Assembly (NCBI RefSeq): GCF_030064165.1
Contig: NZ_CP125947.1
Location: 3,720,001 to 3,784,000 of the forward strand
Source of the DNA: Comamonas resistens
GTDB lineage: Bacteria; Pseudomonadota; Gammaproteobacteria; Burkholderiales; Burkholderiaceae_C
Reading direction: 5' to 3'
DNA: 64,000 nucleotides
The notes under the pieces were generated by a model. It was not told the DNA's origin, made no database searches, and saw only the letters and a program-made list of their open reading frames with translations. The first letter of the stretch is position 1, and each line of letters begins with the position of its first letter. Below, in pieces: positions 1 to 64,000 of this stretch. Position numbers and translations under genes: made by a program.

Positions 1-243
1 TCGCGCCAGGTGGCGGTGATACGCGGCAGCAGCCTGATCATCAATCTGCCGGGCCAGCCCAAGGCGATTGCCGAGACGCTGGAAGGCCTCAAGGACGTGG
101 ACGGCCAATCCAAGGTCAACGGCATTTTTGCCGCCGTGCCCTATTGCATCGACCTGATCGGCGGCCCCTATCTCGAGACCCATGACGAGATCTGCAAGGC
201 CTTCCGCCCCAAGACCGCGATTCGCGCGCCCCGCACGGCATAG
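1..243 (+). CDS. mog: Molybdopterin adenylyltransferase MogA, C-terminal part
   Basis: Partial gene: the reading frame is open from the first base of the window, so the start lies outside. The 80 visible residues carry the family tail: a LIINLPGQPKAI segment, then IPYCIDLIGGPYLET-like sequence (here VPYCIDLIGGPYLET), then a KAFRPK ending. MogA adenylylates molybdopterin before molybdenum insertion, a cytoplasmic step of molybdenum cofactor synthesis. The CoxL-like molybdenum hydroxylase at 46-49 kb would be a client enzyme. A strong terminator follows at 283-308. The assignment rests on the C-terminal third only. Confidence 0.85.
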   Translation, partial: SRQVAVIRGSSLIINLPGQPKAIAETLEGLKDVDGQSKVNGIFAAVPYCIDLIGGPYLETHDEICKAFRPKTAIRAPRTA

Positions 244-282
244 CCTGAAACGCCAGGTGCAATCCCTGCCAAAACATCTACT

Positions 283-308
283 AAAGCAGCCTACCGGCTG
301 CTTTTTTT
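283..308 (+). terminator. Rho-independent terminator after mog
   Basis: Perfect 9-bp inverted repeat AAAGCAGCC/GGCTGCTTT with a 4-base loop (TACC), running into a T tract. It lies 40 bases after the mog stop. Confidence 0.9.
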
Positions 309-423
309 ATGGCGCTGGCGCGGCATGGCTGCTGCGGGTATCTCGCTGCAACCGCTATCAGAATAAAAGCACCTTGCGCCTTTCGTTCATTGATTTCAGC
401 AATCAATCCATTCGAAATCAATT

Positions 424-447
424 AACAGCAAGCGATAGAAGCTATTA
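424..447. repeat. Half copy of the dispersed AGCTATT repeat
   Basis: The string CAAGCGATAGAAGCTATTAA matches one arm of the short palindromic repeat seen complete at 60863-60906. The rest of 309-605 shows no gene. It leads into the binding-protein gene at 606. Confidence 0.5.
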
Positions 448-605
448 AATCAGGCATGTCCCTTGGGATTTCCCGCAAGTGCTTGCCCCGATGCCAGACG
501 CATGGGCCGCCCCTAGCATGTTTGCTGCGATGCAGCGACGGCGGCCACCCGCCGACCGGACACTGCACGCTCTCTCCACATTTCTCATAATTTTCAGGAG
601 ACTCC

Positions 606-1814
606 ATGCATCGCTTGTCCCAGTCTGCGCCCACTGCTTGCCTGCTGGCTCTCGCCCTGACGGCGGCCTTCGCGGCTCCCGCCATGGCACAGGAAAAAGT
701 CAAGATCGGCTTCATCACCGACATGTCCAGCCTTTATGCCGACGTGGAAGGCAAGAACGGTGCCGTTGCCATACAGATGGCGATTGACGACTTTGGCGGC
801 AAGGTACTGGGCAAGCCCATCGAGCTGCTGACGGCCGACCACCAGAACAAGGCCGATATCGCGGCCAGCAAGGCCCGCGAATGGATAGACACGCAAGGCA
901 TCAGCCTGGTGTTCGGCGGCACCAACTCCGCCACGGCCCTGGCCATGGCCAAGGTCGCGCAGGAGAAAAAACGCGTCTTTATCGACAACGGTGCGGGCAG
1001 CTCGGCGCTGACCAACGAGCAATGCAGCCCCTATACCGTGCACTACGCCTTCGATACCGTGGCCCTGGCCAAGGGCACGGGCGGTGCCGTGGTGGACACG
1101 GGCGGCAAGAGCTGGTTCTTTGTGACGGCCGACTATGCCTTCGGCCACGCCCTGGAAGCCGACACCAGCAAGATCATCGAAGCGCGCGGCGGCAAGGTGC
1201 TGGGCTCGGTCAAGACGCCACTCAACGCCAGCGACTTCTCTAGCTTCATGCTGCAGGCCCAGAACAGCAAGGCGCAGATTCTGGGCCTGGCCAATGCCGG
1301 CGGAGACACCATCAACTCCATCAAGGCAGCCAAGGAGTTCGGCGTCACCAAGAACATGAAGCTGGCCGGCCTGCTGGTCTTCTTCAGCGACATCCACAGC
1401 CTGGGCCTGAAGAACACCGAAGGCATGCAGTTCACCGCCCCCTGGTACTGGGACATGAACGATGGCTCGCGCAAGTTTGCCGACGCCTTCATGGCCAAGA
1501 CCCAGCGCCGCCCCAGCGAGATCCAGGCCGCCGACTACTCGGCCACCATGAACTACCTCAAGGCCGTGGAAAAAGCCGGCACACTCGATGCCGACAAGGT
1601 CATGGTCACCTTGAAGAGCACCAAGATCGACGACTTCTTCGGCCAGGGCTATATCCGCGAAGACGGCCGCTATGTGCACGATATGTACCTGATGCAGGTC
1701 AAGTCGCCGGCAGAGTCCAAAGGCACCTGGGACTACTACAAGATCATCAAGAAGCTGCCTGCCGAGCAGATCTGGACGACCAAGGCAGAAAGCAAATGCC
1801 AGTACTGGCGTTGA
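606..1814 (+). CDS. ABC transporter substrate-binding protein, branched-chain amino-acid (LIV) type
   Basis: 402 residues. A Sec signal peptide (hydrophobic core about residues 11-25, likely cleavage after AMA at 28) is followed by a mature start EKVKIGFITDMSSLYADVEG, typical of type 1 periplasmic binding proteins of the Leu/Ile/Val group. A ribosome site AGGAGA lies 5 bases before the ATG. The protein should bind a small organic solute in the periplasm and pass it to an ABC permease. No permease or ATPase gene is next to it, so it is an orphan binding protein. The ligand cannot be read from sequence; aromatic acids, amino acids and amides are all possible in this family. A strong terminator at 1839-1869 makes it a single-gene unit. 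Confidence 0.88.
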   Translation: MHRLSQSAPTACLLALALTAAFAAPAMAQEKVKIGFITDMSSLYADVEGKNGAVAIQMAIDDFGGKVLGKPIELLTADHQNKADIAASKAREWIDTQGISLVFGGTNSATALAMAKVAQEKKRVFIDNGAGSSALTNEQCSPYTVHYAFDTVALAKGTGGAVVDTGGKSWFFVTADYAFGHALEADTSKIIEARGGKVLGSVKTPLNASDFSSFMLQAQNSKAQILGLANAGGDTINSIKAAKEFGVTKNMKLAGLLVFFSDIHSLGLKNTEGMQFTAPWYWDMNDGSRKFADAFMAKTQRRPSEIQAADYSATMNYLKAVEKAGTLDADKVMVTLKSTKIDDFFGQGYIREDGRYVHDMYLMQVKSPAESKGTWDYYKIIKKLPAEQIWTTKAESKCQYWR

Positions 1815-1838
1815 GTCGGATAGCGCCTCTATGAAGTG

Positions 1839-1869
1839 AAAAGGCTTTGCGTTTTGCAAAGCCTTTTCT
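1839..1869 (+). terminator. Rho-independent terminator
   Basis: 12-bp perfect stem AAAAGGCTTTGC/GCAAAGCCTTTT with a 5-base loop and T-rich exit, 25 bases after the binding-protein stop. Confidence 0.92.
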
Positions 1870-1994
1870 TATGGCGGCGGTCGGCCAGAAGCAACCACCC
1901 CCGACCATTGCCATGCCCCGATTTATATTGAACCAAGTGAATAATACTATTGGGTTGTTTACTCGTTTTATTTAAACGCCATAAGGGAGAACCG

Positions 1995-2538
1995 ATGCGC
2001 TCGTATGTAAAGGCAAAGGATGTGCACCGCCATATGAGAAAGCTCCTTGGCCCATGGTTTACTCAACATGGTTGGCGCAAACGCGCTGGCTACAGTTGCG
2101 CGTTCACCCGAGATGATCTCGTCCTTTGGGTTCAACCCAGTCAATGGGGGGACAGTTGGTCAGGTAGCTCACTGACCCTAAATTTGGCGAGAAGCCCTTC
2201 GGCTGAACTTGTGTCAGGAGACAGAATTCTTTGGTACCTTAACGATTCCAGTCGCGTAGAGGGATTGGCCCTAGAAACACGTATTGTTTCCCGAATCCCC
2301 CCCCCCTCCTAGTGGCCACTACATCTACGAATTCATGGCACTTCCAGGTCATGAAGGACAGATTCACCGAGACTCGTTTGAACGAGCATTCAAGCCCAGC
2401 AAAATTTGGTGGCAACCCAACCAGGACACTTGGTTGCGATACTTCTCGGAAGAAGATTTGGCAGAGTGGACTTCGTATCTGTTGCCTCGTCTGGAGTTTC
2501 TAATTTCTCAGGCTCGCCTCCCAATTGGTAACGCCTGA
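1995..2538 (+). pseudogene. Small hypothetical protein gene, frameshifted at a run of ten C
   Basis: An ATG at 1995 with a good ribosome site (AAGGGAGA) opens a frame that stops at 2310-2312, just after ten consecutive C at 2297-2306. A second frame then continues from the same point to 2538 with sensible protein (GHYIYEFMALPGHEG...). Removing one C joins both halves into about 180 residues, with no stop between. The N-terminal half (KLLGPWFTQHGWRKRAGYS) resembles small DUF4304-like proteins, but I cannot name the family firmly. Base composition is lower in GC than the neighbours, and an IS element follows, so this is probably accessory DNA. It may be a real frameshift, a phase-variable tract or a sequencing error. 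Confidence 0.6.
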
Positions 2539-2688
2539 CGGTTCATTCAATTTCCCACGGCCAGGGCTGATTCAGGGGCTAGCTCACGCTCTGCGTCGGG
2601 TCGAACAGCGACCGCCACAACCGCCCCATTAGAACCAGTGGCTCTTGTCAAATGTCGTGGCGGCATTGAAGCTCAAGGCACATTGACT

Positions 2689-3880
2689 TGTGGAGTGACA
2701 CCGCTTCAATCGGATATCCAAAAATATGCGCCCGAAACGGCACATGCCAAAGCCATCACTAAGAAGACCCAGTGCAATTTTGGAATGCCTTCAGCCCCGG
2801 TGTACTTAGATGTTCAGTCCCACAGTGAGATGGTGCGGATGAAGTCTAAAGCGACTTGGATCTTTTTCCCACGCCTCGCACATCGCACGGAATGGTGTCT
2901 TCCACCTGAGCGCTTTCAAGTGCTTGCCGAAGTTGTAGCTTTGAACAAATGCCTGGACATGCTTGCGTAGCTGCTCCAGGCCCTCGTACTCATACGCATT
3001 GATCGTGGATTCCTTGATGGTCCGGTTCATGCGCTCGACCATGCCGTTAGTCCAAGGGTGGTACGGCTTGGTATGTCGTTTTTCAATTCCATTGAACTTG
3101 CAGATACGCTCGAAGATGTGACCGATGCATGTGTCGGTGACGCCGCCTCTGAAGCGTTCTTGCCCTGTGAAGGCCATGCCGTTGTCCGTCAGAACGGTAT
3201 GTATGCGGTACGGGAAGGCCACGAGCACCTGCCGAAGGAACTGCGCTGCGTTGGCTTTCGTGGCCCTGTCAAAGAACGCAACATGCGTGAACTTTGTGAC
3301 GCGATCTATGGCAACAAACATGTGCTGTCTGCCGCTGGAGATCTTCATTTCGGCACTGTCGATGTGCACGAAGCCCAGCGTCGTTTCTTCAAACTTTCCG
3401 TGCCTTCTCGGCACCCGCGTTGCGGGCTGTCGGCTGATGCCGTGACGCTGCAGGCAACGATGCAAGGCGCTGCGGCTGAGCTTGGGTGCTGTCTCCAGGA
3501 GCTGCCCCATGAGATCGTCCAGCGACAGATGCCCTTGCTGGCGTAATGCAATTGCCAGGTGTTCTTGCTCTTGAGAAAGATGCTGGCTTGCTCTGTCCCG
3601 GGGACCCATGGGCTCATCGAGCACAGAGGTGCGCGCACGCCACTTGGCCACGGTCTTGGGGTTAAGGCCATAGAGCTTGGCCAAAGACCGATGGGATCCG
3701 GTGGCTAGCTGGAGTTCTGCGCGGATACGCGGCGTCGTGCGGGCGCTGCCATGCAGGCGGATTGCCATAGTGCTCTCTCCTGTTCTGAGCTGAAGAATGC
3801 ACCATGACTTCCCGGGACCGTACATCTTATGGGAACGTGAGGTCCCTTGTTCTCGCACTGACAAGGGGTCAGCTCCCACA
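2689..3880 (-). mobile_element. IS481-family insertion sequence (ends tentative)
   Basis: The transposase gene is bracketed by a possible imperfect inverted repeat. The left end reads TGTGGAGTGACACC; the right end read inward is TGTGGGAGCTGACCCC, alignable with two one-base gaps. IS481 elements begin with TGT and are about 1.0-1.2 kb, so 1192 bp fits. I see no convincing target duplication at these boundaries, so either end could be wrong or the element could be old. Confidence 0.45.
2806..3768 (-). CDS. IS481-family transposase
   Basis: 320 residues from an ATG at 3768, which has GGAGAG upstream; a longer frame extends further up but lacks support. The N-terminus is a helix-turn-helix region (SLAKLYGLNPKTVAKWRAR, residues 28-46). 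The catalytic rve domain shows the DDE triad: D137 (HIDSAE), D195 (LTDNG) and E245 (NGMVERMNRT). The enzyme cuts and joins the ends of its own element. Length and motifs are complete, so it may be active. It sits next to the frameshifted gene at 1995-2538. Confidence 0.9.
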   Translation of the reverse strand: MAIRLHGSARTTPRIRAELQLATGSHRSLAKLYGLNPKTVAKWRARTSVLDEPMGPRDRASQHLSQEQEHLAIALRQQGHLSLDDLMGQLLETAPKLSRSALHRCLQRHGISRQPATRVPRRHGKFEETTLGFVHIDSAEMKISSGRQHMFVAIDRVTKFTHVAFFDRATKANAAQFLRQVLVAFPYRIHTVLTDNGMAFTGQERFRGGVTDTCIGHIFERICKFNGIEKRHTKPYHPWTNGMVERMNRTIKESTINAYEYEGLEQLRKHVQAFVQSYNFGKHLKALRWKTPFRAMCEAWEKDPSRFRLHPHHLTVGLNI

Positions 3881-4161
3881 GCTCTGCCTGTCCCAGGAGG
3901 AACAGCCCAGACTCGATGATTCACCGAGTGACGAAACTGAAGTGCGTCGTAGGCCAAATATCCAAAAAAATTGCGAGTGCAAAGAGCCAGAGTGGTGACA
4001 TCCAAGGCCTCGATGGTTATGGAGGTGATCTGATCATTATTGGCTCAAACCCCACTAAATTTGGCAGATGTCTGAGAAAGTAGCGCTCCCCCCTAACTGA
4101 CCAATGTCTCTTTTGGTGAGATAGCAACCCAGAGGCATTCAACCCCAGCATGCCCCCAAAT
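3881..4161. other. Intergenic stretch without recognisable gene
   Basis: Between the presumed IS end and the thiC terminator there is no frame with a family match or a good ribosome site. The sequence is less GC-rich than the core and may be IS-flanking debris. Confidence 0.5.
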
Positions 4162-4190
4162 AAAAAGCGCAGATTCGATCTGCGCTTTTT
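4162..4190 (-). terminator. Terminator after thiC
   Basis: 13-bp perfect stem AAAAAGCGCAGAT/ATCTGCGCTTTTT with loop TCG. T tracts on both strands make it bidirectional. It is 58 bases after the thiC stop. Confidence 0.9.
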
Positions 4191-4194
4191 ATTT

Positions 4195-4238
4195 TGATAG
4201 CTGAAAGCACTTGATTCACAAGCACTACAGCCATTTTT
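4195..4238. repeat. AGCTATT-family palindromic repeat
   Basis: Arms ATAGCTG...GCACTTG and CAAGCACTACAGCC form an imperfect palindrome like that at 60863-60906. It lies between the thiC stop and its terminator. Confidence 0.6.
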
Positions 4239-4247
4239 CATTCGCGG

Positions 4248-6323
<2,076 letters not shown>

Positions 6324-6363
6324 TCAGCCGGCCCCTCGCACGCTGCAGCTGTCCAGAAAAGAC

Positions 6364-6393
6364 AAAACCCCAGTGCGCGAGGCGCCTGGGGTT
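6364..6393 (-). terminator. Attenuator hairpin in the thiC leader
   Basis: Read on the minus strand, stem AACCCCAG/CTGGGGTT (8 bp), extended inside by GCGC/GCGC, is followed by TTTTGTCTTTT. It lies about 80 bases downstream of the TPP riboswitch and 170 bases before the thiC ATG, a fitting place for a ligand-controlled terminator. Confidence 0.7.
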
Positions 6394-6469
6394 GCTGTGC
6401 CGTGTAAGTGGGAGGCTGTCTTGAGATGACTTGCCTGCTTGCCTACCGGCCCTGCGTCAGGGTCCCGCT

Positions 6470-6572
6470 CTTCTTCCGCCGGTATGAACCGGATCAAGTT
6501 CGTCGGGTTCGCTATTCAGCGGTTTTGCAACCACCTTTCGCATCTCAGCGCTTTCGCACACCCCGGAGCTGC
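6470..6572 (-). promoter_or_regulatory. TPP riboswitch (THI element)
   Basis: On the minus strand the conserved blocks appear in order: CGGGGTGTGCGAAAGCGCTG, then CTGAGATGCGAAAGG, then CGAACTTGATCCGGTTCATA, then CCGGCGGAAG. These match the THI-box core (GGGGUGC, CUGAGA, GAACCUGAUC-GGUUAAUACC-GGCGUAGGGA). It sits about 280 bases upstream of thiC, a usual partner. Thiamine pyrophosphate binding should reduce thiC expression. Confidence 0.93.
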
Positions 6573-6656
6573 ATGCAGTATAGGCTGGTTTTGCCGGAAT
6601 TTGCGCAGCATTGAGGCGGTTTAACTATCCTGACCCTCAAGCGCCTAATCCGCCGC

Positions 6657-7316
6657 TCAATCCAGTCCCTGCAACGACAGCCACTCGCTGCTGCTGGCAC
6701 GACTCGAGCGCCATTGGTTGATCGGAGCGCTGACATCTTCGTAGCCCAGGGCAATACCGAAGGCGATCTGGTAGCCATCCGGCAATGCCAGCTGCTCGAT
6801 CAGCATGTCGTTATACATACGCCAAAAACCCTGGGCGCAGGTAGCCAAGCCTTTTTCCACGGCCAGCAGCATGAAGGATTGCAGATAGATGCCCAGATCC
6901 ACCCATTGCGCATAACCCATGCGTTCTTCCACGGCCACAAAAATGCCTACGGGTGCACCGAACATCTGGCTGTTCTTCGCCAGTTGGGCAAGGCGGGCGG
7001 TCTTGTCCTCGCGGCCTATGCCGATGGCGCGGTACAGGTCTTCGCCGTTTTCAAAACGGCGGCTGCGATAGGGCTCCCACAGTCCGGGCGGGTAGGACAG
7101 GCCGGGGCGCTGCACGGCCTCGGTCGCCTTGGCCTTGGCGCTCAGCTCCTTGAGCGCCTGGCCGCCCACTGCCGTCACACGCCAGGGCTGCATATTGCCG
7201 CCGGATGCTGCCTGCGAGGCCTTTTCCAACAGCTCCCTGACCGTGGCGCCGTCCACGGTCTGCGGCAAAAAAGCACGTACCGAGCGACGCTGCTGCAAGG
7301 CTTGAAGAATGTCCAT
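6657..7316 (-). CDS. Nitroreductase family protein
   Basis: 219 residues. The N-terminus (ALQQRRSVRAFLPQTVDGAT) is the FMN phosphate-binding start of the nitroreductase fold, followed by SQAASGGNMQPWRV, another FMN-contact segment. Enzymes of this family use FMN and NAD(P)H to reduce nitro groups, quinones or enoyl groups; the substrate is not readable here. The ATG at 7316 is preferred because GGAAAG lies 7 bases upstream; a TTG five codons earlier is possible. It is transcribed toward thiC but ends before the riboswitch, so the two are probably separate units. Confidence 0.88.
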   Translation of the reverse strand: MDILQALQQRRSVRAFLPQTVDGATVRELLEKASQAASGGNMQPWRVTAVGGQALKELSAKAKATEAVQRPGLSYPPGLWEPYRSRRFENGEDLYRAIGIGREDKTARLAQLAKNSQMFGAPVGIFVAVEERMGYAQWVDLGIYLQSFMLLAVEKGLATCAQGFWRMYNDMLIEQLALPDGYQIAFGIALGYEDVSAPINQWRSSRASSSEWLSLQGLD

Positions 7317-7484
7317 TTTTCTGCTTTCCAAAAATGCTGCGCTGCAGTGTAGAAGCTCAGGGGCATGGCCTCAGGTCGCGTGGGATACACGCCCAGCCTT
7401 CGTCGCCTACCGATGTTCTGGACTGCAGTTTCCAGCCCATGGGTCCTACCTCATTCGCTGGGCCGATGACGAACAAGCCCTTAT

Positions 7485-7509
7485 AAAAAAGCCAGCGTTC
7501 AGCTGGCTT
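7485..7509 (-). terminator. Terminator after cysE
   Basis: Stem AAGCCAGC/GCTGGCTT with a 5-base loop; the minus-strand exit is TTTTTTAT. It lies about 70 bases downstream of the cysE stop. Confidence 0.88.
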
Positions 7510-7543
7510 CTTGGAAACATGCTGCGCAATCCACTCCTGAAAC

Positions 7544-7566
7544 AGAAGCTATCAGCGCTTGATACA
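7544..7566. repeat. AGCTATT-family repeat, partial
   Basis: The string AGAAGCTATCAGCGCTTGAT carries the two hallmark words of the dispersed repeat (AGCTAT and GCGCTTG). It lies between the cysE stop and terminator. Confidence 0.45.
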
Positions 7567-7580
7567 TATAGGTTTGAGGC

Positions 7581-8417
7581 CTATTTCCCCATGATCTGAT
7601 CGATCTTGTCCTTCTGGAAGGCCTCGGGGCGCTCGGATTCGCAGGGCACGCAGTCCTTGACATGGCCCTGAATCGACAGCTTCTCGATGGCAGCCCACAG
7701 CAGCGCGATCTGCTTTTCATGGCCTGCAGCGCCTTCGGACAAGGAGCGCATGGCCTGGGCCACGGGGTCGACTTCGGCCGTCACGCCATAGGCGGTAAAG
7801 CCGCTCTTGCCGCAATCATCATCTACGGCACCCGCCGCTTGCGCCCTGGCCTCGACCTTGGGAGTGGTCTCATGCTCGGTCACATCGGCGCTCTGTCCGG
7901 TCTTACTGGGGATGATGCGCGCAGGAATACCCACGGCCGTGGCACCTGCGGGCACGGGCTTGATGACCACGGCATTGCTGCCGATCTTGGCGCCATCACC
8001 CACCTCGAAACCGCCCAGCACCTTGGCGCCGGCACTGACCACCACGTTCTTGCCCAGCGTGGGGTGGCGCTTGGCGCCCTTGTACAGCGAGGTGCCGCCT
8101 AGCGTCACACCGTGATAGATGGTGCAGCCATCGCCCACCACAGCGGTTTCGCCAATCACCACGCCCATGCCGTGGTCGATGAAAACCTCGCGACCGATGA
8201 CAGCGCCGGGATGGATTTCAATACCGGTGAACCAGCGCCCCATGTGGGAGATGAAGCGGCCCAGCCATTTGAAGCCATGCGTCCAGCACCAGTGCGCCGG
8301 GCGCTGCAGCCAGATGGCGTGCAGGCCGGGGTAACAGGTGATGACCTCCCAGGTGCTGCGAGCCGCAGGGTCGCGGTCGAGAATGCACTGGATGTCGGAG
8401 CGCAGGCGATCAAGCAT
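7581..8417 (-). CDS. cysE: Serine O-acetyltransferase CysE
   Basis: 278 residues. It makes O-acetylserine from serine and acetyl-CoA, the carbon skeleton for cysteine. Left-handed beta-helix hexapeptide repeats run from about residue 65 ([21 protein letters not shown]) to VGIPARI. The catalytic His/Asp region [11 protein letters not shown] and the acetyl-CoA site [18 protein letters not shown] are intact. The start [10 protein letters not shown] agrees with the family; a frame reaching 8498 would overlap trmJ. The C-terminus extends about 90 residues beyond the helix and contains several Cys ([16 protein letters not shown]), unlike the short tail of enterobacterial CysE. It starts 38 bases after trmJ, probably co-transcribed. 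Confidence 0.93.
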
Positions 8418-8454
8418 CAAATAACAACATGAGGAAATGTTTAGCTTGTGAAGT

Positions 8455-9255
8455 CTAGCGGGTTGGTGGCTGGCTCTGCAGCATGGCTTTGGCAACACCG
8501 CGAAGAATATGGATTTCTTCCTGGGTCAGCTGCGCGCGGTTGAAAAGCTGGTTAAGCCGGGGCATGAGCTTCTTGGGCGCGGCCGGGTCCAGAAAGCCGA
8601 TATGGGCCAGGGCCTGTTCCCAATGGCCCAGCATGCCCTGCACCTGGGCCATGTCGGCGCGGTGCACCTCTGGCGTGTGCTCCACCACGGGAAAACCGCC
8701 CAGCGCCTCGCGCCAGTCGTAGGCCACGACCTGGATGGCCGAGGCCAGGTTCAGCGAGCCGAACTGCGGATTGGACGGAATCGACAGCGCCACATCGCAG
8801 CGGTAGACATCGTCGTTGCTCATGCCAAAGCGCTCGCAGCCGAACAGAAAGGCCACGCCCTTCTGATTGCAGACCGCATCCGGTGTCGGCTGGTTATCAG
8901 TCAAATCTCCGCTAACCTCAGTCACAGAGCGCGTATCCAGCTCACCTTTCAAGAGCAGCTCGAAATGCTGGCGCGGCGTGCGCGTGGGCGGACCAAAGTC
9001 GCGCGGTGTCATGGCCGTGGCGCACATATGGCTGATGCCGTCCAGCGCTTCCTCCAGCGTGTCGACAATGCGGGCCTTGTCCAGCACATCGAGTGCGCCA
9101 CTGGCGCGCTGTATGGTTTCTTCCTTGCGCAGCACGTTTTTGTAACGTGGACGCACCAACACCAGGTCATCGAAGCCCATGGTCTTGAGTGCACGGGCGG
9201 CCGCGCCCACATTGCCGGCATGGCTGGTTTCAATCAGTACGAATCGGGTTTTCAT
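8455..9255 (-). CDS. trmJ: tRNA (cytidine/uridine-2'-O)-methyltransferase TrmJ
   Basis: 266 residues. A SpoU-type (SPOUT) methyltransferase that methylates the ribose of tRNA position 32. The three knot motifs are visible: motif 1 [16 protein letters not shown], motif 2 [14 protein letters not shown], and motif 3 [19 protein letters not shown]. The C-terminal region ([20 protein letters not shown]) is the TrmJ-specific extension. The ATG at 9255 matches the family start [11 protein letters not shown]. It precedes cysE in the same direction. Confidence 0.92.
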
Positions 9256-9505
9256 CAACACAAAAGGCCTCACTGTGGCCTTGATAAAACAGAACACATG
9301 CGCTGCCTGTTCTCTCTCGCGCAAACCGCAAGACCCCGGACAAACCCCTCAGGTCGCCGGGACGAACAAGCAAAAAAAACGCAGGCTGGGTAGAATTGCG
9401 CCTATTGTCGCCGCCCCGCATCGCCGGTCGCGGCTTTTTACGTTCTTACCCGCGTAGTTCAGCCCACCATTGCTGCGGGCTGCAGCGCCAACGCACTCAC
9501 AATTT

Positions 9506-10426
9506 ATGTCGAACTCCCTGCACCCCATGCTCAACGTGGCCATCAAGGCTGCTCGCGCCGCTGGCGCCCTCATCAACCGTGCCGCACTGGATGTGGAATC
9601 GGTGCGCGTTGCGCAAAAGCAGGTGAACGACTTTGTGACCGAGGTAGACCAGGCGGCCGAGCGCATCATCATCGAGACACTGCTCAACGCCTACCCCCAG
9701 CATTCCATCCTGGCCGAAGAATCGGGCAGCGAGCACGGTGCCAAGAACTCCGACCATGTCTGGATCATCGATCCCCTGGACGGCACCACCAACTTCATCC
9801 ACGGCTTCCCCGTGTACTGCGTGAGCATCGCCCTTGCCTACAAGGGCAAGATCGAGCACGCCGTGATCTATGACCCCAGCCGCAACGACCTGTTCACCGC
9901 CACCAAGGGCCGTGGTGCTTACCTGAACGAGCGCCGCATCCGCGTCTCCAAGCGCACCCAGCTGCGCGACTGCCTGATCTCCACGGGCTTCCCCTTCCGC
10001 CGTGGCGACAACTTCAAGCAATACATGCTGATGCTGGGCGAAGTCATGCAGCGCACCGCCGGCGTGCGTCGCCCCGGCTCCGCAGCCCTGGACCTGGCCT
10101 ATGTGGCAGCCGGCTTTGCCGACGGCTTCTTTGAATCGGGCCTGTCCATCTGGGACGTGGCTGCCGGCTCCCTGCTGGTCAGCGAAGCCGGTGGTCTGGT
10201 CGGCAACTTCACGGGCGAAGCCGACTTCCTGGAGCAGCGCGAAATCCTGGCTGCCAACCCACGCATCTATGGCTCGCTGATCCCCGTGCTGGGCAAGTAC
10301 AGCAAGTTCGCTACCGCTGGCGAAAAGGCCGCTGTGCGTCAAGCCGTCAAGACCGGCGAATTCGAGACCTCCTCCGAAGAAGACGCCGAAGCTGCTGTGG
10401 AAGAAGGCCAGAAAGCCGCTGAATAA
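9506..10426 (+). CDS. suhB: Inositol-1-monophosphatase SuhB
   Basis: 306 residues. Magnesium-dependent phosphatase fold: metal ligands EE at 71-72, DPLDGTTNF at 89-97, and [15 protein letters not shown] from W216. In Escherichia coli, SuhB also joins the rRNA antitermination complex. The start [10 protein letters not shown] matches the E. coli start MHPMLN closely, so the ATG at 9506 is preferred over one 12 codons upstream. The last 40 residues are acidic ([15 protein letters not shown]), longer than in E. coli. It is divergent from trmJ, and a very strong terminator follows. Confidence 0.95.
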
Positions 10427-10452
10427 AAACGGCAGTCACCCCACGATTGCGC

Positions 10453-10485
10453 AAAAGGCCTGGTCCGGTGGACCAGGCCTTTTTT
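10453..10485 (+). terminator. Terminator after suhB
   Basis: 14-bp perfect stem AAAAGGCCTGGTCC/GGACCAGGCCTTTT, loop GGT, T tract. Confidence 0.95.
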
Positions 10486-10628
10486 ATTGCCGCCGGGCCG
10501 CCCCAAGGCAATAAACCCCCTTGGGGGGCAGCGGCCACACGTCAGTGGGCAAGTGTGGGGGGCTGTTTTATTGCCGCCGAGCCCAGCCTCTTGGGAGCAA
10601 CGGCTACAACCCAGTGGGCAGGCATGGG
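10486..10628. repeat. Two tandem degenerate copies of a GC-rich dispersed repeat
   Basis: ATTGCCGCCGGGCC opens the first copy, which contains CCCCCTTGGGGGGCAGCGG and CAGTGGGCAAGTGTGGGG. After about 84 bases ATTGCCGCCGAGCCC opens a second, more diverged copy ending CCAGTGGGCAGG. Related copies are at 44934-45032 and 61841-61925. No gene is visible here. Confidence 0.65.
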
Positions 10629-10700
10629 ACTTTCTCTTCTCCACAAAATCCACAAACTCCTTATCCAGAATCTGCCCCCAACGACAATCGGGCTGAAACT

Positions 10701-11771
10701 ATGATGGATTTCTTCAGCCAGCACTGGACGCTGGCTATCGACTGGGTCTCTGCGCACGCGGTGACACCAGTGGTCAATACGCTGAGCATTGCCGAGGCCG
10801 CAGGCGATCCGCGCGAGATCGCGGCCGGCATTCTGATCGCGCTGCTGCAGCTGTTTCTGATTGCCTGTGTGATGCGTCCGCTGGAAAGCCTGCTCCCCGC
10901 CGAGCGCTGGGCCGACCGCCGCCACACCACGGTGGACCGTCACTACACCCTGCTCATGCTGCTGGGGCTGTTTCCGCTGTTCAGCTTTCTGGTGCTCATG
11001 CCCTTCGCCCACATGCTGGGTGGCGGCCCGTCCACCGAGGAAGCCAGCGGCCTCAAGGCCTGGTTCCCCTGGTTCGAGCAGCATCCCTATGTGCTGTTTG
11101 CCGTGTACTACGTGGTCTACGATCTCACTTATTACTGGATGCACCGCGCCCAGCATGTGATTCCCTGGTGGTGGGCCATGCACAGCATGCATCACAGCCA
11201 ACGCCAGATGAGCTGCTGGAGCAACGACCGCAGCAACTACCTGGACGGCATGCTGCAAAGCTTTGTGCTGGCCAGCGTGGGCCTGGTGATGGGTGTGGAG
11301 CCTTCGGAGTTCGCCATGCTGGGCCTGCTCAGCGAGCTGGTGCAGAACTTTTCGCACGCCAACGTGGCGCTGCGTCTGGGCTGGCTGGGCCAGCTGGGCG
11401 AGCGTCTGTTCGTCGGCCCACGCTTTCACCGCAACCACCACATGCTGCGCGATGCAGACCGGCCCGAGCGCCACAACTGCAACTTCGGTCAGGTCCTGCC
11501 CTGGTGGGATCAGCTGTTCGACACTGCTCTCTATCACGACGAGGAGTTGCGCCCCACGGGCGTGAGCGACCCCGAGGTCGATGCCGACAACGAACGCGGC
11601 TTGATCGCAATGCAGTGGTACACCTTGAAGCGCTTCTGGGGCGCCTTCAGCTGCCGTGCCGGCTGGCGCCTGGGCGATGTGTCCTTCGGGCCCGGCTACC
11701 GCCCCATCCATGACGATGACCCGGTCGAGCACGCGCCGGTGGCCCAGGGATCGCGTCCCGAAGTGCAGTAA
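10701..11771 (+). CDS. Membrane sterol desaturase / fatty acid hydroxylase family protein
   Basis: 356 residues. An integral membrane di-iron enzyme family: three histidine boxes HRAQH (148-152), HSMHH (161-165) and HRNHH (243-247), with transmembrane segments at about 42-58, 82-104 and 128-146. These enzymes hydroxylate or desaturate lipids with O2. The lipid substrate is unknown; carotenoid, sterol-like and fatty acyl targets occur in the family. The ATG at 10701 starts MMDFFSQHW; a longer frame upstream would run through the GC-rich repeat and is not credible. It stands alone, convergent with the LysR gene downstream. Confidence 0.88.
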   Translation: MMDFFSQHWTLAIDWVSAHAVTPVVNTLSIAEAAGDPREIAAGILIALLQLFLIACVMRPLESLLPAERWADRRHTTVDRHYTLLMLLGLFPLFSFLVLMPFAHMLGGGPSTEEASGLKAWFPWFEQHPYVLFAVYYVVYDLTYYWMHRAQHVIPWWWAMHSMHHSQRQMSCWSNDRSNYLDGMLQSFVLASVGLVMGVEPSEFAMLGLLSELVQNFSHANVALRLGWLGQLGERLFVGPRFHRNHHMLRDADRPERHNCNFGQVLPWWDQLFDTALYHDEELRPTGVSDPEVDADNERGLIAMQWYTLKRFWGAFSCRAGWRLGDVSFGPGYRPIHDDDPVEHAPVAQGSRPEVQ

Positions 11772-11798
11772 GCCCAGCACAAGCCGGAGTTCAGATCC

Positions 11799-12710
11799 TC
11801 ATGACTCCAGGTAAGGCTGCATCAGCGCCTCGAACCATTCGATGAACACCGCCAGCCGCCGCGAGCGCTGGCGGCGGTGCGAATACAGCAGGCCCACCGG
11901 CATGGAGGCCGAGCGGTGGGAGGGCATGACTTCGACGAGGCTGCCAGCAGCCAGCAGATGCTGCACGTCGTAGCGTGGAATCTGGATCAAGCCCAGCCCG
12001 GCTTCGCAGCAGGCAATATAGCTTTCGGCGTTGTTGACTACCACACGGCTGGGCAGGGCCAGTGTCTGCTCCTCCTCGCCCCCGCCCTCCACATAGGACC
12101 AGGGCAGTTCCCGCCCGGTATGTGGCGACGCATAGCCCACGGCCCAATGGCCCTGCACCAGATCGGCGGGAACCTCGGGGTGACCGTGCTCGCGCAGATA
12201 GGCAGGGCTGGCGCAGTTGATCAGGGCAATGCGACCCAACGGCCGCACGACCAGGCTGCTTTCCTGCAGCGCACCGATGCGCACCACACAATCCACGCCT
12301 TCCTGCACCAGATCCACCGTCCGGTCGCTGGAGCCCAACACCAGCCGCAACGCCGGATGACTGCGCAGCAGGCCGGGCAATGCCGGCGCCAGCAGACGGC
12401 GCGCAATGCGGCTGGGCACATCAATGCGCAACTGGCCCACGGCCTGGCGCACACGCGCCTGGAACATCTGCTCCATGTCCTCGGCCTCGGCCAGCAGCGC
12501 GCGGGCGCGCGCCAGCAACTGCGCGCCGTCGGCCGTCAGGTTGACATAGCGCGTGGTTCTGTGCAGCAGCCGCGCGCCGACCTGGGCCTCCAGTTGCTGC
12601 ACGGCCGCCGACACCGTGGCGCGAGGCAGCTCCAGCGCATGGGCGGCCTTGATGAAGCTGCCCATCTCTGCCACCTGCACGAAGATGCGATACCGGTCGA
12701 TTCTGTCCAT
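11799..12710 (-). CDS. LysR-family transcriptional regulator
   Basis: 303 residues. N-terminal winged helix-turn-helix (residues 1-60: FVQVAEMGSFIKAAHALELP, then TVSAAVQQLEAQVGARLLHRTTR) followed by a LysR substrate-binding domain of the AaeR/CrgA-like type (IDVPSRIARRLLAPALP). It lies 38 bases downstream of the SDR gene on the same strand and may be co-transcribed with it, unlike the usual divergent LysR arrangement. The effector is unknown. Confidence 0.9.
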   Translation of the reverse strand: MDRIDRYRIFVQVAEMGSFIKAAHALELPRATVSAAVQQLEAQVGARLLHRTTRYVNLTADGAQLLARARALLAEAEDMEQMFQARVRQAVGQLRIDVPSRIARRLLAPALPGLLRSHPALRLVLGSSDRTVDLVQEGVDCVVRIGALQESSLVVRPLGRIALINCASPAYLREHGHPEVPADLVQGHWAVGYASPHTGRELPWSYVEGGGEEEQTLALPSRVVVNNAESYIACCEAGLGLIQIPRYDVQHLLAAGSLVEVMPSHRSASMPVGLLYSHRRQRSRRLAVFIEWFEALMQPYLES

Positions 12711-12748
12711 GGAAAGACAGCATAACCGGCACCAGACTGCTGCGACGC

Positions 12749-13522
12749 CTACTTGGTGGTGTAGCCGCCGTTGATCAGAATCGTCTGTCCGGTAATCCAC
12801 CAGCCGTCGCTGACCAGATGACGGATGAAGGGAACCACGTCCTCGATGTGTGTCAGGCCCGAGGGCGAGAACGGCGACAGCGCTGCCGCAGTCTTGTGAT
12901 AGGCCACGGCATCGACCCCCTCCTGGCCATAGAAGAAAGGCGTATCCATGGGGCCTGGGCCCACGGCCGTGACCGAGATGCCGCGTGCGCCGAACTCCTT
13001 GGCCGCCGCGCGCGTGAAATGCTCGACCGGCGCCTTGGTGCCCGCGTAGGAGGAATAGAACGGCGTGAACGCACCCAGCAGCGAGGTCACCAGCGTCACG
13101 ATCTTGCCGTTGTCGTTGACATGCCTGCCCGCTTCCTTGAGAAAGAAAAAAGCCGCCTTGCTGTTGACGGCGCTCATCTCGTCGTACTCGGCCTCGGAAA
13201 TTTCCAGCAACGGCTTCTTGAGCACCTTGCCCACGGTGTTGATGGCGATATCGGGCCGGCCCACGGCCGCCACGGCGTCGGCAAACAGCCTCTCGACCGC
13301 GGTGGCGCTTGTCAGGTCGGCCTGCAGCGCCACGGCCCAGGCTCCAGCGGCCTGCACGGCGGCCACCTTGGCTTCGGCATCGGCCCTGGAGGATGCACTG
13401 TTGTAGTGAATGACGACCGCCTTGGCGCCCTTGGCTGCCAGATCGCGGGCAATCAGCCCGCCCAGGTTCTTGGCGCCGCCGGCAATCAGAACGACCTTGT
13501 TGCGGATGGAATGGTCTGCCAT
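12749..13522 (-). CDS. Short-chain dehydrogenase/reductase (SDR)
   Basis: 257 residues. Rossmann nucleotide site GGAKNLGG at 15-22, NTVG at 95-98 (variant of NNAG), catalytic Ser147, and the YxxxK pair Tyr159/Lys163. The end WITGQTILINGGYTTK is typical of classical SDRs. An excellent ribosome site TTAGGAGA precedes the ATG. It oxidises or reduces an unknown alcohol/carbonyl using NAD(P). It is followed by a LysR gene in the same direction, a plausible regulator. Confidence 0.92.
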   Translation of the reverse strand: MADHSIRNKVVLIAGGAKNLGGLIARDLAAKGAKAVVIHYNSASSRADAEAKVAAVQAAGAWAVALQADLTSATAVERLFADAVAAVGRPDIAINTVGKVLKKPLLEISEAEYDEMSAVNSKAAFFFLKEAGRHVNDNGKIVTLVTSLLGAFTPFYSSYAGTKAPVEHFTRAAAKEFGARGISVTAVGPGPMDTPFFYGQEGVDAVAYHKTAAALSPFSPSGLTHIEDVVPFIRHLVSDGWWITGQTILINGGYTTK

Positions 13523-13642
13523 GAAATCTCCTAACCTATTGTTGGGTCTCGTTTGAAGAGGTCCCAGCTTAGGCAGACCGGCGCTGGCGATAAACCGTCC
13601 GCGCCGGGATGGATCATCCAGAAAGCGCGAACAATCCGGGCC

Positions 13643-14869
13643 TCAAATTTCACCCAAGGGTTTACCGCTCTCGTACATATAGCGCCGCGACCAGGGAATT
13701 TGCTGCGCACTGCGCCCCGCCTTGCGGCAGAGCACCTGGAAAATGGACACATCGTCGTTCTCGAACGCATAGGCGCAGCCGGCCAGGTACACGCGCCAGA
13801 TACGGAACTTCTCTTCGTCCACCAACGCATGGATCTGCGCTGCGCGCGACTCGAAGTTCTCGGTCCAGATCGACAGCGTGCGCGCATAGTGCCGGCGCAG
13901 GCTTTCCACATCCAAGACTTCCAGGCCGCCGCGCTGCATGGCCTCCAGTGCCAGGCTGATATGCGGCAGTTCGCCATCGGGGAACACATAGCGGTCGATG
14001 AAATCGCCACCCTGCGAGACCTCGCCGCTGTCCGCGTCGGTCGAGGTAATGCCATGGTTCAAAGCCATGCCGTCTTCGGCCAGCAGGTCGTGCATACGCG
14101 AGAAATACAGCGGCAGATGCTTGCGCCCCACATGCTCGAACATGCCGACGCTGGTGATGCGGTCGAACTGCCCCCTCACATCGCGGTAATCCTGCAGGCG
14201 GATCTCGACGCGGTCCTGCAGGCCCGCGGCCCGCACGCGCTCGGTCGCCAGCTCGAACTGGTTGCGCGACAGCGTCACGCCCACGCACTGCGCGCCGAAT
14301 TGACTGGCCGCGCGCAGCACCAGGGCACCCCAGCCGCAGCCTATGTCCAGCAGGCGCTGGCCGGGCTGCAGCCGGATCTTGGTGAGGATGTGATCGATCT
14401 TCTTGCGCTGGGCCGTGGCCAGATCCTCATCCCCATTCTCGAAATAGGCACAGGAGTAAACCATGCTCTCGTCGAGCCAGAGCCGGTAGAAATCGTTGGA
14501 AACGTCGTAGTGGTACTGAATGGCCCTGCGGTCGCTGGCCTTGCTGTGGCTAAAGTGCCGCGCCACGCGTGCCAGCCTCCCCGAGCCCACAGCCGTGCTG
14601 CGGGCCAGTGCATGGCTCACGTTGATAATGTCGGCCAAGCGCCCGTCGATGTCCAGCAGGCCCTTGACATAGGCCTCGCCCAGATGGTCAAGGCTGGGGT
14701 CCAGCAGCATGGGCAGCGCGGTCGCGCTCTGGACCTTGATGGTGACCTGCGGCGCAGCGAACTCGCCGAAATCGAGCTGCTGCCCGTTCCACAGCACCAG
14801 CCGGGCCGGCAGGTTGGCCTGAGCCTTCACTTCCTGCGCCCATTGTGAAAGCTTTTTCTCCCAGAACAT
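13643..14869 (-). CDS. cfa: Cyclopropane-fatty-acyl-phospholipid synthase
   Basis: 408 residues. It transfers a methylene from S-adenosylmethionine to unsaturated acyl chains in membrane phospholipid. Visible: the family motif QYHYDVSNDFY (118-128), YSCAYF (138-143), SAM motif I LLDIGCGWG (173-181), and the C-terminal Cfa signature region (WRVYLAGCAYAFENDDVSIFQ). The N-terminal sterol-carrier-like domain (residues 1-100) is shorter than in some homologues but present. It lies between the SDR gene and the nitronate monooxygenase-like gene, all on the minus strand; 28 bases separate it from the latter, so co-transcription is likely. Confidence 0.93.
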   Translation of the reverse strand: MFWEKKLSQWAQEVKAQANLPARLVLWNGQQLDFGEFAAPQVTIKVQSATALPMLLDPSLDHLGEAYVKGLLDIDGRLADIINVSHALARSTAVGSGRLARVARHFSHSKASDRRAIQYHYDVSNDFYRLWLDESMVYSCAYFENGDEDLATAQRKKIDHILTKIRLQPGQRLLDIGCGWGALVLRAASQFGAQCVGVTLSRNQFELATERVRAAGLQDRVEIRLQDYRDVRGQFDRITSVGMFEHVGRKHLPLYFSRMHDLLAEDGMALNHGITSTDADSGEVSQGGDFIDRYVFPDGELPHISLALEAMQRGGLEVLDVESLRRHYARTLSIWTENFESRAAQIHALVDEEKFRIWRVYLAGCAYAFENDDVSIFQVLCRKAGRSAQQIPWSRRYMYESGKPLGEI

Positions 14870-14897
14870 TCACAACCTCCTTGACTCCCTCCCCGAC

Positions 14898-16418
14898 TCA
14901 TTCAAGTCTTGCACCCGCCTGTGACGGCACCGCGTCAGCCCGCGGGCGCGCCAAGCCCAGGCGGCTGTTGACCTTGTCCAGATTGACTTCGTGGGCCTGC
15001 AGCATCTCGGTCAGTCCCTGACGTATGGATGCATCGTCCACCATGGGCAGCAGTTCGCGCAGCTTCTTGACCACCCAGCCCTGGCCTCGGTTCAGGAAGG
15101 CCAGGCGCTCGTCCAGCTTCTCGAAGGCCATGGCCTTGGCATAGAAGGCACCGGTACGTGAACTCGGCGTACCCTGCAGACTGCGGATGGCGCGCATCAG
15201 CATGGCGCACCACTTGACCTCGTCGCGGTGCACGGCCTCGATCAGCGCACGCATATCTCCGTCCTGCGCGTGGGCGGCGCTGCGCAGCGTCACGCGCGCA
15301 CCGGCGCGCTCGGCCTCCAGCAGCTCGTCCAGCCGCGCGATGACGGGCGCATGCCGCTCGCGCTCCACATCGGCCGCGTAGCAGACCGGCGAAGCCACGT
15401 CCACAGTCTCGCCCTCCAGCAGCCGCCAGTGCTGCGCCGCCTCGGCCACGATGCGCTGCACGCGCTCGCCCGCAGGCTCGATCGAGGTGATACGGTCCAC
15501 GCCCTTGCCGGCATACAGGGCCATGGCCTCGTAATTGCCGGTCATGGAACGCAAGGGTGAGTCGGTGCTGAACAGATAGATGGGGCGCCCCTCCTCCTCA
15601 CCGATCACGGTGCGTTCGGCCATGGACGGGTCGCCACGCTCACAACAAGTCACGCTATTGGCCAGCACCCGCACGGCCGCATGCAGCGGCCAGTTGATAT
15701 GGAAGTCTTCGGTCAGCACCGTATCCCCAGCATGGGCCTGTACCAGACGCTGCTTGTGATAGTCGTGCGCAAAGGAATCAATCGTCGCCATCAAGGCCGT
15801 GCCCAGTACGGCGGCCTGTGCACCCTGCGCCAGCACGCGCGCCACATCGCGCCCGTCGGCCAAACCACCGGCCGCCGCTACTGGCACGCTGGCCACCGAC
15901 AGCACCTGCGTCAGCAACTCCATCAGCGGCAGGCGGCCGCGCACATGGCCGCCTGCCTCCACTCCCTGGGCGATCAGTGCCTGGGCTCCGGCCTCCTGCG
16001 CCAGCAGCGCCTCGGTTGCCGAGCCGACCTGGTGCACAACCACAATCCCCGCCTCGCGCAGCCTGGCGATCACCGCGTGATGAACATCCCAGAACAGACT
16101 CACCACCGGCACGCGCAGCGCAATGCACAGCTCCACCTGCTCGCGCAGCAGTTGCGGATCGGTGGTCGCGGGAATCAGGTTCACGCCGAAGGGCCGGTCC
16201 GTGCGCTGGCGCACGCGCTCCACTTCGGTACGAATCAGCGCCAGCGGCTCGCGCACCATGCCAAGAAAACCGAAGCCGCCGGCCTCGGTCACCGCAGCCA
16301 CCAGCTCGGAGCGCGAAACGCCCCCCATGCCGGCCAGCAGCAGCGGATGGCGACAACCCAACAGATCACACAGAGCCGTGCGCGGCAACGAGGAAGCTTC
16401 TGAATAAGAGCTGTGCAT
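14898..16418 (-). CDS. Nitronate monooxygenase-like flavoenzyme with C-terminal helical domain
   Basis: 506 residues. Residues 1-340 form a TIM-barrel of the 2-nitropropane dioxygenase/nitronate monooxygenase family: LLLAGMGGVSRSEL near the N-terminus, FGVNLIPAT, the active-site block GVEAGGHVRG with His158, and the FMN phosphate site AAAGGLADGRDVA (181-193). Residues about 385-490 form a separate predicted helical region (ALIEAVHRDEVKWCAMLMRA, then FYAKAMAFEKLDERLAFLNR) not part of the classical enzyme, possibly a DUF6306-like domain. The family oxidises nitronates; related members reduce enoyl groups. It is divergent from the IS-interrupted LysR gene, its likely former regulator. Confidence 0.85.
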   Translation of the reverse strand: MHSSYSEASSLPRTALCDLLGCRHPLLLAGMGGVSRSELVAAVTEAGGFGFLGMVREPLALIRTEVERVRQRTDRPFGVNLIPATTDPQLLREQVELCIALRVPVVSLFWDVHHAVIARLREAGIVVVHQVGSATEALLAQEAGAQALIAQGVEAGGHVRGRLPLMELLTQVLSVASVPVAAAGGLADGRDVARVLAQGAQAAVLGTALMATIDSFAHDYHKQRLVQAHAGDTVLTEDFHINWPLHAAVRVLANSVTCCERGDPSMAERTVIGEEEGRPIYLFSTDSPLRSMTGNYEAMALYAGKGVDRITSIEPAGERVQRIVAEAAQHWRLLEGETVDVASPVCYAADVERERHAPVIARLDELLEAERAGARVTLRSAAHAQDGDMRALIEAVHRDEVKWCAMLMRAIRSLQGTPSSRTGAFYAKAMAFEKLDERLAFLNRGQGWVVKKLRELLPMVDDASIRQGLTEMLQAHEVNLDKVNSRLGLARPRADAVPSQAGARLE

Positions 16419-16492
16419 GGGTAAGCTCCCGCAGGAATCACAGACAGCTCCATGATGGACTTATCATTCAATGCATACAAACAAATTATTAT

Positions 16493-16507
16493 TTGATTTC
16501 AAATCAA
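16493..16507. promoter_or_regulatory. Candidate LysR operator
   Basis: TTGATTT-C-AAATCAA is a perfect 7-1-7 palindrome with a T-N11-A core, in an AT-rich spacer between the divergent nitronate monooxygenase-like gene and the LysR gene at 16526. Position and form suit a LysR autoregulatory site. Confidence 0.6.
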
Positions 16508-16525
16508 TCTTTTTGCATTGATTTC

Positions 16526-16609
16526 ATGGACATCGATCTGGCCCGCACCTTCCTCGAAATCGCCGACAGCGGCAGCTTTGCGGCGGCGGCCGAACGTCTG
16601 CATCTGACC
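16526..16609 (+). pseudogene. LysR-family regulator, 5' fragment cut by an IS
   Basis: 28 codons (MDIDLARTFLEIADSGSFAA, then AAERLHLT) of a LysR DNA-binding domain, ending exactly at the target duplication GACC of the IS1182-type element. The downstream part resumes at 18297 in the right frame: ...HLT + QTAISARVRTLEQQLG... is a perfect LysR helix-turn-helix. The intact gene would have encoded about 317 residues. Confidence 0.93.
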
Positions 16610-18292
16610 GAGGCTGTGTGGAAACGCAAAAAACTATTAATGGCTGAACAATCCAACTGGCAGATTTCAGGCAAGCACGACTGAGGCGCCTTCGACGCCA
16701 AGAGCGCCCTCAGCCTTCTCATTGCATTCCAGAGCCCTTGAGGTCGCTAATTTCCCGGTTTTAAAAGGGCTCACCCGCCCACCAGATGCATCGCCGCCAT
16801 CGTTTTGTCGAACCCGAGGATTCCAAGCACTCGCTTGAGGTTGTAAGCCAGCACATTCAAGCTCATCTCCGTGCTGACGTTGCGCAGTCGCCTGGTCAGG
16901 AAGTGCGTGTACCCCATCCAATGCTTGAGGGTGCCAAACACGTGCTCGACTGTCCTTCTTCTCACCATCATGGCGTCGGGCATCTGGTCCAAGCGCTGTT
17001 GTGCTCGCTCCAGCACGTCTTCGTGCTCCCATCGGCTGATGCGGCGGTAGTCGCTCGGTGTGCATTGGGCTTTTATCGTGCATTGCGTACACGCACTGCT
17101 CCAGTAACGACGCATCTGTAAGCCGTTCTCTTCCCGCGTAAAACGATAGATCGCGCGCTGTTCCGCAGGGCATTGGAATTCATCGTCGCTTTGGATATAG
17201 ATGAAGTCTGAGCGGTCAAAGCGCCCGTGAGCTCGGGCACCCGATGTGTTGGGCTTGGGAAGAATGGCTGCAATGCTTGTATCTTCACACGCTTTGATTT
17301 GCTCACCGCTGTAATAGCCACGATCTGCAATAGCTTGCAGTTTGCGTTTTCCCATTGCCTTGCGAGCTGCTTGAGCCATGGATGCCAGAGCAGCTCTGTC
17401 ATGCCCTTGGTTGGTGACCTCATGAGTGACGATCAGGTGATGTTTGGCATCGACCGCCACCTGCACGTTATAGGCCACCATGCCCGAGCCTCGACCACTG
17501 GTTGCCATGGACCGTGCATCAGGATCTGTCATCGAGAGTTGCTTCTCGGGCTGCTCTTTGAGTTGCTCCTTCACTGCATCGAGCACCCGCATTTGCTTGC
17601 GCAACATGGCGATCTTGTCTTGGAGCCTTGTGGTCTTGGCTTCGAGCTCCACAGGCTGCGTGCGGTCCGCTGTATCCAAAGCCGTCAGATAACGTTGGAT
17701 GCTTTCTTCGATCTGCTGCTGCCGCTTGTCGATCTTGCCCAAGGTGAAGTTCTTGTCACGCGTGTTGACGGCTTTGAATTTGCTGCCATCAATGGCCACC
17801 AGCGCCTGGCTGAACAGTTTCAGATCACGGCAGAGAAGTACGAATCGGCGGCACACATTGCGAATGCCTGAGCCGTTGTCACGGCGGAAGTCTGCAATCG
17901 TTTTGAAGTCAGGAGCCAAGCGCCCAGTCAGCCACATCAGTTCAACGTTACGCTGGCATTCACGTTCAAGCCGTCTGCTCGATTGCAGCCGATTGAGATA
18001 GCCGTAGATGTAGATCTTGAGCAGCACGGCTGGGTGGTAAGAAGGTCTGCCCGTACAGGCAGGCTCTGCACCGTCAAAACCCAAAGCCTGCAGATTGAGT
18101 TCGCTGACAAAGGCATCGACAACACGTACCGGGTTGTCTTTAGCAATAAAGTCCTCCAGACATTCCGGCATCAGCGTCACTTGCTGCCGCGCTTGACCTT
18201 CAATGAATCGAGGCATGCCATCTCCCGAAACCGAGATGAATTGACTTTATTCAGGTCATGGGTTGGCTACGAGAGGGTTTTCACACAGCCTC
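16610..18292 (-). mobile_element. IS1182-family insertion sequence
   Basis: 1683 bp. Terminal inverted repeats: GAGGCTGTGTGGAAAC at the left and, read inward at the right, GAGGCTGTGTGAAAAC. A 4-bp target duplication GACC flanks it (16606-16609 and 18293-18296). One transposase gene fills most of it. The undecayed ends, duplication and target frame point to a recent insertion. Confidence 0.93.
16771..18216 (-). CDS. IS1182-family transposase
   Basis: 481 residues, intact. N-terminal DUF772-like domain (GRPSYHPAVLLKIYIYGYLN) and a DDE catalytic domain with VAIDGSKF, then IADRGYYSGEQI, then RRRTVEHVFGTLKHWMG near the C-terminus. A central coiled-coil stretch (DKRQQQIEESIQRYLTAL onward) and a Cys cluster (SACTQCTIKAQC) are usual in the family. 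The ATG at 18216 has GGGAGATGGC upstream. It moves its own element, here inserted in a LysR gene. Confidence 0.94.
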   Translation of the reverse strand: MPRFIEGQARQQVTLMPECLEDFIAKDNPVRVVDAFVSELNLQALGFDGAEPACTGRPSYHPAVLLKIYIYGYLNRLQSSRRLERECQRNVELMWLTGRLAPDFKTIADFRRDNGSGIRNVCRRFVLLCRDLKLFSQALVAIDGSKFKAVNTRDKNFTLGKIDKRQQQIEESIQRYLTALDTADRTQPVELEAKTTRLQDKIAMLRKQMRVLDAVKEQLKEQPEKQLSMTDPDARSMATSGRGSGMVAYNVQVAVDAKHHLIVTHEVTNQGHDRAALASMAQAARKAMGKRKLQAIADRGYYSGEQIKACEDTSIAAILPKPNTSGARAHGRFDRSDFIYIQSDDEFQCPAEQRAIYRFTREENGLQMRRYWSSACTQCTIKAQCTPSDYRRISRWEHEDVLERAQQRLDQMPDAMMVRRRTVEHVFGTLKHWMGYTHFLTRRLRNVSTEMSLNVLAYNLKRVLGILGFDKTMAAMHLVGG

Positions 18293-18296
18293 GACC

Positions 18297-19166
18297 CAGA
18301 CCGCCATCAGCGCCCGTGTACGCACGCTGGAACAGCAACTGGGGCGACCGCTGTTCGTGCGCAACAAAGCCGGTGCCCGGTTGACGCCGGCCGGCGAGCG
18401 CTTTGTGCGCCACGCCGCCAGCCTGGTACAGGGCTGGGAGCGCGCGCGCCAGCATGTGGCGCTACCGCCGGGGCGCGAGCACGGCATCAGCGTGGGTGGC
18501 GAACCCAGCATCTGGCACCCGCTGCTGGCCGACTGGCTGGTCTGGATGCACCATGTCTGCCCCGAAGTCGCGCTGCGCGCCGATGTAGATGCGCCGGCCC
18601 GGCTGCTGGACCGCGTGGAGGACGGCTCTCTCGACATGGCCGTGCTCTACAGCCCGCCGCAGCGGCCGCGCCTGGTCTGCGAGCTGCTGCTGGAGGAAAA
18701 GCTGATCATGGTCACCAGCAGCGCCGACGGCCGGCTCGACCCCGAACGCTATATCCATGTGGACTGGGGGCCGGGCTTTGCGGCCGGCCACCGCGCCGCC
18801 TTTCCCGAGTTGCCCAATGCGCCGGTCACCATCTCCCTGGGCCCTCTGGCCCTGACCTATCTGCTGACCGTGGGCGGCGCCGGCTACTTCCGTGCAGGCA
18901 CGGTGGCCCCCTTCATCAAGAGCGGCCAGTTGTTCCCCGTGAGCCATGCACCGCAGTTCTCCCATTCGGTCTGCGCCGTCTATGCGGCCGAGCATGACGA
19001 GGAAGCGCTGTCGCGTGCCCGCCAGGGGCTGCGCATGATGGCGCGCCAGGAGGCCCTGGAGTCGCCAGGGCCAACCCAGCCGATCGCGGCGAGACCTGTC
19101 ACCGCCTACCGAGGCCTGTCGCGGCGAATCCTCGGCCCACATGTCGGCTCAAAACCAGCTCTGTAG
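18297..19166 (+). pseudogene. LysR-family regulator, 3' fragment
   Basis: 289 codons continuing the fragment at 16526-16609: the recognition helix and linker (QTAISARVRTLEQQLGRPLF, then VRNKAGARLTPAGERFV), then the substrate-binding domain (GISVGGEPSIWHPLLADWLV). An ATG inside the IS end at 18258 would fuse 13 foreign codons to this part. That product would lack helices 1-2 of the DNA-binding domain, so any expressed protein should not bind DNA normally. The gene was probably the regulator of the divergent nitronate monooxygenase-like gene. Confidence 0.9.
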
Positions 19167-19372
19167 CAACAAGCCGCCCACAACATCCCCGCAGGCTGGC
19201 CGTTGCTCGTGCATGGACAATAATGTTCACCCCTTTGCCAGCCGCCCTGCTTTGTTCATCGAATTCCCGCGAGGCTTGCGCAAGACTGCGCCCACAGCCA
19301 ATGACACGGCAGACTCAAGCCATGGGCTGGCAAACCACCATTCCAACTAAGTGATTGATTTGAATTTTTGTT

Positions 19373-22027
19373 ATGAGTGAACCCTGGATAAATCAAACAC
19401 TTAGCGCCGCCCCACTGGAGTCGCACACTCCAATGATGCAGCAGTATCTGCAGCTCAAAGCCGACCACCCCGACACGCTGGTGTTCTACCGCATGGGCGA
19501 TTTCTACGAGCTGTTCTTTGGCGATGCGGAGAAGGTCACCCGCCTGCTCGACATCACACTGACCACGCGCGGCCAGACGGCCGGCATGCCAATTCCCATG
19601 GCGGGTGTGCCCTTTCATGCGCTGGAGAATTACCTGGGCCGCCTGATCAAGATGGGCGAATCGGTGGCGATCTGCGAGCAGGTCGGCGAGATCGGCGTGG
19701 GCAAGGGTCCGGTGGAGCGCAAGGTGGTGCGCGTGGTCACGCCCGGCACGCTGACGGACAGCGAGCTGCTGTCGGACAAGAGTGAAGCCATCTTGCTGGC
19801 CCTGCACACGGCGGGTCGTCAGCGCGTGGGCCTGGCCTGGATGGCCGTGACGCAAGGCCGCATTCATATGGCCGAATGCGCGGCCGACGAACTGGGTGCC
19901 TGGCTGTCGCGCATCGCACCCAGCGAGGTGATCTACAGCGCCGGCGTGACCGAGCGTTTCGAGCAGAGCCTTTTTGCCATCAAGCACGCAGGCTCCATTG
20001 CCTGCCCGCTGTCGCCACGCCCGGACTGGCAGTTCGATGCGGGCCTGGGCGAGCGCAAGCTGCTGGAGCTGCTGGGCGCCGCCAGCCTCAAGGCCTGGGA
20101 GGCCGAGGGCCTGGCACTGGCCCACGCCGCCAGCGCCGCCCTGCTCTCGTATGCCGAGCATACGCAAGGGCGCAATCTCACGCACATCCACGCCATCCAG
20201 GTGCAGCGCGACGATGAGCTGATCGCCTTGCCGCTGGCCACGCGCCGCAACCTGGAGCTGGTCAAGACGCTGCGCGGCGAAGATTCGCCCACGCTGTTCT
20301 CGCTGCTGGACACCTGCATGACGGGCATGGGCAGCCGTTTGCTCAAGACCTGGATGCAGGAGCCCGAGCGCAGCCGCAAGAGCGCCATGCAGCGCCTGGA
20401 AGCCATTCGCGTGCTGCGCGGCGCGGGCAATGCCGTGGCGGCGCCCTGGCAGGCGCTGCGCGCCGAGCTCAAAGGCGTGAGCGATGTGGAGCGCATCACT
20501 GCCCGCACGGCGCTGCGCCAGGTGCGCCCGCGCGAACTGGTGGGCCTGGGCAAGACGCTACAGAAAGCGAAGCTATTGGCGCAATCCGGACAAGCGCCTG
20601 CAGCCTATTTGACGCAAATCTTCACCGATCTGGTGCCGCCCGAAGGCTGCGCCGAGCTGCTGGCCCAGGCCATCATGGAAGAGCCCGCAGCCCTGGTGCG
20701 CGACGGCGGCGTGATCGCCCAGAACTTCGACGCCGAGCTCGACGAGCTGCGCGCCATCCAGAACAACTGCGACGAGTTTCTGCTGGAGCTGGAAGCCAAG
20801 GAAAAGCTGCTCACCGGCATTCCGAATCTGCGCGTGCAGTTCAACAAGGTGCACGGTTTCTATATCGAGATCACCAACAGCTACAAGGATGCGGTGCCCG
20901 AGCGCTACCGCCGCCGCCAGACGCTGAAGAACGCCGAGCGCTACATCACACCCGAGCTCAAGGCCTTCGAGGACAAGGCCCTGTCGGCCCAGGAGCGCGC
21001 ACTGCAGCGCGAGAAATGGCTGTACGAGCAGGTGCTGGACCGGCTCCAGCCCCATGTGCCCGCGCTCTCGCGCGTGGCCCAGGCCATTGCCGCGCTCGAC
21101 GTGCTGTGCACGCTGGCCGAGCGCTCGCTGACGCTGAACTGGGCCGAGCCCGAGTTCGTGAGCCAGCCCTGCATAGAGATCGAAGCCGGCCGCCACCCCG
21201 TGGTGGAGGCGCGCATGGCCGAGACCTCCAGCGGCAGCTTCATTGCCAACCACACGCGCATGAACCTCAACACGCGCATGCAGATCATTACCGGCCCGAA
21301 CATGGGCGGTAAGTCGACCTATATGCGCCAGGTGGCCTTGATAGCTTTGCTGGCCAGCATGGGCAGCTATGTGCCGGCGGCCAGTTGCCGCCTGGGGCCC
21401 ATAGACGCCATCCACACCCGTATCGGCGCGGCCGACGACCTGGCCAACGCCCAGTCCACCTTCATGATGGAGATGACCGAGGCCGCGCAGATCCTGCACG
21501 CGGCCACGCCCCACTCCCTGGTGCTGATGGACGAGATCGGCCGCGGCACCAGCACCTTCGACGGCCTGGCCCTGGCCAGCGGCATTGCCACCCAGCTGCA
21601 CGACAAGACCAAGGCTTTCACGCTGTTTGCCACCCACTATTTCGAGCTGACCGAGCTGCCCGCCAAGGCCAAAGCCGCCGTCAACGTGCATGTGGGCGCG
21701 GCCGAGGCCGGGCACGACATCGTGTTCCTGCACGAGATCCAGGCCGGCCCTGCCAGCCGCAGCTACGGTATCCAGGTGGCCAAGCTGGCCGGTATGCCTG
21801 CTGCCGTGCTGCACCATGCGCGCCACGCGCTCGAAGCGCTGGAAGCCAAGGCAGGCGAGGATGATCTGCAGGTCAATCTGTTCGACGCGCCGGAGATGCC
21901 CCAGGCCGAGGCCCAACACGACCCTGTGGCCCAGGCCCTGGCCGATATCAACCCTGATGCGCTGAGCCCGCGCGAAGCGCTGGAAGCGCTGTACCAGCTC
22001 AAGAAGCTGAGCACCAGCGCTGCCTGA
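19373..22027 (+). CDS. mutS: DNA mismatch repair protein MutS
   Basis: 884 residues. Mismatch-binding N-terminal motif [15 protein letters not shown] at about 38-52, with the Phe-x-Glu that probes mispairs (FYE). The ATPase has Walker [10 protein letters not shown] (641-649), Walker [17 protein letters not shown], and the [13 protein letters not shown] signature. The C-terminus has the family's short tail ([17 protein letters not shown]). MutS recognises mismatches and recruits MutL. Around codons 398-414 the coding DNA carries a copy of the dispersed AGCTATT repeat, in frame and without disrupting known motifs. The start MSEPWINQT is accepted; a second ATG pair (MMQQYLQLK) lies 20 codons in. 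A palindrome at 22046-22069 may terminate it. Confidence 0.97.
20564..20612 (+). repeat. AGCTATT-family repeat inside mutS
   Basis: AAAGCGAAGCTATTGGCGC, then ACAAGCGCCTGCAGCCTATTT: both arms of the dispersed intergenic repeat in one reading frame. They encode about 16 residues ([16 protein letters not shown]) in a length-variable part of the MutS core/lever region. Confidence 0.6.
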
Positions 22028-22045
22028 TCCCTCCGGACTTGAACA

Positions 22046-22069
22046 CGGGGCTGAGGATCCTCAGCCCCG
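22046..22069. terminator. Palindrome between convergent mutS and chemoreceptor gene
   Basis: CGGGGCTGAG-GATC-CTCAGCCCCG, a 24-bp perfect palindrome with only a short GTTT after it. A probable bidirectional terminator, with a weak T tract. Confidence 0.6.
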
Positions 22070-22078
22070 GGTTTCGGC

Positions 22079-24004
22079 TCAGGCTTCCAGCAGATGTTGC
22101 TGCCGCTGCTGCGAAGACTGGCTCCGCTGGGGCTTTTCACCCAGCTTGAAGGCCGAGACCTCGCCCATCAGGCGTGCGGCTTGCTCGCGCAAGCTGGTCG
22201 CCGCGGCGGCCGACTGTTCGACCAGCGCGGAGTTCTGCTGCGTGGCGTCGTCCAGCCCGGCCACGGACTGGTTGATCTCGGCAATGCCGCGCCCCTGAGT
22301 CTGCGAAGCGTCGCTGATCTCCTCGATGATCTGCGTCACCTTGGCCACGGCGTCCAGCAGTTCTTGCATGGTCGCGCCCGCATGCTCCACCTGCTGCGAG
22401 CCGCTGCCCACCTGGGTCACGGAATCGGTGATGAGCTGGCGTACTTCCTTGGCCGCCTCGGCCGAGCGCTGGGCCAGGCTGCGCACCTCGGCCGCCACCA
22501 CGGCAAAGCCCCGGCCCTGCTCGCCGGCACGCGCGGCCTCCACGGCCGCGTTCAATGCCAGGATATTGGTCTGGAAGGCAATACCGTCGATCACGCCGAT
22601 GATGTCGGCAATCTTGCGCGAGGAGCGGTTGATGCCCTCCATGGTCACCACCACTTGCTGGAAGGCCGTGCCACCGCGCTCGGCCACGCCGCGCGCCGAC
22701 TGCGCCAGATCGCCCGCGCTGCGCGTGGCCTCGGTATTGGCCTGCACGCTGTCCGTCAGCACCGACAGCGATGCCGCCGTCTGCTGCAGGGCGCTGGCCG
22801 CCTGCTCGGTGCGCTGGCTCAGGTCCTGGTTGCCCTGGGCCACTTCGGAGCTGGCCACGGAAATAGAATCGGCCGCCTGGCGCACCGCACCTACCATGCG
22901 CTCCAGCGAGGAGACAAAGCGGTTGAAGGCAGAAGCCAGCGCCCCCACCTCGTCATTGCTCTCCACGGGCATGCGCCGGCTCAGGTCGCCATGGCCGTCG
23001 GCAATCTCTTCGAGCATGCGCGCCGCACGGCCCACGGGGGCCGCAATGGCCCGGCTCACCAGCCAGATCACCAACAGACCAATGCCACCGCCCACGAGAC
23101 CAGCCACAGCCGAGGTCAGCGCAATAGTGCGCCGCACGCCGCCCAGTACCTGGGCCTCGGGCAGTTCGGCGATCACGTACAGGTCCAGCTCGGGCACATA
23201 GGAAGAGGCAATCAGCTGCCGGCCCGACGGCGCCTCGTACATGGCATGGGCAAAGCGCTCGCGATTCAGCAGTGCGGCGCTGAGATCGGTGCTGAAGCCG
23301 GGCCTGTCCTTGAGCCAGTGCTTGCCGTCCACCAGGGCCGGATCGCGGTGCACGAGGATGCTGCCGTTACCGCGCACCAGGGAGACCGAGCCGGATTCGC
23401 CCACCTTGTAGCCGCGCACGGCCTGGGCCAGCTCATCCACCGACAGGCCCAGGCCCGCAATGCCCTGCTTGCCCTGGCCCGCGTCGAACTTGACGTTGAT
23501 GAACAGCATGTAGACGTGGGAACTCACGTCCTTGTCGATCTCCAGTACCTGCGACTTGTCGCTGGCCAGCAGGTCGTAAAACCATTTGTCGCCCTCGCCC
23601 TTGGGCGCCAGCTTGCGCAACGGGCCCTGATCGCCAAAGTACTGGCCCGTGCTGCCCGACACCCAGAACACCGAGGAGGCCCTGGCCTGCTGCTTGACCG
23701 CCTGGGCGTATTTGGCCCAGGCCGCGTTGCCGCCCTCGGGTTCGCCTGCGGCTTCCCAGTCCAGCACAAAGCTGTTGCCTGCCACCGACTGGGCCACTGC
23801 CAGCGGCGTGCCGATCTGGCGCAGGATATCGTTGCGGATCTCGCCCACCACGGCCGGCAGCTCCTGACCCACCACACGCTCGCGCAAGCTGGCCCCCGTC
23901 AGCACAAAACCCAGCACCGTGGAGACGGCCACGAACAGCAGCAGGCAAGCCAGCATGCTGGACATGAGCTTGGTCCGTATCGACAGATTGCGAAACACGT
24001 GCAT
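22079..24004 (-). CDS. Methyl-accepting chemotaxis protein
   Basis: 641 residues. Transmembrane segment 1 at about 13-35, a periplasmic sensor of about 250 residues (40-290; PAS/Cache-like, with [15 protein letters not shown]), transmembrane segment 2 at about 294-316, HAMP to about 370, then the long cytoplasmic signalling hairpin with the conserved tip ([17 protein letters not shown]). The chemoreceptor signals through CheA/CheW to flagellar motors; flhDC at the window end fits a motile cell. The C-terminus ([16 protein letters not shown]) lacks the NWETF-type pentapeptide, so CheR/CheB tethering at its own tail is not expected. GGAGGG precedes the ATG. The ligand is unknown. Confidence 0.93.
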
Positions 24005-24238
24005 TGGGGCCCTCCTCTGGCCGGCTGTAAGTAATTGTTCCTACAAGGAGCGGCATCTTCTCACGCGTCAACTCCATGCGTCTCAGGGACTTCCTCATCC
24101 GCAGCCTGCGCCTGGGTATGGGCGCCGCCGCAGCCGCTGTTCCTGTGCCGCCACCGGCAATATTCAAACCCTTCTAGAATCGCCTTGCAGCGCGTGTTTA
24201 TCGCTACTTTTTTTGAAGCATCAAACGATTGCTGCATA

Positions 24239-24268
24239 TTGCATTCATACGGTTTTCATTATTATATT
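24239..24268 (+). promoter_or_regulatory. Candidate sigma-70 promoter of the Anbu gene
   Basis: TTGCAT (24239-24244), an 18-base spacer, then TATATT (24263-24268) in an AT-rich island. Transcription would begin about one to two bases before the ATG at 24277, giving a nearly leaderless mRNA. No Shine-Dalgarno sequence is visible, which agrees. Confidence 0.4.
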
Positions 24269-24276
24269 TATCACCC

Positions 24277-25260
24277 ATGACATACTGCGTCGCCCTCAAG
24301 CTCAACGCCGGTCTCGTGTTCCTGTCCGACTCGCGCACCAACGCCGGGCTGGACCAGATCAGCACCTTCCGCAAGGTCATGCTGTATGAACAGCCCGGCG
24401 AACGCTTCATGGTGCTGCAGTCGGCCGGAAACCTGGCCATCTCCCAATCCATACGCGAGCTGCTGGAGAGCTTTCAGCTGCACGACGCGGCCACGGACGA
24501 GATGCTGACCATCTGGAATGTGCGCAGCATGTTCGATGCCGCGCGCGTGCTCGGTGCTGCCGTGCGCCATGTCTATGACCGCGAAGCCGCCGCCCTGCAG
24601 CGCGCGGGCGTGGATTTCAATGTCTCCATGATCTTCGGCGGCCAGATCCAGGGCGAGCGCATGCGACTGTTCCAGGTCTACTCGGCCGGCAACTTCATCG
24701 AGGCCACGAGCGAGACGCCCTACTTCCAGATCGGCGAGTCCAAATACGGCAAGCCCGTGCTGGACCGCGTGATCACCTCCGAGACCCCGCTGGACGAAGC
24801 GGCCAAATGCGCGCTGGTATCCATGGACAGCACGCTCAAGTCCAATCTTTCGGTAGGCCTGCCGCTGGATCTGATCGTCTACGAGAACAACCGCTTTGCC
24901 ACGGACAAGATCGTCTGCCTGGACGCCGACAACCCCTATCTGCGCATGCTGCACGACAGCTGGGGCGAGCGTTTGCGCAATGTGTTCGACAGCATCGAGG
25001 ACCCGGCCTGGGATGGTGGCCAGACCGCTACGCCGATTCGCCTGCACAGCCCGCGCGCGCATCCACTGGTCAAGGTGGGAGCTCCCGCGCCTGCACAATT
25101 CCAGAGCACGGCGGGCGCCGGCAACGAGCCGCCTGCTGCGCTGCGCCAGCCCGTGGTACCAGCCCAGGCAGGCCTGAGCATGGCCAGCGAATATCAGCGC
25201 TGGCAATCGGCCGAGGAGCAGGCCCGTCTGCAAAAGCAGGCCACGCTGCCCAAGCGCTAA
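24277..25260 (+). CDS. Proteasome-type peptidase Anbu (bacterial proteasome homologue)
   Basis: 327 residues. The N-terminus MTYCVALKLNAGLVFLSDSR, followed by TNAGLDQISTFRK, is the Anbu signature. After Met removal Thr2 is the expected N-terminal nucleophile of this Ntn-hydrolase. The core runs to about residue 245 (LDLIVYENNRFATD). Anbu proteins are normally about 240 residues; here about 80 more follow, rich in Pro, Ala and Gln. Anbu genes often sit with ATP-grasp, alpha-E and transglutaminase-like genes; none is here, only an alpha/beta hydrolase downstream. The upstream promoter suggests a leaderless transcript. The physiological substrate is unknown. Confidence 0.9.
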   Translation: MTYCVALKLNAGLVFLSDSRTNAGLDQISTFRKVMLYEQPGERFMVLQSAGNLAISQSIRELLESFQLHDAATDEMLTIWNVRSMFDAARVLGAAVRHVYDREAAALQRAGVDFNVSMIFGGQIQGERMRLFQVYSAGNFIEATSETPYFQIGESKYGKPVLDRVITSETPLDEAAKCALVSMDSTLKSNLSVGLPLDLIVYENNRFATDKIVCLDADNPYLRMLHDSWGERLRNVFDSIEDPAWDGGQTATPIRLHSPRAHPLVKVGAPAPAQFQSTAGAGNEPPAALRQPVVPAQAGLSMASEYQRWQSAEEQARLQKQATLPKR

Positions 25261-25328
25261 ACTGGCGAACGCCCAAATCACGCTCCAAGGGATATTGCCA
25301 TCCCCTCCGCTTTCAACGCGCGTCCTCC

Positions 25329-26204
25329 ATGCCCCAGACCTCCGCCAGCGCCAGCCCCGCGAACACCTTGCCCATCGTGTTCGCGCATGCCAACAGCTTT
25401 CCCCTGGACACCTATCGCCTGCTGTTTTCCTTGTTGCGCCAGCGCGGCATTGCCGCCAGCGGTGTGCAGCGCTTCGGCCATGATCCGGCTCGCCCGGTCA
25501 CCAATCACTGGCCACATCTGGTCGATGAGCTGATCGAGTATGTAGAGCAGCAGGTGGAGCAGCATGGCCAGCCCTTGTATCTGGTCGGTCACTCGCTGGG
25601 CGGCATTCTGAGCTTTCAGGCCGCCACCAAACGCCCCGATCTGGCGCGCGGTGTGCTGCTGATAGATTCGCCGCTGCTGGGCGGCTGGAAGGCGAACGCC
25701 GTGGGCCTGGCCAAGCAGACACAGATCGTGGGCTCGGTATCGCCGGGCAAGATCAGCCAGCGCCGCCGCAATACCTGGGCCAGCAACGCGGAGGCACTGG
25801 AATACTTTCGCAGCAAGAAAGCCTTTGCCCACTGGCACCCGCAGGTGCTGCAGGACTATGTGGAGCATGGGCTGGTGGACCACCAGGACAAGCGCACCCT
25901 GCTGTTTCAGCGTGAGGTGGAGACCGCCATCTACAACACCCTGCCCAGCAATCTGAACAACCAGCTCAGGCTCAGCCCGCTGCGCTGCCCCGTGGCCTTT
26001 ATCGGCGGACGTTCCTCGGTGGAGATGCGCCAGGTGGGCATGGAGATGACGCAGCGCATCACCAAGGGGCGCATCATGATGCTGGATGGCAGCCACCTGT
26101 TTCCCATGGAGCGGCCCGAAGCCACGGCGGCGGCCATCGAGGCCTCGCTGCTCAATATGGAGCAGAGCATCTTGCAGACAGCTTCGGCGAACGCTCTCAA
26201 ATAA
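25329..26204 (+). CDS. Alpha/beta hydrolase
   Basis: 291 residues. Alpha/beta hydrolase fold with an oxyanion segment FAHANSFPLDTYR (18-30), nucleophile elbow GHSLGG with Ser89, and catalytic His256 in GSHLFPMERP; an acid after strand 6 is likely in the GGRSSVEM region. It hydrolyses an unknown ester or similar bond. It starts 68 bases after the Anbu gene on the same strand, so the two may be co-transcribed. A frame beginning upstream inside Anbu is not supported. A repeat and a bidirectional terminator follow. Confidence 0.87.
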   Translation: MPQTSASASPANTLPIVFAHANSFPLDTYRLLFSLLRQRGIAASGVQRFGHDPARPVTNHWPHLVDELIEYVEQQVEQHGQPLYLVGHSLGGILSFQAATKRPDLARGVLLIDSPLLGGWKANAVGLAKQTQIVGSVSPGKISQRRRNTWASNAEALEYFRSKKAFAHWHPQVLQDYVEHGLVDHQDKRTLLFQREVETAIYNTLPSNLNNQLRLSPLRCPVAFIGGRSSVEMRQVGMEMTQRITKGRIMMLDGSHLFPMERPEATAAAIEASLLNMEQSILQTASANALK

Positions 26205-26285
26205 ATAGCTTTCACCGCCTGACAAGCACGGGATTCAGCCAAGAAATTCAATGAAATCAGCCAGCAGAAAGCGCTGACTGCTATG
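26203..26285. repeat. Two adjacent AGCTATT-family repeat arms
   Basis: AAATAGCTTTCACCGCCTGA followed by CAAGCACGG, then 35 bases on CAGCAGAAAGCGCTGACTGC followed by TATG. Both resemble arms of the dispersed palindrome. They begin at the stop codon of the hydrolase gene. Confidence 0.5.
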
Positions 26286-26321
26286 AAAAAAGCCACTTGC
26301 AATCACGCAAGTGGCTTTTTT
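26286..26321. terminator. Bidirectional terminator between hydrolase and uppP
   Basis: 15-bp stem AAAAAAGCCACTTGC/GCAAGTGGCTTTTTT with loop AATCAC; U tracts on both strands. It serves the convergent hydrolase and uppP genes. Confidence 0.94.
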
Positions 26322-26337
26322 ATGGTTTGCAAAGCGC

Positions 26338-27162
26338 TTAGTGCTGCCAGTCCACCACACCGCTATAGGCGGTCGCCAGCACAATGATGCCGAAGACGAT
26401 GCGATACCAGGCAAACGGCACAAAGCTGTTGGTAGAGATGAAACGCAGCAGCCAGCGCACGCACAGCCAGGCACTGATGAAGGAGAAGATCAGGCCCACG
26501 GCAAACAGCGGCACATCGGCCATGGACAGCAGCGCGCGCTCCTTGTAGAGGCTGTAGACACCGGCGCCGATCAGCGTGGGCATGGCCAGGAAGAAGGAGA
26601 AATCCGTTGCTGCCTTGCGCGACAAGCCCATCAGCATGCCGCCGATGATGGTGGAGCCGCTGCGGCTGGTGCCGGGCACCAGGGCAAAGCACTGCACCAG
26701 GCCGACCTTGAGTGCATCCATGGTCGTCATATCGTCAATCGACTGCACGCGTGTGGCCGATGCGGGGCGCTTTTCGGCCCACAGGATCACAAAGCCGCCC
26801 AGGATGAAAGTGGTGGCCACGATCACCGGGGTGAACAGATGCTCCTGCACATACTTGCCAAACAGCAGGGCCAGCACCACGGCGGGCAGAAAGCCGATGA
26901 AGACATTGAGTGCGAACTTCTGGGCCTGACGGCTGCTGGGCAGCGCCACCAGCGTGGCGCGAATCTTCTGCCAGTACACCAGCATCACGGCAAAGATGGC
27001 GCCGGTCTGGATGGCGATTTCAAACACCTTGGCCTTGCCGCCGACAAAGCCCATCAGCGAGCCCGCCAGAATCAGGTGGCCGGTGGAGGAAATCGGCAAG
27101 AACTCGGTCAGCCCTTCCACAATGCCCATGATGGCGGCCTTGAGCAGCAATAAAGTATCCAC
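26338..27162 (-). CDS. uppP: Undecaprenyl-diphosphatase UppP (BacA)
   Basis: 274 residues, an integral inner-membrane enzyme that removes a phosphate from undecaprenyl diphosphate so the lipid carrier can be reused for peptidoglycan. Signatures: [15 protein letters not shown] (E16 and E20 with the Ser/Thr-Gly-His stretch) and PGTSRSGST (163-171). Multiple hydrophobic helices cover the rest. No ATG fits the family start; GTG at 27162 does, with AAGGA 8 bases upstream, and gives the usual length. It is transcribed alone and converges on the hydrolase gene. Confidence 0.95.
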
Positions 27163-27362
27163 GCGAATCGTCCTTCGGATGCAGGGTTGCAAAAGCTGCA
27201 CATTATCCTCTGCGCAGTTTCAAGCCATGTGGGCCAACAGGCCTGCTCTGCAAGCAATCGCAAATTTTTACAACGGCCGGCCTCTCGGCATAGGCAAAAC
27301 CATCAAGCTGTGCTGCAATGGCCGGGCGCCGGCTGTCGGCGTTTTCAAAGACATCACACATC

Positions 27363-27641
27363 ATGAAAAAACTCGTTGTCCTGGCAGTAGTCTCCCTGGC
27401 TTGCAGCATGAGCATGGCCGCTGGCGACAAGCCCAAAACTGCCCAGCAGCAACTCATGGGCACCTGCAACACCGAAGCCACCGGCAAGAAAGGCGATGAG
27501 CGCAAGGAGTTCATGAAGTCCTGCCTGTCCGACGGCCGCAAGCGCCAGCAGGAACGCATGAAGTCCTGCAACGTGGACGCCGCCGGCAAGAAGGGCGACG
27601 AGCGCAAGGCTTTCATGAGCGAGTGCCTGAAGAAGGACTGA
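27363..27641 (+). CDS. PsiF-repeat periplasmic protein
   Basis: 92 residues with a signal peptide (MKKLVVLAVVSLACSMSMA, cleavage near residue 19) and two copies of the PsiF repeat: CNTEATGKKGDERKEFMKSC (35-54) and CNVDAAGKKGDERKAFMSEC (69-88). Each repeat is bounded by a Cys pair, so two disulfides in the periplasm are likely. E. coli PsiF is a phosphate-starvation protein of unknown function; no Pho box was looked for with a matrix. A good terminator follows. Confidence 0.88.
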   Translation: MKKLVVLAVVSLACSMSMAAGDKPKTAQQQLMGTCNTEATGKKGDERKEFMKSCLSDGRKRQQERMKSCNVDAAGKKGDERKAFMSECLKKD

Positions 27642-27663
27642 GCTCCTTTTCTGCGCCTTCCGC

Positions 27664-27698
27664 AAACGCCGCACACCGTCAACGGGTGCGGCGTTTTT
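27664..27698 (+). terminator. Terminator after the PsiF gene
   Basis: Stem AAACGCCGCAC/G-TGCGGCGTTT with a short loop and T tract, 23 bases after the stop. Confidence 0.9.
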
Positions 27699-27824
27699 CA
27701 TGATCACCGCTCACGCCGGCAGGCTGCATTTCACGCCGCGCCTGCTGCAACCGGTCGCAAGGCGCTGGTTTCCCGCACCGCCCCGCAGCACATTGGAGTC
27801 CCGCCACTGACCAGGAGCTGCGCC

Positions 27825-28235
27825 ATGCAACTGACCCCGCTGATTGCCCTGCATATGGGCTGCGCCCTGGGGGCCACCGTCATAGGCCCCGTCGCGCTCT
27901 GGGCGCGCCGCACGGGCAAAGCACGCCCGGCGCTGCACCGCTTTGCCGGCTATGTGTTTGTGCTGCTGATGCTGGCTGCGGCCATATCCGCCCTCTTCAT
28001 CCGCGACTTTCGCCTGCCCAATCTCGGCGGCTTCACCCCGGTTCACCTGCTGGTGCCGCTGACCCTGGGTGGCCTGCTGCTTTCCTTCTGGCACCTGAAC
28101 CACAAGCGCATAGACCATCACCGCAGCATCATGCGCAAGCTCTATTTCGGCGCCTGCGTCACGGCCGGCCTGTTCACTCTGCTGCCGGGACGGCTGCTGG
28201 GCGATCTGCTCTGGCAGCAGGTGCTGGCAATCTGA
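27825..28235 (+). CDS. DUF2306-like small membrane protein
   Basis: 136 residues with four hydrophobic segments (about 5-27, 41-59, 70-86 and 107-131). The sequence ALHRFAGYVFVLLML and the later HLNHKRIDHHRSIMRKLYFG with clustered His match small DUF2306-type membrane proteins. Function is unknown; the His-rich loops could bind metal or haem, but that is conjecture. AGGAG precedes the ATG. It is the first gene of a tight four-gene run with a 2TM protein and a LytS/LytTR pair. Confidence 0.7.
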   Translation: MQLTPLIALHMGCALGATVIGPVALWARRTGKARPALHRFAGYVFVLLMLAAAISALFIRDFRLPNLGGFTPVHLLVPLTLGGLLLSFWHLNHKRIDHHRSIMRKLYFGACVTAGLFTLLPGRLLGDLLWQQVLAI

Positions 28236-28279
28236 ACCGTCACCGGATTTCCCAAACAAAACCCCTGAAAGAGTCCCAT

Positions 28280-28582
28280 ATGTCAACCTTCAACCACACT
28301 CTGGCAGATTCGCCCGACGAGCAACTCAAAATGGCCCGGCGTCGTGCACGTATGAAACTCGGCTGGTACCTGCATGCCACGGTCTATATTCTGGTGAACC
28401 TGGGCCTGACCACGCTGGCGGCGCTTCAGGGCCGGCACTGGGCCGTCTACCCCGCCATCTTCTGGGGCTTGGGCCTGGCCATGCATGGCGCTGCCGTCTG
28501 GATCAGCAGCCCCCGCTCTGCCCTGTGGACGCGTATGGTGGACAAGGAGTTGCGCGCCATGCAAAGCCTGAATAAAAAGTAG
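28280..28582 (+). CDS. 2TM domain-containing membrane protein
   Basis: 100 residues. Two transmembrane helices (about 27-48 and 55-76), preceded by an amphipathic KMARRRARMKLGWYLH and followed by a short cytoplasmic tail. This is the 2TM domain pattern, often found beside or fused to LytTR-type regulators. It starts 44 bases after the DUF2306-like gene and ends 20 bases before the histidine kinase. A role in sensing or anchoring with that kinase is an inference from neighbourhood. Confidence 0.8.
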   Translation: MSTFNHTLADSPDEQLKMARRRARMKLGWYLHATVYILVNLGLTTLAALQGRHWAVYPAIFWGLGLAMHGAAVWISSPRSALWTRMVDKELRAMQSLNKK

Positions 28583-28602
28583 CCTTCAGTCCATACCCCG
28601 CC

Positions 28603-29697
28603 ATGTCCACCACCTATCGCACCATGCCGCCTATTGCCTCTGCGGCGGCGTCCCTACCTGCCATGCTGCTGCACCATGGCGCCGTCACTACGCTGGTGTG
28701 CCTGCTGATCACCTTGGCTCTGACGCTGATGGGGCAAGGAAGCTGGGACGTAAACTTGGTCTATTCGCTGGCCATTGGCCTACCTAGCTGGCTGACCATA
28801 GAGCTGGGTCGCATGCTGCTGAGCCGCGGCAACGATATTCCCTGGCCCCCGGGCTGGCGCGGCGTGGCGCTGGTCGTCGCCGGAGTGCTTATCGGCTTCG
28901 GCCTGGGCAACCTCATCGGCCAGCGGTATCAGGCATATATGTACCCCGGGCAGCTTGGCACCAAGGCTCCGGCGCTGCTGTTTCCCATGCTGATCACGAT
29001 AGTGAGCAGCGCGCTCATGTCCACGATGTTCTATCTGGTGGGCAAGGCCCGCCATCTGCAGATGCAGGCCGAGCAATCCCAGCGCCAGGCTGCCGAGGCC
29101 CATCTCAAGCTGCTGCAGGCACAGCTTGAGCCGCATATGCTGTTCAACACTCTGGCCAATCTGCGCGTGCTGATCTCCATCGATGCACCGCGCGCCGAAC
29201 AGATGCTGGACCATCTGATCGACTATCTGCGCGCCACGCTCAGCGGCTCGCGCAGCGGCACCCACAGTCTTGAGGCGGAATTCGCGCTGCTGACCGACTA
29301 TCTGGCGCTGATGCAGATCCGCATGGGCGAGCGCCTGCGCTACGTGCTGAACCTGCCCGCCGAGCTGGCCCATGTGCCCGTGCCGCCGCTGCTGCTGCAG
29401 CCACTGGTGGAGAACTGCATACGCCATGGGCTAGAGCCGCAGCTCGAAGGCGGCTGCATCGAGGTCTGCGCCTCCTTGCTGAACGACGACCAGGTCTTGC
29501 TGACCGTATCGGACAATGGCCGGGGTCTGCCTCCCGATCTCCAGGCCAGCACCCGCAGCGGCGGCGGTTTTGGCCTGCAGCAGGTGCGCGAGCGCCTGAG
29601 CAGCCGCTATGGAATCGCCGCCACCTTCAGCTTGATGGCCGATGATGCTGGCGGTACAAAGGCCTCCATCGTATTTCCCTTGAAATCTGCGCCATGA
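28603..29697 (+). CDS. LytS-type sensor histidine kinase
   Basis: 364 residues. Four hydrophobic segments in the first 146 residues, a short coiled coil (148-175), then the His_kinase domain LQAQLEPHMLFNTLANLRVL with phospho-acceptor His178 and a HATPase domain with N box LVENCIRHGL (268-277) and G box DNGRGLP (304-310). The phospho-acceptor block has Met where FLFN is usual (HMLFN). Its stop overlaps the start of the response regulator by four bases, so they are translated as a pair. The signal is unknown; no large extracytoplasmic domain is visible. Confidence 0.92.
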   Translation: MSTTYRTMPPIASAAASLPAMLLHHGAVTTLVCLLITLALTLMGQGSWDVNLVYSLAIGLPSWLTIELGRMLLSRGNDIPWPPGWRGVALVVAGVLIGFGLGNLIGQRYQAYMYPGQLGTKAPALLFPMLITIVSSALMSTMFYLVGKARHLQMQAEQSQRQAAEAHLKLLQAQLEPHMLFNTLANLRVLISIDAPRAEQMLDHLIDYLRATLSGSRSGTHSLEAEFALLTDYLALMQIRMGERLRYVLNLPAELAHVPVPPLLLQPLVENCIRHGLEPQLEGGCIEVCASLLNDDQVLLTVSDNGRGLPPDLQASTRSGGGFGLQQVRERLSSRYGIAATFSLMADDAGGTKASIVFPLKSAP

Positions 29698-30503
29698 CTG
29701 CCAACCAACCTCGCGCACTGATTGCCGAAGACGAACCCCTGCTGGCCCAGGCCCTGCGGCACATGCTGGGCCAGCTTTGGCCGCAGTTGCAAATCCAGAG
29801 CATGGCCGCCGACGGCATCAGCGCGGCCCGGCAGGCGCTGGAGCTGCAGCCCGATGTGCTGTTTCTCGATATCCGCATGCCAGGCCAGAGCGGGCTGGAG
29901 GCCGCCGCCGAGATTGTCGACGGCTGGCCGCAGCAGCTGCCGCTGCCCGCCATCGTCTTTGTCACCGCCTACGACCAATATGCTCTGGCGGCGTTTGAAG
30001 CCAGCGCCATGGACTATGTGCTCAAGCCGGTGCAAGGCGCGCGCCTGCAGCAAACCGTGCAGCGCCTGCAGAACTGGTGGCAGCGGCAGACCCAGGCCAC
30101 AGCCGGCGACGATGCGCAGCAAACCCAGCTGGCTCAGCTGCTGCAACTGCAGCTATCGCTGAATGCGGCGCAACCCGCGCCGCTGCAGATCATCCAGGCC
30201 AGCGTGGGCAGCCAGATTCACATGGTGAGGGTGCAGGACATCGTCTATCTGGAAGCTGCGGACAAATACCTGCGCGTGCTGACCGCCAGCCAGGAATACC
30301 TGATCCGCACCCCGCTCAAGGATCTGCTGCCCCAGCTTGATGGCCAGCAGTTCTGGCAGATTCATCGCGGCACCGTGGTCAGAGCCGATGCCATCGACCG
30401 CGTGCAGCGCGACGAGGCTGGGCGCCTGTGGCTGCAGCTGCGCAACCGCCCCGAAAAGCTTGCGGTCAGCCGCCTCTATGCCACACGCTTCAAGGCGATG
30501 TAG
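29694..30503 (+). CDS. LytTR-type response regulator
   Basis: 269 residues. Receiver domain with acidic pocket E12/D13, phospho-acceptor Asp59 (LFLDIRMPG), Thr91 and Lys111 (YVLKPV). A Gln-rich linker (130-160) leads to a LytTR DNA-binding domain (HMVRVQDIVYLEAADKYLRV...FWQIHRGTVVRADAI). ATGA overlap with the kinase gene. Targets are unknown; the co-transcribed 2TM and DUF2306-like genes are natural candidates. The 3' end overlaps the convergent ABC ATPase gene by 14 bases. Confidence 0.94.
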   Translation: MTANQPRALIAEDEPLLAQALRHMLGQLWPQLQIQSMAADGISAARQALELQPDVLFLDIRMPGQSGLEAAAEIVDGWPQQLPLPAIVFVTAYDQYALAAFEASAMDYVLKPVQGARLQQTVQRLQNWWQRQTQATAGDDAQQTQLAQLLQLQLSLNAAQPAPLQIIQASVGSQIHMVRVQDIVYLEAADKYLRVLTASQEYLIRTPLKDLLPQLDGQQFWQIHRGTVVRADAIDRVQRDEAGRLWLQLRNRPEKLAVSRLYATRFKAM

Positions 30504-31161
30504 ATAGCTCCATCACATCATCCCAGGGCACGCCCTGCATGGCATCCCAGTGCGCCACGATCACGCAGCGCGGCCGATCTGGCTTCTTCAGGCCTGCAGC
30601 CATGGCCGCCAAGGCCTGCTGCACATAGCGCTCGGAAGGCTTGTCGAGTGCGGCCAACGGCTCGTCGATCAGCACCAGCGACGCGGCGCTGGCCCAGCCC
30701 GCCGCCATCCACAGCTTGCGCTGCGAGCCCGACGACAGGGCCAGCAGCGGCTTGTGCAGATGCGGCTGCAGCGCAAACCCCTGAACATGCTGCTCGAATT
30801 CGCTTTGCGACCAGTGTGGGTAGATCGTGCGCTGCTGTGCCACCCAGTCCATCACAGGCATGCGGCTGAGCGCATCGCCTAGGGGCTGGCGCGGGTCCTG
30901 CCAGAAGAAGGCCTGGGCACTCGGGCCGGCGCCGTCGGCAAAGCCGTAGCTCAGCCTTCCTGCGCTCAGGGGCAGTTGCCCGGCCAGCAGCTTGAGCCAG
31001 CTGCTTTTGCCCGTGCCCTCATCGCCTTGCAGCAGGCACAGGCCCGCCGGCCAGCAGTGCGAGACTTCATCGGCTACCCGCCGCCCCGGGTAGCCGAAGC
31101 CGACCCGCATGGCCTGCACCATGCAGCGCGCGCTAGCACCATTGTCAACATCAGAATTCAT
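30490..31161 (-). CDS. ABC transporter ATP-binding protein, orphan
   Basis: 223 residues. Walker A GDEGTGKSS (46-54, Asp-Glu in place of the usual Pro-x), Q loop FFWQDPRQ, signature LSSGSQRKL, Walker B LVLIDEPLAALD, and switch His in VIVAHWD. All catalytic parts are present. No permease or binding protein adjoins it. The start codon lies inside an AGCTATT-type repeat arm (CAGCTATGAATTC) and lacks a clear ribosome site; Met14 (MVQAMRVGFGYPG) is an alternative. Cargo is unknown. Confidence 0.82.
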   Translation of the reverse strand: MNSDVDNGASARCMVQAMRVGFGYPGRRVADEVSHCWPAGLCLLQGDEGTGKSSWLKLLAGQLPLSAGRLSYGFADGAGPSAQAFFWQDPRQPLGDALSRMPVMDWVAQQRTIYPHWSQSEFEQHVQGFALQPHLHKPLLALSSGSQRKLWMAAGWASAASLVLIDEPLAALDKPSERYVQQALAAMAAGLKKPDRPRCVIVAHWDAMQGVPWDDVMELSTSP

Positions 31162-31190
31162 AGCTGCATACGCTTTATGGAAAAGGGCCA
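31157..31190. repeat. AGCTATT-family repeat at the start of the ABC ATPase gene
   Basis: TTCATAGCTGCATACGCTTT followed by ATGG. On the minus strand the CAGCTATG word supplies the start codon of the ABC ATPase gene. Confidence 0.5.
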
Positions 31191-31277
31191 GATCCCGATT
31201 TTCATCAATTCCTCACACCAGAATGCGTGCTGCTGCGCAGGCACAATGGCGTCCCTGTGAACTGCGGGCAATATGCC

Positions 31278-31643
31278 ATGACTCTGGACTATCTCGAATT
31301 TGATTACAGCGAAGATGAAGAAGGCACGGGCACCTGGGATGCCATGGCCAGCGTCAGGGCTGAACGCGTGCCTGCGCTGGCGGCCGAGATTGCCGAGCTG
31401 CTGCGATGGGCGCTGCGCCAGTTTGCCGGCCGCCAGGGCGCTGTCGAGGAAGGCATGGACTGGGACTACGACCTGCAGTCCCAGGACGATGAAGGCCGGC
31501 CCCTGCCCGCCCGGTTCGATGCCGTCAGCGGCCAGCTGACATTGCAGGCCAGCGCCACGGGCTACGCCACGGTCAGCCTGTCGCTGTCGGGCTCGGCCCG
31601 GTTTGGCGATGCGCTGCGCGAGGCATTCGGGCTGGACGATTAA
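31278..31643 (+). CDS. Conserved acidic hypothetical protein
   Basis: 121 residues, very acidic (LDYLEFDYSEDEEGTGTWDA near the start) and without signal peptide or transmembrane segment. I do not recognise the family. The fold may be a small alpha/beta protein: an N-terminal acidic strand, a helix (RVPALAAEIAELLRWALRQF), then beta-rich C-terminal sequence. The ATG at 31278 is preferred to one 17 codons upstream because the first residues (MTLDYLEFDYSE) look native. Its stop overlaps that of the convergent RND outer-membrane gene by four bases. Confidence 0.65.
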   Translation: MTLDYLEFDYSEDEEGTGTWDAMASVRAERVPALAAEIAELLRWALRQFAGRQGAVEEGMDWDYDLQSQDDEGRPLPARFDAVSGQLTLQASATGYATVSLSLSGSARFGDALREAFGLDD

Positions 31644-33223
31644 TCCTGGGCCGCCACCGGTCTGGTTCCAGCCGCCACGTCCTCCTTCACCGAGGTCTGC
31701 CAGCGACCTGCCACGTTCTTGAGCAAGGTGTTCACCGCCGTCAGGCGGCGGCTTTGCACATTGATCAGACTGTTCTGCGCACTGATCACCGTGGTCTGGG
31801 CAGACAGCACATTGAGATAGGCGACGATGCCCGCCTTGTACTGGTTGTTGGCTACCGTGAGCGATTTTTGCGCGGCGGCCAGGGCCTCGGTCTGTACCTG
31901 CTGCTCCAGGGCCAGATTGCTGGCGGCCACCAGGTTGTCCTCCACCTCCTGCAGTGCCGTGATCACGGTCTGCTTGTAGGTGGCACCGGCCAGGTCCAGC
32001 GAAGCGCGGGCCGATTCCACGGCGGCGCTGCGTGCACCGCCATCAAACAGCGTCATGGCCAATGCCGGGCCCAGCGACCAGAACAGATTGGGCGCACTGA
32101 GCAGATCCGAGAGCACGGAATTGCGATAGCCCGCGCTGGCCGACAGCGTGAGCGAGGGGAAATAAGCCGCGCGTGCCACACCAATCTGCGCATTGGCGGC
32201 ATAGACGCGGCGCTCTGCGGCGGCGATGTCGGGGCGCTGCTCCAGCAGGGTGGAGGCCATCATCTCGGGCACTGCGGGCGGCTTGGGCAAAACGCCGGTC
32301 ACAGGCAGGCTGAAGGCTGCCGGTGCCTTGCCCAGCAGTGCGGCCAGTGCATGTTCGAACTGGGCGCGCGAGGTCTGAGCATCGATCAGGCTGGCCTGCG
32401 TGCTTTTGTACTGGGACTGGGCCTGCGCCACATCGGCCGATGAGGCCACGCCGGCGCTATAGCGGTTCTGGGTAAGCTTGAGGCTTTGTTCGTAATTGCT
32501 CAGGGTTTCCTGCAGAAACTGCATCTGCGCCTCGGCAGCGCGCAGCGAGAAATAAGTCTGCGCCACCGATGCCTGAGTGGACAAGCGCGCAGCCGCCAGA
32601 TCATCGCTGGTAGCCTGGGCTGTGGCCTGGTTGGCGTCGACGGCCCCCGAGAGTTTGCCCCAGAGATCCAGCTCCCAGCTGGCGTTCAGACCCAGCGAGA
32701 AGTTGTTGTTGATGCTGCCGCTGCGCGCCACATTCTCGCCATTGGTATTGCTGTAGGTGCCGCCGCCCGTCAGCGCCCGCGAGCCGCTGCCGGTCGTACC
32801 CAGTGTGGGCAGCTGTGCCGCACGGCTGCTGGCGACCGCAGCCTGGGCCGATCGCAGTCGCGCCACGGCCTGGGCCAGGCTGGGATTGCCCGCAGCAGCC
32901 TCGTCCTGCAGCTGGTTCAGCGTGGCATCACCATAGACCGTCCACCATTGCTCGGGCACAGCGCCTGCGCCGCCTACACCACTTTGTGCGGGCTGCCAGA
33001 CGCCAAATGCGGCCGCCTGCGGCGTGGCTTCCTTGAACTGGGCCGGAACCTCCATGGCCGGCACCTTGTAGACGGGCTGCATGGAGCAGGCCGACAGCAG
33101 CACCGCAGCCACCACAGGCAGCAGGTGTGGCAGCACCGCCACCGATTGCTTCTCAAAAGTGAGCTGCTGGCGCTTTACCAGCTTGGGCTGGATGCCTTTT
33201 TGATTCAAAAACAATGCTTGCAT
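31640..33223 (-). CDS. RND efflux outer-membrane lipoprotein, NodT family
   Basis: 527 residues. A lipoprotein signal with lipobox LLSAC (Cys about 46) is followed by the NodT/OprM start QPVYKVPAMEVPAQF. Two OEP repeats form the channel: QLQDEAAAGNPSLAQAVARL, and later TLLEQRPDIAAAERRVYAAN. It completes the tripartite pump encoded just upstream by carrying cargo through the outer membrane. The N-terminus before the lipobox is longer than usual, so an internal start is possible. Last gene of the operon; only seven bases separate it from the second permease. Confidence 0.92.
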   Translation of the reverse strand: MQALFLNQKGIQPKLVKRQQLTFEKQSVAVLPHLLPVVAAVLLSACSMQPVYKVPAMEVPAQFKEATPQAAAFGVWQPAQSGVGGAGAVPEQWWTVYGDATLNQLQDEAAAGNPSLAQAVARLRSAQAAVASSRAAQLPTLGTTGSGSRALTGGGTYSNTNGENVARSGSINNNFSLGLNASWELDLWGKLSGAVDANQATAQATSDDLAAARLSTQASVAQTYFSLRAAEAQMQFLQETLSNYEQSLKLTQNRYSAGVASSADVAQAQSQYKSTQASLIDAQTSRAQFEHALAALLGKAPAAFSLPVTGVLPKPPAVPEMMASTLLEQRPDIAAAERRVYAANAQIGVARAAYFPSLTLSASAGYRNSVLSDLLSAPNLFWSLGPALAMTLFDGGARSAAVESARASLDLAGATYKQTVITALQEVEDNLVAASNLALEQQVQTEALAAAQKSLTVANNQYKAGIVAYLNVLSAQTTVISAQNSLINVQSRRLTAVNTLLKNVAGRWQTSVKEDVAAGTRPVAAQD

Positions 33224-33230
33224 ATTCTTC

Positions 33231-36200
33231 TCACTTTGCGGCGGGCACGGGGTCTGTCACCGAGGCAGAGGCAGCACGCCAGCGCAGCCATGCCGGGCGC
33301 CCGGCCCAGCTACGCAGCACGCGGCGACGGGCACGGTCCAGCAGCACATAGACCACGGGTGTGGTGTAGAGGGTCAGCAGCTGGCTCAGCAGCAGGCCGC
33401 CCACAATCGCGATACCCAGGGGCTGACGCAGCTCAGCGCCATCGCCCCGGCCCAGGGCCAGCGGCAGTGCACCGAACAGGGCCGCCATGGTGGTCATCAG
33501 GATGGGGCGCAGGCGCAGATTGCAGGCACGGTAAATGGCTTGCGCCGCCGTGACATGGCCGTCTTTTTCACGCGCCAGTGCGAAGTCGATCATCATGATG
33601 GCGTTCTTCTTGACCAGGCCTATCAGCAGGATCACGCCGATGAAGGCAATCAACGAGAACTCGGTCTTGAACAGCATCAGCGCCAGCAGCGCGCCCACAC
33701 CGGCAGAAGGCAGGGTGGACAGAATCGTCAGCGGGTGCACCAGGTTTTCATAGAGTATGCCCAGCACCAGATAGATGGTGATGATGGCCGCCAGAATCAG
33801 CAGCGGCTGGCCCGCCAGCGCCTGCTGGAAGGCGCCCGCCGAGCCGCTGAAGCTGCCGCGAATCGAGACGGGCACGCCCAGCTCGGTCATGGCATTGCGG
33901 ATGGCGTCATTGGCCTGCGACAGCGAAACACCGGACGCCAGGTTGTAGCTCACGGTGCTGGCCGGTGTGCCGCTTTGATGCTGCACTGACAGCGGCGTGG
34001 TCGATGTCGTGACCTTGGCAAAAGCCGTCAGCGGTATCTGCTGCCCGGCGTTGTTGACAAAGAAGAAGCCGCGCAGTGTCTCCGGGCTTTGCAGATACTG
34101 GGGCGAGGCCTCCATGACCACACGGTACTGGTTGAGCGGGTTGTAGATCACGCCGACCTGGCGCTGGCCAAATGCATCGTTCAAGGTGTTGTCGATCTGC
34201 GAGACCGTCAAACCCAGACGCGTGGCCTGGTCGCGGTCTATGACCAGCTTGGTCTGCATGCCGTTGTCCTGGACATCGCTGTTGACGTCGGTCAGCTCGG
34301 GCAAGGTGGACAGCACCTGGCGAATGCGCGGCTCCCACAGGCGCAGCTCGGCCGTATCGTCGGCCTGCAACGTGTACTGGTAGGAAGCCATGCTCTGGCG
34401 CCCGCCGATGCGCACATCGGTCTGGGTCATCATGAACAGGCGCGCGCCCGGTTCGTCCTTGAGCTTGTCGCGCAGGCGGTTGATGACTTCGTCGCTGGAG
34501 ACCTTGCGCTCGGCCATGGGCTTGAGCGACATGAACATATTGGCCGAGTTGGCCTGGCCGCCACCGGTGAAGCCCGTCACATACTCCACCGCAGGGTCTT
34601 GCTGCACCACGGCCAGAAAGCGCTTGATGCGCCGCTCCATGGCCTGGAACGAAGTGGACTGGTCGGCCCGGATGAAGCCCATGACGCGGCCCGTGTCCTC
34701 GCTGGGCATAAAGCCTTTGTCGATGGTGGCATAGAGGTGGACATTGAGAGCTATGACCGCCGCCAGACTCAGCAGCACCACAGGCTGATGGCGCAAACCC
34801 CAGGCCAGCGTACGCCGATACAGCGCCGTGACACGCACCTCAAAGCAATCCATGGCATCCGAGATGCGCTGCCAGAAGCCGTCCCAGCGGCGCTTGAACG
34901 GGCTTTGGGCGCGCTGCTCACGGCGGCGCTGCTCCTGCTCCGGTGTGCGCAGCAGGGCCGCGCACATCATGGGCGTGGTGGTCAGAGAGATCAGCATGGA
35001 CACCAGAATCGCCGCCGACATGACCACGGCGAACTCGCGAAAGAACCGTCCCACGATGCCCGCCATGAACAGAATGGGCACGAACACCGCGATCAGCGAC
35101 AGGCTCATGGACACGACGGTAAAGCCGATCTCGCGCGCACCTTCGATGGCGGCCTGCATGGCGGATTTGCCGCGCTCCATGTGGCGCATCACGTTTTCCA
35201 GCACCACGATGGCGTCGTCCACGACAAAGCCTGCGGCCACCGTCAGCGCCATCAGCGAGAGGTTGTCCAGCGTGTAGCCGCACAGATACATGACGCCGAA
35301 CGTGCCCATCAGGGACGCGGGCACGGCCACGGCCGGAATCAGCGTGGCGCGGGCGCGGCGCAGGAACACGAAGACCACCATGATGACCAGGGCCACCGAG
35401 ATGATCAGCGAGTTCTGCACCTCCTTGACCGAGGCGCGCAGCGTGGGCGTGCGGTCGGAAATCACGGTCACGTCGATGGCCGGCGAAATCGAGGCCCTGA
35501 GCTGCGGCAACAGCGCGCGCACCTTGTCCACGGCCTGCAGGATATTGGCATCGGGCTGCTTGAAAACCTGCAGCAGCACGGCAGGCTTGCCGTTCATCAC
35601 GCCATAGTTGCGCACGTCCTGCACGGAATCGGTGACATCGGCCACATCGGACAGGCGCACGGCGTTGCCGTTGTTCCAGCGCAGTACCAGCGGCGCATAT
35701 TCGGCAGCGGTGCGTGCCTGGTCGTTGGTCGCCACCTGCCAGTAATGGTCTTCACGCTCCACGGCGCCCAGCGGCCGGTTGGCATTGGTGGCGCTGATGG
35801 CCGTGCGCACGGAGTCCAGCGACACACCATTCGCCGCCAGCCGCACCGGGTCCAGCTCCACGCGCACGGCCGGCAGAGCGCCGCCGTTGATCGTGGCCTG
35901 GCCCACGCCCTCGACCTGGGCCAGCTTCTGCGCCAGCACCGTGGAAGCCGCGTCGTACATCTGGCCGCGCGTGAGCGAGTCCGAGGTCAGCGCCAGCATC
36001 ATGATGGGCGCGTCGGCCGGGTTGACCTTGCGATAGGTCGGGTTGCTGGGCATGCCAGAAGGCAGCAAGGTGCGCGCCGCATTGATGGCGGCCTGCACAT
36101 CATGGGCCGCACTGTCCACCGTGCGTGTCAGGTCGAACTGCAAGGTGATGCGCGTGTTGCCCATGCTGGAGCTGGAGGTCATCTCGTTGACCCCGGCAAT

Positions 36201-36419
36201 CGCACCCAGCGCCCGCTCCAGCGGCGTGGCCACGGTGGCGGCCATGGTGTCCGGCGCGGCGCCCGGCAGGCTGGCCGTGACGGAGATGGTCGGATAGTCC
36301 ACCTGCGGCAGCGGCGCCACGGGCAGCAGAAAGTACGCCATGCCCCCCACCAGCGCCACGCCTATGGTCAGCAGCATGGTGGCAATGGGGCGGAAGATGA
36401 AAGGCGTGGAGATGCTCAT
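33231..36419 (-). CDS. RND multidrug efflux permease, MdtC/MuxC type
   Basis: 1062 residues, 12 transmembrane helices with two large periplasmic loops. The start [20 protein letters not shown] and the [18 protein letters not shown] proton-relay helix are typical of hydrophobe/amphiphile efflux permeases. It pairs with a second, distinct permease directly upstream whose stop overlaps this start by four bases (ATGA), which is the MdtBC/MuxBC hetero-oligomer arrangement. It exports drugs, bile-salt-like or aromatic compounds; the true range is unknown. Confidence 0.93.
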
Positions 36420-39400
36420 GACTGGGCCTCACCAGGCCGATCCTCGCCCATGACCTCGGCTTCGGAATGCGGCATATGCTTGACCGCAGGCAGGCCGCGC
36501 CTGACACGCCAGCGCTCGGCCCAGTTCTCGAACGTCAGATAGATCACCGGCGTGGTGAACAGCGTCAGCAACTGGCTCAACAGCAGACCGCCCACCAGCG
36601 TCACGCCCAGCGGGTGGCGCAACTCGCTGCCCACTCCGCCGCCTATCATCAGCGGCAGCGCACCCAGCAGCGCGGCCAGCGTGGTCATGATGATGGGACG
36701 GAAGCGCAACAGGCAGGCCTGATGAATCGCTTCGCGCGCATTCATGCCTTCGTCGCGCTGGGCCTCCAGCGCAAAGTCGATCATCATGATGGCGTTCTTC
36801 TTGACGATGCCGATCAGCAGCACGATGCCGATGATGGCGATGATGTCCAGATCAAGCCCCGCCATCAGCAGCGCCAGCAAGGCGCCCACACCTGCCGACG
36901 GCAGGGTGGAGAGAATCGTGAGCGGGTGGATCGTGCTTTCATAGAGCACGCCCAGCACGATGTACATGGTGATGACGGCCGCCAGCACCAGCAGCAGCGT
37001 GTTGGACAGCGAAGCCTGGAAGGCCAGCGCCGCGCCCTGGAACTGCGAGTCCACCGATAGCGGAATTTGCCCCTCGTCGCGCAGTTGCTGAATGACTTGC
37101 TGAGCCGCATCCACCGCATGGCCCAACGACACGCCGGCAGCGGTGTTGAACGAGATGGTGGCCGCCGGCAGCTGGCCCACATGGTTGACGGCCAGCGCCA
37201 TCGGGCGCTCGCTCACCGTGGCAATCGAGGACAGCGGCACCGGCGCACCATTGCTGGATGCGGCATAGACGCTTTGCAGCGCCTCAGGGCCGATCTTGAA
37301 CTGCGGCGCCACCTCCAGCACCACGCGGTACTGGTTGGACTGGGTGAAGATGGTGGAGATCAGGCGCTGGCCGAAGGCGTTGTAGAGCGCCGAGTCCACC
37401 GAAGCCACCGTCACGCCCAGGCGGCTGGCCTGGGCGCGGTCGATCTGCACATAGGCCTGACGCCCCTGGTTCTGCAGATCGCTGCTGACGTCCAGCAACT
37501 GCGGCAGCTGCTGCAGGCGCTCCACCAGCGTCTTGGTGCTGGCCGTCAGCTGATTCATATCGGGCGAAGACAGCAGCAACTGGTACTGGGTACGGGCCTG
37601 ACGGTCTTCGATCGTCAGATCCTGCACGGGCTGGGCATAAAGGCGTATGCCGGCCACCTTGTGCGCATCATCTGCCAGCCGGTTGAGCACCACATTGAGG
37701 GCGTCGCGCTGGCCATGGGGCTTGAGGTCGATCTGGATACGGCCGGTGTTCAGCGTGGTGTTGGTGCCATCGACGCCGATAAAGGACGAGATGGAGGCCA
37801 CGGCGGGATCCTTGAGCAGTTGCTCGGCCAGCGCCTGCTGGCGTTCCGCCATGGCCGCGAACGAGATGGACTGATCGGCCTCCGTGGTCGCGGCAATCGT
37901 GCCCGTGTCCTGGTCGGGGAAAAAGCCCTTGGGAACGGCAAAGTACAGCAGCACCGTCACGGCCAGTGTGGCCAGAAACACCAGCCAGGTCAGCTTGCTG
38001 TGATCCAGCACCCAGGTCAGCATGCGGCCGTACCCGGCAATCACCTTGTCAAAAAAACGGGCGACCGCGGCCCCCACGCCCTTGGACTCGCGCAGCTCGC
38101 CCTCGGGATGGTGGCGCAGCAGGCGAGCACACAGCATGGGGGTCAGCGTGAGCGAAACCACGGCCGAAATCAGAATAGCCACCGTCATGGTGATGGCGAA
38201 TTCGTGGAACAGACGGCCCACCACATCGCCCATGAACAGCAGCGGAATCAGCACCGCGACCAGGGAGATGGTCAGCGAGATGATGGTGAAGCCGATCTGC
38301 TTGGCACCCTTGAGCGCGGCCTGCAGCGGCGGCTCACCCTTTTCCACGTAGCGGGCGATGTTCTCGATCATCACGATGGCATCGTCCACCACAAAGCCCG
38401 TGGACACCGTCAGCGCCATCAGCGTGAGGTTGTTGATGGAAAAACCCGCCAGATACATGATGCCGAAGGTGCCCACCAACGACAGCGGCACGGCCACGCT
38501 GGGGATCAGCGTGGCAGAGGCGCTGCGCAGGAACAGGAAGATCACCATCACCACCAGTGCGATGGCCAGCGCCAGCTCGAACTGCATGTCCTTGACCGAC
38601 TCGCGGATGGTGACCGTGCGATCGGTCAGCACCTGCACGTCGATCGAAGCGGGCAGGGTTTCCTGCAACTGGGGCAGCAGCGCCTTGATCGCGTCGACCG
38701 TTGCAATCACATTGGCGCCGGGTTGGCGGCGGATATTGAGAATCACCGCGGCCTTGGAACCCGTCTCCGGCGTGCCCGACCAGGCGGCCAGGCGCGTGTT
38801 TTCAGCGTCATCGACGGTCTGCGCCACATCGGACAGGCGCACGGGGTTGCCGTTCTTGAAGGCGATGATGAGGTCGCGGTACTCGGCCGCCGACTGCATC
38901 TGGTCATTGGCATCTATGGTGGAGGCCCGGTTCGGGCCGTCAAAGCCGCCCTTGGCGGTCTTGACGTTGGCAGCCGAGATGGCGGTGCGCACATCGTCCA
39001 GCGTCATGCCGAAGCTGGCCAGCGCGGCAGGATTGGCCTGAATGCGCACGGCCGGTCGGCGCGCACCGGCAATGGCGACCAGGCCCACACCCTTGACCTG
39101 GGACAGCTTGGGTGCGAGCCGGTTTTCCACCAGATCGTTGATCTTGATGACGGGCAGCGAGGGCGAGCTGATGGCCAGTGTCAGCACCGGCGCATCGGCC
39201 GGATTGACCTTGCTGTACAGCGGGGGCATGGGCAGGTCGCTGGGCAGCAGATTGCTGCCCGCGTTGATGGCGGCTTGCACCTGCTGCTCGGCCACGTCCA
39301 TGGACATATCGAGCGAGAAGCGCAGGCTGATGACCGATGCCCCGCCCGAGCTGGTCGAGGACATCTGATCCAGCCCGGGCATCTGGCCGAACTGCCGCTC

Positions 39401-39601
39401 CAGCGGCGCCGTGACATTGGAGGTCATCACATCGGGGCTGGCGCCCGGATACAGCGTGGTGACCTGGATGGTGGGGTAGTCCACCTCGGGCAGGGCCGAG
39501 ATGGGCAGCAATCGATAGGCAAGAATGCCCGAAATCAGCACCGCCACCATCAGCAAGCTGGTGGCGATGGGTCTGAGAATGAAGATACGGGAAAGATTCA
39601 T
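36416..39601 (-). CDS. RND multidrug efflux permease, MdtB/MuxB type
   Basis: 1061 residues. The N-terminus ([20 protein letters not shown]), TM4 motif [20 protein letters not shown] and the late [19 protein letters not shown] block are conserved permease features. It is similar in plan to, but distinct from, the next gene; both use the proton gradient through charged residues in TM4/TM10. It begins 23 bases after the adaptor gene, in the usual order adaptor, permease B, permease C, outer-membrane channel. Confidence 0.93.
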
Positions 39602-39624
39602 GGTGGCCGCCGGCTTGAAGTTGC

Positions 39625-41379
39625 TCAGCGGCCCGCGCCGTTATTGCTGCTGTTATTGCCGCTACTGCTATCCGCACCACTTGCGCCCTCCGCACGTGCA
39701 GCACGCTCGGCACGCAGCTTCTGGAAGAAGGCTCGACGCTCTTCGGGCGACAGGGCTTCCAGCTTGGCGCGCTGCTCGGGCGTCAGCTGGGGCCTGTCGT
39801 CTCGGCCTTCTCCAGGCTCGCCGCGTGCTGAAGCTGCCTGCTCGGCCGCAGGCCCTGCCGCTGCAGCGCTCTTGCCCTGCTCCTGCTGGCCCTTGGTTTG
39901 GTCGCCCGCACCCGCTTTTTCCTGCTGCGCAGGTGCCGTAGCGGCGGCTCCATCTGTACCGGCGGCGCCTCCCTTGGCGCCACGCTCGGCACGCAACTTC
40001 TGGAAGAACTCCTTGCGCTCTTCCGGCGACATCTTGGCAATCTTCTCGCGCTGCTCTGGCGTGAGATTGCGCATGGCGCCGCGCGGCTGGCTGGCTGCGT
40101 CCTGCACGGCCTGATCGACCTTCTTGACCTTGTCCGAATCGACCACGTTGACCTGCGCGCCTTCGCGCAGACGGTCGATACCGTCGGTCACCACCTTGTC
40201 GCCGGGCTGCAGATCGCCACGCACGCTGACATAGTCGCCATCGGCCACGCCCACGGTGATCTTGCGCTGCGTCACCGTGTTGTCGGGCTTGACCAGATAG
40301 ACATAGTTGTTCTGCACCGCGTTCGCTGGCACGACCAAGGCCTGGTCAATCTGCCGCACCTGCAGCTTCACATTGACGAACTGGTTGGCAAACAGATGGC
40401 CGTCGGCATTGTCGAAAGCGGCCTTGGCCTTGACGGTGCCCGTCGTCGTGTCGATGGTGTTGTCCAGCGCATTGAGCTTGCCCTTGGCCAGCATCTTCTT
40501 TTGTTCACGGTCCCACAGCTCCACCGGCATGGTCTGGCCCGCGCGCAGCTGTTCGGCCAGCGTGCCGACATGAACCTCTGGAATGGAGAAAGCCGCGTCA
40601 ATGGGCCGCACCTGGGTGATGGTCACCAGGCCGTTGGCGTCCGAAGGGTTGACCACATTGCCCAGATCCGCTTGGCGCAAGCCCAGGCGCCCCGAGATGG
40701 GCGCCGTGACCTTGGTATAGCTCAGTTGCAGCTTGGCCGCATCGACCTGACCCTGGTCTGCCGCCACCGTGCCCTGCAGTTGGCGCACCAGCGCTTCCTG
40801 GGTATCGACCTGCTGGCTTGCGATGGAATCCTGCTTGAGCAGCTCACGATAACGCTGCAGGTCCAGCTGCGCATTCTTGAGCTGGGCCTGATCCCGGGCC
40901 AGAGAACCTTGCATCTGGGCCAGAGAAGCCGCAAAGCTGCGCGGGTCGATCTCGGCCAGCAACTGGCCTGCCTTGACCTCATCGCCTTCCTTGAAATGCA
41001 GCTTGAGCAACTCGCCCGAGACCTTGGCGCGCACCACGGCCGTGGCCCGTGCGCTCATGGTGCCGATGGCGCTGATGAGTACCCGCATGTCGCGCTGCTC
41101 CACCACTCCCACGGATACGGGCTGGGCCTGAGCCATGCCGCCCGGGCCTCCCGGCCCCATGCGGCCGCCACGACCACCGCGTCCACCCGGCGCCTGCGCT
41201 CCTGGTTTTGCAGCTGTTGACGTAGATGGGTCAACGGATGCAGCCTGTTTTTGCTGATACCACCAGGCTCCGCCACCGGCCACGGCCAGCAAGGCGATCA
41301 CGCCCGCCAGAACGCCGGGCTTGACCTTGCCCCGCTGTAATGAATGGAAGAAGGGAGTCTGAGGAGTTGTTCTGGGCAT
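39625..41379 (-). CDS. RND efflux periplasmic adaptor, MdtA/MuxA type
   Basis: 584 residues. Residues 22-42 form an N-terminal membrane anchor, then a Gly/Arg-rich linker ([17 protein letters not shown]), then the lipoyl, helical hairpin and beta-barrel parts of a membrane fusion protein ([20 protein letters not shown] near the start of the core). The core ends near residue 440. Beyond it is an extension of about 140 residues with two near-identical blocks: [20 protein letters not shown] and [20 protein letters not shown], each continuing to RAER. These resemble the LTxxQ motif of Spy/CpxP periplasmic proteins. The ATG at 41379 is preferred because the upstream in-frame sequence contains a repeat; no strong ribosome site is visible. 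Confidence 0.9.
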
Positions 41380-41410
41380 GGTGATGGGCAGGATGTACGA
41401 GCCTGGACAG

Positions 41411-41487
41411 GACTTACACAAACAAGGATGTACAACGGGTATTTCTATCGACGAAACGCCATGCCTGATCCGAATTTGCGTAAGTCG
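41411..41487 (+). repeat. Dispersed 76-bp repeat, copy 1
   Basis: Begins GACTTACACAAACAAGGATG, ends GAATTTGCGTAAGTC; the ends are near-perfect inverted repeats. It matches the copy at 58009-58085 without gaps. It lies just upstream of the RND adaptor gene. Confidence 0.75.
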
Positions 41488-41557
41488 TACTGGATTGCGC
41501 CCAATGGTAGCCATTTGCCCGATGCCTGCCGGTCGGCCCACATCGGCTTTGCCTGCA

Positions 41558-41585
41558 TTTACCCTTGCTTTACCGATGGTTTACC
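41558..41585. promoter_or_regulatory. Three phased TTTACC direct repeats
   Basis: TTTACC at 41558, 41569 and 41580, each separated by exactly five bases (11-bp period, one helical turn). Such hexamers are the hallmark of OmpR/PhoB-family response regulator sites. They lie 179 bases upstream of the RND operon start and 143 bases upstream of the NTF2-like gene. MdtABC-type pumps are classically controlled by such a regulator (BaeR). Confidence 0.6.
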
Positions 41586-41727
41586 TGCCCGCACGCGGGT
41601 CTAAACAGTGCTGACCCTCATAGCAGCAATACCCGTACACATACAAGGCATGCTCTGAAGCTATTGAACCTGCCCATGGTGGGCCTGCACCGCCATGGCT
41701 ATGACTCTGGCTCCAAGGAGAATATTC

Positions 41728-42111
41728 ATGACCACCGAACGCCTGACCAACCACCCCGAAGAAGCCGCAGTGCGTGTGCCACTGGAGCTGTATATGCGCG
41801 GCCATGCCGAAGACAATGCAGACCACATGCGCGCAGCCTTCATGCCTACGGCCCGTCTGGAGTCCGTGCGCGAAGGCCCTCTGACCTCCTGGGATGTGGA
41901 TTTCTACTGCCAGCGCTTCAAGAACACGCCCGCCGCCGACGAAGCCACGCGCCGCCGCGTGATCGACTCGCTGGACATCGTGGGCACAGCCGCCATGGCC
42001 AAGGTCACGCTCTATCACGGTGCCGTGACCTTCACCGACTACTTTGTGCTGCTCAAGACAGAGCAGGGCTGGAAGATCGCCAACAAGGCCTTCCACGCCC
42101 AACCCCAATAA
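41728..42111 (+). CDS. NTF2-like (putative lumazine-binding family) protein
   Basis: 127 residues. A compact cone-shaped NTF2-like fold is suggested by RVPLELYMRGHAEDNADHMR (first helix and acidic pocket), VDFYCQRFK, and the terminal strands KVTLYHGAVTFTDYFVLLKT, then GWKIANKAFHAQ. The pattern fits the putative lumazine-binding protein family related to DUF4440. No catalytic role can be read. The ATG at 41728 is chosen because AAGGAG lies 7 bases upstream. Single-gene unit with its own terminator, divergent from the RND operon. Confidence 0.8.
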   Translation: MTTERLTNHPEEAAVRVPLELYMRGHAEDNADHMRAAFMPTARLESVREGPLTSWDVDFYCQRFKNTPAADEATRRRVIDSLDIVGTAAMAKVTLYHGAVTFTDYFVLLKTEQGWKIANKAFHAQPQ

Positions 42112-42128
42112 TCAGCCCAACTGATTGC

Positions 42129-42162
42129 AAAGCCCCGCAGCCCCAGGCTGCGGGGCTTTTTC
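42129..42162 (+). terminator. Terminator after the NTF2-like gene
   Basis: 14-bp perfect stem AAAGCCCCGCAGCC/GGCTGCGGGGCTTT, loop CCA, T-rich exit. Confidence 0.95.
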
Positions 42163-42165
42163 TTT

Positions 42166-42235
42166 CACGACTTCCGCAAATCAGGCGCAGGCAAGACGTT
42201 TGACCTATGGGCATGTTCCTTGTGCATCCGCATCG
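42166..42235 (-). repeat. Dispersed 76-bp repeat, copy 2 (inverted, decayed)
   Basis: CACGACTTCCGCAAATCAGG then CGCAGGCAAG is the reverse complement of the right half of the copy at 58009-58085. The far end (CCTTGTGCATCC) is more diverged. It abuts the terminator at 42129-42162. Confidence 0.6.
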
Positions 42236-42331
42236 GCGGCCCGGCGCAGCGGCGCCCGGCTTGTTTGCCTAAGCCCTATCTTTGAAAGCCTAGAACACAG
42301 CCCGGCAAACTGGATGCTTGTGTTCGTGGCT

Positions 42332-42991
42332 CTATTTGCTCAGCAGCCAGAGCGCACCCAGCACGACCACGGCCCCCAGCACCCAGGCCCAGACCGGTAC
42401 GCCGCTTTTCTCCCGTGGCGGAGCCACCGGTGCGGCATCCAGCTGAACCTGCACGGCGCTGGCCGCATCATGTTCCCAGGAGCGCGTATCGAGCTCGGCC
42501 AGCTCCGGGTCGGCTTCTGAAGGGTCAGGAGCTTCCTCTGCGGGATAGCGCTCCTGCATCAGCGCCTCGAAGCGGGCAAAGAAATCCTCGGCCATGTTTT
42601 TGGCAGCGCCATCGATCAGCCGCTGCCCCAGCTGGGCAATCTTGCCGCCAACCTGGGCCTGCACGTCGTACTGCAGCTCGCAATGGCTTTCGTCCACGGG
42701 AGTCAGACCCACCTTGGCCTGCCCTTTGCCAAAGCCTGCCACCCCGCCCTGACCTTCAAAGGCAATCGTGTAGCTCTGGGGGGGGAGCACATCGGACAAG
42801 GTGACCTTGCCATTGAACTTGGCGGAAACCGGACCGATCTTGACAGCCATGGTCACGGCATAGGAGCCGTCTTCGGCAGGCTCGAATTTTTCACAGCCCG
42901 CCAGACATTGCTTGAGCGCCTGCGGATCATTGAGCGCCTCCCAGGCCTGCTGTTGGCTCACGGCTAGAGGACGGCTGGCATGCATTTCCAT
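42332..42991 (-). CDS. CoxG-like SRPBCC protein with C-terminal membrane anchor
   Basis: 219 residues. Residues 1-145 are a CoxG/SRPBCC domain (SQQQAWEALNDPQALKQCLA, then the hydrophobic cavity strands). A linker rich in Pro/Glu leads to a transmembrane helix at about 200-217. CoxG proteins are linked to membrane recruitment of CO-dehydrogenase-type enzymes. AAGGAG lies 7 bases before the ATG. Last gene of the Cox-like operon; about 110 bases, containing a dispersed repeat, separate it from coxE. Confidence 0.88.
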   Translation of the reverse strand: MEMHASRPLAVSQQQAWEALNDPQALKQCLAGCEKFEPAEDGSYAVTMAVKIGPVSAKFNGKVTLSDVLPPQSYTIAFEGQGGVAGFGKGQAKVGLTPVDESHCELQYDVQAQVGGKIAQLGQRLIDGAAKNMAEDFFARFEALMQERYPAEEAPDPSEADPELAELDTRSWEHDAASAVQVQLDAAPVAPPREKSGVPVWAWVLGAVVVLGALWLLSK

Positions 42992-43025
42992 AAAGGATCT
43001 CCTTGTAGTCCAAGCTATTCAACAC

Positions 43026-43102
43026 GGCTTGCGCAAATCGGGTTCAAGCAAGAGCTTCGCCTCAGAGAAACAGACTTGGCGCATGCTTGTCTGCGTAAGA
43101 CT
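43026..43102 (-). repeat. Dispersed 76-bp repeat, copy 3 (inverted)
   Basis: GGCTTGCGCAAATCGGGTTC at one end and GTCTGCGTAAGACT at the other; reverse-complement alignment to the 58009-58085 copy is clear at both ends. It ends at the coxE stop codon and lies between coxE and coxG. Confidence 0.65.
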
Positions 43103-44331
43103 TATCCATGACTGGCCGCCGGTGTCTGCAGCAGCCGCGCCAGATGAATCGCCAGCTGCTGCAGCGACTCCAGGTTGTGCACGGCCAGCATGGCATCGCT
43201 GTGACGATGCAACACACCAGCCCCTTGGGCCAAGGGGGCATACCCCTCAAAGCGCAACAAGGGGTTGAGCCAGACAAGGCGGGCGCTGTGGCGCCTGATC
43301 CATTGCAGCTCCCGCTCCAGCTGCTGCGGCTCCCCCGTGTCCAGCCCGTCGCTGATGAGCAGCACCAGCGTGCGCCGCCCCACGAGGTGGCGCCCCGCTT
43401 GCCGCCGCAGCTGAGCCAGACATTCCCCCAGACGCGTGCCACCGCCAAAATCGTCGATATCGCTGCTGGCACGCAGCAGCATGGCATCGGGGTCGCTGAG
43501 CGCAAAAGCACTGTTCAGATCACGCAAGCTGCTGCCCACGCTATAGACATGGCGGCGCAGTTGTGGATAGCGCTGCGGGCTGCTGGCCTGGTGCAGAAAA
43601 GCCAGCAGCAGGCGCGCATAGCGCTCCATCGAGCCCGAGACATCGACCAGCGCCAGCCAGGGCATGGGCAGCTTGCGGCGCCTGCGCCACCGCAGACTGG
43701 CCAGCTCGCCACCGGTACGGGCGGCAGCCTTGAGGCTAGCGGGCCAGTGCACGCTGGCCCCCGAAGGCCTCAGCTGCGTTCTGCGGCTGCGGTAGCTGGG
43801 CAGCGGCAGGCGTATGTCGCGCACCAGCTGCTGCACCAGCCGGTACTCGCTGGCGCTGAGCTGATTGAAGTCCGCATGCTGCAGTCTTTGCCGGTCGCTG
43901 GCCGACATGGCGGCATCCAGCTGCAGATCTTCCTTGGCTGGTCTCTGCTTCTGCGCGCAGCGAATGGCAGACAAGGCTTCCTGCACGCGCGGCCTATGAC
44001 GCTGCTGAGCTGCTTCGGGCGAGCGCGGCAGCAACTGGCTCAGCAGTTGCTGGGCCACCTCGGGGTTGCGAAAGTAGGCTTCAAACAACTCCCGAAAAAT
44101 CGCCAGATCCTGCTGGCGCGAGACCAGCACGGACTCCAGCGCGGCGGCCACATCGGCCTTGTCCAGGCCCACCAGCATCAGGCCTTTCTGGGCCAGCACC
44201 ATGCGCTCGGCATCCACAGCCACGCCGGCACGGCGCAGCGCACGGCCAAAGCCCAGCAGATTGAGCGGCAGCTTGCCGCTGCGCGCATCGCCCCACCAGC
44301 TGACGGTGGCAGCAGCGTCAGCCGCCTTCAT
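43102..44331 (-). CDS. CoxE-like von Willebrand factor A domain protein
   Basis: 409 residues. C-terminal VWA domain with a metal-ion-dependent adhesion site DVSGS, then DDFGGGTRL and LISDGLDTG for the remaining metal ligands. The N-terminal half is helical, as in CoxE. It works with the MoxR-type ATPase CoxD in maturing the molybdenum hydroxylase. The start overlaps the CoxD end by 14 bases, implying translational coupling. Arg-rich patches (RWRRRRKLP) are conserved in the family. Confidence 0.9.
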   Translation of the reverse strand: MKAADAAATVSWWGDARSGKLPLNLLGFGRALRRAGVAVDAERMVLAQKGLMLVGLDKADVAAALESVLVSRQQDLAIFRELFEAYFRNPEVAQQLLSQLLPRSPEAAQQRHRPRVQEALSAIRCAQKQRPAKEDLQLDAAMSASDRQRLQHADFNQLSASEYRLVQQLVRDIRLPLPSYRSRRTQLRPSGASVHWPASLKAAARTGGELASLRWRRRRKLPMPWLALVDVSGSMERYARLLLAFLHQASSPQRYPQLRRHVYSVGSSLRDLNSAFALSDPDAMLLRASSDIDDFGGGTRLGECLAQLRRQAGRHLVGRRTLVLLISDGLDTGEPQQLERELQWIRRHSARLVWLNPLLRFEGYAPLAQGAGVLHRHSDAMLAVHNLESLQQLAIHLARLLQTPAASHG

Positions 44332-45331
44332 GGGCTTCGGGCTGGAGCAGTTGCTCCAGCCTCTCGGGTGTCAGCGCGGCCACGTCTTCGCGCTGCTTGA
44401 ACAAAATGCCTGCGGTCTCGTGTACCAGTTCAGGGTCTATGACCAGGGTGTCGAGCGCCACCAGGGCTTTGGCCCATTCCACGCTCTCGGCAATGCCCGG
44501 AGCACGCGAGAAGGCATCGGCAAACGGGCGGCTGCGCAACCGGCCCACGAAATCGGCAATCTGCGCGGTCAGCGCCTGGCCGGCCTCTGGCACGCGGGCC
44601 TGGACTATGGCCAGCTCGCGTTCGCGCTCCGGGTAGTCCAGCCAGTGGTAGAGGCAGCGGCGCTTGACGGCATCATGCAGGTCGCGCGTGCGGTTGCTGG
44701 TCAGAATGGTGACCGGCGGCACCTGGGCGCGGATCACGCCCAGCTCGGGAATGCTGACCTGGTACTCGCCCAGGTATTCGAGCAAAAAGGCCTCGAAGGG
44801 CTCGTCGGCGCGGTCCACCTCGTCCATCAACAGCAGCGCACCGGGCTCCGGCGCCTGCAAGGCCTGCAGCAGTGGCCGGCGCACCAGATAGCGGCTTTGA
44901 TAAAGCTCCTGCTCGATGCTGTCGATATCATTGCGGCTGCGCGTCGAGCTGCCGCCGGGCCGCCCCAAGGCTGCGAGCGCCCCCTCGGGGGGCAGCGAGG
45001 ACACATCAGTGCCGAGCGTGGGGGCCCTCATTTCTGCGGCACGCAAATGCAGCAACTGCGCCGCGTAGTTCCATTCGTAGAGCGCCTCGCGCTGCTCCAT
45101 GCCGTCATAGCACTGCAGGCGAATCATCTGGCGTGACAGCACCTGGGCCAGTGCCTGCGCCAGAGCGGTCTTGCCCACGCCAGGCTCGCCCTCCAGCAGC
45201 AGCGGGCGCTGGAGCTTGAGCGCCAGAAACACGGCCGTGGCCAGCCTGCGATCGGCAAAATAGCCCACGCTCTGCAGGTTCTGCAGCAGAGCATCGACCG
45301 ATTGGCAGGCCACATTCACTTCACTATTCAT
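44318..45331 (-). CDS. CoxD-like MoxR-family AAA ATPase
   Basis: 337 residues. Walker A GEPGVGKT (48-55), Walker B LLLMDEVDR (166-174), sensor 1 ILTSNRTRD, and the YDGMEQREALYEWNYAAQLL block typical of CoxD/MoxR. It acts as a maturation ATPase with CoxE; in CO dehydrogenase CoxD helps build the Cu/Mo active site. Residues about 104-134 are extra compared with what I expect for the family. They are encoded by a copy of the GC-rich dispersed repeat (44934-45032) inserted in frame. The start codon overlaps an AGCTATT repeat arm. Confidence 0.9.
   Translation of the reverse strand: MNSEVNVACQSVDALLQNLQSVGYFADRRLATAVFLALKLQRPLLLEGEPGVGKTALAQALAQVLSRQMIRLQCYDGMEQREALYEWNYAAQLLHLRAAEMRAPTLGTDVSSLPPEGALAALGRPGGSSTRSRNDIDSIEQELYQSRYLVRRPLLQALQAPEPGALLLMDEVDRADEPFEAFLLEYLGEYQVSIPELGVIRAQVPPVTILTSNRTRDLHDAVKRRCLYHWLDYPERERELAIVQARVPEAGQALTAQIADFVGRLRSRPFADAFSRAPGIAESVEWAKALVALDTLVIDPELVHETAGILFKQREDVAALTPERLEQLLQPEAHEGG
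44934..45032 (-). repeat. GC-rich dispersed repeat inside the coxD-like gene
   Basis: GCCGGGCCGCCCCAAGGCTG, then GCCCCCTCGGGGGGCAGCGA, then CAGTGCCGAGCGTGGGGGCC. It matches the repeat at 10486-10562 and, reversed, 61841-61925, but sits within an open reading frame. Confidence 0.75.
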
Positions 45332-45382
45332 AGCTGTTTGCGCTTATCCATAAAGCGTCTCAGGCCTTTTTCATTCAAAGCC
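45327..45382. repeat. AGCTATT-family repeat at the coxD-like start
   Basis: TTCATAGCTGTTTGCGCTTA, then CATAAAGCGTCTCAGGCC and a T-run. The CAGCTATG word on the minus strand gives the start codon of the coxD-like gene. It fills most of the gap to coxM. Confidence 0.6.
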
Positions 45383-45421
45383 CTCTACAGCAGCGCTTGC
45401 CCGCCGCAGAGGGTTGCGACC

Positions 45422-46204
45422 TCAACCCAGCATCTGGGTCACTGCACGCTGGGCTTGAACGCTGATGAGCTGAGCCCGGTAACGTGCACTGGCATGCAGA
45501 TCGCTGTTGAGCTCGCTGTCGTCTATCTTCACGGCCGCTGCGGCCTCGGGCGTGAAGCTCTGGTTGAGCGCGGCCTCCAGCCCTTCGTGCCTGAACACCG
45601 ACAGGCCCGCACCCGTAATGGCCACACGCACGCCTTGTGCCGTCTGGGCCACAAACACTCCCACCAGTGCAAAGCGCGAAGCCGGTTGTTTGAACTTCAG
45701 ATAGGCCGCTGCCCTGGGCACGGGAAAGCGCACGGCGGTAATCAGCTCGCCCTCTTGCAGCGCCGTGGTGTACATGCCCTGAAAGAAGTCATCGGCGGCA
45801 ATCTCGCGCTGGTTGGTGACCACGGTGGCACCCAGGCCCAGCACGGCACTGGGGTAGCAGGCCGCAGGGTCGTTATTAGCCAGAGAGCCGCCAATCGTGC
45901 CGCGTGCGCGCACCTGGCGGTCGCCAATGCCGCCGGCCAGCTGGGCCAGCGCGGGAATCGCAGCCTGCACCTCACGGCTGGCGGCCACATCGGCATGGCG
46001 CGTCATGGCGCCGATCTCGAGCTGCGCGCCGCTGACGCGGATGCCAGCCAGTTCGGCCACACCGTTGAGATCCACGATCGCGCCGGGCTGGGCCAGGCGC
46101 AGCTTCATGGAGGGAATCAGGCTTTGCCCACCGGCCAGGAACTGGCCACTGGCAGCAGCAGCCTCGCCCGCTGTCTGAGGGTTGGAATAGCTAAAGGCGT
46201 ACAT
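45422..46204 (-). CDS. CoxM-like FAD-binding subunit of molybdenum hydroxylase
   Basis: 260 residues. FAD-binding segments AGGQSLIPSMKLRL (24-37) and TIGGSLANNDPAA (103-115), then the CO dehydrogenase flavoprotein C-terminal domain. It passes electrons from the Fe-S subunit to an external acceptor. AAGGAG precedes the ATG. It follows the large subunit by 30 bases and precedes the coxD-like gene; the S-L-M gene order differs from the classical coxMSL order. Confidence 0.93.
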   Translation of the reverse strand: MYAFSYSNPQTAGEAAAASGQFLAGGQSLIPSMKLRLAQPGAIVDLNGVAELAGIRVSGAQLEIGAMTRHADVAASREVQAAIPALAQLAGGIGDRQVRARGTIGGSLANNDPAACYPSAVLGLGATVVTNQREIAADDFFQGMYTTALQEGELITAVRFPVPRAAAYLKFKQPASRFALVGVFVAQTAQGVRVAITGAGLSVFRHEGLEAALNQSFTPEAAAAVKIDDSELNSDLHASARYRAQLISVQAQRAVTQMLG

Positions 46205-46234
46205 ATTCTTGTCTCCTTTTCATCAGCCACTTTT

Positions 46235-48622
46235 TCAGGTTCGCGCTGCGTCAATCGCTTCCCACACACGGTGGGGGCTGGCGGGCATGTCCAGATCCTT
46301 GACGCCCAGCGAATGCAGGGCATCGAGCACGGCATTGATGACGGCGGGTGGCGAGCCAATCGCCCCGGCTTCGCCGCAACCCTTGGTGCCCAGCGGGTTG
46401 TGGGTGCAAGGCGTGCAGACCGTGCCCAGCTGAAAGTCGGGCAGATCGTCGGCACGCGGCATGGCGTAGTCCATGAAGCTGCCGGTCAGCAGTTGGCCCG
46501 AGTCGCGGTCGTAGACGCAGTTTTCCAGCAGTGCCTGGCCGATGCCCTGGGCCAGACCGCCATGAACCTGGCCCTCGACGATCATGGGGTTGATGATGGT
46601 GCCGAAGTCGTCGACGGCGCTGAAGCGGTCCACGCGCACCACGCCCGTGGCGGGGTCCACTTCAACCTCGCAGATATAGGTACCGGCGGGGAAGGTGAAG
46701 TTGGTGGGATCGTAGAAAGCGGTTTCGTCGAGACCGGGTTCGAGCTTGTCCAGCGGATAGTTGTGCGGCACATAGGCGGTGAGCGCGATCTGGGCAAACG
46801 GGATCTTCTTGTCCGTGCCTCGCACCGTGAACTCTCCTCCCTCAAAGTCGATATCGGTGTCGCTGGCTTCCATCAGGTGTGCGGCAATCTTCTTGGCCTT
46901 GGCCTCGATCTTGTCCAGCGCCTTCATGATGGCCGCCCCGCCCACGCTGATGGAGCGCGAGCCATAGGTTCCCATGCCGAAGGGCACGCGGCCCGTGTCG
47001 CCATGAACGATCTCCACATGCTCGACGGGAATGCCCAGGCGTGCTGCCACCACCTGAGCAAAAGTCGTCTCATGCCCCTGACCATGGCTGTGCGAGCCCG
47101 TGAACACCGTCACGCTGCCCGTGGGGTGTACGCGTACTTCGCCGCATTCGAACAGACCGGCGCGTGCCCCCAGCGCCCCGGCAATATTGCTGGGCGCCAG
47201 GCCGCAGGCCTCGATATAACTGCTGTAACCCAGGCCACGCTTGAGGCCCTTGGCCTCGCTGGCCGCCCGGCGGGCCGCAAAGCCCGCCACATCGGCCAGT
47301 TGCTCCGCCTGGTCCATACAGGCATGGTAGTCGCCAATGTCGTACTGCAGCGCCACCGGTGTCTGATAGGGGAAGCTGGTGATGAAGTTGCGGCGCCGGA
47401 TCTCGGCCTGCGACAGATTCATGTCCCAGGCACAGCGGCTGACCAGACGTTCGAGCAGATAAGTGGCCTCGGGCCGGCCCGCCCCGCGATATGCATCGAC
47501 GGGCGAGGTGTGGGTGAACCAGGCATCGACCTCCACATAGACCTGCGGTGTGGTGTACTGGCCCGCCAGCAGCGTGGCGTAGAGAATCGTGGGCACAGCG
47601 CTGGCAAAGGTGGACAGATAGGCCCCCAGATTGGCATCGGTATGTACGCGCATGGCCAGAAACTTGCCGTTGGCATCCATGGCCATCTCGGCATGGCTGG
47701 CATGATCGCGGCCATGGGCATCCGTCAGAAAGGATTCGCTGCGGTCGGCCGTCCACTTGATATTGCGGTTGAGCTTTTTGGCGGCCCAGGTCAGGCAGAC
47801 ATCCTCGGCATACAGGAAAATCTTGGAGCCGAAGCCTCCGCCCACATCAGGCGCAATCACGCGCACCTTGCTCTCGGGCAGGCCCATGACAAAGGCCGTC
47901 ATCAGCAGGCGCTCGACATGCGGGTTCTGGTTGGCCACGTACAGCGTGTACTCGTCCATGGCACGGTTGTAGCTGCCAATGGCCACGCGCGGCTCCATGG
48001 CATTGGGGATCAGGCGGTTGTTGATCAGGTCCAGCTTGGTGACATGGGCCGCAGTGGCGAACACGCTATCCACGGCCGCCTTGTCGCCTATCGCCCATTT
48101 GTAGCAATGGTTGTCGGGAGCAATATCGTGCACCACGGCACCGGCCTTTTGGCCACCTGCTGCATCGGCCACGTTGACCACGGCAGGCAGAACCTCGTAA
48201 TCAACCTCCACCAGTTCGGCCGCATTGCGGGCCTGCTGCAAGGTCTCGGCCACCACCATGGCGACCTGGTCACCCACATAGCGCACGGTATCCAGCGCCA
48301 GTATCGGGTGCGGCGGCTCTTTCATGGGTTCGCCATTGGTGCTGGTGATCAGCCAGCCGCAGGGCAAACCATTGATGCCTGCTGCGGCTACATCGGCCCC
48401 GGTCAGCACGCCTACCACGCCGGGCGCAGCCTTGGCAGCATCAATGTTGACGCTGCGCAGCCTGGCATGGGCGTGGGGAGAGCGCACAAAGACCGCATAG
48501 GTCTGGGCGCCCAGCGTGATGTCGTCGGTGTACTGGCCGGCGCCGGTCAGAAAGCGTTCGTCCTCGCGGCGCAGAATGGGCTCGCCGATATGCGGCAGCT
48601 TGGAAAAGTCAGATGCACCCAT
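46235..48622 (-). CDS. CoxL-like molybdenum hydroxylase large subunit (form II signature)
   Basis: 795 residues. Xanthine dehydrogenase/CO dehydrogenase large-subunit family: N-terminal a/b hammerhead domain ([19 protein letters not shown]), the molybdopterin-binding domain with [10 protein letters not shown], and a late [14 protein letters not shown] block with the active-site Glu. The loop at residues 377-383 reads AYRGAGR, the form II signature. Form I, the genuine aerobic CO dehydrogenase, has AYxCSFR with a copper-binding Cys, which is absent here. The substrate may be an aldehyde, aromatic or N-heterocycle rather than CO. GAGGAG precedes the ATG at 48622; a longer frame would overlap coxS. 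It needs cofactor made with MogA. Confidence 0.93.
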
Positions 48623-48663
48623 GGTGTGTCTCCTCTTCTGATATCGAGATGCGCTTATGTCGA

Positions 48664-49134
48664 TCAAGCGGCGGTCATGCCTTCGCGGCCTTTTTTGACG
48701 GCAGCGACGATGTTCTGATAGCCGGTGCAACGGCAGATATTGCCCTCGAGCAGCTCGCGGATTTCGCCATCGCTGGCCTGGGGGTTCTGCCGGCACAAGT
48801 CCACCGCGCTCATCACCATGCCTGGTGTGCAGAAGCCGCACTGCAGGCCGTGGCACTGCTTGAAGGCCGCCTGCATGGGGTGCATGGTTCCATCGGCTGC
48901 CGCCATGCCTTCGATGGTCTTGACCTCTGCGCCTTGGGCCTGCACGGCCAGCATGGTGCAGGACTTGATGGCCTTGCCGTTGACCAGCACGGTGCAGGCG
49001 CCGCACTGGCTGGTATCACATCCCACATGGGTGCCGGTCAGGTGCAGATGCTCACGTAGCGCCTGTACCAGCAAGGTGTTGGGGGGAACGTCAATGCTGG
49101 CCGCGCGGCCATTGACCGTGAACTGAACATTCAT
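48664..49134 (-). CDS. CoxS-like 2Fe-2S subunit of molybdenum hydroxylase
   Basis: 156 residues. Plant-type 2Fe-2S cluster Cys39, Cys44, Cys47, Cys59 ([13 protein letters not shown]) and second cluster Cys99, Cys102, Cys134, Cys136 (QCGFC...ICRC). It shuttles electrons from the molybdenum site to the FAD subunit. Start at 49134 ([10 protein letters not shown]) with AGGAGG 8 bases upstream; a frame from 49227 adds unsupported residues. First gene of the operon, divergent from the GAF/Fis regulator. Confidence 0.95.
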
Positions 49135-49317
49135 CGTGCTGCCTCCTGCCGGTGTCCGGCTTGATGTGCGTGGGAATGTGCTTGGAGCCCGGATAAGCAG
49201 CATTAATGCTCGCCCGGCCCGCCTCAAACATCGCTAGGGTTGACCCCCAGGGCAAGGGCAGGGCAGACAGATATTCTCAAACTGAGACACCCGCAGAGCC
49301 ACATCCCGGAGCCACGC

Positions 49318-50505
49318 ATGTCCCCCGCCCATCCCACAGCACCCATGCCTGTCATCTCCCACATGGGAGAACGCCACGCATTGGTGAGCCAGGCCCGCCT
49401 GCAGTTGCAGGAGCCCGCAGCAAGCCATGCGCTGCTGCCCGCTGGCGTGGCACCCTGGTTATGGCGTTCCTGGCAGCGCTGTCTGTTGCAAGACCGCCAT
49501 CCGGCGGAAAGGGTGGAGTTCGAAGCGGTAGGGCCCCACGCATTGAACAGAGCCCAGGAGCAGCAGCACGCGTTGCTGCAGGCGGCCAGGCCCGTCATGG
49601 CCCAGCTCGTGGGTGCGGTCGGCGCCATGCACTATTTCTGCCTGCTCACCGATGCCGCTGGAACGGTGCTGGAAGTACAAGGCCCTGTGGACCAGCGCGA
49701 TATGCGCGCCCTGGCGATAGGCCGGGTGGGCGTGGACCTGTCCGAGCTTTGCGTAGGCACATCCGCCATTGGCGCCGTGCTGGCCGAGCATGCCCCGGTA
49801 TGGCTGCACCGGCACGAGCATTTTTTTGACGACCTGCGTGACTACAGCTGCGCCGGTGCCCCCATCTTCGGCCCGCAAGGCCAATGCCTGGGCATGCTGG
49901 ACATCACGGGCATCGATGTTCCCGAACGCCCCGAGCTGCTGCACCTGGCGCTGCGCTGCTCCAGGGCGATCGAAGACCGGCTGCTGCGCACCCTGCCCCA
50001 TGCCTTGCTGCTGCATGTGAACTGGCCCGGCGGCCCGCTGGGCCAGGAGGGCGAAGGACTGATGGCCTTTGATAACGACGGCTGCCTGCTGGGCAGCAAC
50101 AGCGTCGCACGCCAGCTGGTGCCCCGTCCTGCACAGCCACCAGGCATGAATCAGCCCACCCACAGCCAGGAGTTGCTGGCCCTTCCCTGGGCCCATCTGG
50201 TGGAACACGCGCGCCGGCGGCCCGATGCGCTGATGCAGCTGCCGCTGTGGTCTGGCCTGCGTCTGCAGGCCCTGGTTCAGCCCGGGCCGCAGCTGCATCC
50301 GCCCCTACCGACAGGGGTGGCAGCGACACCCGTCGCCATGTCTTCTGCCCATCCATCGCTGCTGCGCACCAGCGAACATCTGCTGATACAGCAGGCCCTG
50401 CAAGAAGCACAGGGCAATGTCAGCCAGGCCGCCAAGCGCCTGGGCCTGAGCCGTGCCACCCTTTATCGACGGTTGGGTAACAAACGCAATGGGTCGGCCC
50501 GTTGA
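49318..50505 (+). CDS. GAF-domain transcriptional regulator with Fis-type helix-turn-helix
   Basis: 395 residues. An N-terminal sensor with a GAF-like domain (about 80-235, including GTSAIGAVLAEHAPVWLHRH as seen in AcoR-type proteins) and a C-terminal Fis-type HTH_8 (HLLIQQALQEAQGNVSQAAK, then RLGLSRATLYRRLG). The sigma-54-interacting AAA+ domain that AcoR has between them is missing; a Pro-rich linker of about 110 residues takes its place. It should act without sigma-54 and probably controls the divergent Cox-like operon. ATG at 49318 has GGAG close by; an earlier start at 49240 is less supported. Confidence 0.87.
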   Translation: MSPAHPTAPMPVISHMGERHALVSQARLQLQEPAASHALLPAGVAPWLWRSWQRCLLQDRHPAERVEFEAVGPHALNRAQEQQHALLQAARPVMAQLVGAVGAMHYFCLLTDAAGTVLEVQGPVDQRDMRALAIGRVGVDLSELCVGTSAIGAVLAEHAPVWLHRHEHFFDDLRDYSCAGAPIFGPQGQCLGMLDITGIDVPERPELLHLALRCSRAIEDRLLRTLPHALLLHVNWPGGPLGQEGEGLMAFDNDGCLLGSNSVARQLVPRPAQPPGMNQPTHSQELLALPWAHLVEHARRRPDALMQLPLWSGLRLQALVQPGPQLHPPLPTGVAATPVAMSSAHPSLLRTSEHLLIQQALQEAQGNVSQAAKRLGLSRATLYRRLGNKRNGSAR

Positions 50506-50824
50506 AAGAAGCTCCCCCGGATTTGCCCTAGTACGCGCTCGCTCACACCACCAATCCAGACTGAAAAACCGATGCACAAAGCGCATCCGTCCAGTCCCAA
50601 ACATCAATAAAACAATGCTTTAGCATTCACCCACGCTGCGGAAGAAGCTATCACAAATGTAGCAACACCGCCCGACGCGCACCCACCACATTTGCTGCAG
50701 TATTTGTAAAAAACACGATACAGCGGTCCGTAGAATCTCATCCTTGGTTCATAACTCAGATCGCTCCCGAGGCTTACCAGCCCCAAAAACGCGACGCATA
50801 CACAGCCTACTTTTTGGAGACACC
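50506..50824. other. Intergenic region before the TRAP permease operon
   Basis: 319 bases, AT-richer than its surroundings. I see no gene, hairpin or clear -35/-10 pair. It should contain the promoter of the TRAP permease genes. Confidence 0.5.
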
Positions 50825-51445
50825 ATGCAGGCTTTACTTGCCCTGTCCAGGGCTATCGACAGGCTCAACGCCTTTGTCGGCAAATATTCCATCTGGCTGA
50901 TATTTGCCGCAACCTTCATCAGCGCCGCCAACGCCATCGTACGCAAAGCCTTTGACACCAGCTCCAACGCCTTCCTGGAAGTGCAGTGGTATCTGTTTGC
51001 CTGGTCGTTTCTGATTGCCGCTGGCTACACCCTGCTGCACCGCGAACATGTACGCATCGACGTCATCAACTCCCGCCTGTCCAAGAAGGCCCAAGTCTGG
51101 ATCGACATCATCGGCTTTGCCTGCTTTCTCACGCCGCTGTGCCTGACCATCCTGTGGCTTTCCACCCCCGTGGTAATCCAGATGTACCAATCGGGTGAAG
51201 TCTCCGGCAACCCCGGTGGCCTGATCCGCTGGCCCGTCTGGGCGGCCATCCCCGTGGGCGTCACGCTGCTGATGCTGCAAGGCTGGTCTGAACTCATCAA
51301 GCGTATTGCCTTCCTGACCGGCAACGGCCCGGACCCCATGGGCAAGCTGAGCGACAAGAGCGCAGAAGAAGAACTGGCCGAGGCCCTGCGTGCCGAAGCC
51401 GATCGCAAACAGGCCGAGGCCATGGCCTCACAGGCCAAGGCTTGA
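50825..51445 (+). CDS. TRAP transporter small permease (DctQ type)
   Basis: 206 residues with four transmembrane helices (about 21-40, 55-73, 88-116 and 138-158). The HREHVRIDVINSRLSKKAQ loop is diagnostic for DctQ proteins. It partners the large permease in a sodium- or proton-coupled, ATP-independent uptake system for organic acids. An acidic/basic helical tail (KSAEEELAEALRAEADRKQA) extends the C-terminus by about 35 residues. GGAG is 7 bases before the ATG; the large permease starts 18 bases downstream. Confidence 0.92.
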   Translation: MQALLALSRAIDRLNAFVGKYSIWLIFAATFISAANAIVRKAFDTSSNAFLEVQWYLFAWSFLIAAGYTLLHREHVRIDVINSRLSKKAQVWIDIIGFACFLTPLCLTILWLSTPVVIQMYQSGEVSGNPGGLIRWPVWAAIPVGVTLLMLQGWSELIKRIAFLTGNGPDPMGKLSDKSAEEELAEALRAEADRKQAEAMASQAKA

Positions 51446-51463
51446 AGGTAGCGGGAGATACAG

Positions 51464-53320
51464 ATGGAATTTATCGCTACCAACTACGCCCCCATCATGT
51501 TTGCGGGGCTGATCTGCTTTCTGCTGCTGGGCTTTCCCGTGGCTTTCAGCCTGGGCGCGGCAGGCCTGACTTTTGGCTTTCTAGGGATAGAGCTGGGAGT
51601 TTTCCCTTCCTCCGTGATGGCATGGTTGCCCCAGCGCCTGATCGGCATCATGGCCAACGACACCTTGCTGGCCGTGCCCTTTTTCACCTTGATGGGCCTG
51701 ATTCTCGAACGCTCCGGCATGGCCGAGGACCTGCTCGACACCGTGGGCCAGGTGTTCGGCCCGATCCGCGGCGGTCTGGCACTGGCCGTGATCTTCGTGG
51801 GCGCGCTGCTGGCCGCGACAACCGGCGTGGTGGCAGCCTCCGTGATTTCCATGGGCCTGATCTCGCTGCCCATCATGCTGCGCTACGGCTATGACCGTCG
51901 CCTGGCATCAGGGGTGATTGCAGCATCCGGCACTCTGGCACAGATCATTCCACCCTCGCTGGTACTGATTCTGATGGCCGACCAGTTGGGCAAGAGCGTG
52001 GGCGATATGTACAAGGGCGCCTTCATTCCCGGCTTCATGCTCATGGGCCTGTATGTGCTGTGGGTGGTAATTCTGGCCATCTTCAAGCCCAAGATGGTGC
52101 CAGCCCTCCCCGTTGAGGCTCGTATCTACCGCGAAGCCAATGGCAACTCCGGCTATATCTCCCTGGCCGTGGTTATGGGTATCTCGACCATCGTTGCGAT
52201 CTTCCTCGCCAATCACATGGCCGACCTGCACACCTGGTGGCAGGGCAAGGAAGTGACCGAAGTCGCCACCGACGAGAAGATCGTCACCGCCATGTGCGGC
52301 GGCACCTTCATCGCCTTTGTGCTGGCATCGTTCAACCGCATCTTCAAGCTGGGCCTGCTCTCGCGCCTGGCCGAGCGCGTGACTTTCGTGCTGATCCCGC
52401 CGCTGCTGCTGATCTTCCTGGTGCTGGGCACCATCTTCCTGGGCATTGCCACACCCACCGAAGGCGGCGCCATGGGAGCCATGGCAGCGCTGATCATGGG
52501 CTTTGCCCGCAAACGCCTGAACATGAGCCTGCTCAAGCAGGCCCTGGCCTCCACCACCAAGCTGGCCAGCTTCGTGATGTTCATCATGATCGGCGCCACC
52601 ACCTTCAGCCTGGTGTTCCAGGCCGCAGACGGCCCCAAGTGGGTCGAGCATCTGCTGACCAGCCTGCCCGGCGGCCAGGTGGGCTTCCTGATCGTGGTCA
52701 ACATCATGATCTTCTTCCTGGCCTTCTTCCTGGACTACTTCGAACTCTCGTTCATCGTGGTGCCTCTGCTGGGTCCCGTGGCAGAGAAGATGGGCATTGA
52801 CCTGATCTGGTTCGGCGTGCTGCTGGCCGTGAACATGCAGACCTCGTTCATGCACCCGCCGTTCGGCTTTGCATTGTTCTTCCTGCGTTCCGTGGCGCCC
52901 GAGAAGCAATATGTGGACCGCGTGACGCACAAGGTCATCGAGCCTGTGACCACCATGCAGATCTACAAGGGTGCCGTGCCCTTTGTGCTGATCCAACTGG
53001 TGATGGTTGGCGTGCTCATCGCCTTCCCCGGCATCGTGACCGGTGCGCTGGACAAACCGGTGGTGGTGGACATGAACAAGGTCGGCGACGAAATGCTCAA
53101 CCAGCTCAATGACACTGGCGGCGGCTACGGGGCAGACAACCCGTTTGGTGCACCCGAAGGCGGCGAGGAAGGCTCTGCAGCCCCTGCACCTGGAGCCCAG
53201 CAACCCGCGACACCCGATACGCCCGACGCTCCTCCAGCCCCCGATGCAGGCGCTTATGGCTCGGATGATCCGGCCAAGGCCTTGATGGACTCGCTGGGCA
53301 CAGCCCCTGCCAGCAAGTAA
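51464..53320 (+). CDS. TRAP transporter large permease (DctM type) with long C-terminal tail
   Basis: 618 residues. The membrane core (to about 540) has the DctM plan: FAGLICFLLLGFPVAFSLGA at the N-terminus, an interior with charged residues, and helical hairpins with GIATPTEGGAMGAMAAL. The last 75 residues are a low-complexity Pro/Ala/Gly/Glu tail (APGAQQPATPDTPDAPPAPD) not found in usual DctM proteins of about 430 residues; the core itself also has an extra inserted region. It is the main translocation channel. Substrate is unknown; the facing binding proteins are its probable partners. Confidence 0.92.
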   Translation: MEFIATNYAPIMFAGLICFLLLGFPVAFSLGAAGLTFGFLGIELGVFPSSVMAWLPQRLIGIMANDTLLAVPFFTLMGLILERSGMAEDLLDTVGQVFGPIRGGLALAVIFVGALLAATTGVVAASVISMGLISLPIMLRYGYDRRLASGVIAASGTLAQIIPPSLVLILMADQLGKSVGDMYKGAFIPGFMLMGLYVLWVVILAIFKPKMVPALPVEARIYREANGNSGYISLAVVMGISTIVAIFLANHMADLHTWWQGKEVTEVATDEKIVTAMCGGTFIAFVLASFNRIFKLGLLSRLAERVTFVLIPPLLLIFLVLGTIFLGIATPTEGGAMGAMAALIMGFARKRLNMSLLKQALASTTKLASFVMFIMIGATTFSLVFQAADGPKWVEHLLTSLPGGQVGFLIVVNIMIFFLAFFLDYFELSFIVVPLLGPVAEKMGIDLIWFGVLLAVNMQTSFMHPPFGFALFFLRSVAPEKQYVDRVTHKVIEPVTTMQIYKGAVPFVLIQLVMVGVLIAFPGIVTGALDKPVVVDMNKVGDEMLNQLNDTGGGYGADNPFGAPEGGEEGSAAPAPGAQQPATPDTPDAPPAPDAGAYGSDDPAKALMDSLGTAPASK

Positions 53321-53347
53321 GCCTTCTGGTCTGCCGCTTTGAAGCGC

Positions 53348-53380
53348 AAAGCCCTGACTCTTACCGGTCAGGGCTTTTTT
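53348..53380 (+). terminator. Terminator after the TRAP permease operon
   Basis: Stem AAAGCCCTGAC/GTCAGGGCTTT with an 8-base loop, followed by TTTTTT. Confidence 0.92.
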
Positions 53381-53464
53381 CTTGGCCGCGACCGACAGGG
53401 GGTTGAGGCCGGCGCCATTCCGGGGACACCGGAAGCCATTCCCATCGCTGCCTGAAACAGACAT

Positions 53465-53491
53465 AAAAAAACCGCAGCAAGCTGCGGTTTT
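53465..53491 (-). terminator. Terminator after the first binding-protein gene
   Basis: Stem AAAACCGCAGC/GCTGCGGTTTT with a 2-base AA centre; minus-strand exit TTTTTT. About 40 bases after the stop at 53532. Confidence 0.9.
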
Positions 53492-53523
53492 GATAGCTGC
53501 CAGCGCATGACACTGGCGGGCTG
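53491..53523. repeat. AGCTATT-family repeat next to a terminator
   Basis: TGATAGCTGCCAGCGCATGA followed by CACTGGCGGGCTGG carries the ATAGCTGCxAGCGC word of the dispersed repeat, directly before the binding-protein stop. Confidence 0.5.
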
Positions 53524-53531
53524 GAGATCAA

Positions 53532-54614
53532 TCAGATCTTGGCTGTAGCCATGTACTGGTTGAAAGGGAATTCCGAGAAGCGGTTCCACAGAATCTGGTC
53601 GCGCTGGAAGGCCCGCATGTCCTGGTGGATCTTCTTGAATTCGGGCGACTTGGCTTCGTGCTCGGCAAACACTTCCATGGAAGCCTTGAAGCCAGCGTCC
53701 ATCAGCGCCTTGGGGAACATCTTGAGCTGAGTCTTGTTGGCCACCAGCTTCTTGATGGCGATGGGGTTCAGCACCTGGTACTTGCTGGTCATATCGGCAG
53801 CGGCCACGCGGGTCGCGGCGTCCAGAATGGCCTTGTTCTCGGGCGAGAGCGCGTTGTACTTCTTGATGTTGATGAAGAACTCCAGGTCGGCGGAGCCTTC
53901 CCACCAGCCGGGGTAGTAGTAGTAAGGCGCAACCTTGTTGAAGCCCAGCTTTTCATCGTCGTAGGGACCGACGAACTCCACGGCATCCAGCGTGCCCTTT
54001 TCCAGAGCCTGGTAGACATCGCCAGCGGGCATATTCTGCGCCACCACGCCCAGCTTGGCCATGGCCTCGCCGAACACGCCGCCGCCCAGACGCATCTTCA
54101 GACCCTTGAGGTCTTCCACGGTCTTGATTTCCTTGCGATACCAGCCACCCATCTGGGTCGTGGTGTTGCCGGCCGAAGCGGTCTTGAAGTTGTACTTGGC
54201 GAAGAAAGCGTCCAGCAGCTTGCGGCCATTGCCATGGTCCTTCCAGGCATTCATCTGCAGCGTGGTCAGGCCAAAGGGCACGGCGCAGCTGAAGGCGAAG
54301 ATGGGGTCCTTGCCGGTGAAGTAATAGGCAGCGGTTTCCGCCATATCGATGGTGTCGGCCTGCAGGGCGTCGACCACACCGAAAGCGGGCATCAGCTCGC
54401 CCGCAGGATGGACCGAGATTTCAAACTTGCCGCCCGACAATGCCTTGACGGTTTGCGACAGTTTCTCGGCGCTGCCGAAAATCGTGTCCAGCGACTTGGG
54501 GAAGCTGGAGGCCAGGCGCCAACGCACAGCAGCCTGAGCATGCACGGCAGGAGCCGCACCTGCGGCCAGTACGCCGGCAATACCAGCATTTTTGAGGATG
54601 GAACGACGATCCAC
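53532..54614 (-). CDS. TRAP transporter substrate-binding protein (DctP type), copy 1
   Basis: 360 residues. A twin-arginine-like leader (MDRRSILKNAGIAGVLAAGA, cleavage near VHA at 26) precedes a DctP fold: WRLASSFPKSLDTIFGSA at the start, LGGGVFGEAMAKLGV, and the FVGPYDDEKLGF and YYYYPGWWEGSADLEF blocks. It captures solute in the periplasm for the DctQM permease on the opposite strand. It is clearly paralogous to the next gene. The ligand is unknown; related proteins bind 2-oxo acids and other carboxylates. Confidence 0.93.
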   Translation of the reverse strand: MDRRSILKNAGIAGVLAAGAAPAVHAQAAVRWRLASSFPKSLDTIFGSAEKLSQTVKALSGGKFEISVHPAGELMPAFGVVDALQADTIDMAETAAYYFTGKDPIFAFSCAVPFGLTTLQMNAWKDHGNGRKLLDAFFAKYNFKTASAGNTTTQMGGWYRKEIKTVEDLKGLKMRLGGGVFGEAMAKLGVVAQNMPAGDVYQALEKGTLDAVEFVGPYDDEKLGFNKVAPYYYYPGWWEGSADLEFFINIKKYNALSPENKAILDAATRVAAADMTSKYQVLNPIAIKKLVANKTQLKMFPKALMDAGFKASMEVFAEHEAKSPEFKKIHQDMRAFQRDQILWNRFSEFPFNQYMATAKI

Positions 54615-54801
54615 TTATGTCTCCTTGAGGAACGGATTGGGCTGACACAGACCACTGATCTATGCCAGCTTGATTTATGTAACAGGGACAAAATGTACAC
54701 GAGCAAAACGTTCGACGTGCACCAAAAAGTGACCGTTCGCTTAAGAAGTTCTACCTAGTGAGCTGCATCAAGTCTGCTGCCGCCCCATAAGCAATCGCCC
54801 A

Positions 54802-55884
54802 CTACAGGCGTACTGCGCTCATATAGCTGACATAGCGAAATTCCGAGAAACGGTCCCACAGCAGTTGATCGTGCTGAAAGCCTCTGAGGCTGCGGTGGAT
54901 TTTCTTGAACATGGCGGACTTGGCCTCGTGCTCGGCCATGGTTGCCATCACGACCTTGAAGCCCGCATCCATGAGCTCGCGTGGAAAGGCACGCAGCTGA
55001 ACACGCTCGCTGAGCAGCTTCTTGAGCGCCGCGGGATTGAGTGCCAGATACTTGGCCGTCAAATCCTTGGCCGCCAGTGCGGCAGCGCCTTCCACCATGG
55101 CACGCAACTCGGGCGTCAGCGCCGCAAAGACCTTGGCATTGATGAAGTAGGCCAGCTCGGCCCCGCCTTCCCACCAGCCTGGGTAATAGTAGTAAGGCGC
55201 GATCTTGCCAAAGCCCAGCTTCTGGTCGTCGTAGGGGCCCACGAACTCCACCACGTCCAGGCGCCCTTTTTCCAGCGCCTGGTAGGCCTCGCTGATGGGC
55301 ATGTTGTAAGCCTGGACTCCCAGCTTTTGCAAGGCTTCCACCAGCAGCCCGCCGCCCACACGCATGCGCAGGCCCTTGAGATCGGCCACTGCCTTGATTT
55401 CCTTGCGATACCAGCCGCCCATTTGCGTGCCGGTATTGCCCGCGCTCAGGCTTTTGATGTTGTACTGACCATAGAAGTCATCCATGAGCTTGCGGCCGTT
55501 GCCGTACTCCATCCAGGCATCCATCTGGCGCGCCGTCAGGCCGAAGGGAACGGCACAGCCAAAGGCAAAGCAGGGGTCCTTGTCGGTGAAGTAATAAGGT
55601 GCCGTGAGCGCCATCTCGGCCGCGCCGCTCTGCACGCCCTCCATCACGCCAAAGGCAGGCATTGCCTCGCCTGCAGGCTGGACGATGACTTCGATCTGCC
55701 CGTTCGACATCAGCTTGAGCATCTGCCCGAACTTTTCAGCCGCACCGTGGATCGCGTCCAGCGATTTGGGGAAGCTCGTGACCAGGCGCCACTGCATCAA
55801 TTCCTGGGCGCGCACCGCAGGTGCCATTCCCGCAGCCAGCACACCAGCCATGCCCACATGTTTGACGAGTGAGCGACGGTCCAT
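54802..55884 (-). CDS. TRAP transporter substrate-binding protein (DctP type), copy 2
   Basis: 360 residues, same length, order and motifs as copy 1 (leader MDRRSLVKHVGMAGVLAAGM, FVGPYDDQKLGFGK, YYYYPGWWEGGAELAYFINA), but diverged through most of the chain. It has the same Arg-Arg leader and a Cys at CFAFGCAVPFGL that copy 1 partly shares (FSCAVPFGL). A tandem duplication with divergence suggests two ligands feeding one permease. 187 bases separate the two genes, room for separate promoters. Confidence 0.92.
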   Translation of the reverse strand: MDRRSLVKHVGMAGVLAAGMAPAVRAQELMQWRLVTSFPKSLDAIHGAAEKFGQMLKLMSNGQIEVIVQPAGEAMPAFGVMEGVQSGAAEMALTAPYYFTDKDPCFAFGCAVPFGLTARQMDAWMEYGNGRKLMDDFYGQYNIKSLSAGNTGTQMGGWYRKEIKAVADLKGLRMRVGGGLLVEALQKLGVQAYNMPISEAYQALEKGRLDVVEFVGPYDDQKLGFGKIAPYYYYPGWWEGGAELAYFINAKVFAALTPELRAMVEGAAALAAKDLTAKYLALNPAALKKLLSERVQLRAFPRELMDAGFKVVMATMAEHEAKSAMFKKIHRSLRGFQHDQLLWDRFSEFRYVSYMSAVRL

Positions 55885-56024
55885 GAATATCTCTCCGCTA
55901 GTAGTTGTTGATTGCCTTGGCTGTCATCGCAGTCCGGGCGCAAACCTCGGCCATTCTAGGAACGCACGCGCGGCCCGCGGAAAGATTCGCGGCCGCCGTC
56001 AGTTTTCTTTCCCGCACGGTGCAA

Positions 56025-56052
56025 GAAAAAAGGCTCTTCGGAAAAGAGCCTT
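56025..56052 (-). terminator. Terminator after dxs
   Basis: Stem AAGGCTCTT/AAGAGCCTT with a 5-base loop; minus-strand exit TTTTTT. It ends the xseB-ispA-dxs unit. Confidence 0.9.
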
Positions 56053-56070
56053 GATTCAGTCGCCGCGCAA

Positions 56071-57936
56071 TCAGTCTGCCAGACGCTTGCGGATCGATGC
56101 CTCGATGCCTGCGGCGTCCAGACCCTGCAGCGCCAGCAGCTTGGCGGGGTCGCCATGCTCGATGAACTGATCGGGCAGGCCCAGTTGCAGCACGTTCTTG
56201 CTCAGCCCATGGGCGGCCAGGGCTTCGAGCACGGCACTGCCGGCTCCGCCCATGATGCTGCCCTCTTCCAGCGTGACGATCAGCCCGTGCTCGGCCGCAA
56301 TCTGCAGCAGCAGCTCCTCGTCCAGCGGCTTGGCCCAGCGCATATTGGCGACCGTGGCGTCCAGTGCTTCGGCGGCTTGCAGGGCCGGGTACAGCAGCGT
56401 GCCGAAGGCCAGGATGGCAATCTTCTTGGCTGCGGATTCACGGCGGATTTCGCCCTTGCCGAAAGGCAGGCCTTCCAGACTCTCCAGCGGAGCCACACCC
56501 ACACCGGCACCGCGCGGATAGCGCACGCAGACAGGGTGGTTCTGCTCATAGGCTGTGCTCAGCAGCTGGCGTGTTTCGCGCTCGTCGGCCGGGCAGGCCA
56601 TGCTCATGTTCGGGATGCAGCGCACAAAAGCGATGTCATAGGCACCGGCATGGGTCGCACCATCGGCACCGACCAGACCGGCGCGGTCCAGTGCAAACAC
56701 CACGGGCAGATTCTGCAGCGCCACATCGTGGATCAATTGGTCATAGGCGCGCTGCAAAAAGGTGGAGTAGATGGCCACGACAGGCTTGACACCTTCGCAG
56801 GCCATGCCGCCCGCAAAGGTCACCGCATGCTGCTCGGCGATGCCCACGTCGTAGTAGCGGCCGGGAAAGCGCTTGTGGAACTCCACCATGCCCGAGCCTT
56901 CGCGCATGGCCGGTGTGATGCCCACCAGGCGCTGGTCCTTTGCGGCCATGTCGCACAGCCACTGACCGAAGACCTGGGTGAAGGTCTGCTTGGGCGGCGT
57001 GGCCGGCTTGACCAGGCCCACGCTGGGGTCGAACTTGCCGGGGCCGTGATAGGCGATAGGGTCGGCCTCGGCCAGCTTGTAGCCCTGGCCTTTTTTCGTG
57101 ACCACATGCAGAAACTGCGGGCCCTTCAAGCCCTTGATGTTTTCCAGCGTGGGGATCAGCGAGTCAAGGTCATGGCCGTCGATGGGGCCGATGTAGTTGA
57201 AGCCGAACTGCTCGAACATGGTGGCAGGCACGACCATGCCCTTGGCCTGCTGCTCCAGACGCTTGGCCAGCTCCAGCAAGGGCGGCACCTGCTTGAGCAC
57301 GCTCTTGCCCACATCGCGGGCCTTGGCGTAGAACTGACCGCTCATCAGCTGGGCCAGATAGCGATTGAGCGCGCCCACGGGCGGGCTGATGCTCATGTCA
57401 TTGTCGTTGAGGATGACCAGCAGATTGGCGTCATGCACGCCGCCGTTGTTCAGCGCCTCGAAGGCCATGCCGGCCGTCATCGCACCGTCGCCAATCACGG
57501 CAATGGCGCGGCGGTCCTCGCCTTTTTGCTTGGCCGCCAGGGCCATGCCCAGGGCCGCCGAGATGCTGGTGGACGAGTGGGCCGTGCCGAAAGTGTCGTA
57601 TTCGCTCTCCACGCGCTGGGGAAAGCCCGAAAGACCGCCCAGCTGGCGCAGCGTACCCATGCGATCGCGGCGACCGGTCAGGATCTTGTGCGGATAGGTC
57701 TGGTGGCCCACATCCCAGACGATGCGGTCATAGGGCGTGTTGAACACCGTGTGCAGCGCCACCGTCAGCTCCACCGTGCCCAGATTGGAGCTCAGATGGC
57801 CGCCCGTCTTGGAGACGCTGTCGATCACATAGGCGCGCAGCTCTGCCGCCAGGGTCTTGAGCTGGGCACGCGACAGGCGGCGCATGGCTTCAGGATCATC
57901 AATGTTCTGCAGCAGAGAATAAGTGTTCGTGGGCAT
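56071..57936 (-). CDS. dxs: 1-deoxy-D-xylulose-5-phosphate synthase
   Basis: 621 residues. Condenses pyruvate and glyceraldehyde 3-phosphate, the first step of the methylerythritol phosphate isoprenoid pathway. Thiamine diphosphate site [16 protein letters not shown] (149-164), [16 protein letters not shown], and [15 protein letters not shown] are intact. It needs thiamine diphosphate, linking it to the thiC pathway earlier in the window. It lies downstream of ispA with a repeat-bearing gap of 152 bases, so it may also have its own promoter. Confidence 0.97.
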
Positions 57937-57948
57937 GATCTATATTTT

Positions 57949-57992
57949 TAGTAGCTGCTCGCGCTTGCCAGCATTGGGTTTAAGGGCTTTTT
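57949..57992. repeat. AGCTATT-family repeat upstream of dxs
   Basis: TAGTAGCTGCTCGCGCTTGC, then CAGCATTGGGTTTAAGGGC and a T-run. One arm is well kept. It lies between dxs and the 76-bp repeat copy 4. Confidence 0.5.
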
Positions 57993-58008
57993 GACGAATA
58001 TTTATAGA

Positions 58009-58085
58009 ACTTGCGCAAACAAGGATGAGTCAAGATGGTCTTCTTGTGGAAAAGCACTTGCCTGAGCCTGATTTGCACAAGTCGT
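58009..58085 (+). repeat. Dispersed 76-bp repeat, copy 4
   Basis: Begins ACTTGCGCAAACAAGGATG, ends GATTTGCACAAGTCGT, with inverted ends ACTTGCGCAAA/TTTGCACAAGT. It ends 3 bases before the ispA stop codon position (minus strand). Confidence 0.75.
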
Positions 58086-58088
58086 GAT

Positions 58089-59030
58089 TCAGTGCGTGCG
58101 CTGCACCACCATATCCGCCAATGCCGCCAGTGCCTGTGTATCGGGCAGGCCGCTGCGCGCCAGTGCCGCATGGGCTTGCAGACGCAGCTCCTCCGCATGG
58201 GCTCTGGCTCGCTCCAGCCCCAGCAGCGAGACATAAGTGGGCTTGTCGTTGGCCGCATCCTTGCCCGCCGTCTTGCCCAAGGTGGCCGAGTCCGCCACCA
58301 CATCCAGAATATCGTCGACCACCTGGAATGCCACGCCCAGGGCCTGGCCGTATTCGGTCAGCGCCTCCAGCGCCTGTGCCTCGGTCCTGGCATTGCAGGC
58401 AGCCCCCATCAGCACGCTGCCCAGCAGCAAGGCGCCAGTCTTCAGGCGGTGCATCTCGCGCAGCTGTGCTTCCGTCAGCTGCTTGCCCACGCTGGCCAGG
58501 TCAATGGCCTGACCACCGGCCATGCCCTGGCTGCCTGCAGCGGCGCCCAGCAGACGGCACAGCCTGGCCTGCATGGAGCAAGGGACTTCTTCGCCTTCCG
58601 GCAGCAACAACTCGAAAGCCAGGGCCTGCAGGGCATCGCCCGCCAGCAAGGCAGAGGATTCTCCGAACTGCACATGCACGGTGGGCTTGCCACGGCGCAG
58701 CACATCGTTGTCCATGCAGGGCATGTCGTCATGCACCAGCGAATAGGCATGGATCAGCTCGACCGCGCAACCGGCGCGCAGCGTGGCCGCGCCCTGGCCG
58801 CCCACGGCTTCGGAAGCCGCCCAGACCAGCAGCGGGCGCAGGCGCTTGCCGCCGTCGAGCACGGCGTAGCGCATGGCTTCGCCCAGACCGGCGGGCGCAC
58901 AGACGCCCACCCAGCGCGACAGTGCCTCCTCGGTGCGCGCCAGGCGCTCTGTCATCCAGGAGGGAAAATCCAGGGCTGTCGCGCCCATGTTCAGAGAAGG
59001 CTGCTGTTCGGCAATCATTGATTCATTCAT
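58089..59030 (-). CDS. ispA: Farnesyl diphosphate synthase (geranyltranstransferase) IspA
   Basis: 313 residues. Prenyl chain elongation enzyme: first Asp-rich motif DDMPCMDND (101-109) with the DDxxxxD spacing of bacterial type II FPP synthases, and second motif DDILD (239-243). GGKRLRPLL (60-68) binds the diphosphate. It supplies farnesyl diphosphate for quinones, haem O/A and undecaprenyl phosphate (recycled by UppP). It starts 35 bases after xseB. Start codon choice among Met1, Met5 and Met15 is uncertain because no strong ribosome site is visible. Confidence 0.95.
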   Translation of the reverse strand: MNESMIAEQQPSLNMGATALDFPSWMTERLARTEEALSRWVGVCAPAGLGEAMRYAVLDGGKRLRPLLVWAASEAVGGQGAATLRAGCAVELIHAYSLVHDDMPCMDNDVLRRGKPTVHVQFGESSALLAGDALQALAFELLLPEGEEVPCSMQARLCRLLGAAAGSQGMAGGQAIDLASVGKQLTEAQLREMHRLKTGALLLGSVLMGAACNARTEAQALEALTEYGQALGVAFQVVDDILDVVADSATLGKTAGKDAANDKPTYVSLLGLERARAHAEELRLQAHAALARSGLPDTQALAALADMVVQRTH

Positions 59031-59065
59031 GGCTGATGCTGGGCTGTTTCAGAGAGCGAAGTCGG

Positions 59066-59305
59066 CTAGTCCTGTGTCCAGGCCGACAACTGGCCCTCAT
59101 CCAGCACCTTCACCTGCTCCTGCACCGCCTCGAGCTGGCTGCGGCAAAAGCCCAGCAACTGGGCCGCACGCTGGTAGCCACTGAGCATCTGCTCCAGCGG
59201 CAACTGTCCGGACTCGATCTGCGCAATCAGCTGCTCCAGCTCCTGCAAAGCGGCTTCGTAGCTGGCGGGTTGATCGGCTTTTTTTGCGGCAGCGGCCTTG
59301 GGCAT
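59066..59305 (-). CDS. xseB: Exodeoxyribonuclease VII small subunit
   Basis: 79 residues. [20 protein letters not shown], then [20 protein letters not shown], is the full XseB signature, two helices that bind the large subunit XseA. ExoVII degrades single-stranded DNA. The Lys/Ala-rich start ([14 protein letters not shown]) is variable in the family. First gene of xseB-ispA-dxs, a conserved order in proteobacteria; divergent from the Rieske oxygenase. Confidence 0.94.
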
Positions 59306-59699
59306 GGGCGATGTGGGGCTGTGTTGGACGGAAACGACGATTTTAGGCGCCCCCGCCCCATCGGTGCGCAATGCCCGCAAACTCACCGGCGCAACAAGAA
59401 AATCCCCGATTGCGAATCCGCCGCACAGTCCGCTGTGACAGGGCTGCGCCACGGTTGACATCAGGCTGACCTGCGCTGGCCCGCTCAATACACGCACCGG
59501 AAAAACGGAAATAACCCCACCAGCTATAATCCCATTCCCGTCAAGCCGGCCCCATGCTTGGTCATCCTGGTCGGGCACTGAGTCAAGGCCGTTGCCCTGA
59601 GCTCTTGCCTGAACCTCATGTCCAGTCAAGGCCGGTTTCGTTTTTTACCGCGTGCGCACGTGCACCCTCCCTGTGGGGAGTCTTTAGGTCAGGTCATCC
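59306..59699 (+). other. Long leader/promoter region of the Rieske oxygenase gene
   Basis: 394 bases without a convincing gene. A perfect TATAAT lies at 59525-59530, without a good -35 at 17 bases. It is followed by about 165 bases with self-complementary words (AAGCCGGCC near 59540, AAGGCCGGTTT near 59630) that could pair over a long range, and a TTTTTT run near 59640. It could be a structured 5' leader or a small RNA. Seen as pattern only. Confidence 0.35.
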
Positions 59700-60839
59700 A
59701 TGTCTGATTTAAGTCTTCAACTGCAGCAGGCCGCAAGCCAACTACCAGTTTCAAGTTATTTCGACCAAGCGCTGTTTCAGCGCGAGTTGGAAACCATTTT
59801 CAAGCGCGGACCGCGCTATGTCGGCCATGAGCTTGCGATCCCCGAGATAGGCGACTACTACGCTCTTCCTCAAGAGAAGGAGGGGCGCGCGCTGGTGCGC
59901 AATGCCAAAGGCGAGATCGAGCTGATCTCCAACGTCTGCCGCCACCGCCAGGCCGTGATGCTCAAGGGCCGCGGCAATCTGCTGTCCGAAGGCAAGGGCC
60001 ATGCTGGCGGCAATATCGTCTGCCCGCTGCACCGCTGGACCTACAGCACCAGCGGCGAGCTGCTGGGCGCCCCCCATTTCAGCCACGACCCCTGCCTGAA
60101 CCTCAACAACTACCGGCTGCGCGAGTGGAACGGCCTGCTGTTCGAGGACAACGGCCGCGACATCGAGGCCGACCTGGCCGGCATGAAGCTGCGCGAGCAG
60201 CTGAGCTTCGACGGCTTCGTGCTCGACCATGTCGAGATGCACGAGTGCAACTACAACTGGAAGACCTTTATCGAGGTCTATCTGGAGGACTATCACGTCG
60301 GCCCCTTCCACCCCGGTCTGGGCAATTTCGTGACCTGCGACGATCTGAAGTGGGAATTCGCCAAGGAATACTCGGTGCAGACCGTGGGCGTGGCACCCAG
60401 CTTCGGCAATCCAGGCTCGGACATCTACAAGAAGTGGCACGAGGTGCTGCTGAACTACCGGGACGGCAAGCTGCCCGAGCGTGGCGCCATCTGGCTGACC
60501 TACTACCCTCACATCATGGTGGAGTGGTACCCGCATGTGCTCACGGTCTCGACCCTGCATCCGGTTGCCGTGGACAAGACGCTGAACGTGGTGGAGTTCT
60601 ACTACCCCGAGGAAATCGCGGCCTTCGAGCCCGAGTTCGTGCAGGCGCAAAAGGCCGCCTATATGGAGACCTGCATCGAGGACGACGAGATCGCCGAGCG
60701 CATGGACGCGGGCCGCAAGGCCCTGTATGAACGCGGCGACAACGAGGTCGGTCCCTATCAAAGCCCCATGGAAGACGGCATGCAGCACTTCCATGAGTGG
60801 TATCGCAGTGCCCTGGGTGACGCCGTGCCCCAACGCTGA
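59700..60839 (+). CDS. Rieske 2Fe-2S aromatic-ring-hydroxylating dioxygenase alpha-subunit-like protein
   Basis: 379 residues. Rieske cluster ligands Cys80/His82 (NVCRHR) and Cys108/His111 (CPLHRW), then a mononuclear iron site with LEDYHVGPFHP (His199, His204). Such enzymes insert O2 into aromatic or other compounds and need a reductase; no reductase or ferredoxin gene is adjacent. The gene lies divergent to xseB, where it may have a housekeeping rather than catabolic role. Substrate unknown. The start MSDLSLQLQQ follows AGGTCAGG. Confidence 0.9.
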   Translation: MSDLSLQLQQAASQLPVSSYFDQALFQRELETIFKRGPRYVGHELAIPEIGDYYALPQEKEGRALVRNAKGEIELISNVCRHRQAVMLKGRGNLLSEGKGHAGGNIVCPLHRWTYSTSGELLGAPHFSHDPCLNLNNYRLREWNGLLFEDNGRDIEADLAGMKLREQLSFDGFVLDHVEMHECNYNWKTFIEVYLEDYHVGPFHPGLGNFVTCDDLKWEFAKEYSVQTVGVAPSFGNPGSDIYKKWHEVLLNYRDGKLPERGAIWLTYYPHIMVEWYPHVLTVSTLHPVAVDKTLNVVEFYYPEEIAAFEPEFVQAQKAAYMETCIEDDEIAERMDAGRKALYERGDNEVGPYQSPMEDGMQHFHEWYRSALGDAVPQR

Positions 60840-60862
60840 TTAGAGAAAATCTCTACAAAAAC

Positions 60863-60906
60863 AATAGCTGCTAGCGCATACCAGATAAGCGCAGCAGCTA
60901 TTTTTT
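60863..60906 (+). terminator. AGCTATT-family repeat acting as terminator
   Basis: Near-perfect hairpin: AATAGCTGCT-A-GCGC pairs with GCGC-AGCAGCTATT around an 11-base loop, then TTTT. Best-preserved copy of the dispersed repeat in the window, placed 23 bases after the Rieske gene stop. Confidence 0.85.
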
Positions 60907-60925
60907 ATGCTGAATTGAGTGAGTT

Positions 60926-61840
60926 ATGAGAGCCCTGTGGATGGTGCTGGCCGCGCTGATTTTTGCGGTCATGAGTGTGTGTGTGAAGTTTGCATCCAGG
61001 GACTTCAATGCAGCAGAGATCATTTTCTATCGCGGCCTGGTCAGTATGGCCCTGCTGGCCCTGTTGGCGCGCCACAGCGGCGTGACGCTGGCCACCCGGT
61101 ACCCGCGTGAACATGCCTGGCGCAGCCTTGTGGGCGTGATCTCCATGGGTGCCTGGTTCTATGCCATCGGCCATCTGCCGCTGGCCACGGCCACCACGCT
61201 CAACTCCATGAGCAGCATCTGGATGGCCGTCCTTCTGATTGCCCAGGGCCTGTGGATGCGCCATACCTTGCGCAAATCCTACGCCGCCCAGCCCGAGACG
61301 CGCCGCGCCATCCCGCCCTTTCCCTGGGCACTGGTCAGCACGGTCTTCCTGGGTTTTGTCGGCGTGCTGCTGGTGCTGCGCCCCACCAGTGCACCGACCA
61401 GCGAGTGGATTGCCGCCACGGGCGGCCTGTTTGGCGGCATGTTCGCAGCCATGGCCTATATGCAGGTGAGCACGCTGTCGCGCCTGGGCGAGCCCGAAAC
61501 CCGTGTGGTCTTCTATTTCTCCATGGGCTCGGCCATTGCCGGCGGCATCACCATGCTGTTCACCGGCGTCTCACCCTTCCCCGGCTGGAGCGCGCTGTGG
61601 CTGCTGCCCGTGGGCGTGCTGGCCGCCGTGGCCCAGGTCTGCATGACCAAGGCCTATGCCTCCGCAGAGACCAAGCGCAACACCCTCGTCGTCGCCAATC
61701 TGCAGTATTCGGGCATCGTGTTCGCCGCCCTGCTGAGCCTGATGCTGTTTGGCGAGAGCATTCCCCTGATCGGCTGGGCCGGCATTGCGCTGATCGTCAT
61801 CAGTGGCGCTGCGGCAACTGCGCTGCGGTCTAGAAGTTGA
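60926..61840 (+). CDS. EamA/DMT-family membrane transporter
   Basis: 304 residues with ten hydrophobic segments in two EamA halves (the first from residue 1, RALWMVLAALIFAVMSVCVK; the second from about 155). Drug/metabolite transporters export metabolites or amino acids; cargo is unreadable. TTLNSMSSIWMAVLL is a typical TM4 region. The ribosome site is weak (GAGTGAG). Its stop merges with a GC-rich dispersed repeat. Confidence 0.9.
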   Translation: MRALWMVLAALIFAVMSVCVKFASRDFNAAEIIFYRGLVSMALLALLARHSGVTLATRYPREHAWRSLVGVISMGAWFYAIGHLPLATATTLNSMSSIWMAVLLIAQGLWMRHTLRKSYAAQPETRRAIPPFPWALVSTVFLGFVGVLLVLRPTSAPTSEWIAATGGLFGGMFAAMAYMQVSTLSRLGEPETRVVFYFSMGSAIAGGITMLFTGVSPFPGWSALWLLPVGVLAAVAQVCMTKAYASAETKRNTLVVANLQYSGIVFAALLSLMLFGESIPLIGWAGIALIVISGAAATALRSRS

Positions 61841-61925
61841 CCCCCTGAGCGGCTGCGCCGCTTCCCCCTTGAAGGGGGACGACACCTTCGGTGCGGGGCG
61901 GCCCTTGCTCGGTGTCCCTGACGAA
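61841..61925 (-). repeat. GC-rich dispersed repeat after the DMT gene
   Basis: CCCCCTGAGCGGCTGCGCCG, then CCCCCTTGAAGGGGG, then GGTGCGGGGCGGCCC. Reverse orientation relative to the copies at 10486 and 44934. The CCCCCTTGAAGGGGG hairpin has no T tract. Confidence 0.7.
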
Positions 61926-62023
61926 AGAGACGATGCTTGCAATGCCGGAAGGTTCAGGCAGGCGCCCACTAGCCCATGGCTTGGCGCCCGCATAATGAAC
62001 CGTAATTTCCGGAGCGCTCATCC

Positions 62024-62947
62024 ATGACCACCACGCCTTCCCTGCCCGCATCCGGGCGCTATGACACCCTGATTTCCGTCGAACAACTGGCCCAGATCCA
62101 GGCCAGCGGCAAGCCGCTCATGGTGTTTGATTGCAGCTTTGACCTCATGAACCCGCCTGCCGGACATGAGCAGTACCTGCAGGCCCATATCCCCGACGCC
62201 GTTTTTGCCGACCTCGACAAAGACCTCAGCGCCGCGCATGGCGTGCCCGGCGAAAACGGCCAGGTTGCCACCAGCGCCCAGGCGGCCTCGGGCGGACGCC
62301 ATCCACTGCCCAGCCGCGAGCGCTTTGCGGTCTGGCTCTCTTCGATCGGCTTTGCCAACGATATGCAGGCCGTCGTCTATGACCGCAACGGCTGCAACTA
62401 CTGCGGCCGCCTGTGGTGGATGCTGCGCTGGGCCGGCCATGACGCCGCGGCCGTGCTCGACGGCGGCCTGCAAGCCTGGCAGGCCGGTGGTCAGGCAGTC
62501 AACAGCGGTGAAGAGCCCTGCCGTTTTCAGGCCAACTTCGAGCTGGGCCAGCCACTGGAGACGCTCAAGACCGTCGCTCAGGTCGAGTCGGACCTGGGCC
62601 AGCCCAGCCAGACCTTGATCGATGCCCGCGCCCCCGCCCGTTATCGCGGCGAGGTCGAGCCTCTGGACCCGGTGGCCGGTCATATCCCCGGTGCGCTCAA
62701 CCGCCCGTTCGGCAGCAATATCGCTGCCGACGGCCGCTTCAAGCCTGCGGCCTTGCTCAAGGCCGAATTTGACGAATTGCTGGCAGGCCGAGACCCAGCC
62801 ACCGTGGTCCACCAATGCGGCAGCGGCGTCAGCGCCACGCCCAATGTGCTGGCCATGCGCATTGCCGGTTTCGCCCCTACGGCCCTGTTTGCCGGCAGCT
62901 GGAGCGAATGGTGCAGCCAGCCTGGGCGCCCTGCAGAACAGGGGTAA
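62024..62947 (+). CDS. sseA: 3-mercaptopyruvate sulfurtransferase SseA
   Basis: 307 residues with two rhodanese domains (about 12-160 and 180-300). The second carries the active-site Cys265 in CGSGVSA, close to the CGSGVTA loop of SseA rather than CRKGVT of thiosulfate sulfurtransferases. It moves sulfur from 3-mercaptopyruvate to thiols or cyanide. The first domain is non-catalytic, with RNGCNYCGRLWW near 121-132. Single gene; flagellar genes follow after 386 bases. Confidence 0.9.
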   Translation: MTTTPSLPASGRYDTLISVEQLAQIQASGKPLMVFDCSFDLMNPPAGHEQYLQAHIPDAVFADLDKDLSAAHGVPGENGQVATSAQAASGGRHPLPSRERFAVWLSSIGFANDMQAVVYDRNGCNYCGRLWWMLRWAGHDAAAVLDGGLQAWQAGGQAVNSGEEPCRFQANFELGQPLETLKTVAQVESDLGQPSQTLIDARAPARYRGEVEPLDPVAGHIPGALNRPFGSNIAADGRFKPAALLKAEFDELLAGRDPATVVHQCGSGVSATPNVLAMRIAGFAPTALFAGSWSEWCSQPGRPAEQG

Positions 62948-63333
62948 TAGCGCGCAGGGAATGCATGGGCGCATCAAGCCTTCAGGACAGACCTCGGGTC
63001 CCGGCAAGCCGCCCATGCTCCCAGATAAGGAGCAAAAACCGGTTTATTCATGCCATAGGCATTGCTCATGAAGGCTCACAATTGCAGCAGGTAGTCAAAA
63101 AACCGTGCATTGCGCCCCTTTCAGCCGAGCAGACTCTTGATGTCATCCAGAAGGAAGACCCCGAAGTAAGGTAAATCCTACGAGCGCGCTTGTGCAACCA
63201 GACAGACTGCACCGCTGCAACCCGACTTCAGTTCGGTCCTGGCCTACAACACAATTCAAACCAACAGATCGAAACATTTTTTGACGTTTTGTTCCCGACA
63301 AAACGCGGTCTGTAGAGATTGAAAGGACAGACC
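62948..63333. other. Intergenic region upstream of flhDC, with a hairpin at 63285-63305
   Basis: 386 bases with no convincing gene. Just before flhD, CGTTTTGT-TCCCG-ACAAAACG is a perfect 8-bp inverted repeat with a 5-base loop, 28 bases before the ATG. It could be an operator or an mRNA structure near the ribosome site. The flhDC promoter should lie in this stretch; no consensus is obvious. Confidence 0.55.
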
Positions 63334-63660
63334 ATGACCAACGAACAACTGCTCGCCGAGATCCGCGAAGCCAACCTCACTTACCTGATGCTGGCCCAGA
63401 CCCTGATCCGCCAGGACAAGGCCGAAGCCGTGTTCCGCCTGGGTCTGAATGAAGAATCATGCGACCTGCTGGGCTCGCTGTCCTCGGCGCAAGTGCTCAA
63501 GCTGGCATCGCGCAATACCCTGCTGGCCAGCTTCCGCGCCGACGATGAAATGGTCTGGAGCCTGCTGACCAACCACAGCAGCAACAAGATAGCCAACGCC
63601 GCCACCAACACCTTGCACGCCAACATCCTGATGGCCAGCCGTGTCTCCGAAGTGCTCTGA
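63334..63660 (+). CDS. flhD: Flagellar transcriptional regulator FlhD
   Basis: 108 residues. The FlhD signature runs from TNEQLLAEIREANLTYLMLA to DKAEAVFRLGLNEESCDLLG. The Cys of the ESCDLLG block and the helical C-terminus match the family. FlhD joins FlhC as the FlhD4C2 complex, master activator of class II flagellar genes. The ATG at 63334 with AAGGA 7 bases upstream is chosen over one 5 codons earlier. flhC begins 37 bases downstream. A motile, flagellated cell is implied. Confidence 0.97.
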   Translation: MTNEQLLAEIREANLTYLMLAQTLIRQDKAEAVFRLGLNEESCDLLGSLSSAQVLKLASRNTLLASFRADDEMVWSLLTNHSSNKIANAATNTLHANILMASRVSEVL

Positions 63661-63697
63661 GCACCTCTGAACCACCCACTGTTTTCAGGAGAGACAC

Positions 63698-64000
63698 ATG
63701 CCCGCTGCCAAGACTGCCGTGAAAAGCGTTCTGAACGAATCCAAGCAAATCGAGCGCGCCGCCATGCTCATTGAGATGGGCGCCCGCATGCAGGTGCTGG
63801 AATCGGAAACCACCCTGTCCTACGAACGCCTGATCCGGCTGTACAAGGAAATCTCGGGCAAGTCCCCCTCCAAGGGCCAGTTGCCGTTTTCCACCGACTG
63901 GTTTCTGACCTGGCAGGAAAACATCCACAGCTCGCTGTTTCTGAACATCTACGAATACCTGTCCAAGGGCGTGGAACTGGATTCGGCCGAGCAGCTGACC
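63698..64000 (+). CDS. flhC: Flagellar transcriptional regulator FlhC, N-terminal part
   Basis: 101 codons, cut by the window end. ESKQIERAAMLIEMGARMQV, then TTLSYERLIRLYKEISGKSP and KGQLPFSTDWFLTWQENIHS, are strongly FlhC. FlhC is the DNA-contacting zinc protein of the FlhD4C2 activator; its Cys cluster lies beyond the visible part. CAGGAGAG precedes the ATG. Confidence 0.96.
   Translation, partial: MPAAKTAVKSVLNESKQIERAAMLIEMGARMQVLESETTLSYERLIRLYKEISGKSPSKGQLPFSTDWFLTWQENIHSSLFLNIYEYLSKGVELDSAEQLT

Follow-up and report, generated by a model that had tools for sequence, protein, structure and literature searches.

The DNA analysed here (the window, 64,000 nt in length) comes from the 5.3-Mb genome of Comamonas resistens and carries a gene for a MoxR-type AAA+ ATPase (Table 1), which we take to be CoxD, a name given in an earlier, sequence-only reading. 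The gene adjoins a VWA_CoxE gene, and its neighbours also contain FAD_binding_5 and MoCoBD, which are molybdenum hydroxylase domains (Pfam). The CoxD frame is uninterrupted across its 337 aa.

Table 1. Features of the window, with the evidence on which each assignment rests.
Feature	Position	Strand	Basis
CoxD-like MoxR-type AAA+ ATPase gene, insert-bearing	44318..45331	-	ORF of 337 aa; Pfam AAA_5 and other AAA models
BRE-like palindromic repeat, in frame (84 nt; residues 103-130), APTLGTDVSSLPPEGALAALGRPGGSST	44942..45025	-	repeat alignment; insert-free homologues
Core A, including the C-run/G-run hairpin; codes for APTLGTDVSSLPPEG and for the start of the codon that follows	44979..45025	-	alignment A4, helix 1
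Stem arm X', copy-specific	44969..44978	-	stem-pairing analysis, alignment A4
Core B, constant loop region TTGGGGCGGCCCGGC, 15 nt	44954..44968	-	stem-pairing analysis, alignment A4
Stem arm X, partner of X'	44942..44953	-	pairing poor in the CoxD copy (3.5 vs mean 6.4)
Intergenic CoxD-type repeat lying behind a T run	10486..10563	-	genome repeat matches, local alignment

The sequence-only reading proposed that a dispersed repeat had enlarged this conserved AAA+ protein while keeping its frame. That much holds: approximately 28 residues have been added, and the frame remains open. The boundaries required correction, from residues 104-134 (44930..45022) to those in Table 1. At the insert site, insert-free homologues have 21-33 residues, versus 49-105 in carriers.

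A search of the source genome scored 40 of 91 candidates and gave 34 matches at E<=0.001, the CoxD copy itself among them, so that the CoxD insert is, as had been suspected, one member of a dispersed family. The best other genomic match lies inside SsuD and is 88% identical. Within the window, the set includes only the CoxD copy and the intergenic copy at 10486-10563; the latter, already picked out by the sequence-only reading, aligns over its full length with a local score of 69 (among 400 random 95-mers from the window, 95% score <=22 and the maximum is 72). A third proposed copy, at 61841-61925, does not belong here: only 10 bp are common, and the score of 20 is within the random background. 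This site was rejected as a CoxD-type repeat and assigned to a different family, which has at least 40 matches in the genome (40 of 147 candidates scored). That second dispersed family occupies window positions 61836-61930 (CTGAGCGGCTGCGCCGCTTCCCCC...GGGGCGGCCC), and its matches are 74-100% identical. By eye, a decayed tandem CoxD-type repeat lies at 10563-10640, directly beside the intact copy. T runs precede many copies in the source genome, and tandem units are seen at L008/L012 and at L014/L024, the latter pair being one array. No Rfam match was obtained for window positions 44700-45200 up to E=1, and no match to the repeat was found in the phages searched. Among plasmids, the CoxD insert as query gave seven records, with one partial match under a Fic-family gene (NZ_CP019241.1, 24218-24264, from Rhodoferax antarcticus); the intergenic copy as query gave none.

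In coding sense, the element consists of (i) core A, with its C-run/G-run hairpin, (ii) arm X', (iii) the 15-nt core B, and (iv) the partner arm X. The loop is constant among copies, whereas the stem differs from copy to copy, its arms compensating each other's changes. The X'-X pairing score averaged 6.41 across 85 copies, versus 2.57 with partners exchanged (500 shuffles, maximum 3.05); the 138 copies classified below gave 5.59 versus 2.43 (shuffle maximum 2.71), and in-gene copies retain the pairing (5.43 versus 2.62, shuffle maximum 3.19). Several copies do not show it (scores of 0-2). In alignment A4, which comprises 30 copies chosen by hand, seven stem pairs vary on both sides, with 93 compensated cells versus 26.5 in shuffles and a covariation of 0.399 versus 0.087; the pairs with a double change and the number of pair types were not above shuffles. 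As RNA, the CoxD copy is predicted to fold no better than its shuffles (z 0.55), while three other copies fold only weakly better (z -1.1 to -1.5). A direct repeat between the 5' flank and X is clear in 20 Comamonas copies (6.92 versus 5.55; 0 of 300 shuffles as high) and borderline in 47 others (4.47 versus 4.14; 2 of 300 shuffles). The stem is perhaps kept paired by template-switch correction of the quasi-palindrome, a process described for imperfect palindromes (PMC7202029, PMC8604942); alternatively, X' may have a role in target choice.

The sequence-only reading suggested modelling the insert as a surface loop. In the AlphaFold model of CoxD, the insert is placed between helices at residues 80-100 and 133-143, with a pLDDT of approximately 30 and no secondary structure. 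A disordered loop would agree with this, but confidence in the model is too low for the loop to be positioned precisely: mean pLDDT is 64.9, and Foldseek returned poor matches (TM 0.29 to AfCbbQ2; PDB matches are CbbQ, NorQ and Lon). In the reading that we favour, the insert lies within a linker of variable length that joins two helices of the AAA+ fold. We infer that it is probably disordered there, and probably a neutral surface loop.

Alignment of CoxD homologues revealed that 91 of 98 loci are without the insert; the insert is not, however, private to the source genome. The remaining seven loci (L031, L032, L122, L123, L124, L126 and L129) carry it or a degraded version. The 98 loci combine 18 from a genus search with 80 named ones (the best 80 of 505), and a species may occur in both collections. 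A further carrier from another genus, L321, was found later. Among protein matches, 114 of the 120 listed have the insert (the best 120 of 8000, a list that leans to carriers); the named carriers among the matches listed are mostly Acidovorax, with one Comamonas guangdongensis (P0005). One protein, P0114, has three tandem units inside CoxD. Insert site and frame are identical in CoxD of Comamonas, Acidovorax, P0114, L126 and L321, and in insert-free CoxD the site is a linker of variable length.

On a CoxD tree of 104 rows, 15 of them carriers, built with the insert columns removed (and leaving out L048, L049, L151, L189, L193 and P0001), the insert trait requires eight changes, at least six of which are forced by supported branches. 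The source genome falls in or next to Comamonas on this tree. Third codon positions tell of the insert's age. In five comparisons between genera or MAGs (L031, L122, L123, L126), third-position identity is 0.87-0.96 in the insert versus 0.64-0.70 in the flanks; within Acidovorax (L122-L123) the values are 0.955 and 0.802, and between the window and the sister genome G033 they are 1.0 and 0.81. Since its third positions are far less diverged than those of the flanks, the insert is younger than the gene. The same residues do recur in CoxD of other genera (Acidovorax, P0114 and the MAG L126), a finding that the sequence-only reading would have counted against an insertion. It does not overturn the insertion reading, because the trait requires eight changes on the tree and the insert is less diverged than its flanks; together these indicate that CoxD received the repeat on several occasions, or that alleles handed it on among themselves, and that it is not an ancestral part of the family. 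Two nearly identical genes, L126 with the insert and L152 without it, differ in the whole linker and do not display a clean insertion, suggesting that linker replacement may outweigh fresh insertion at CoxD.

CoxD is one host among many, a point that the sequence-only reading missed. In SsuD of the source genome, the element also lies in frame; the stretch 420-450 stands opposite no residue in PDB 7jv3, and a relative's SsuD gene is 84 nt shorter at the insert site. Net in-gene insert lengths against relatives are 84 nt in SsuD, 81 in a gene that we take to be MaoC-like, 81 in MoaE and 87 in GlpK, although these gene-level empty sites align with scattered gaps rather than single clean ones. 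Hosts in the genus are LigA, MetG, MoaE, GlpK, the MaoC-like gene, and a gene resembling FemAB_like (by its likeness to L340) that has at least four tandem units in L090. In the latter gene, L090 (G035) and L066 (G042) have tandem units with periods of 81 and 87 nt, and hence constitute a coding VNTR. Curated models name the following hosts: AmgK, RibF, AccC-like, ThrC, CobQ, RecQ, SsuD, RecJ, AroA-Cmk, HutF, GlnD, Mpl, PEP carboxylase, IcmF, FdhD, RecG, ValS and a heme-type ABC ATPase; others were identified via Pfam, fragments and insert-bearing proteins often being below curated model cut-offs. Between the stretches that flank the insert, known structures have 0 residues in ValS (1gax), 5 in RecG (9wm0) and 10 in LigA (2owo). 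Two hosts illustrate the history of such copies. In GlpK of G031 (L292), a remnant of the element persists after a 54-nt in-frame deletion that removed the hairpins, and represents a decay intermediate. In RecQ, copies at apparently one site are read in two phases (L332 in phase 2, L392 in phase 1), which indicates independent insertions into a tolerant place. At L103/L108 (G072, G200), the repeat lies at the start of a presumably murG-like gene; arm X contains the start codon, and a second, similar start lies in the upstream flank.

Copies found in relatives by DNA similarity, with the CoxD insert and the non-coding copy L306 as queries, were classified by the codon usage of their flanks (coding threshold of 0.2, set by us). 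Of 152 loci entered, 138 passed; the rest failed to match the pattern, had too short a flank or were duplicates, and L097, in frame in an earlier analysis, was not passed as such. Forty-four copies, including the window's CoxD copy, are in frame inside genes, 27 lie at same-strand gene junctions, 2 between opposite strands, and 65 are intergenic or undecided. Each of the 27 junction copies contains a stop and a start codon, and several could extend the N-terminus of the next gene or the C-terminus of the previous one. Not one of the 73 copies with two coding-like flanks breaks the frame, although the 65 undecided copies could hide some that do.

In-gene copies are read in few phases. All 19 sense copies, one of which is the window's own, use the phase that reads APTLGT..SSLPPEGA..LGRPGG; seven of 12 earlier sense examples came from a protein search in the same phase and are excluded from this count. 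The antisense copies include 17 in the PSGGSE phase, 8 in a second phase and 0 in the third. Stop codons were considered, and rejected, as the whole cause of this bias: at least two phases are open in 17 of 19 sense copies (phases 0 and 2 in 10, all three in 7, only one in 2) and in all 25 antisense copies (all three in 19, two in 6). If phases were drawn evenly among the open ones, the chance of 19 out of 19 would be approximately 5e-7 by our own arithmetic, the copies being not fully independent (orthologues such as L301/L302 and L359/L400 occur among them). In the CoxD copy, the unused sense phases are arginine-rich, with cysteine or a stop.

Intergenic copies have recently been mobile. When the source genome is compared with G033 (CoxD flanks 91% identical), counterparts exist for 7 of the 30 own loci, CoxD and SsuD among them; G033 is 85% complete, and 30 of its 35 repeat matches entered the comparison. 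At L017/L232, comparison with the empty site in G033 reveals that the element was inserted cleanly, between direct repeats of 12 bp: GGCAATAAAAAA is present once at the empty site, and on both sides of the filled site at L017. Against their empty sites in G033, L018 and L006 have 8 bp, including an A-run, on both sides, while at L003 six bases have been replaced and there is no direct repeat. At four sites, the X arm was present in the host before insertion fully (one), nearly (one), partly (one) or not at all (one). No transposase linked to the element was found. The only Y1_Tnp gene of the source genome lies in a 3.3-kb locus (L061) with no element copy within it. Of the genomes that gave no Y1_Tnp match, 20 were listed, with 33 more outside the list, and 19 of the 20 contain the repeat. 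On these grounds, mobilisation by a RAYT encoded in the same genome was rejected. One genome of the bacterial family, G364, has twenty Y1_Tnp matches, which is unusually many.

The repeat is widespread. A DNA search detected it in at least 173 of 200 genomes and at least 127 of 141 genera of the window's bacterial family (at least 165 of 200 genomes with another copy as query), and in at least 32 of 300 genomes at the order level; 3-4 candidates were scored per genome in these searches, and the loci lean to query-like copies. These properties recall the Beta-proteobacterial repeat element (BRE) of Hot et al. (2011), a GC-rich, dispersed and tandem repeat of 75-91 bp, usually intergenic but with some copies entirely within coding sequences, reported from Bordetella, Delftia, Acidovorax, Polaromonas and others (PMC3110155). 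Similarly, 20 in-gene units here measure 75-91 nt (boundaries set by us), tandem periods are approximately 72-91, and the element is found in many genomes of the group, mostly intergenic and with some copies inside coding sequences. The element is probably BRE, an identification that rests on shared properties rather than alignment. The BRE description consulted (PMC3110155) does not give the frames in which copies are read, the anatomy of the hairpin, empty sites or a list of the proteins that act as hosts, and we found no description of systematic in-frame insertion of this element in the literature surveyed.

Three other kinds of repeat bear comparison. Rickettsia palindromic elements (RPEs) are palindromic selfish repeats that lie in frame in many unrelated protein genes (PMC10969869, PMC3733652). 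The element described here resembles them in that way of working; RPEs belong to the Rickettsia lineage and are approximately 150 bp rather than 84, while here both orientations occur and the choice of phase has been measured. GTAG/CGTC REPs are short stem-loops, mostly intergenic and sometimes inside genes (PMC3733652), and the same is true of our element. However, the tags are seen in a minority of copies (in 79 copies on either strand, GTAG in 1 at the 5' and 3 at the 3' end, CGTC in 4 and 11, respectively), and no RAYT lies beside the element or is needed in the same genome. MITEs are small, palindromic and mobile (PMC10969869); the element is small, palindromic and apparently mobile, with occasional direct repeats. 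Unlike MITEs, it has no terminal inverted repeats that inspection of alignment A4 could find. Where a target-site duplication would be sought, the direct repeats at its empty sites vary, from 12 bp (L017) to an 8-bp A-run (L018/L006) to none (L003).

Several histories of the CoxD insert can be weighed against these data. It could be an old part of CoxD, vertically inherited in the Comamonadaceae and lost many times; the common site and frame in Comamonas, Acidovorax, P0114, L126 and L321 fit this history, as do the residues MR...SSTR that surround the insert in both C. guangdongensis and the window. Yet most relatives are without the insert, and its third positions have diverged much less than those of the flanks (a pattern that strong constraint on the DNA could mimic). 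On the eight tree changes and the third-position identity, ancient vertical inheritance was rejected, and we hold it to be very improbable. Nearly as improbable is that the insert was domesticated and functions in CoxD, for example by modulating the ring or the binding of a CoxE-type VWA protein. The insert is unbroken in both the window and G033, and purifying selection acts on the gene (the residue is retained at 205 of 211 aligned flank codons). Insert-free orthologues are common, however, with identities of up to 97% (P0002), the peptide is the one that the repeat generically encodes and recurs in unrelated proteins, and the insert is predicted to be disordered. There is next to no chance that faulty assembly or annotation produced the gene, or that it is a pseudogene in decay: nothing was found in support of this, the 337-aa frame is open, the same insert is present in the independent genome G033, and cluster P0001 comprises 15 member sequences on 31 contigs.

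A history with a more substantial, if still lesser, claim is that, following one or a few true insertions, homologous recombination of the linker was the main route by which the insert spread among CoxD alleles. Besides the wholly different linkers of the nearly identical genes L126 and L152, linker windows of the source genome (G000) and G033 are 0.97-1.0 identical while the rest of the gene is 0.85-0.97, and the arm GGCRGYTCG is common to the CoxD inserts of L031, L122, L123, L126 and L129. The same arm, however, occurs outside CoxD (L069, L070, L089) and is hence no mark of CoxD; short tracts with edges at the linker would be unusual; the insert of L321 is clearly different; and the RecQ copies, in different phases at apparently one site, are a case of independent insertion in another gene.

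The reading that we favour, and consider likely to be correct, is that the CoxD insert is a mobile palindromic repeat of approximately 84 bp, probably BRE, of the window's bacterial family, located in frame and probably forming a neutral loop. It draws on the identity of the repeat, its in-frame position, the insert-free relatives, the recurrence on the tree, the youth of the insert relative to the gene, the recent mobility of intergenic copies, the phase bias and the compensating stems; beyond the few structures compared, a loop position would be expected by extension. The element would insert at fresh sites, within genes as well as between them. Of the copies in genes, selection would keep those whose net addition in bases is divisible by three and whose reading falls in one of a few permitted phases, giving a peptide rich in proline, glycine, serine and alanine and poor in cysteine, probably in loops. 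CoxD would have been reached repeatedly, by fresh insertion and probably also by exchange of linkers between alleles, and in-gene copies could subsequently decay by in-frame deletion, as seen in GlpK.

More speculatively, and in our view rather unlikely, the element may be adapted to being translated: a single sense phase and mainly one antisense phase encode inert linkers, which would place approximately one third of the sampled copies in genes. In the same proposal, X' would be the complement of the flanking target, each copy carrying or acquiring an inverted copy of its landing site; the result would be a guide hairpin, in a mobile element with no known enzyme.

A review of 2024 called it "conceivable" that in-frame palindromes shape the proteins of other prokaryotes (PMC10969869). 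In-frame selfish palindromes are best known from Rickettsia, and the element described here brings them, at scale, to another lineage, in hosts that span DNA repair, translation and metabolic enzymes, and with a strict, testable choice of reading phase. It also brings to light a repeat whose loop is constant while its stem varies freely, with compensation between the arms. For annotators, it is a caution that strain-variable stretches of host proteins can be repeat-derived. It also offers dozens of natural insertion experiments, and probably many more, on where core proteins tolerate 27-29 extra residues.
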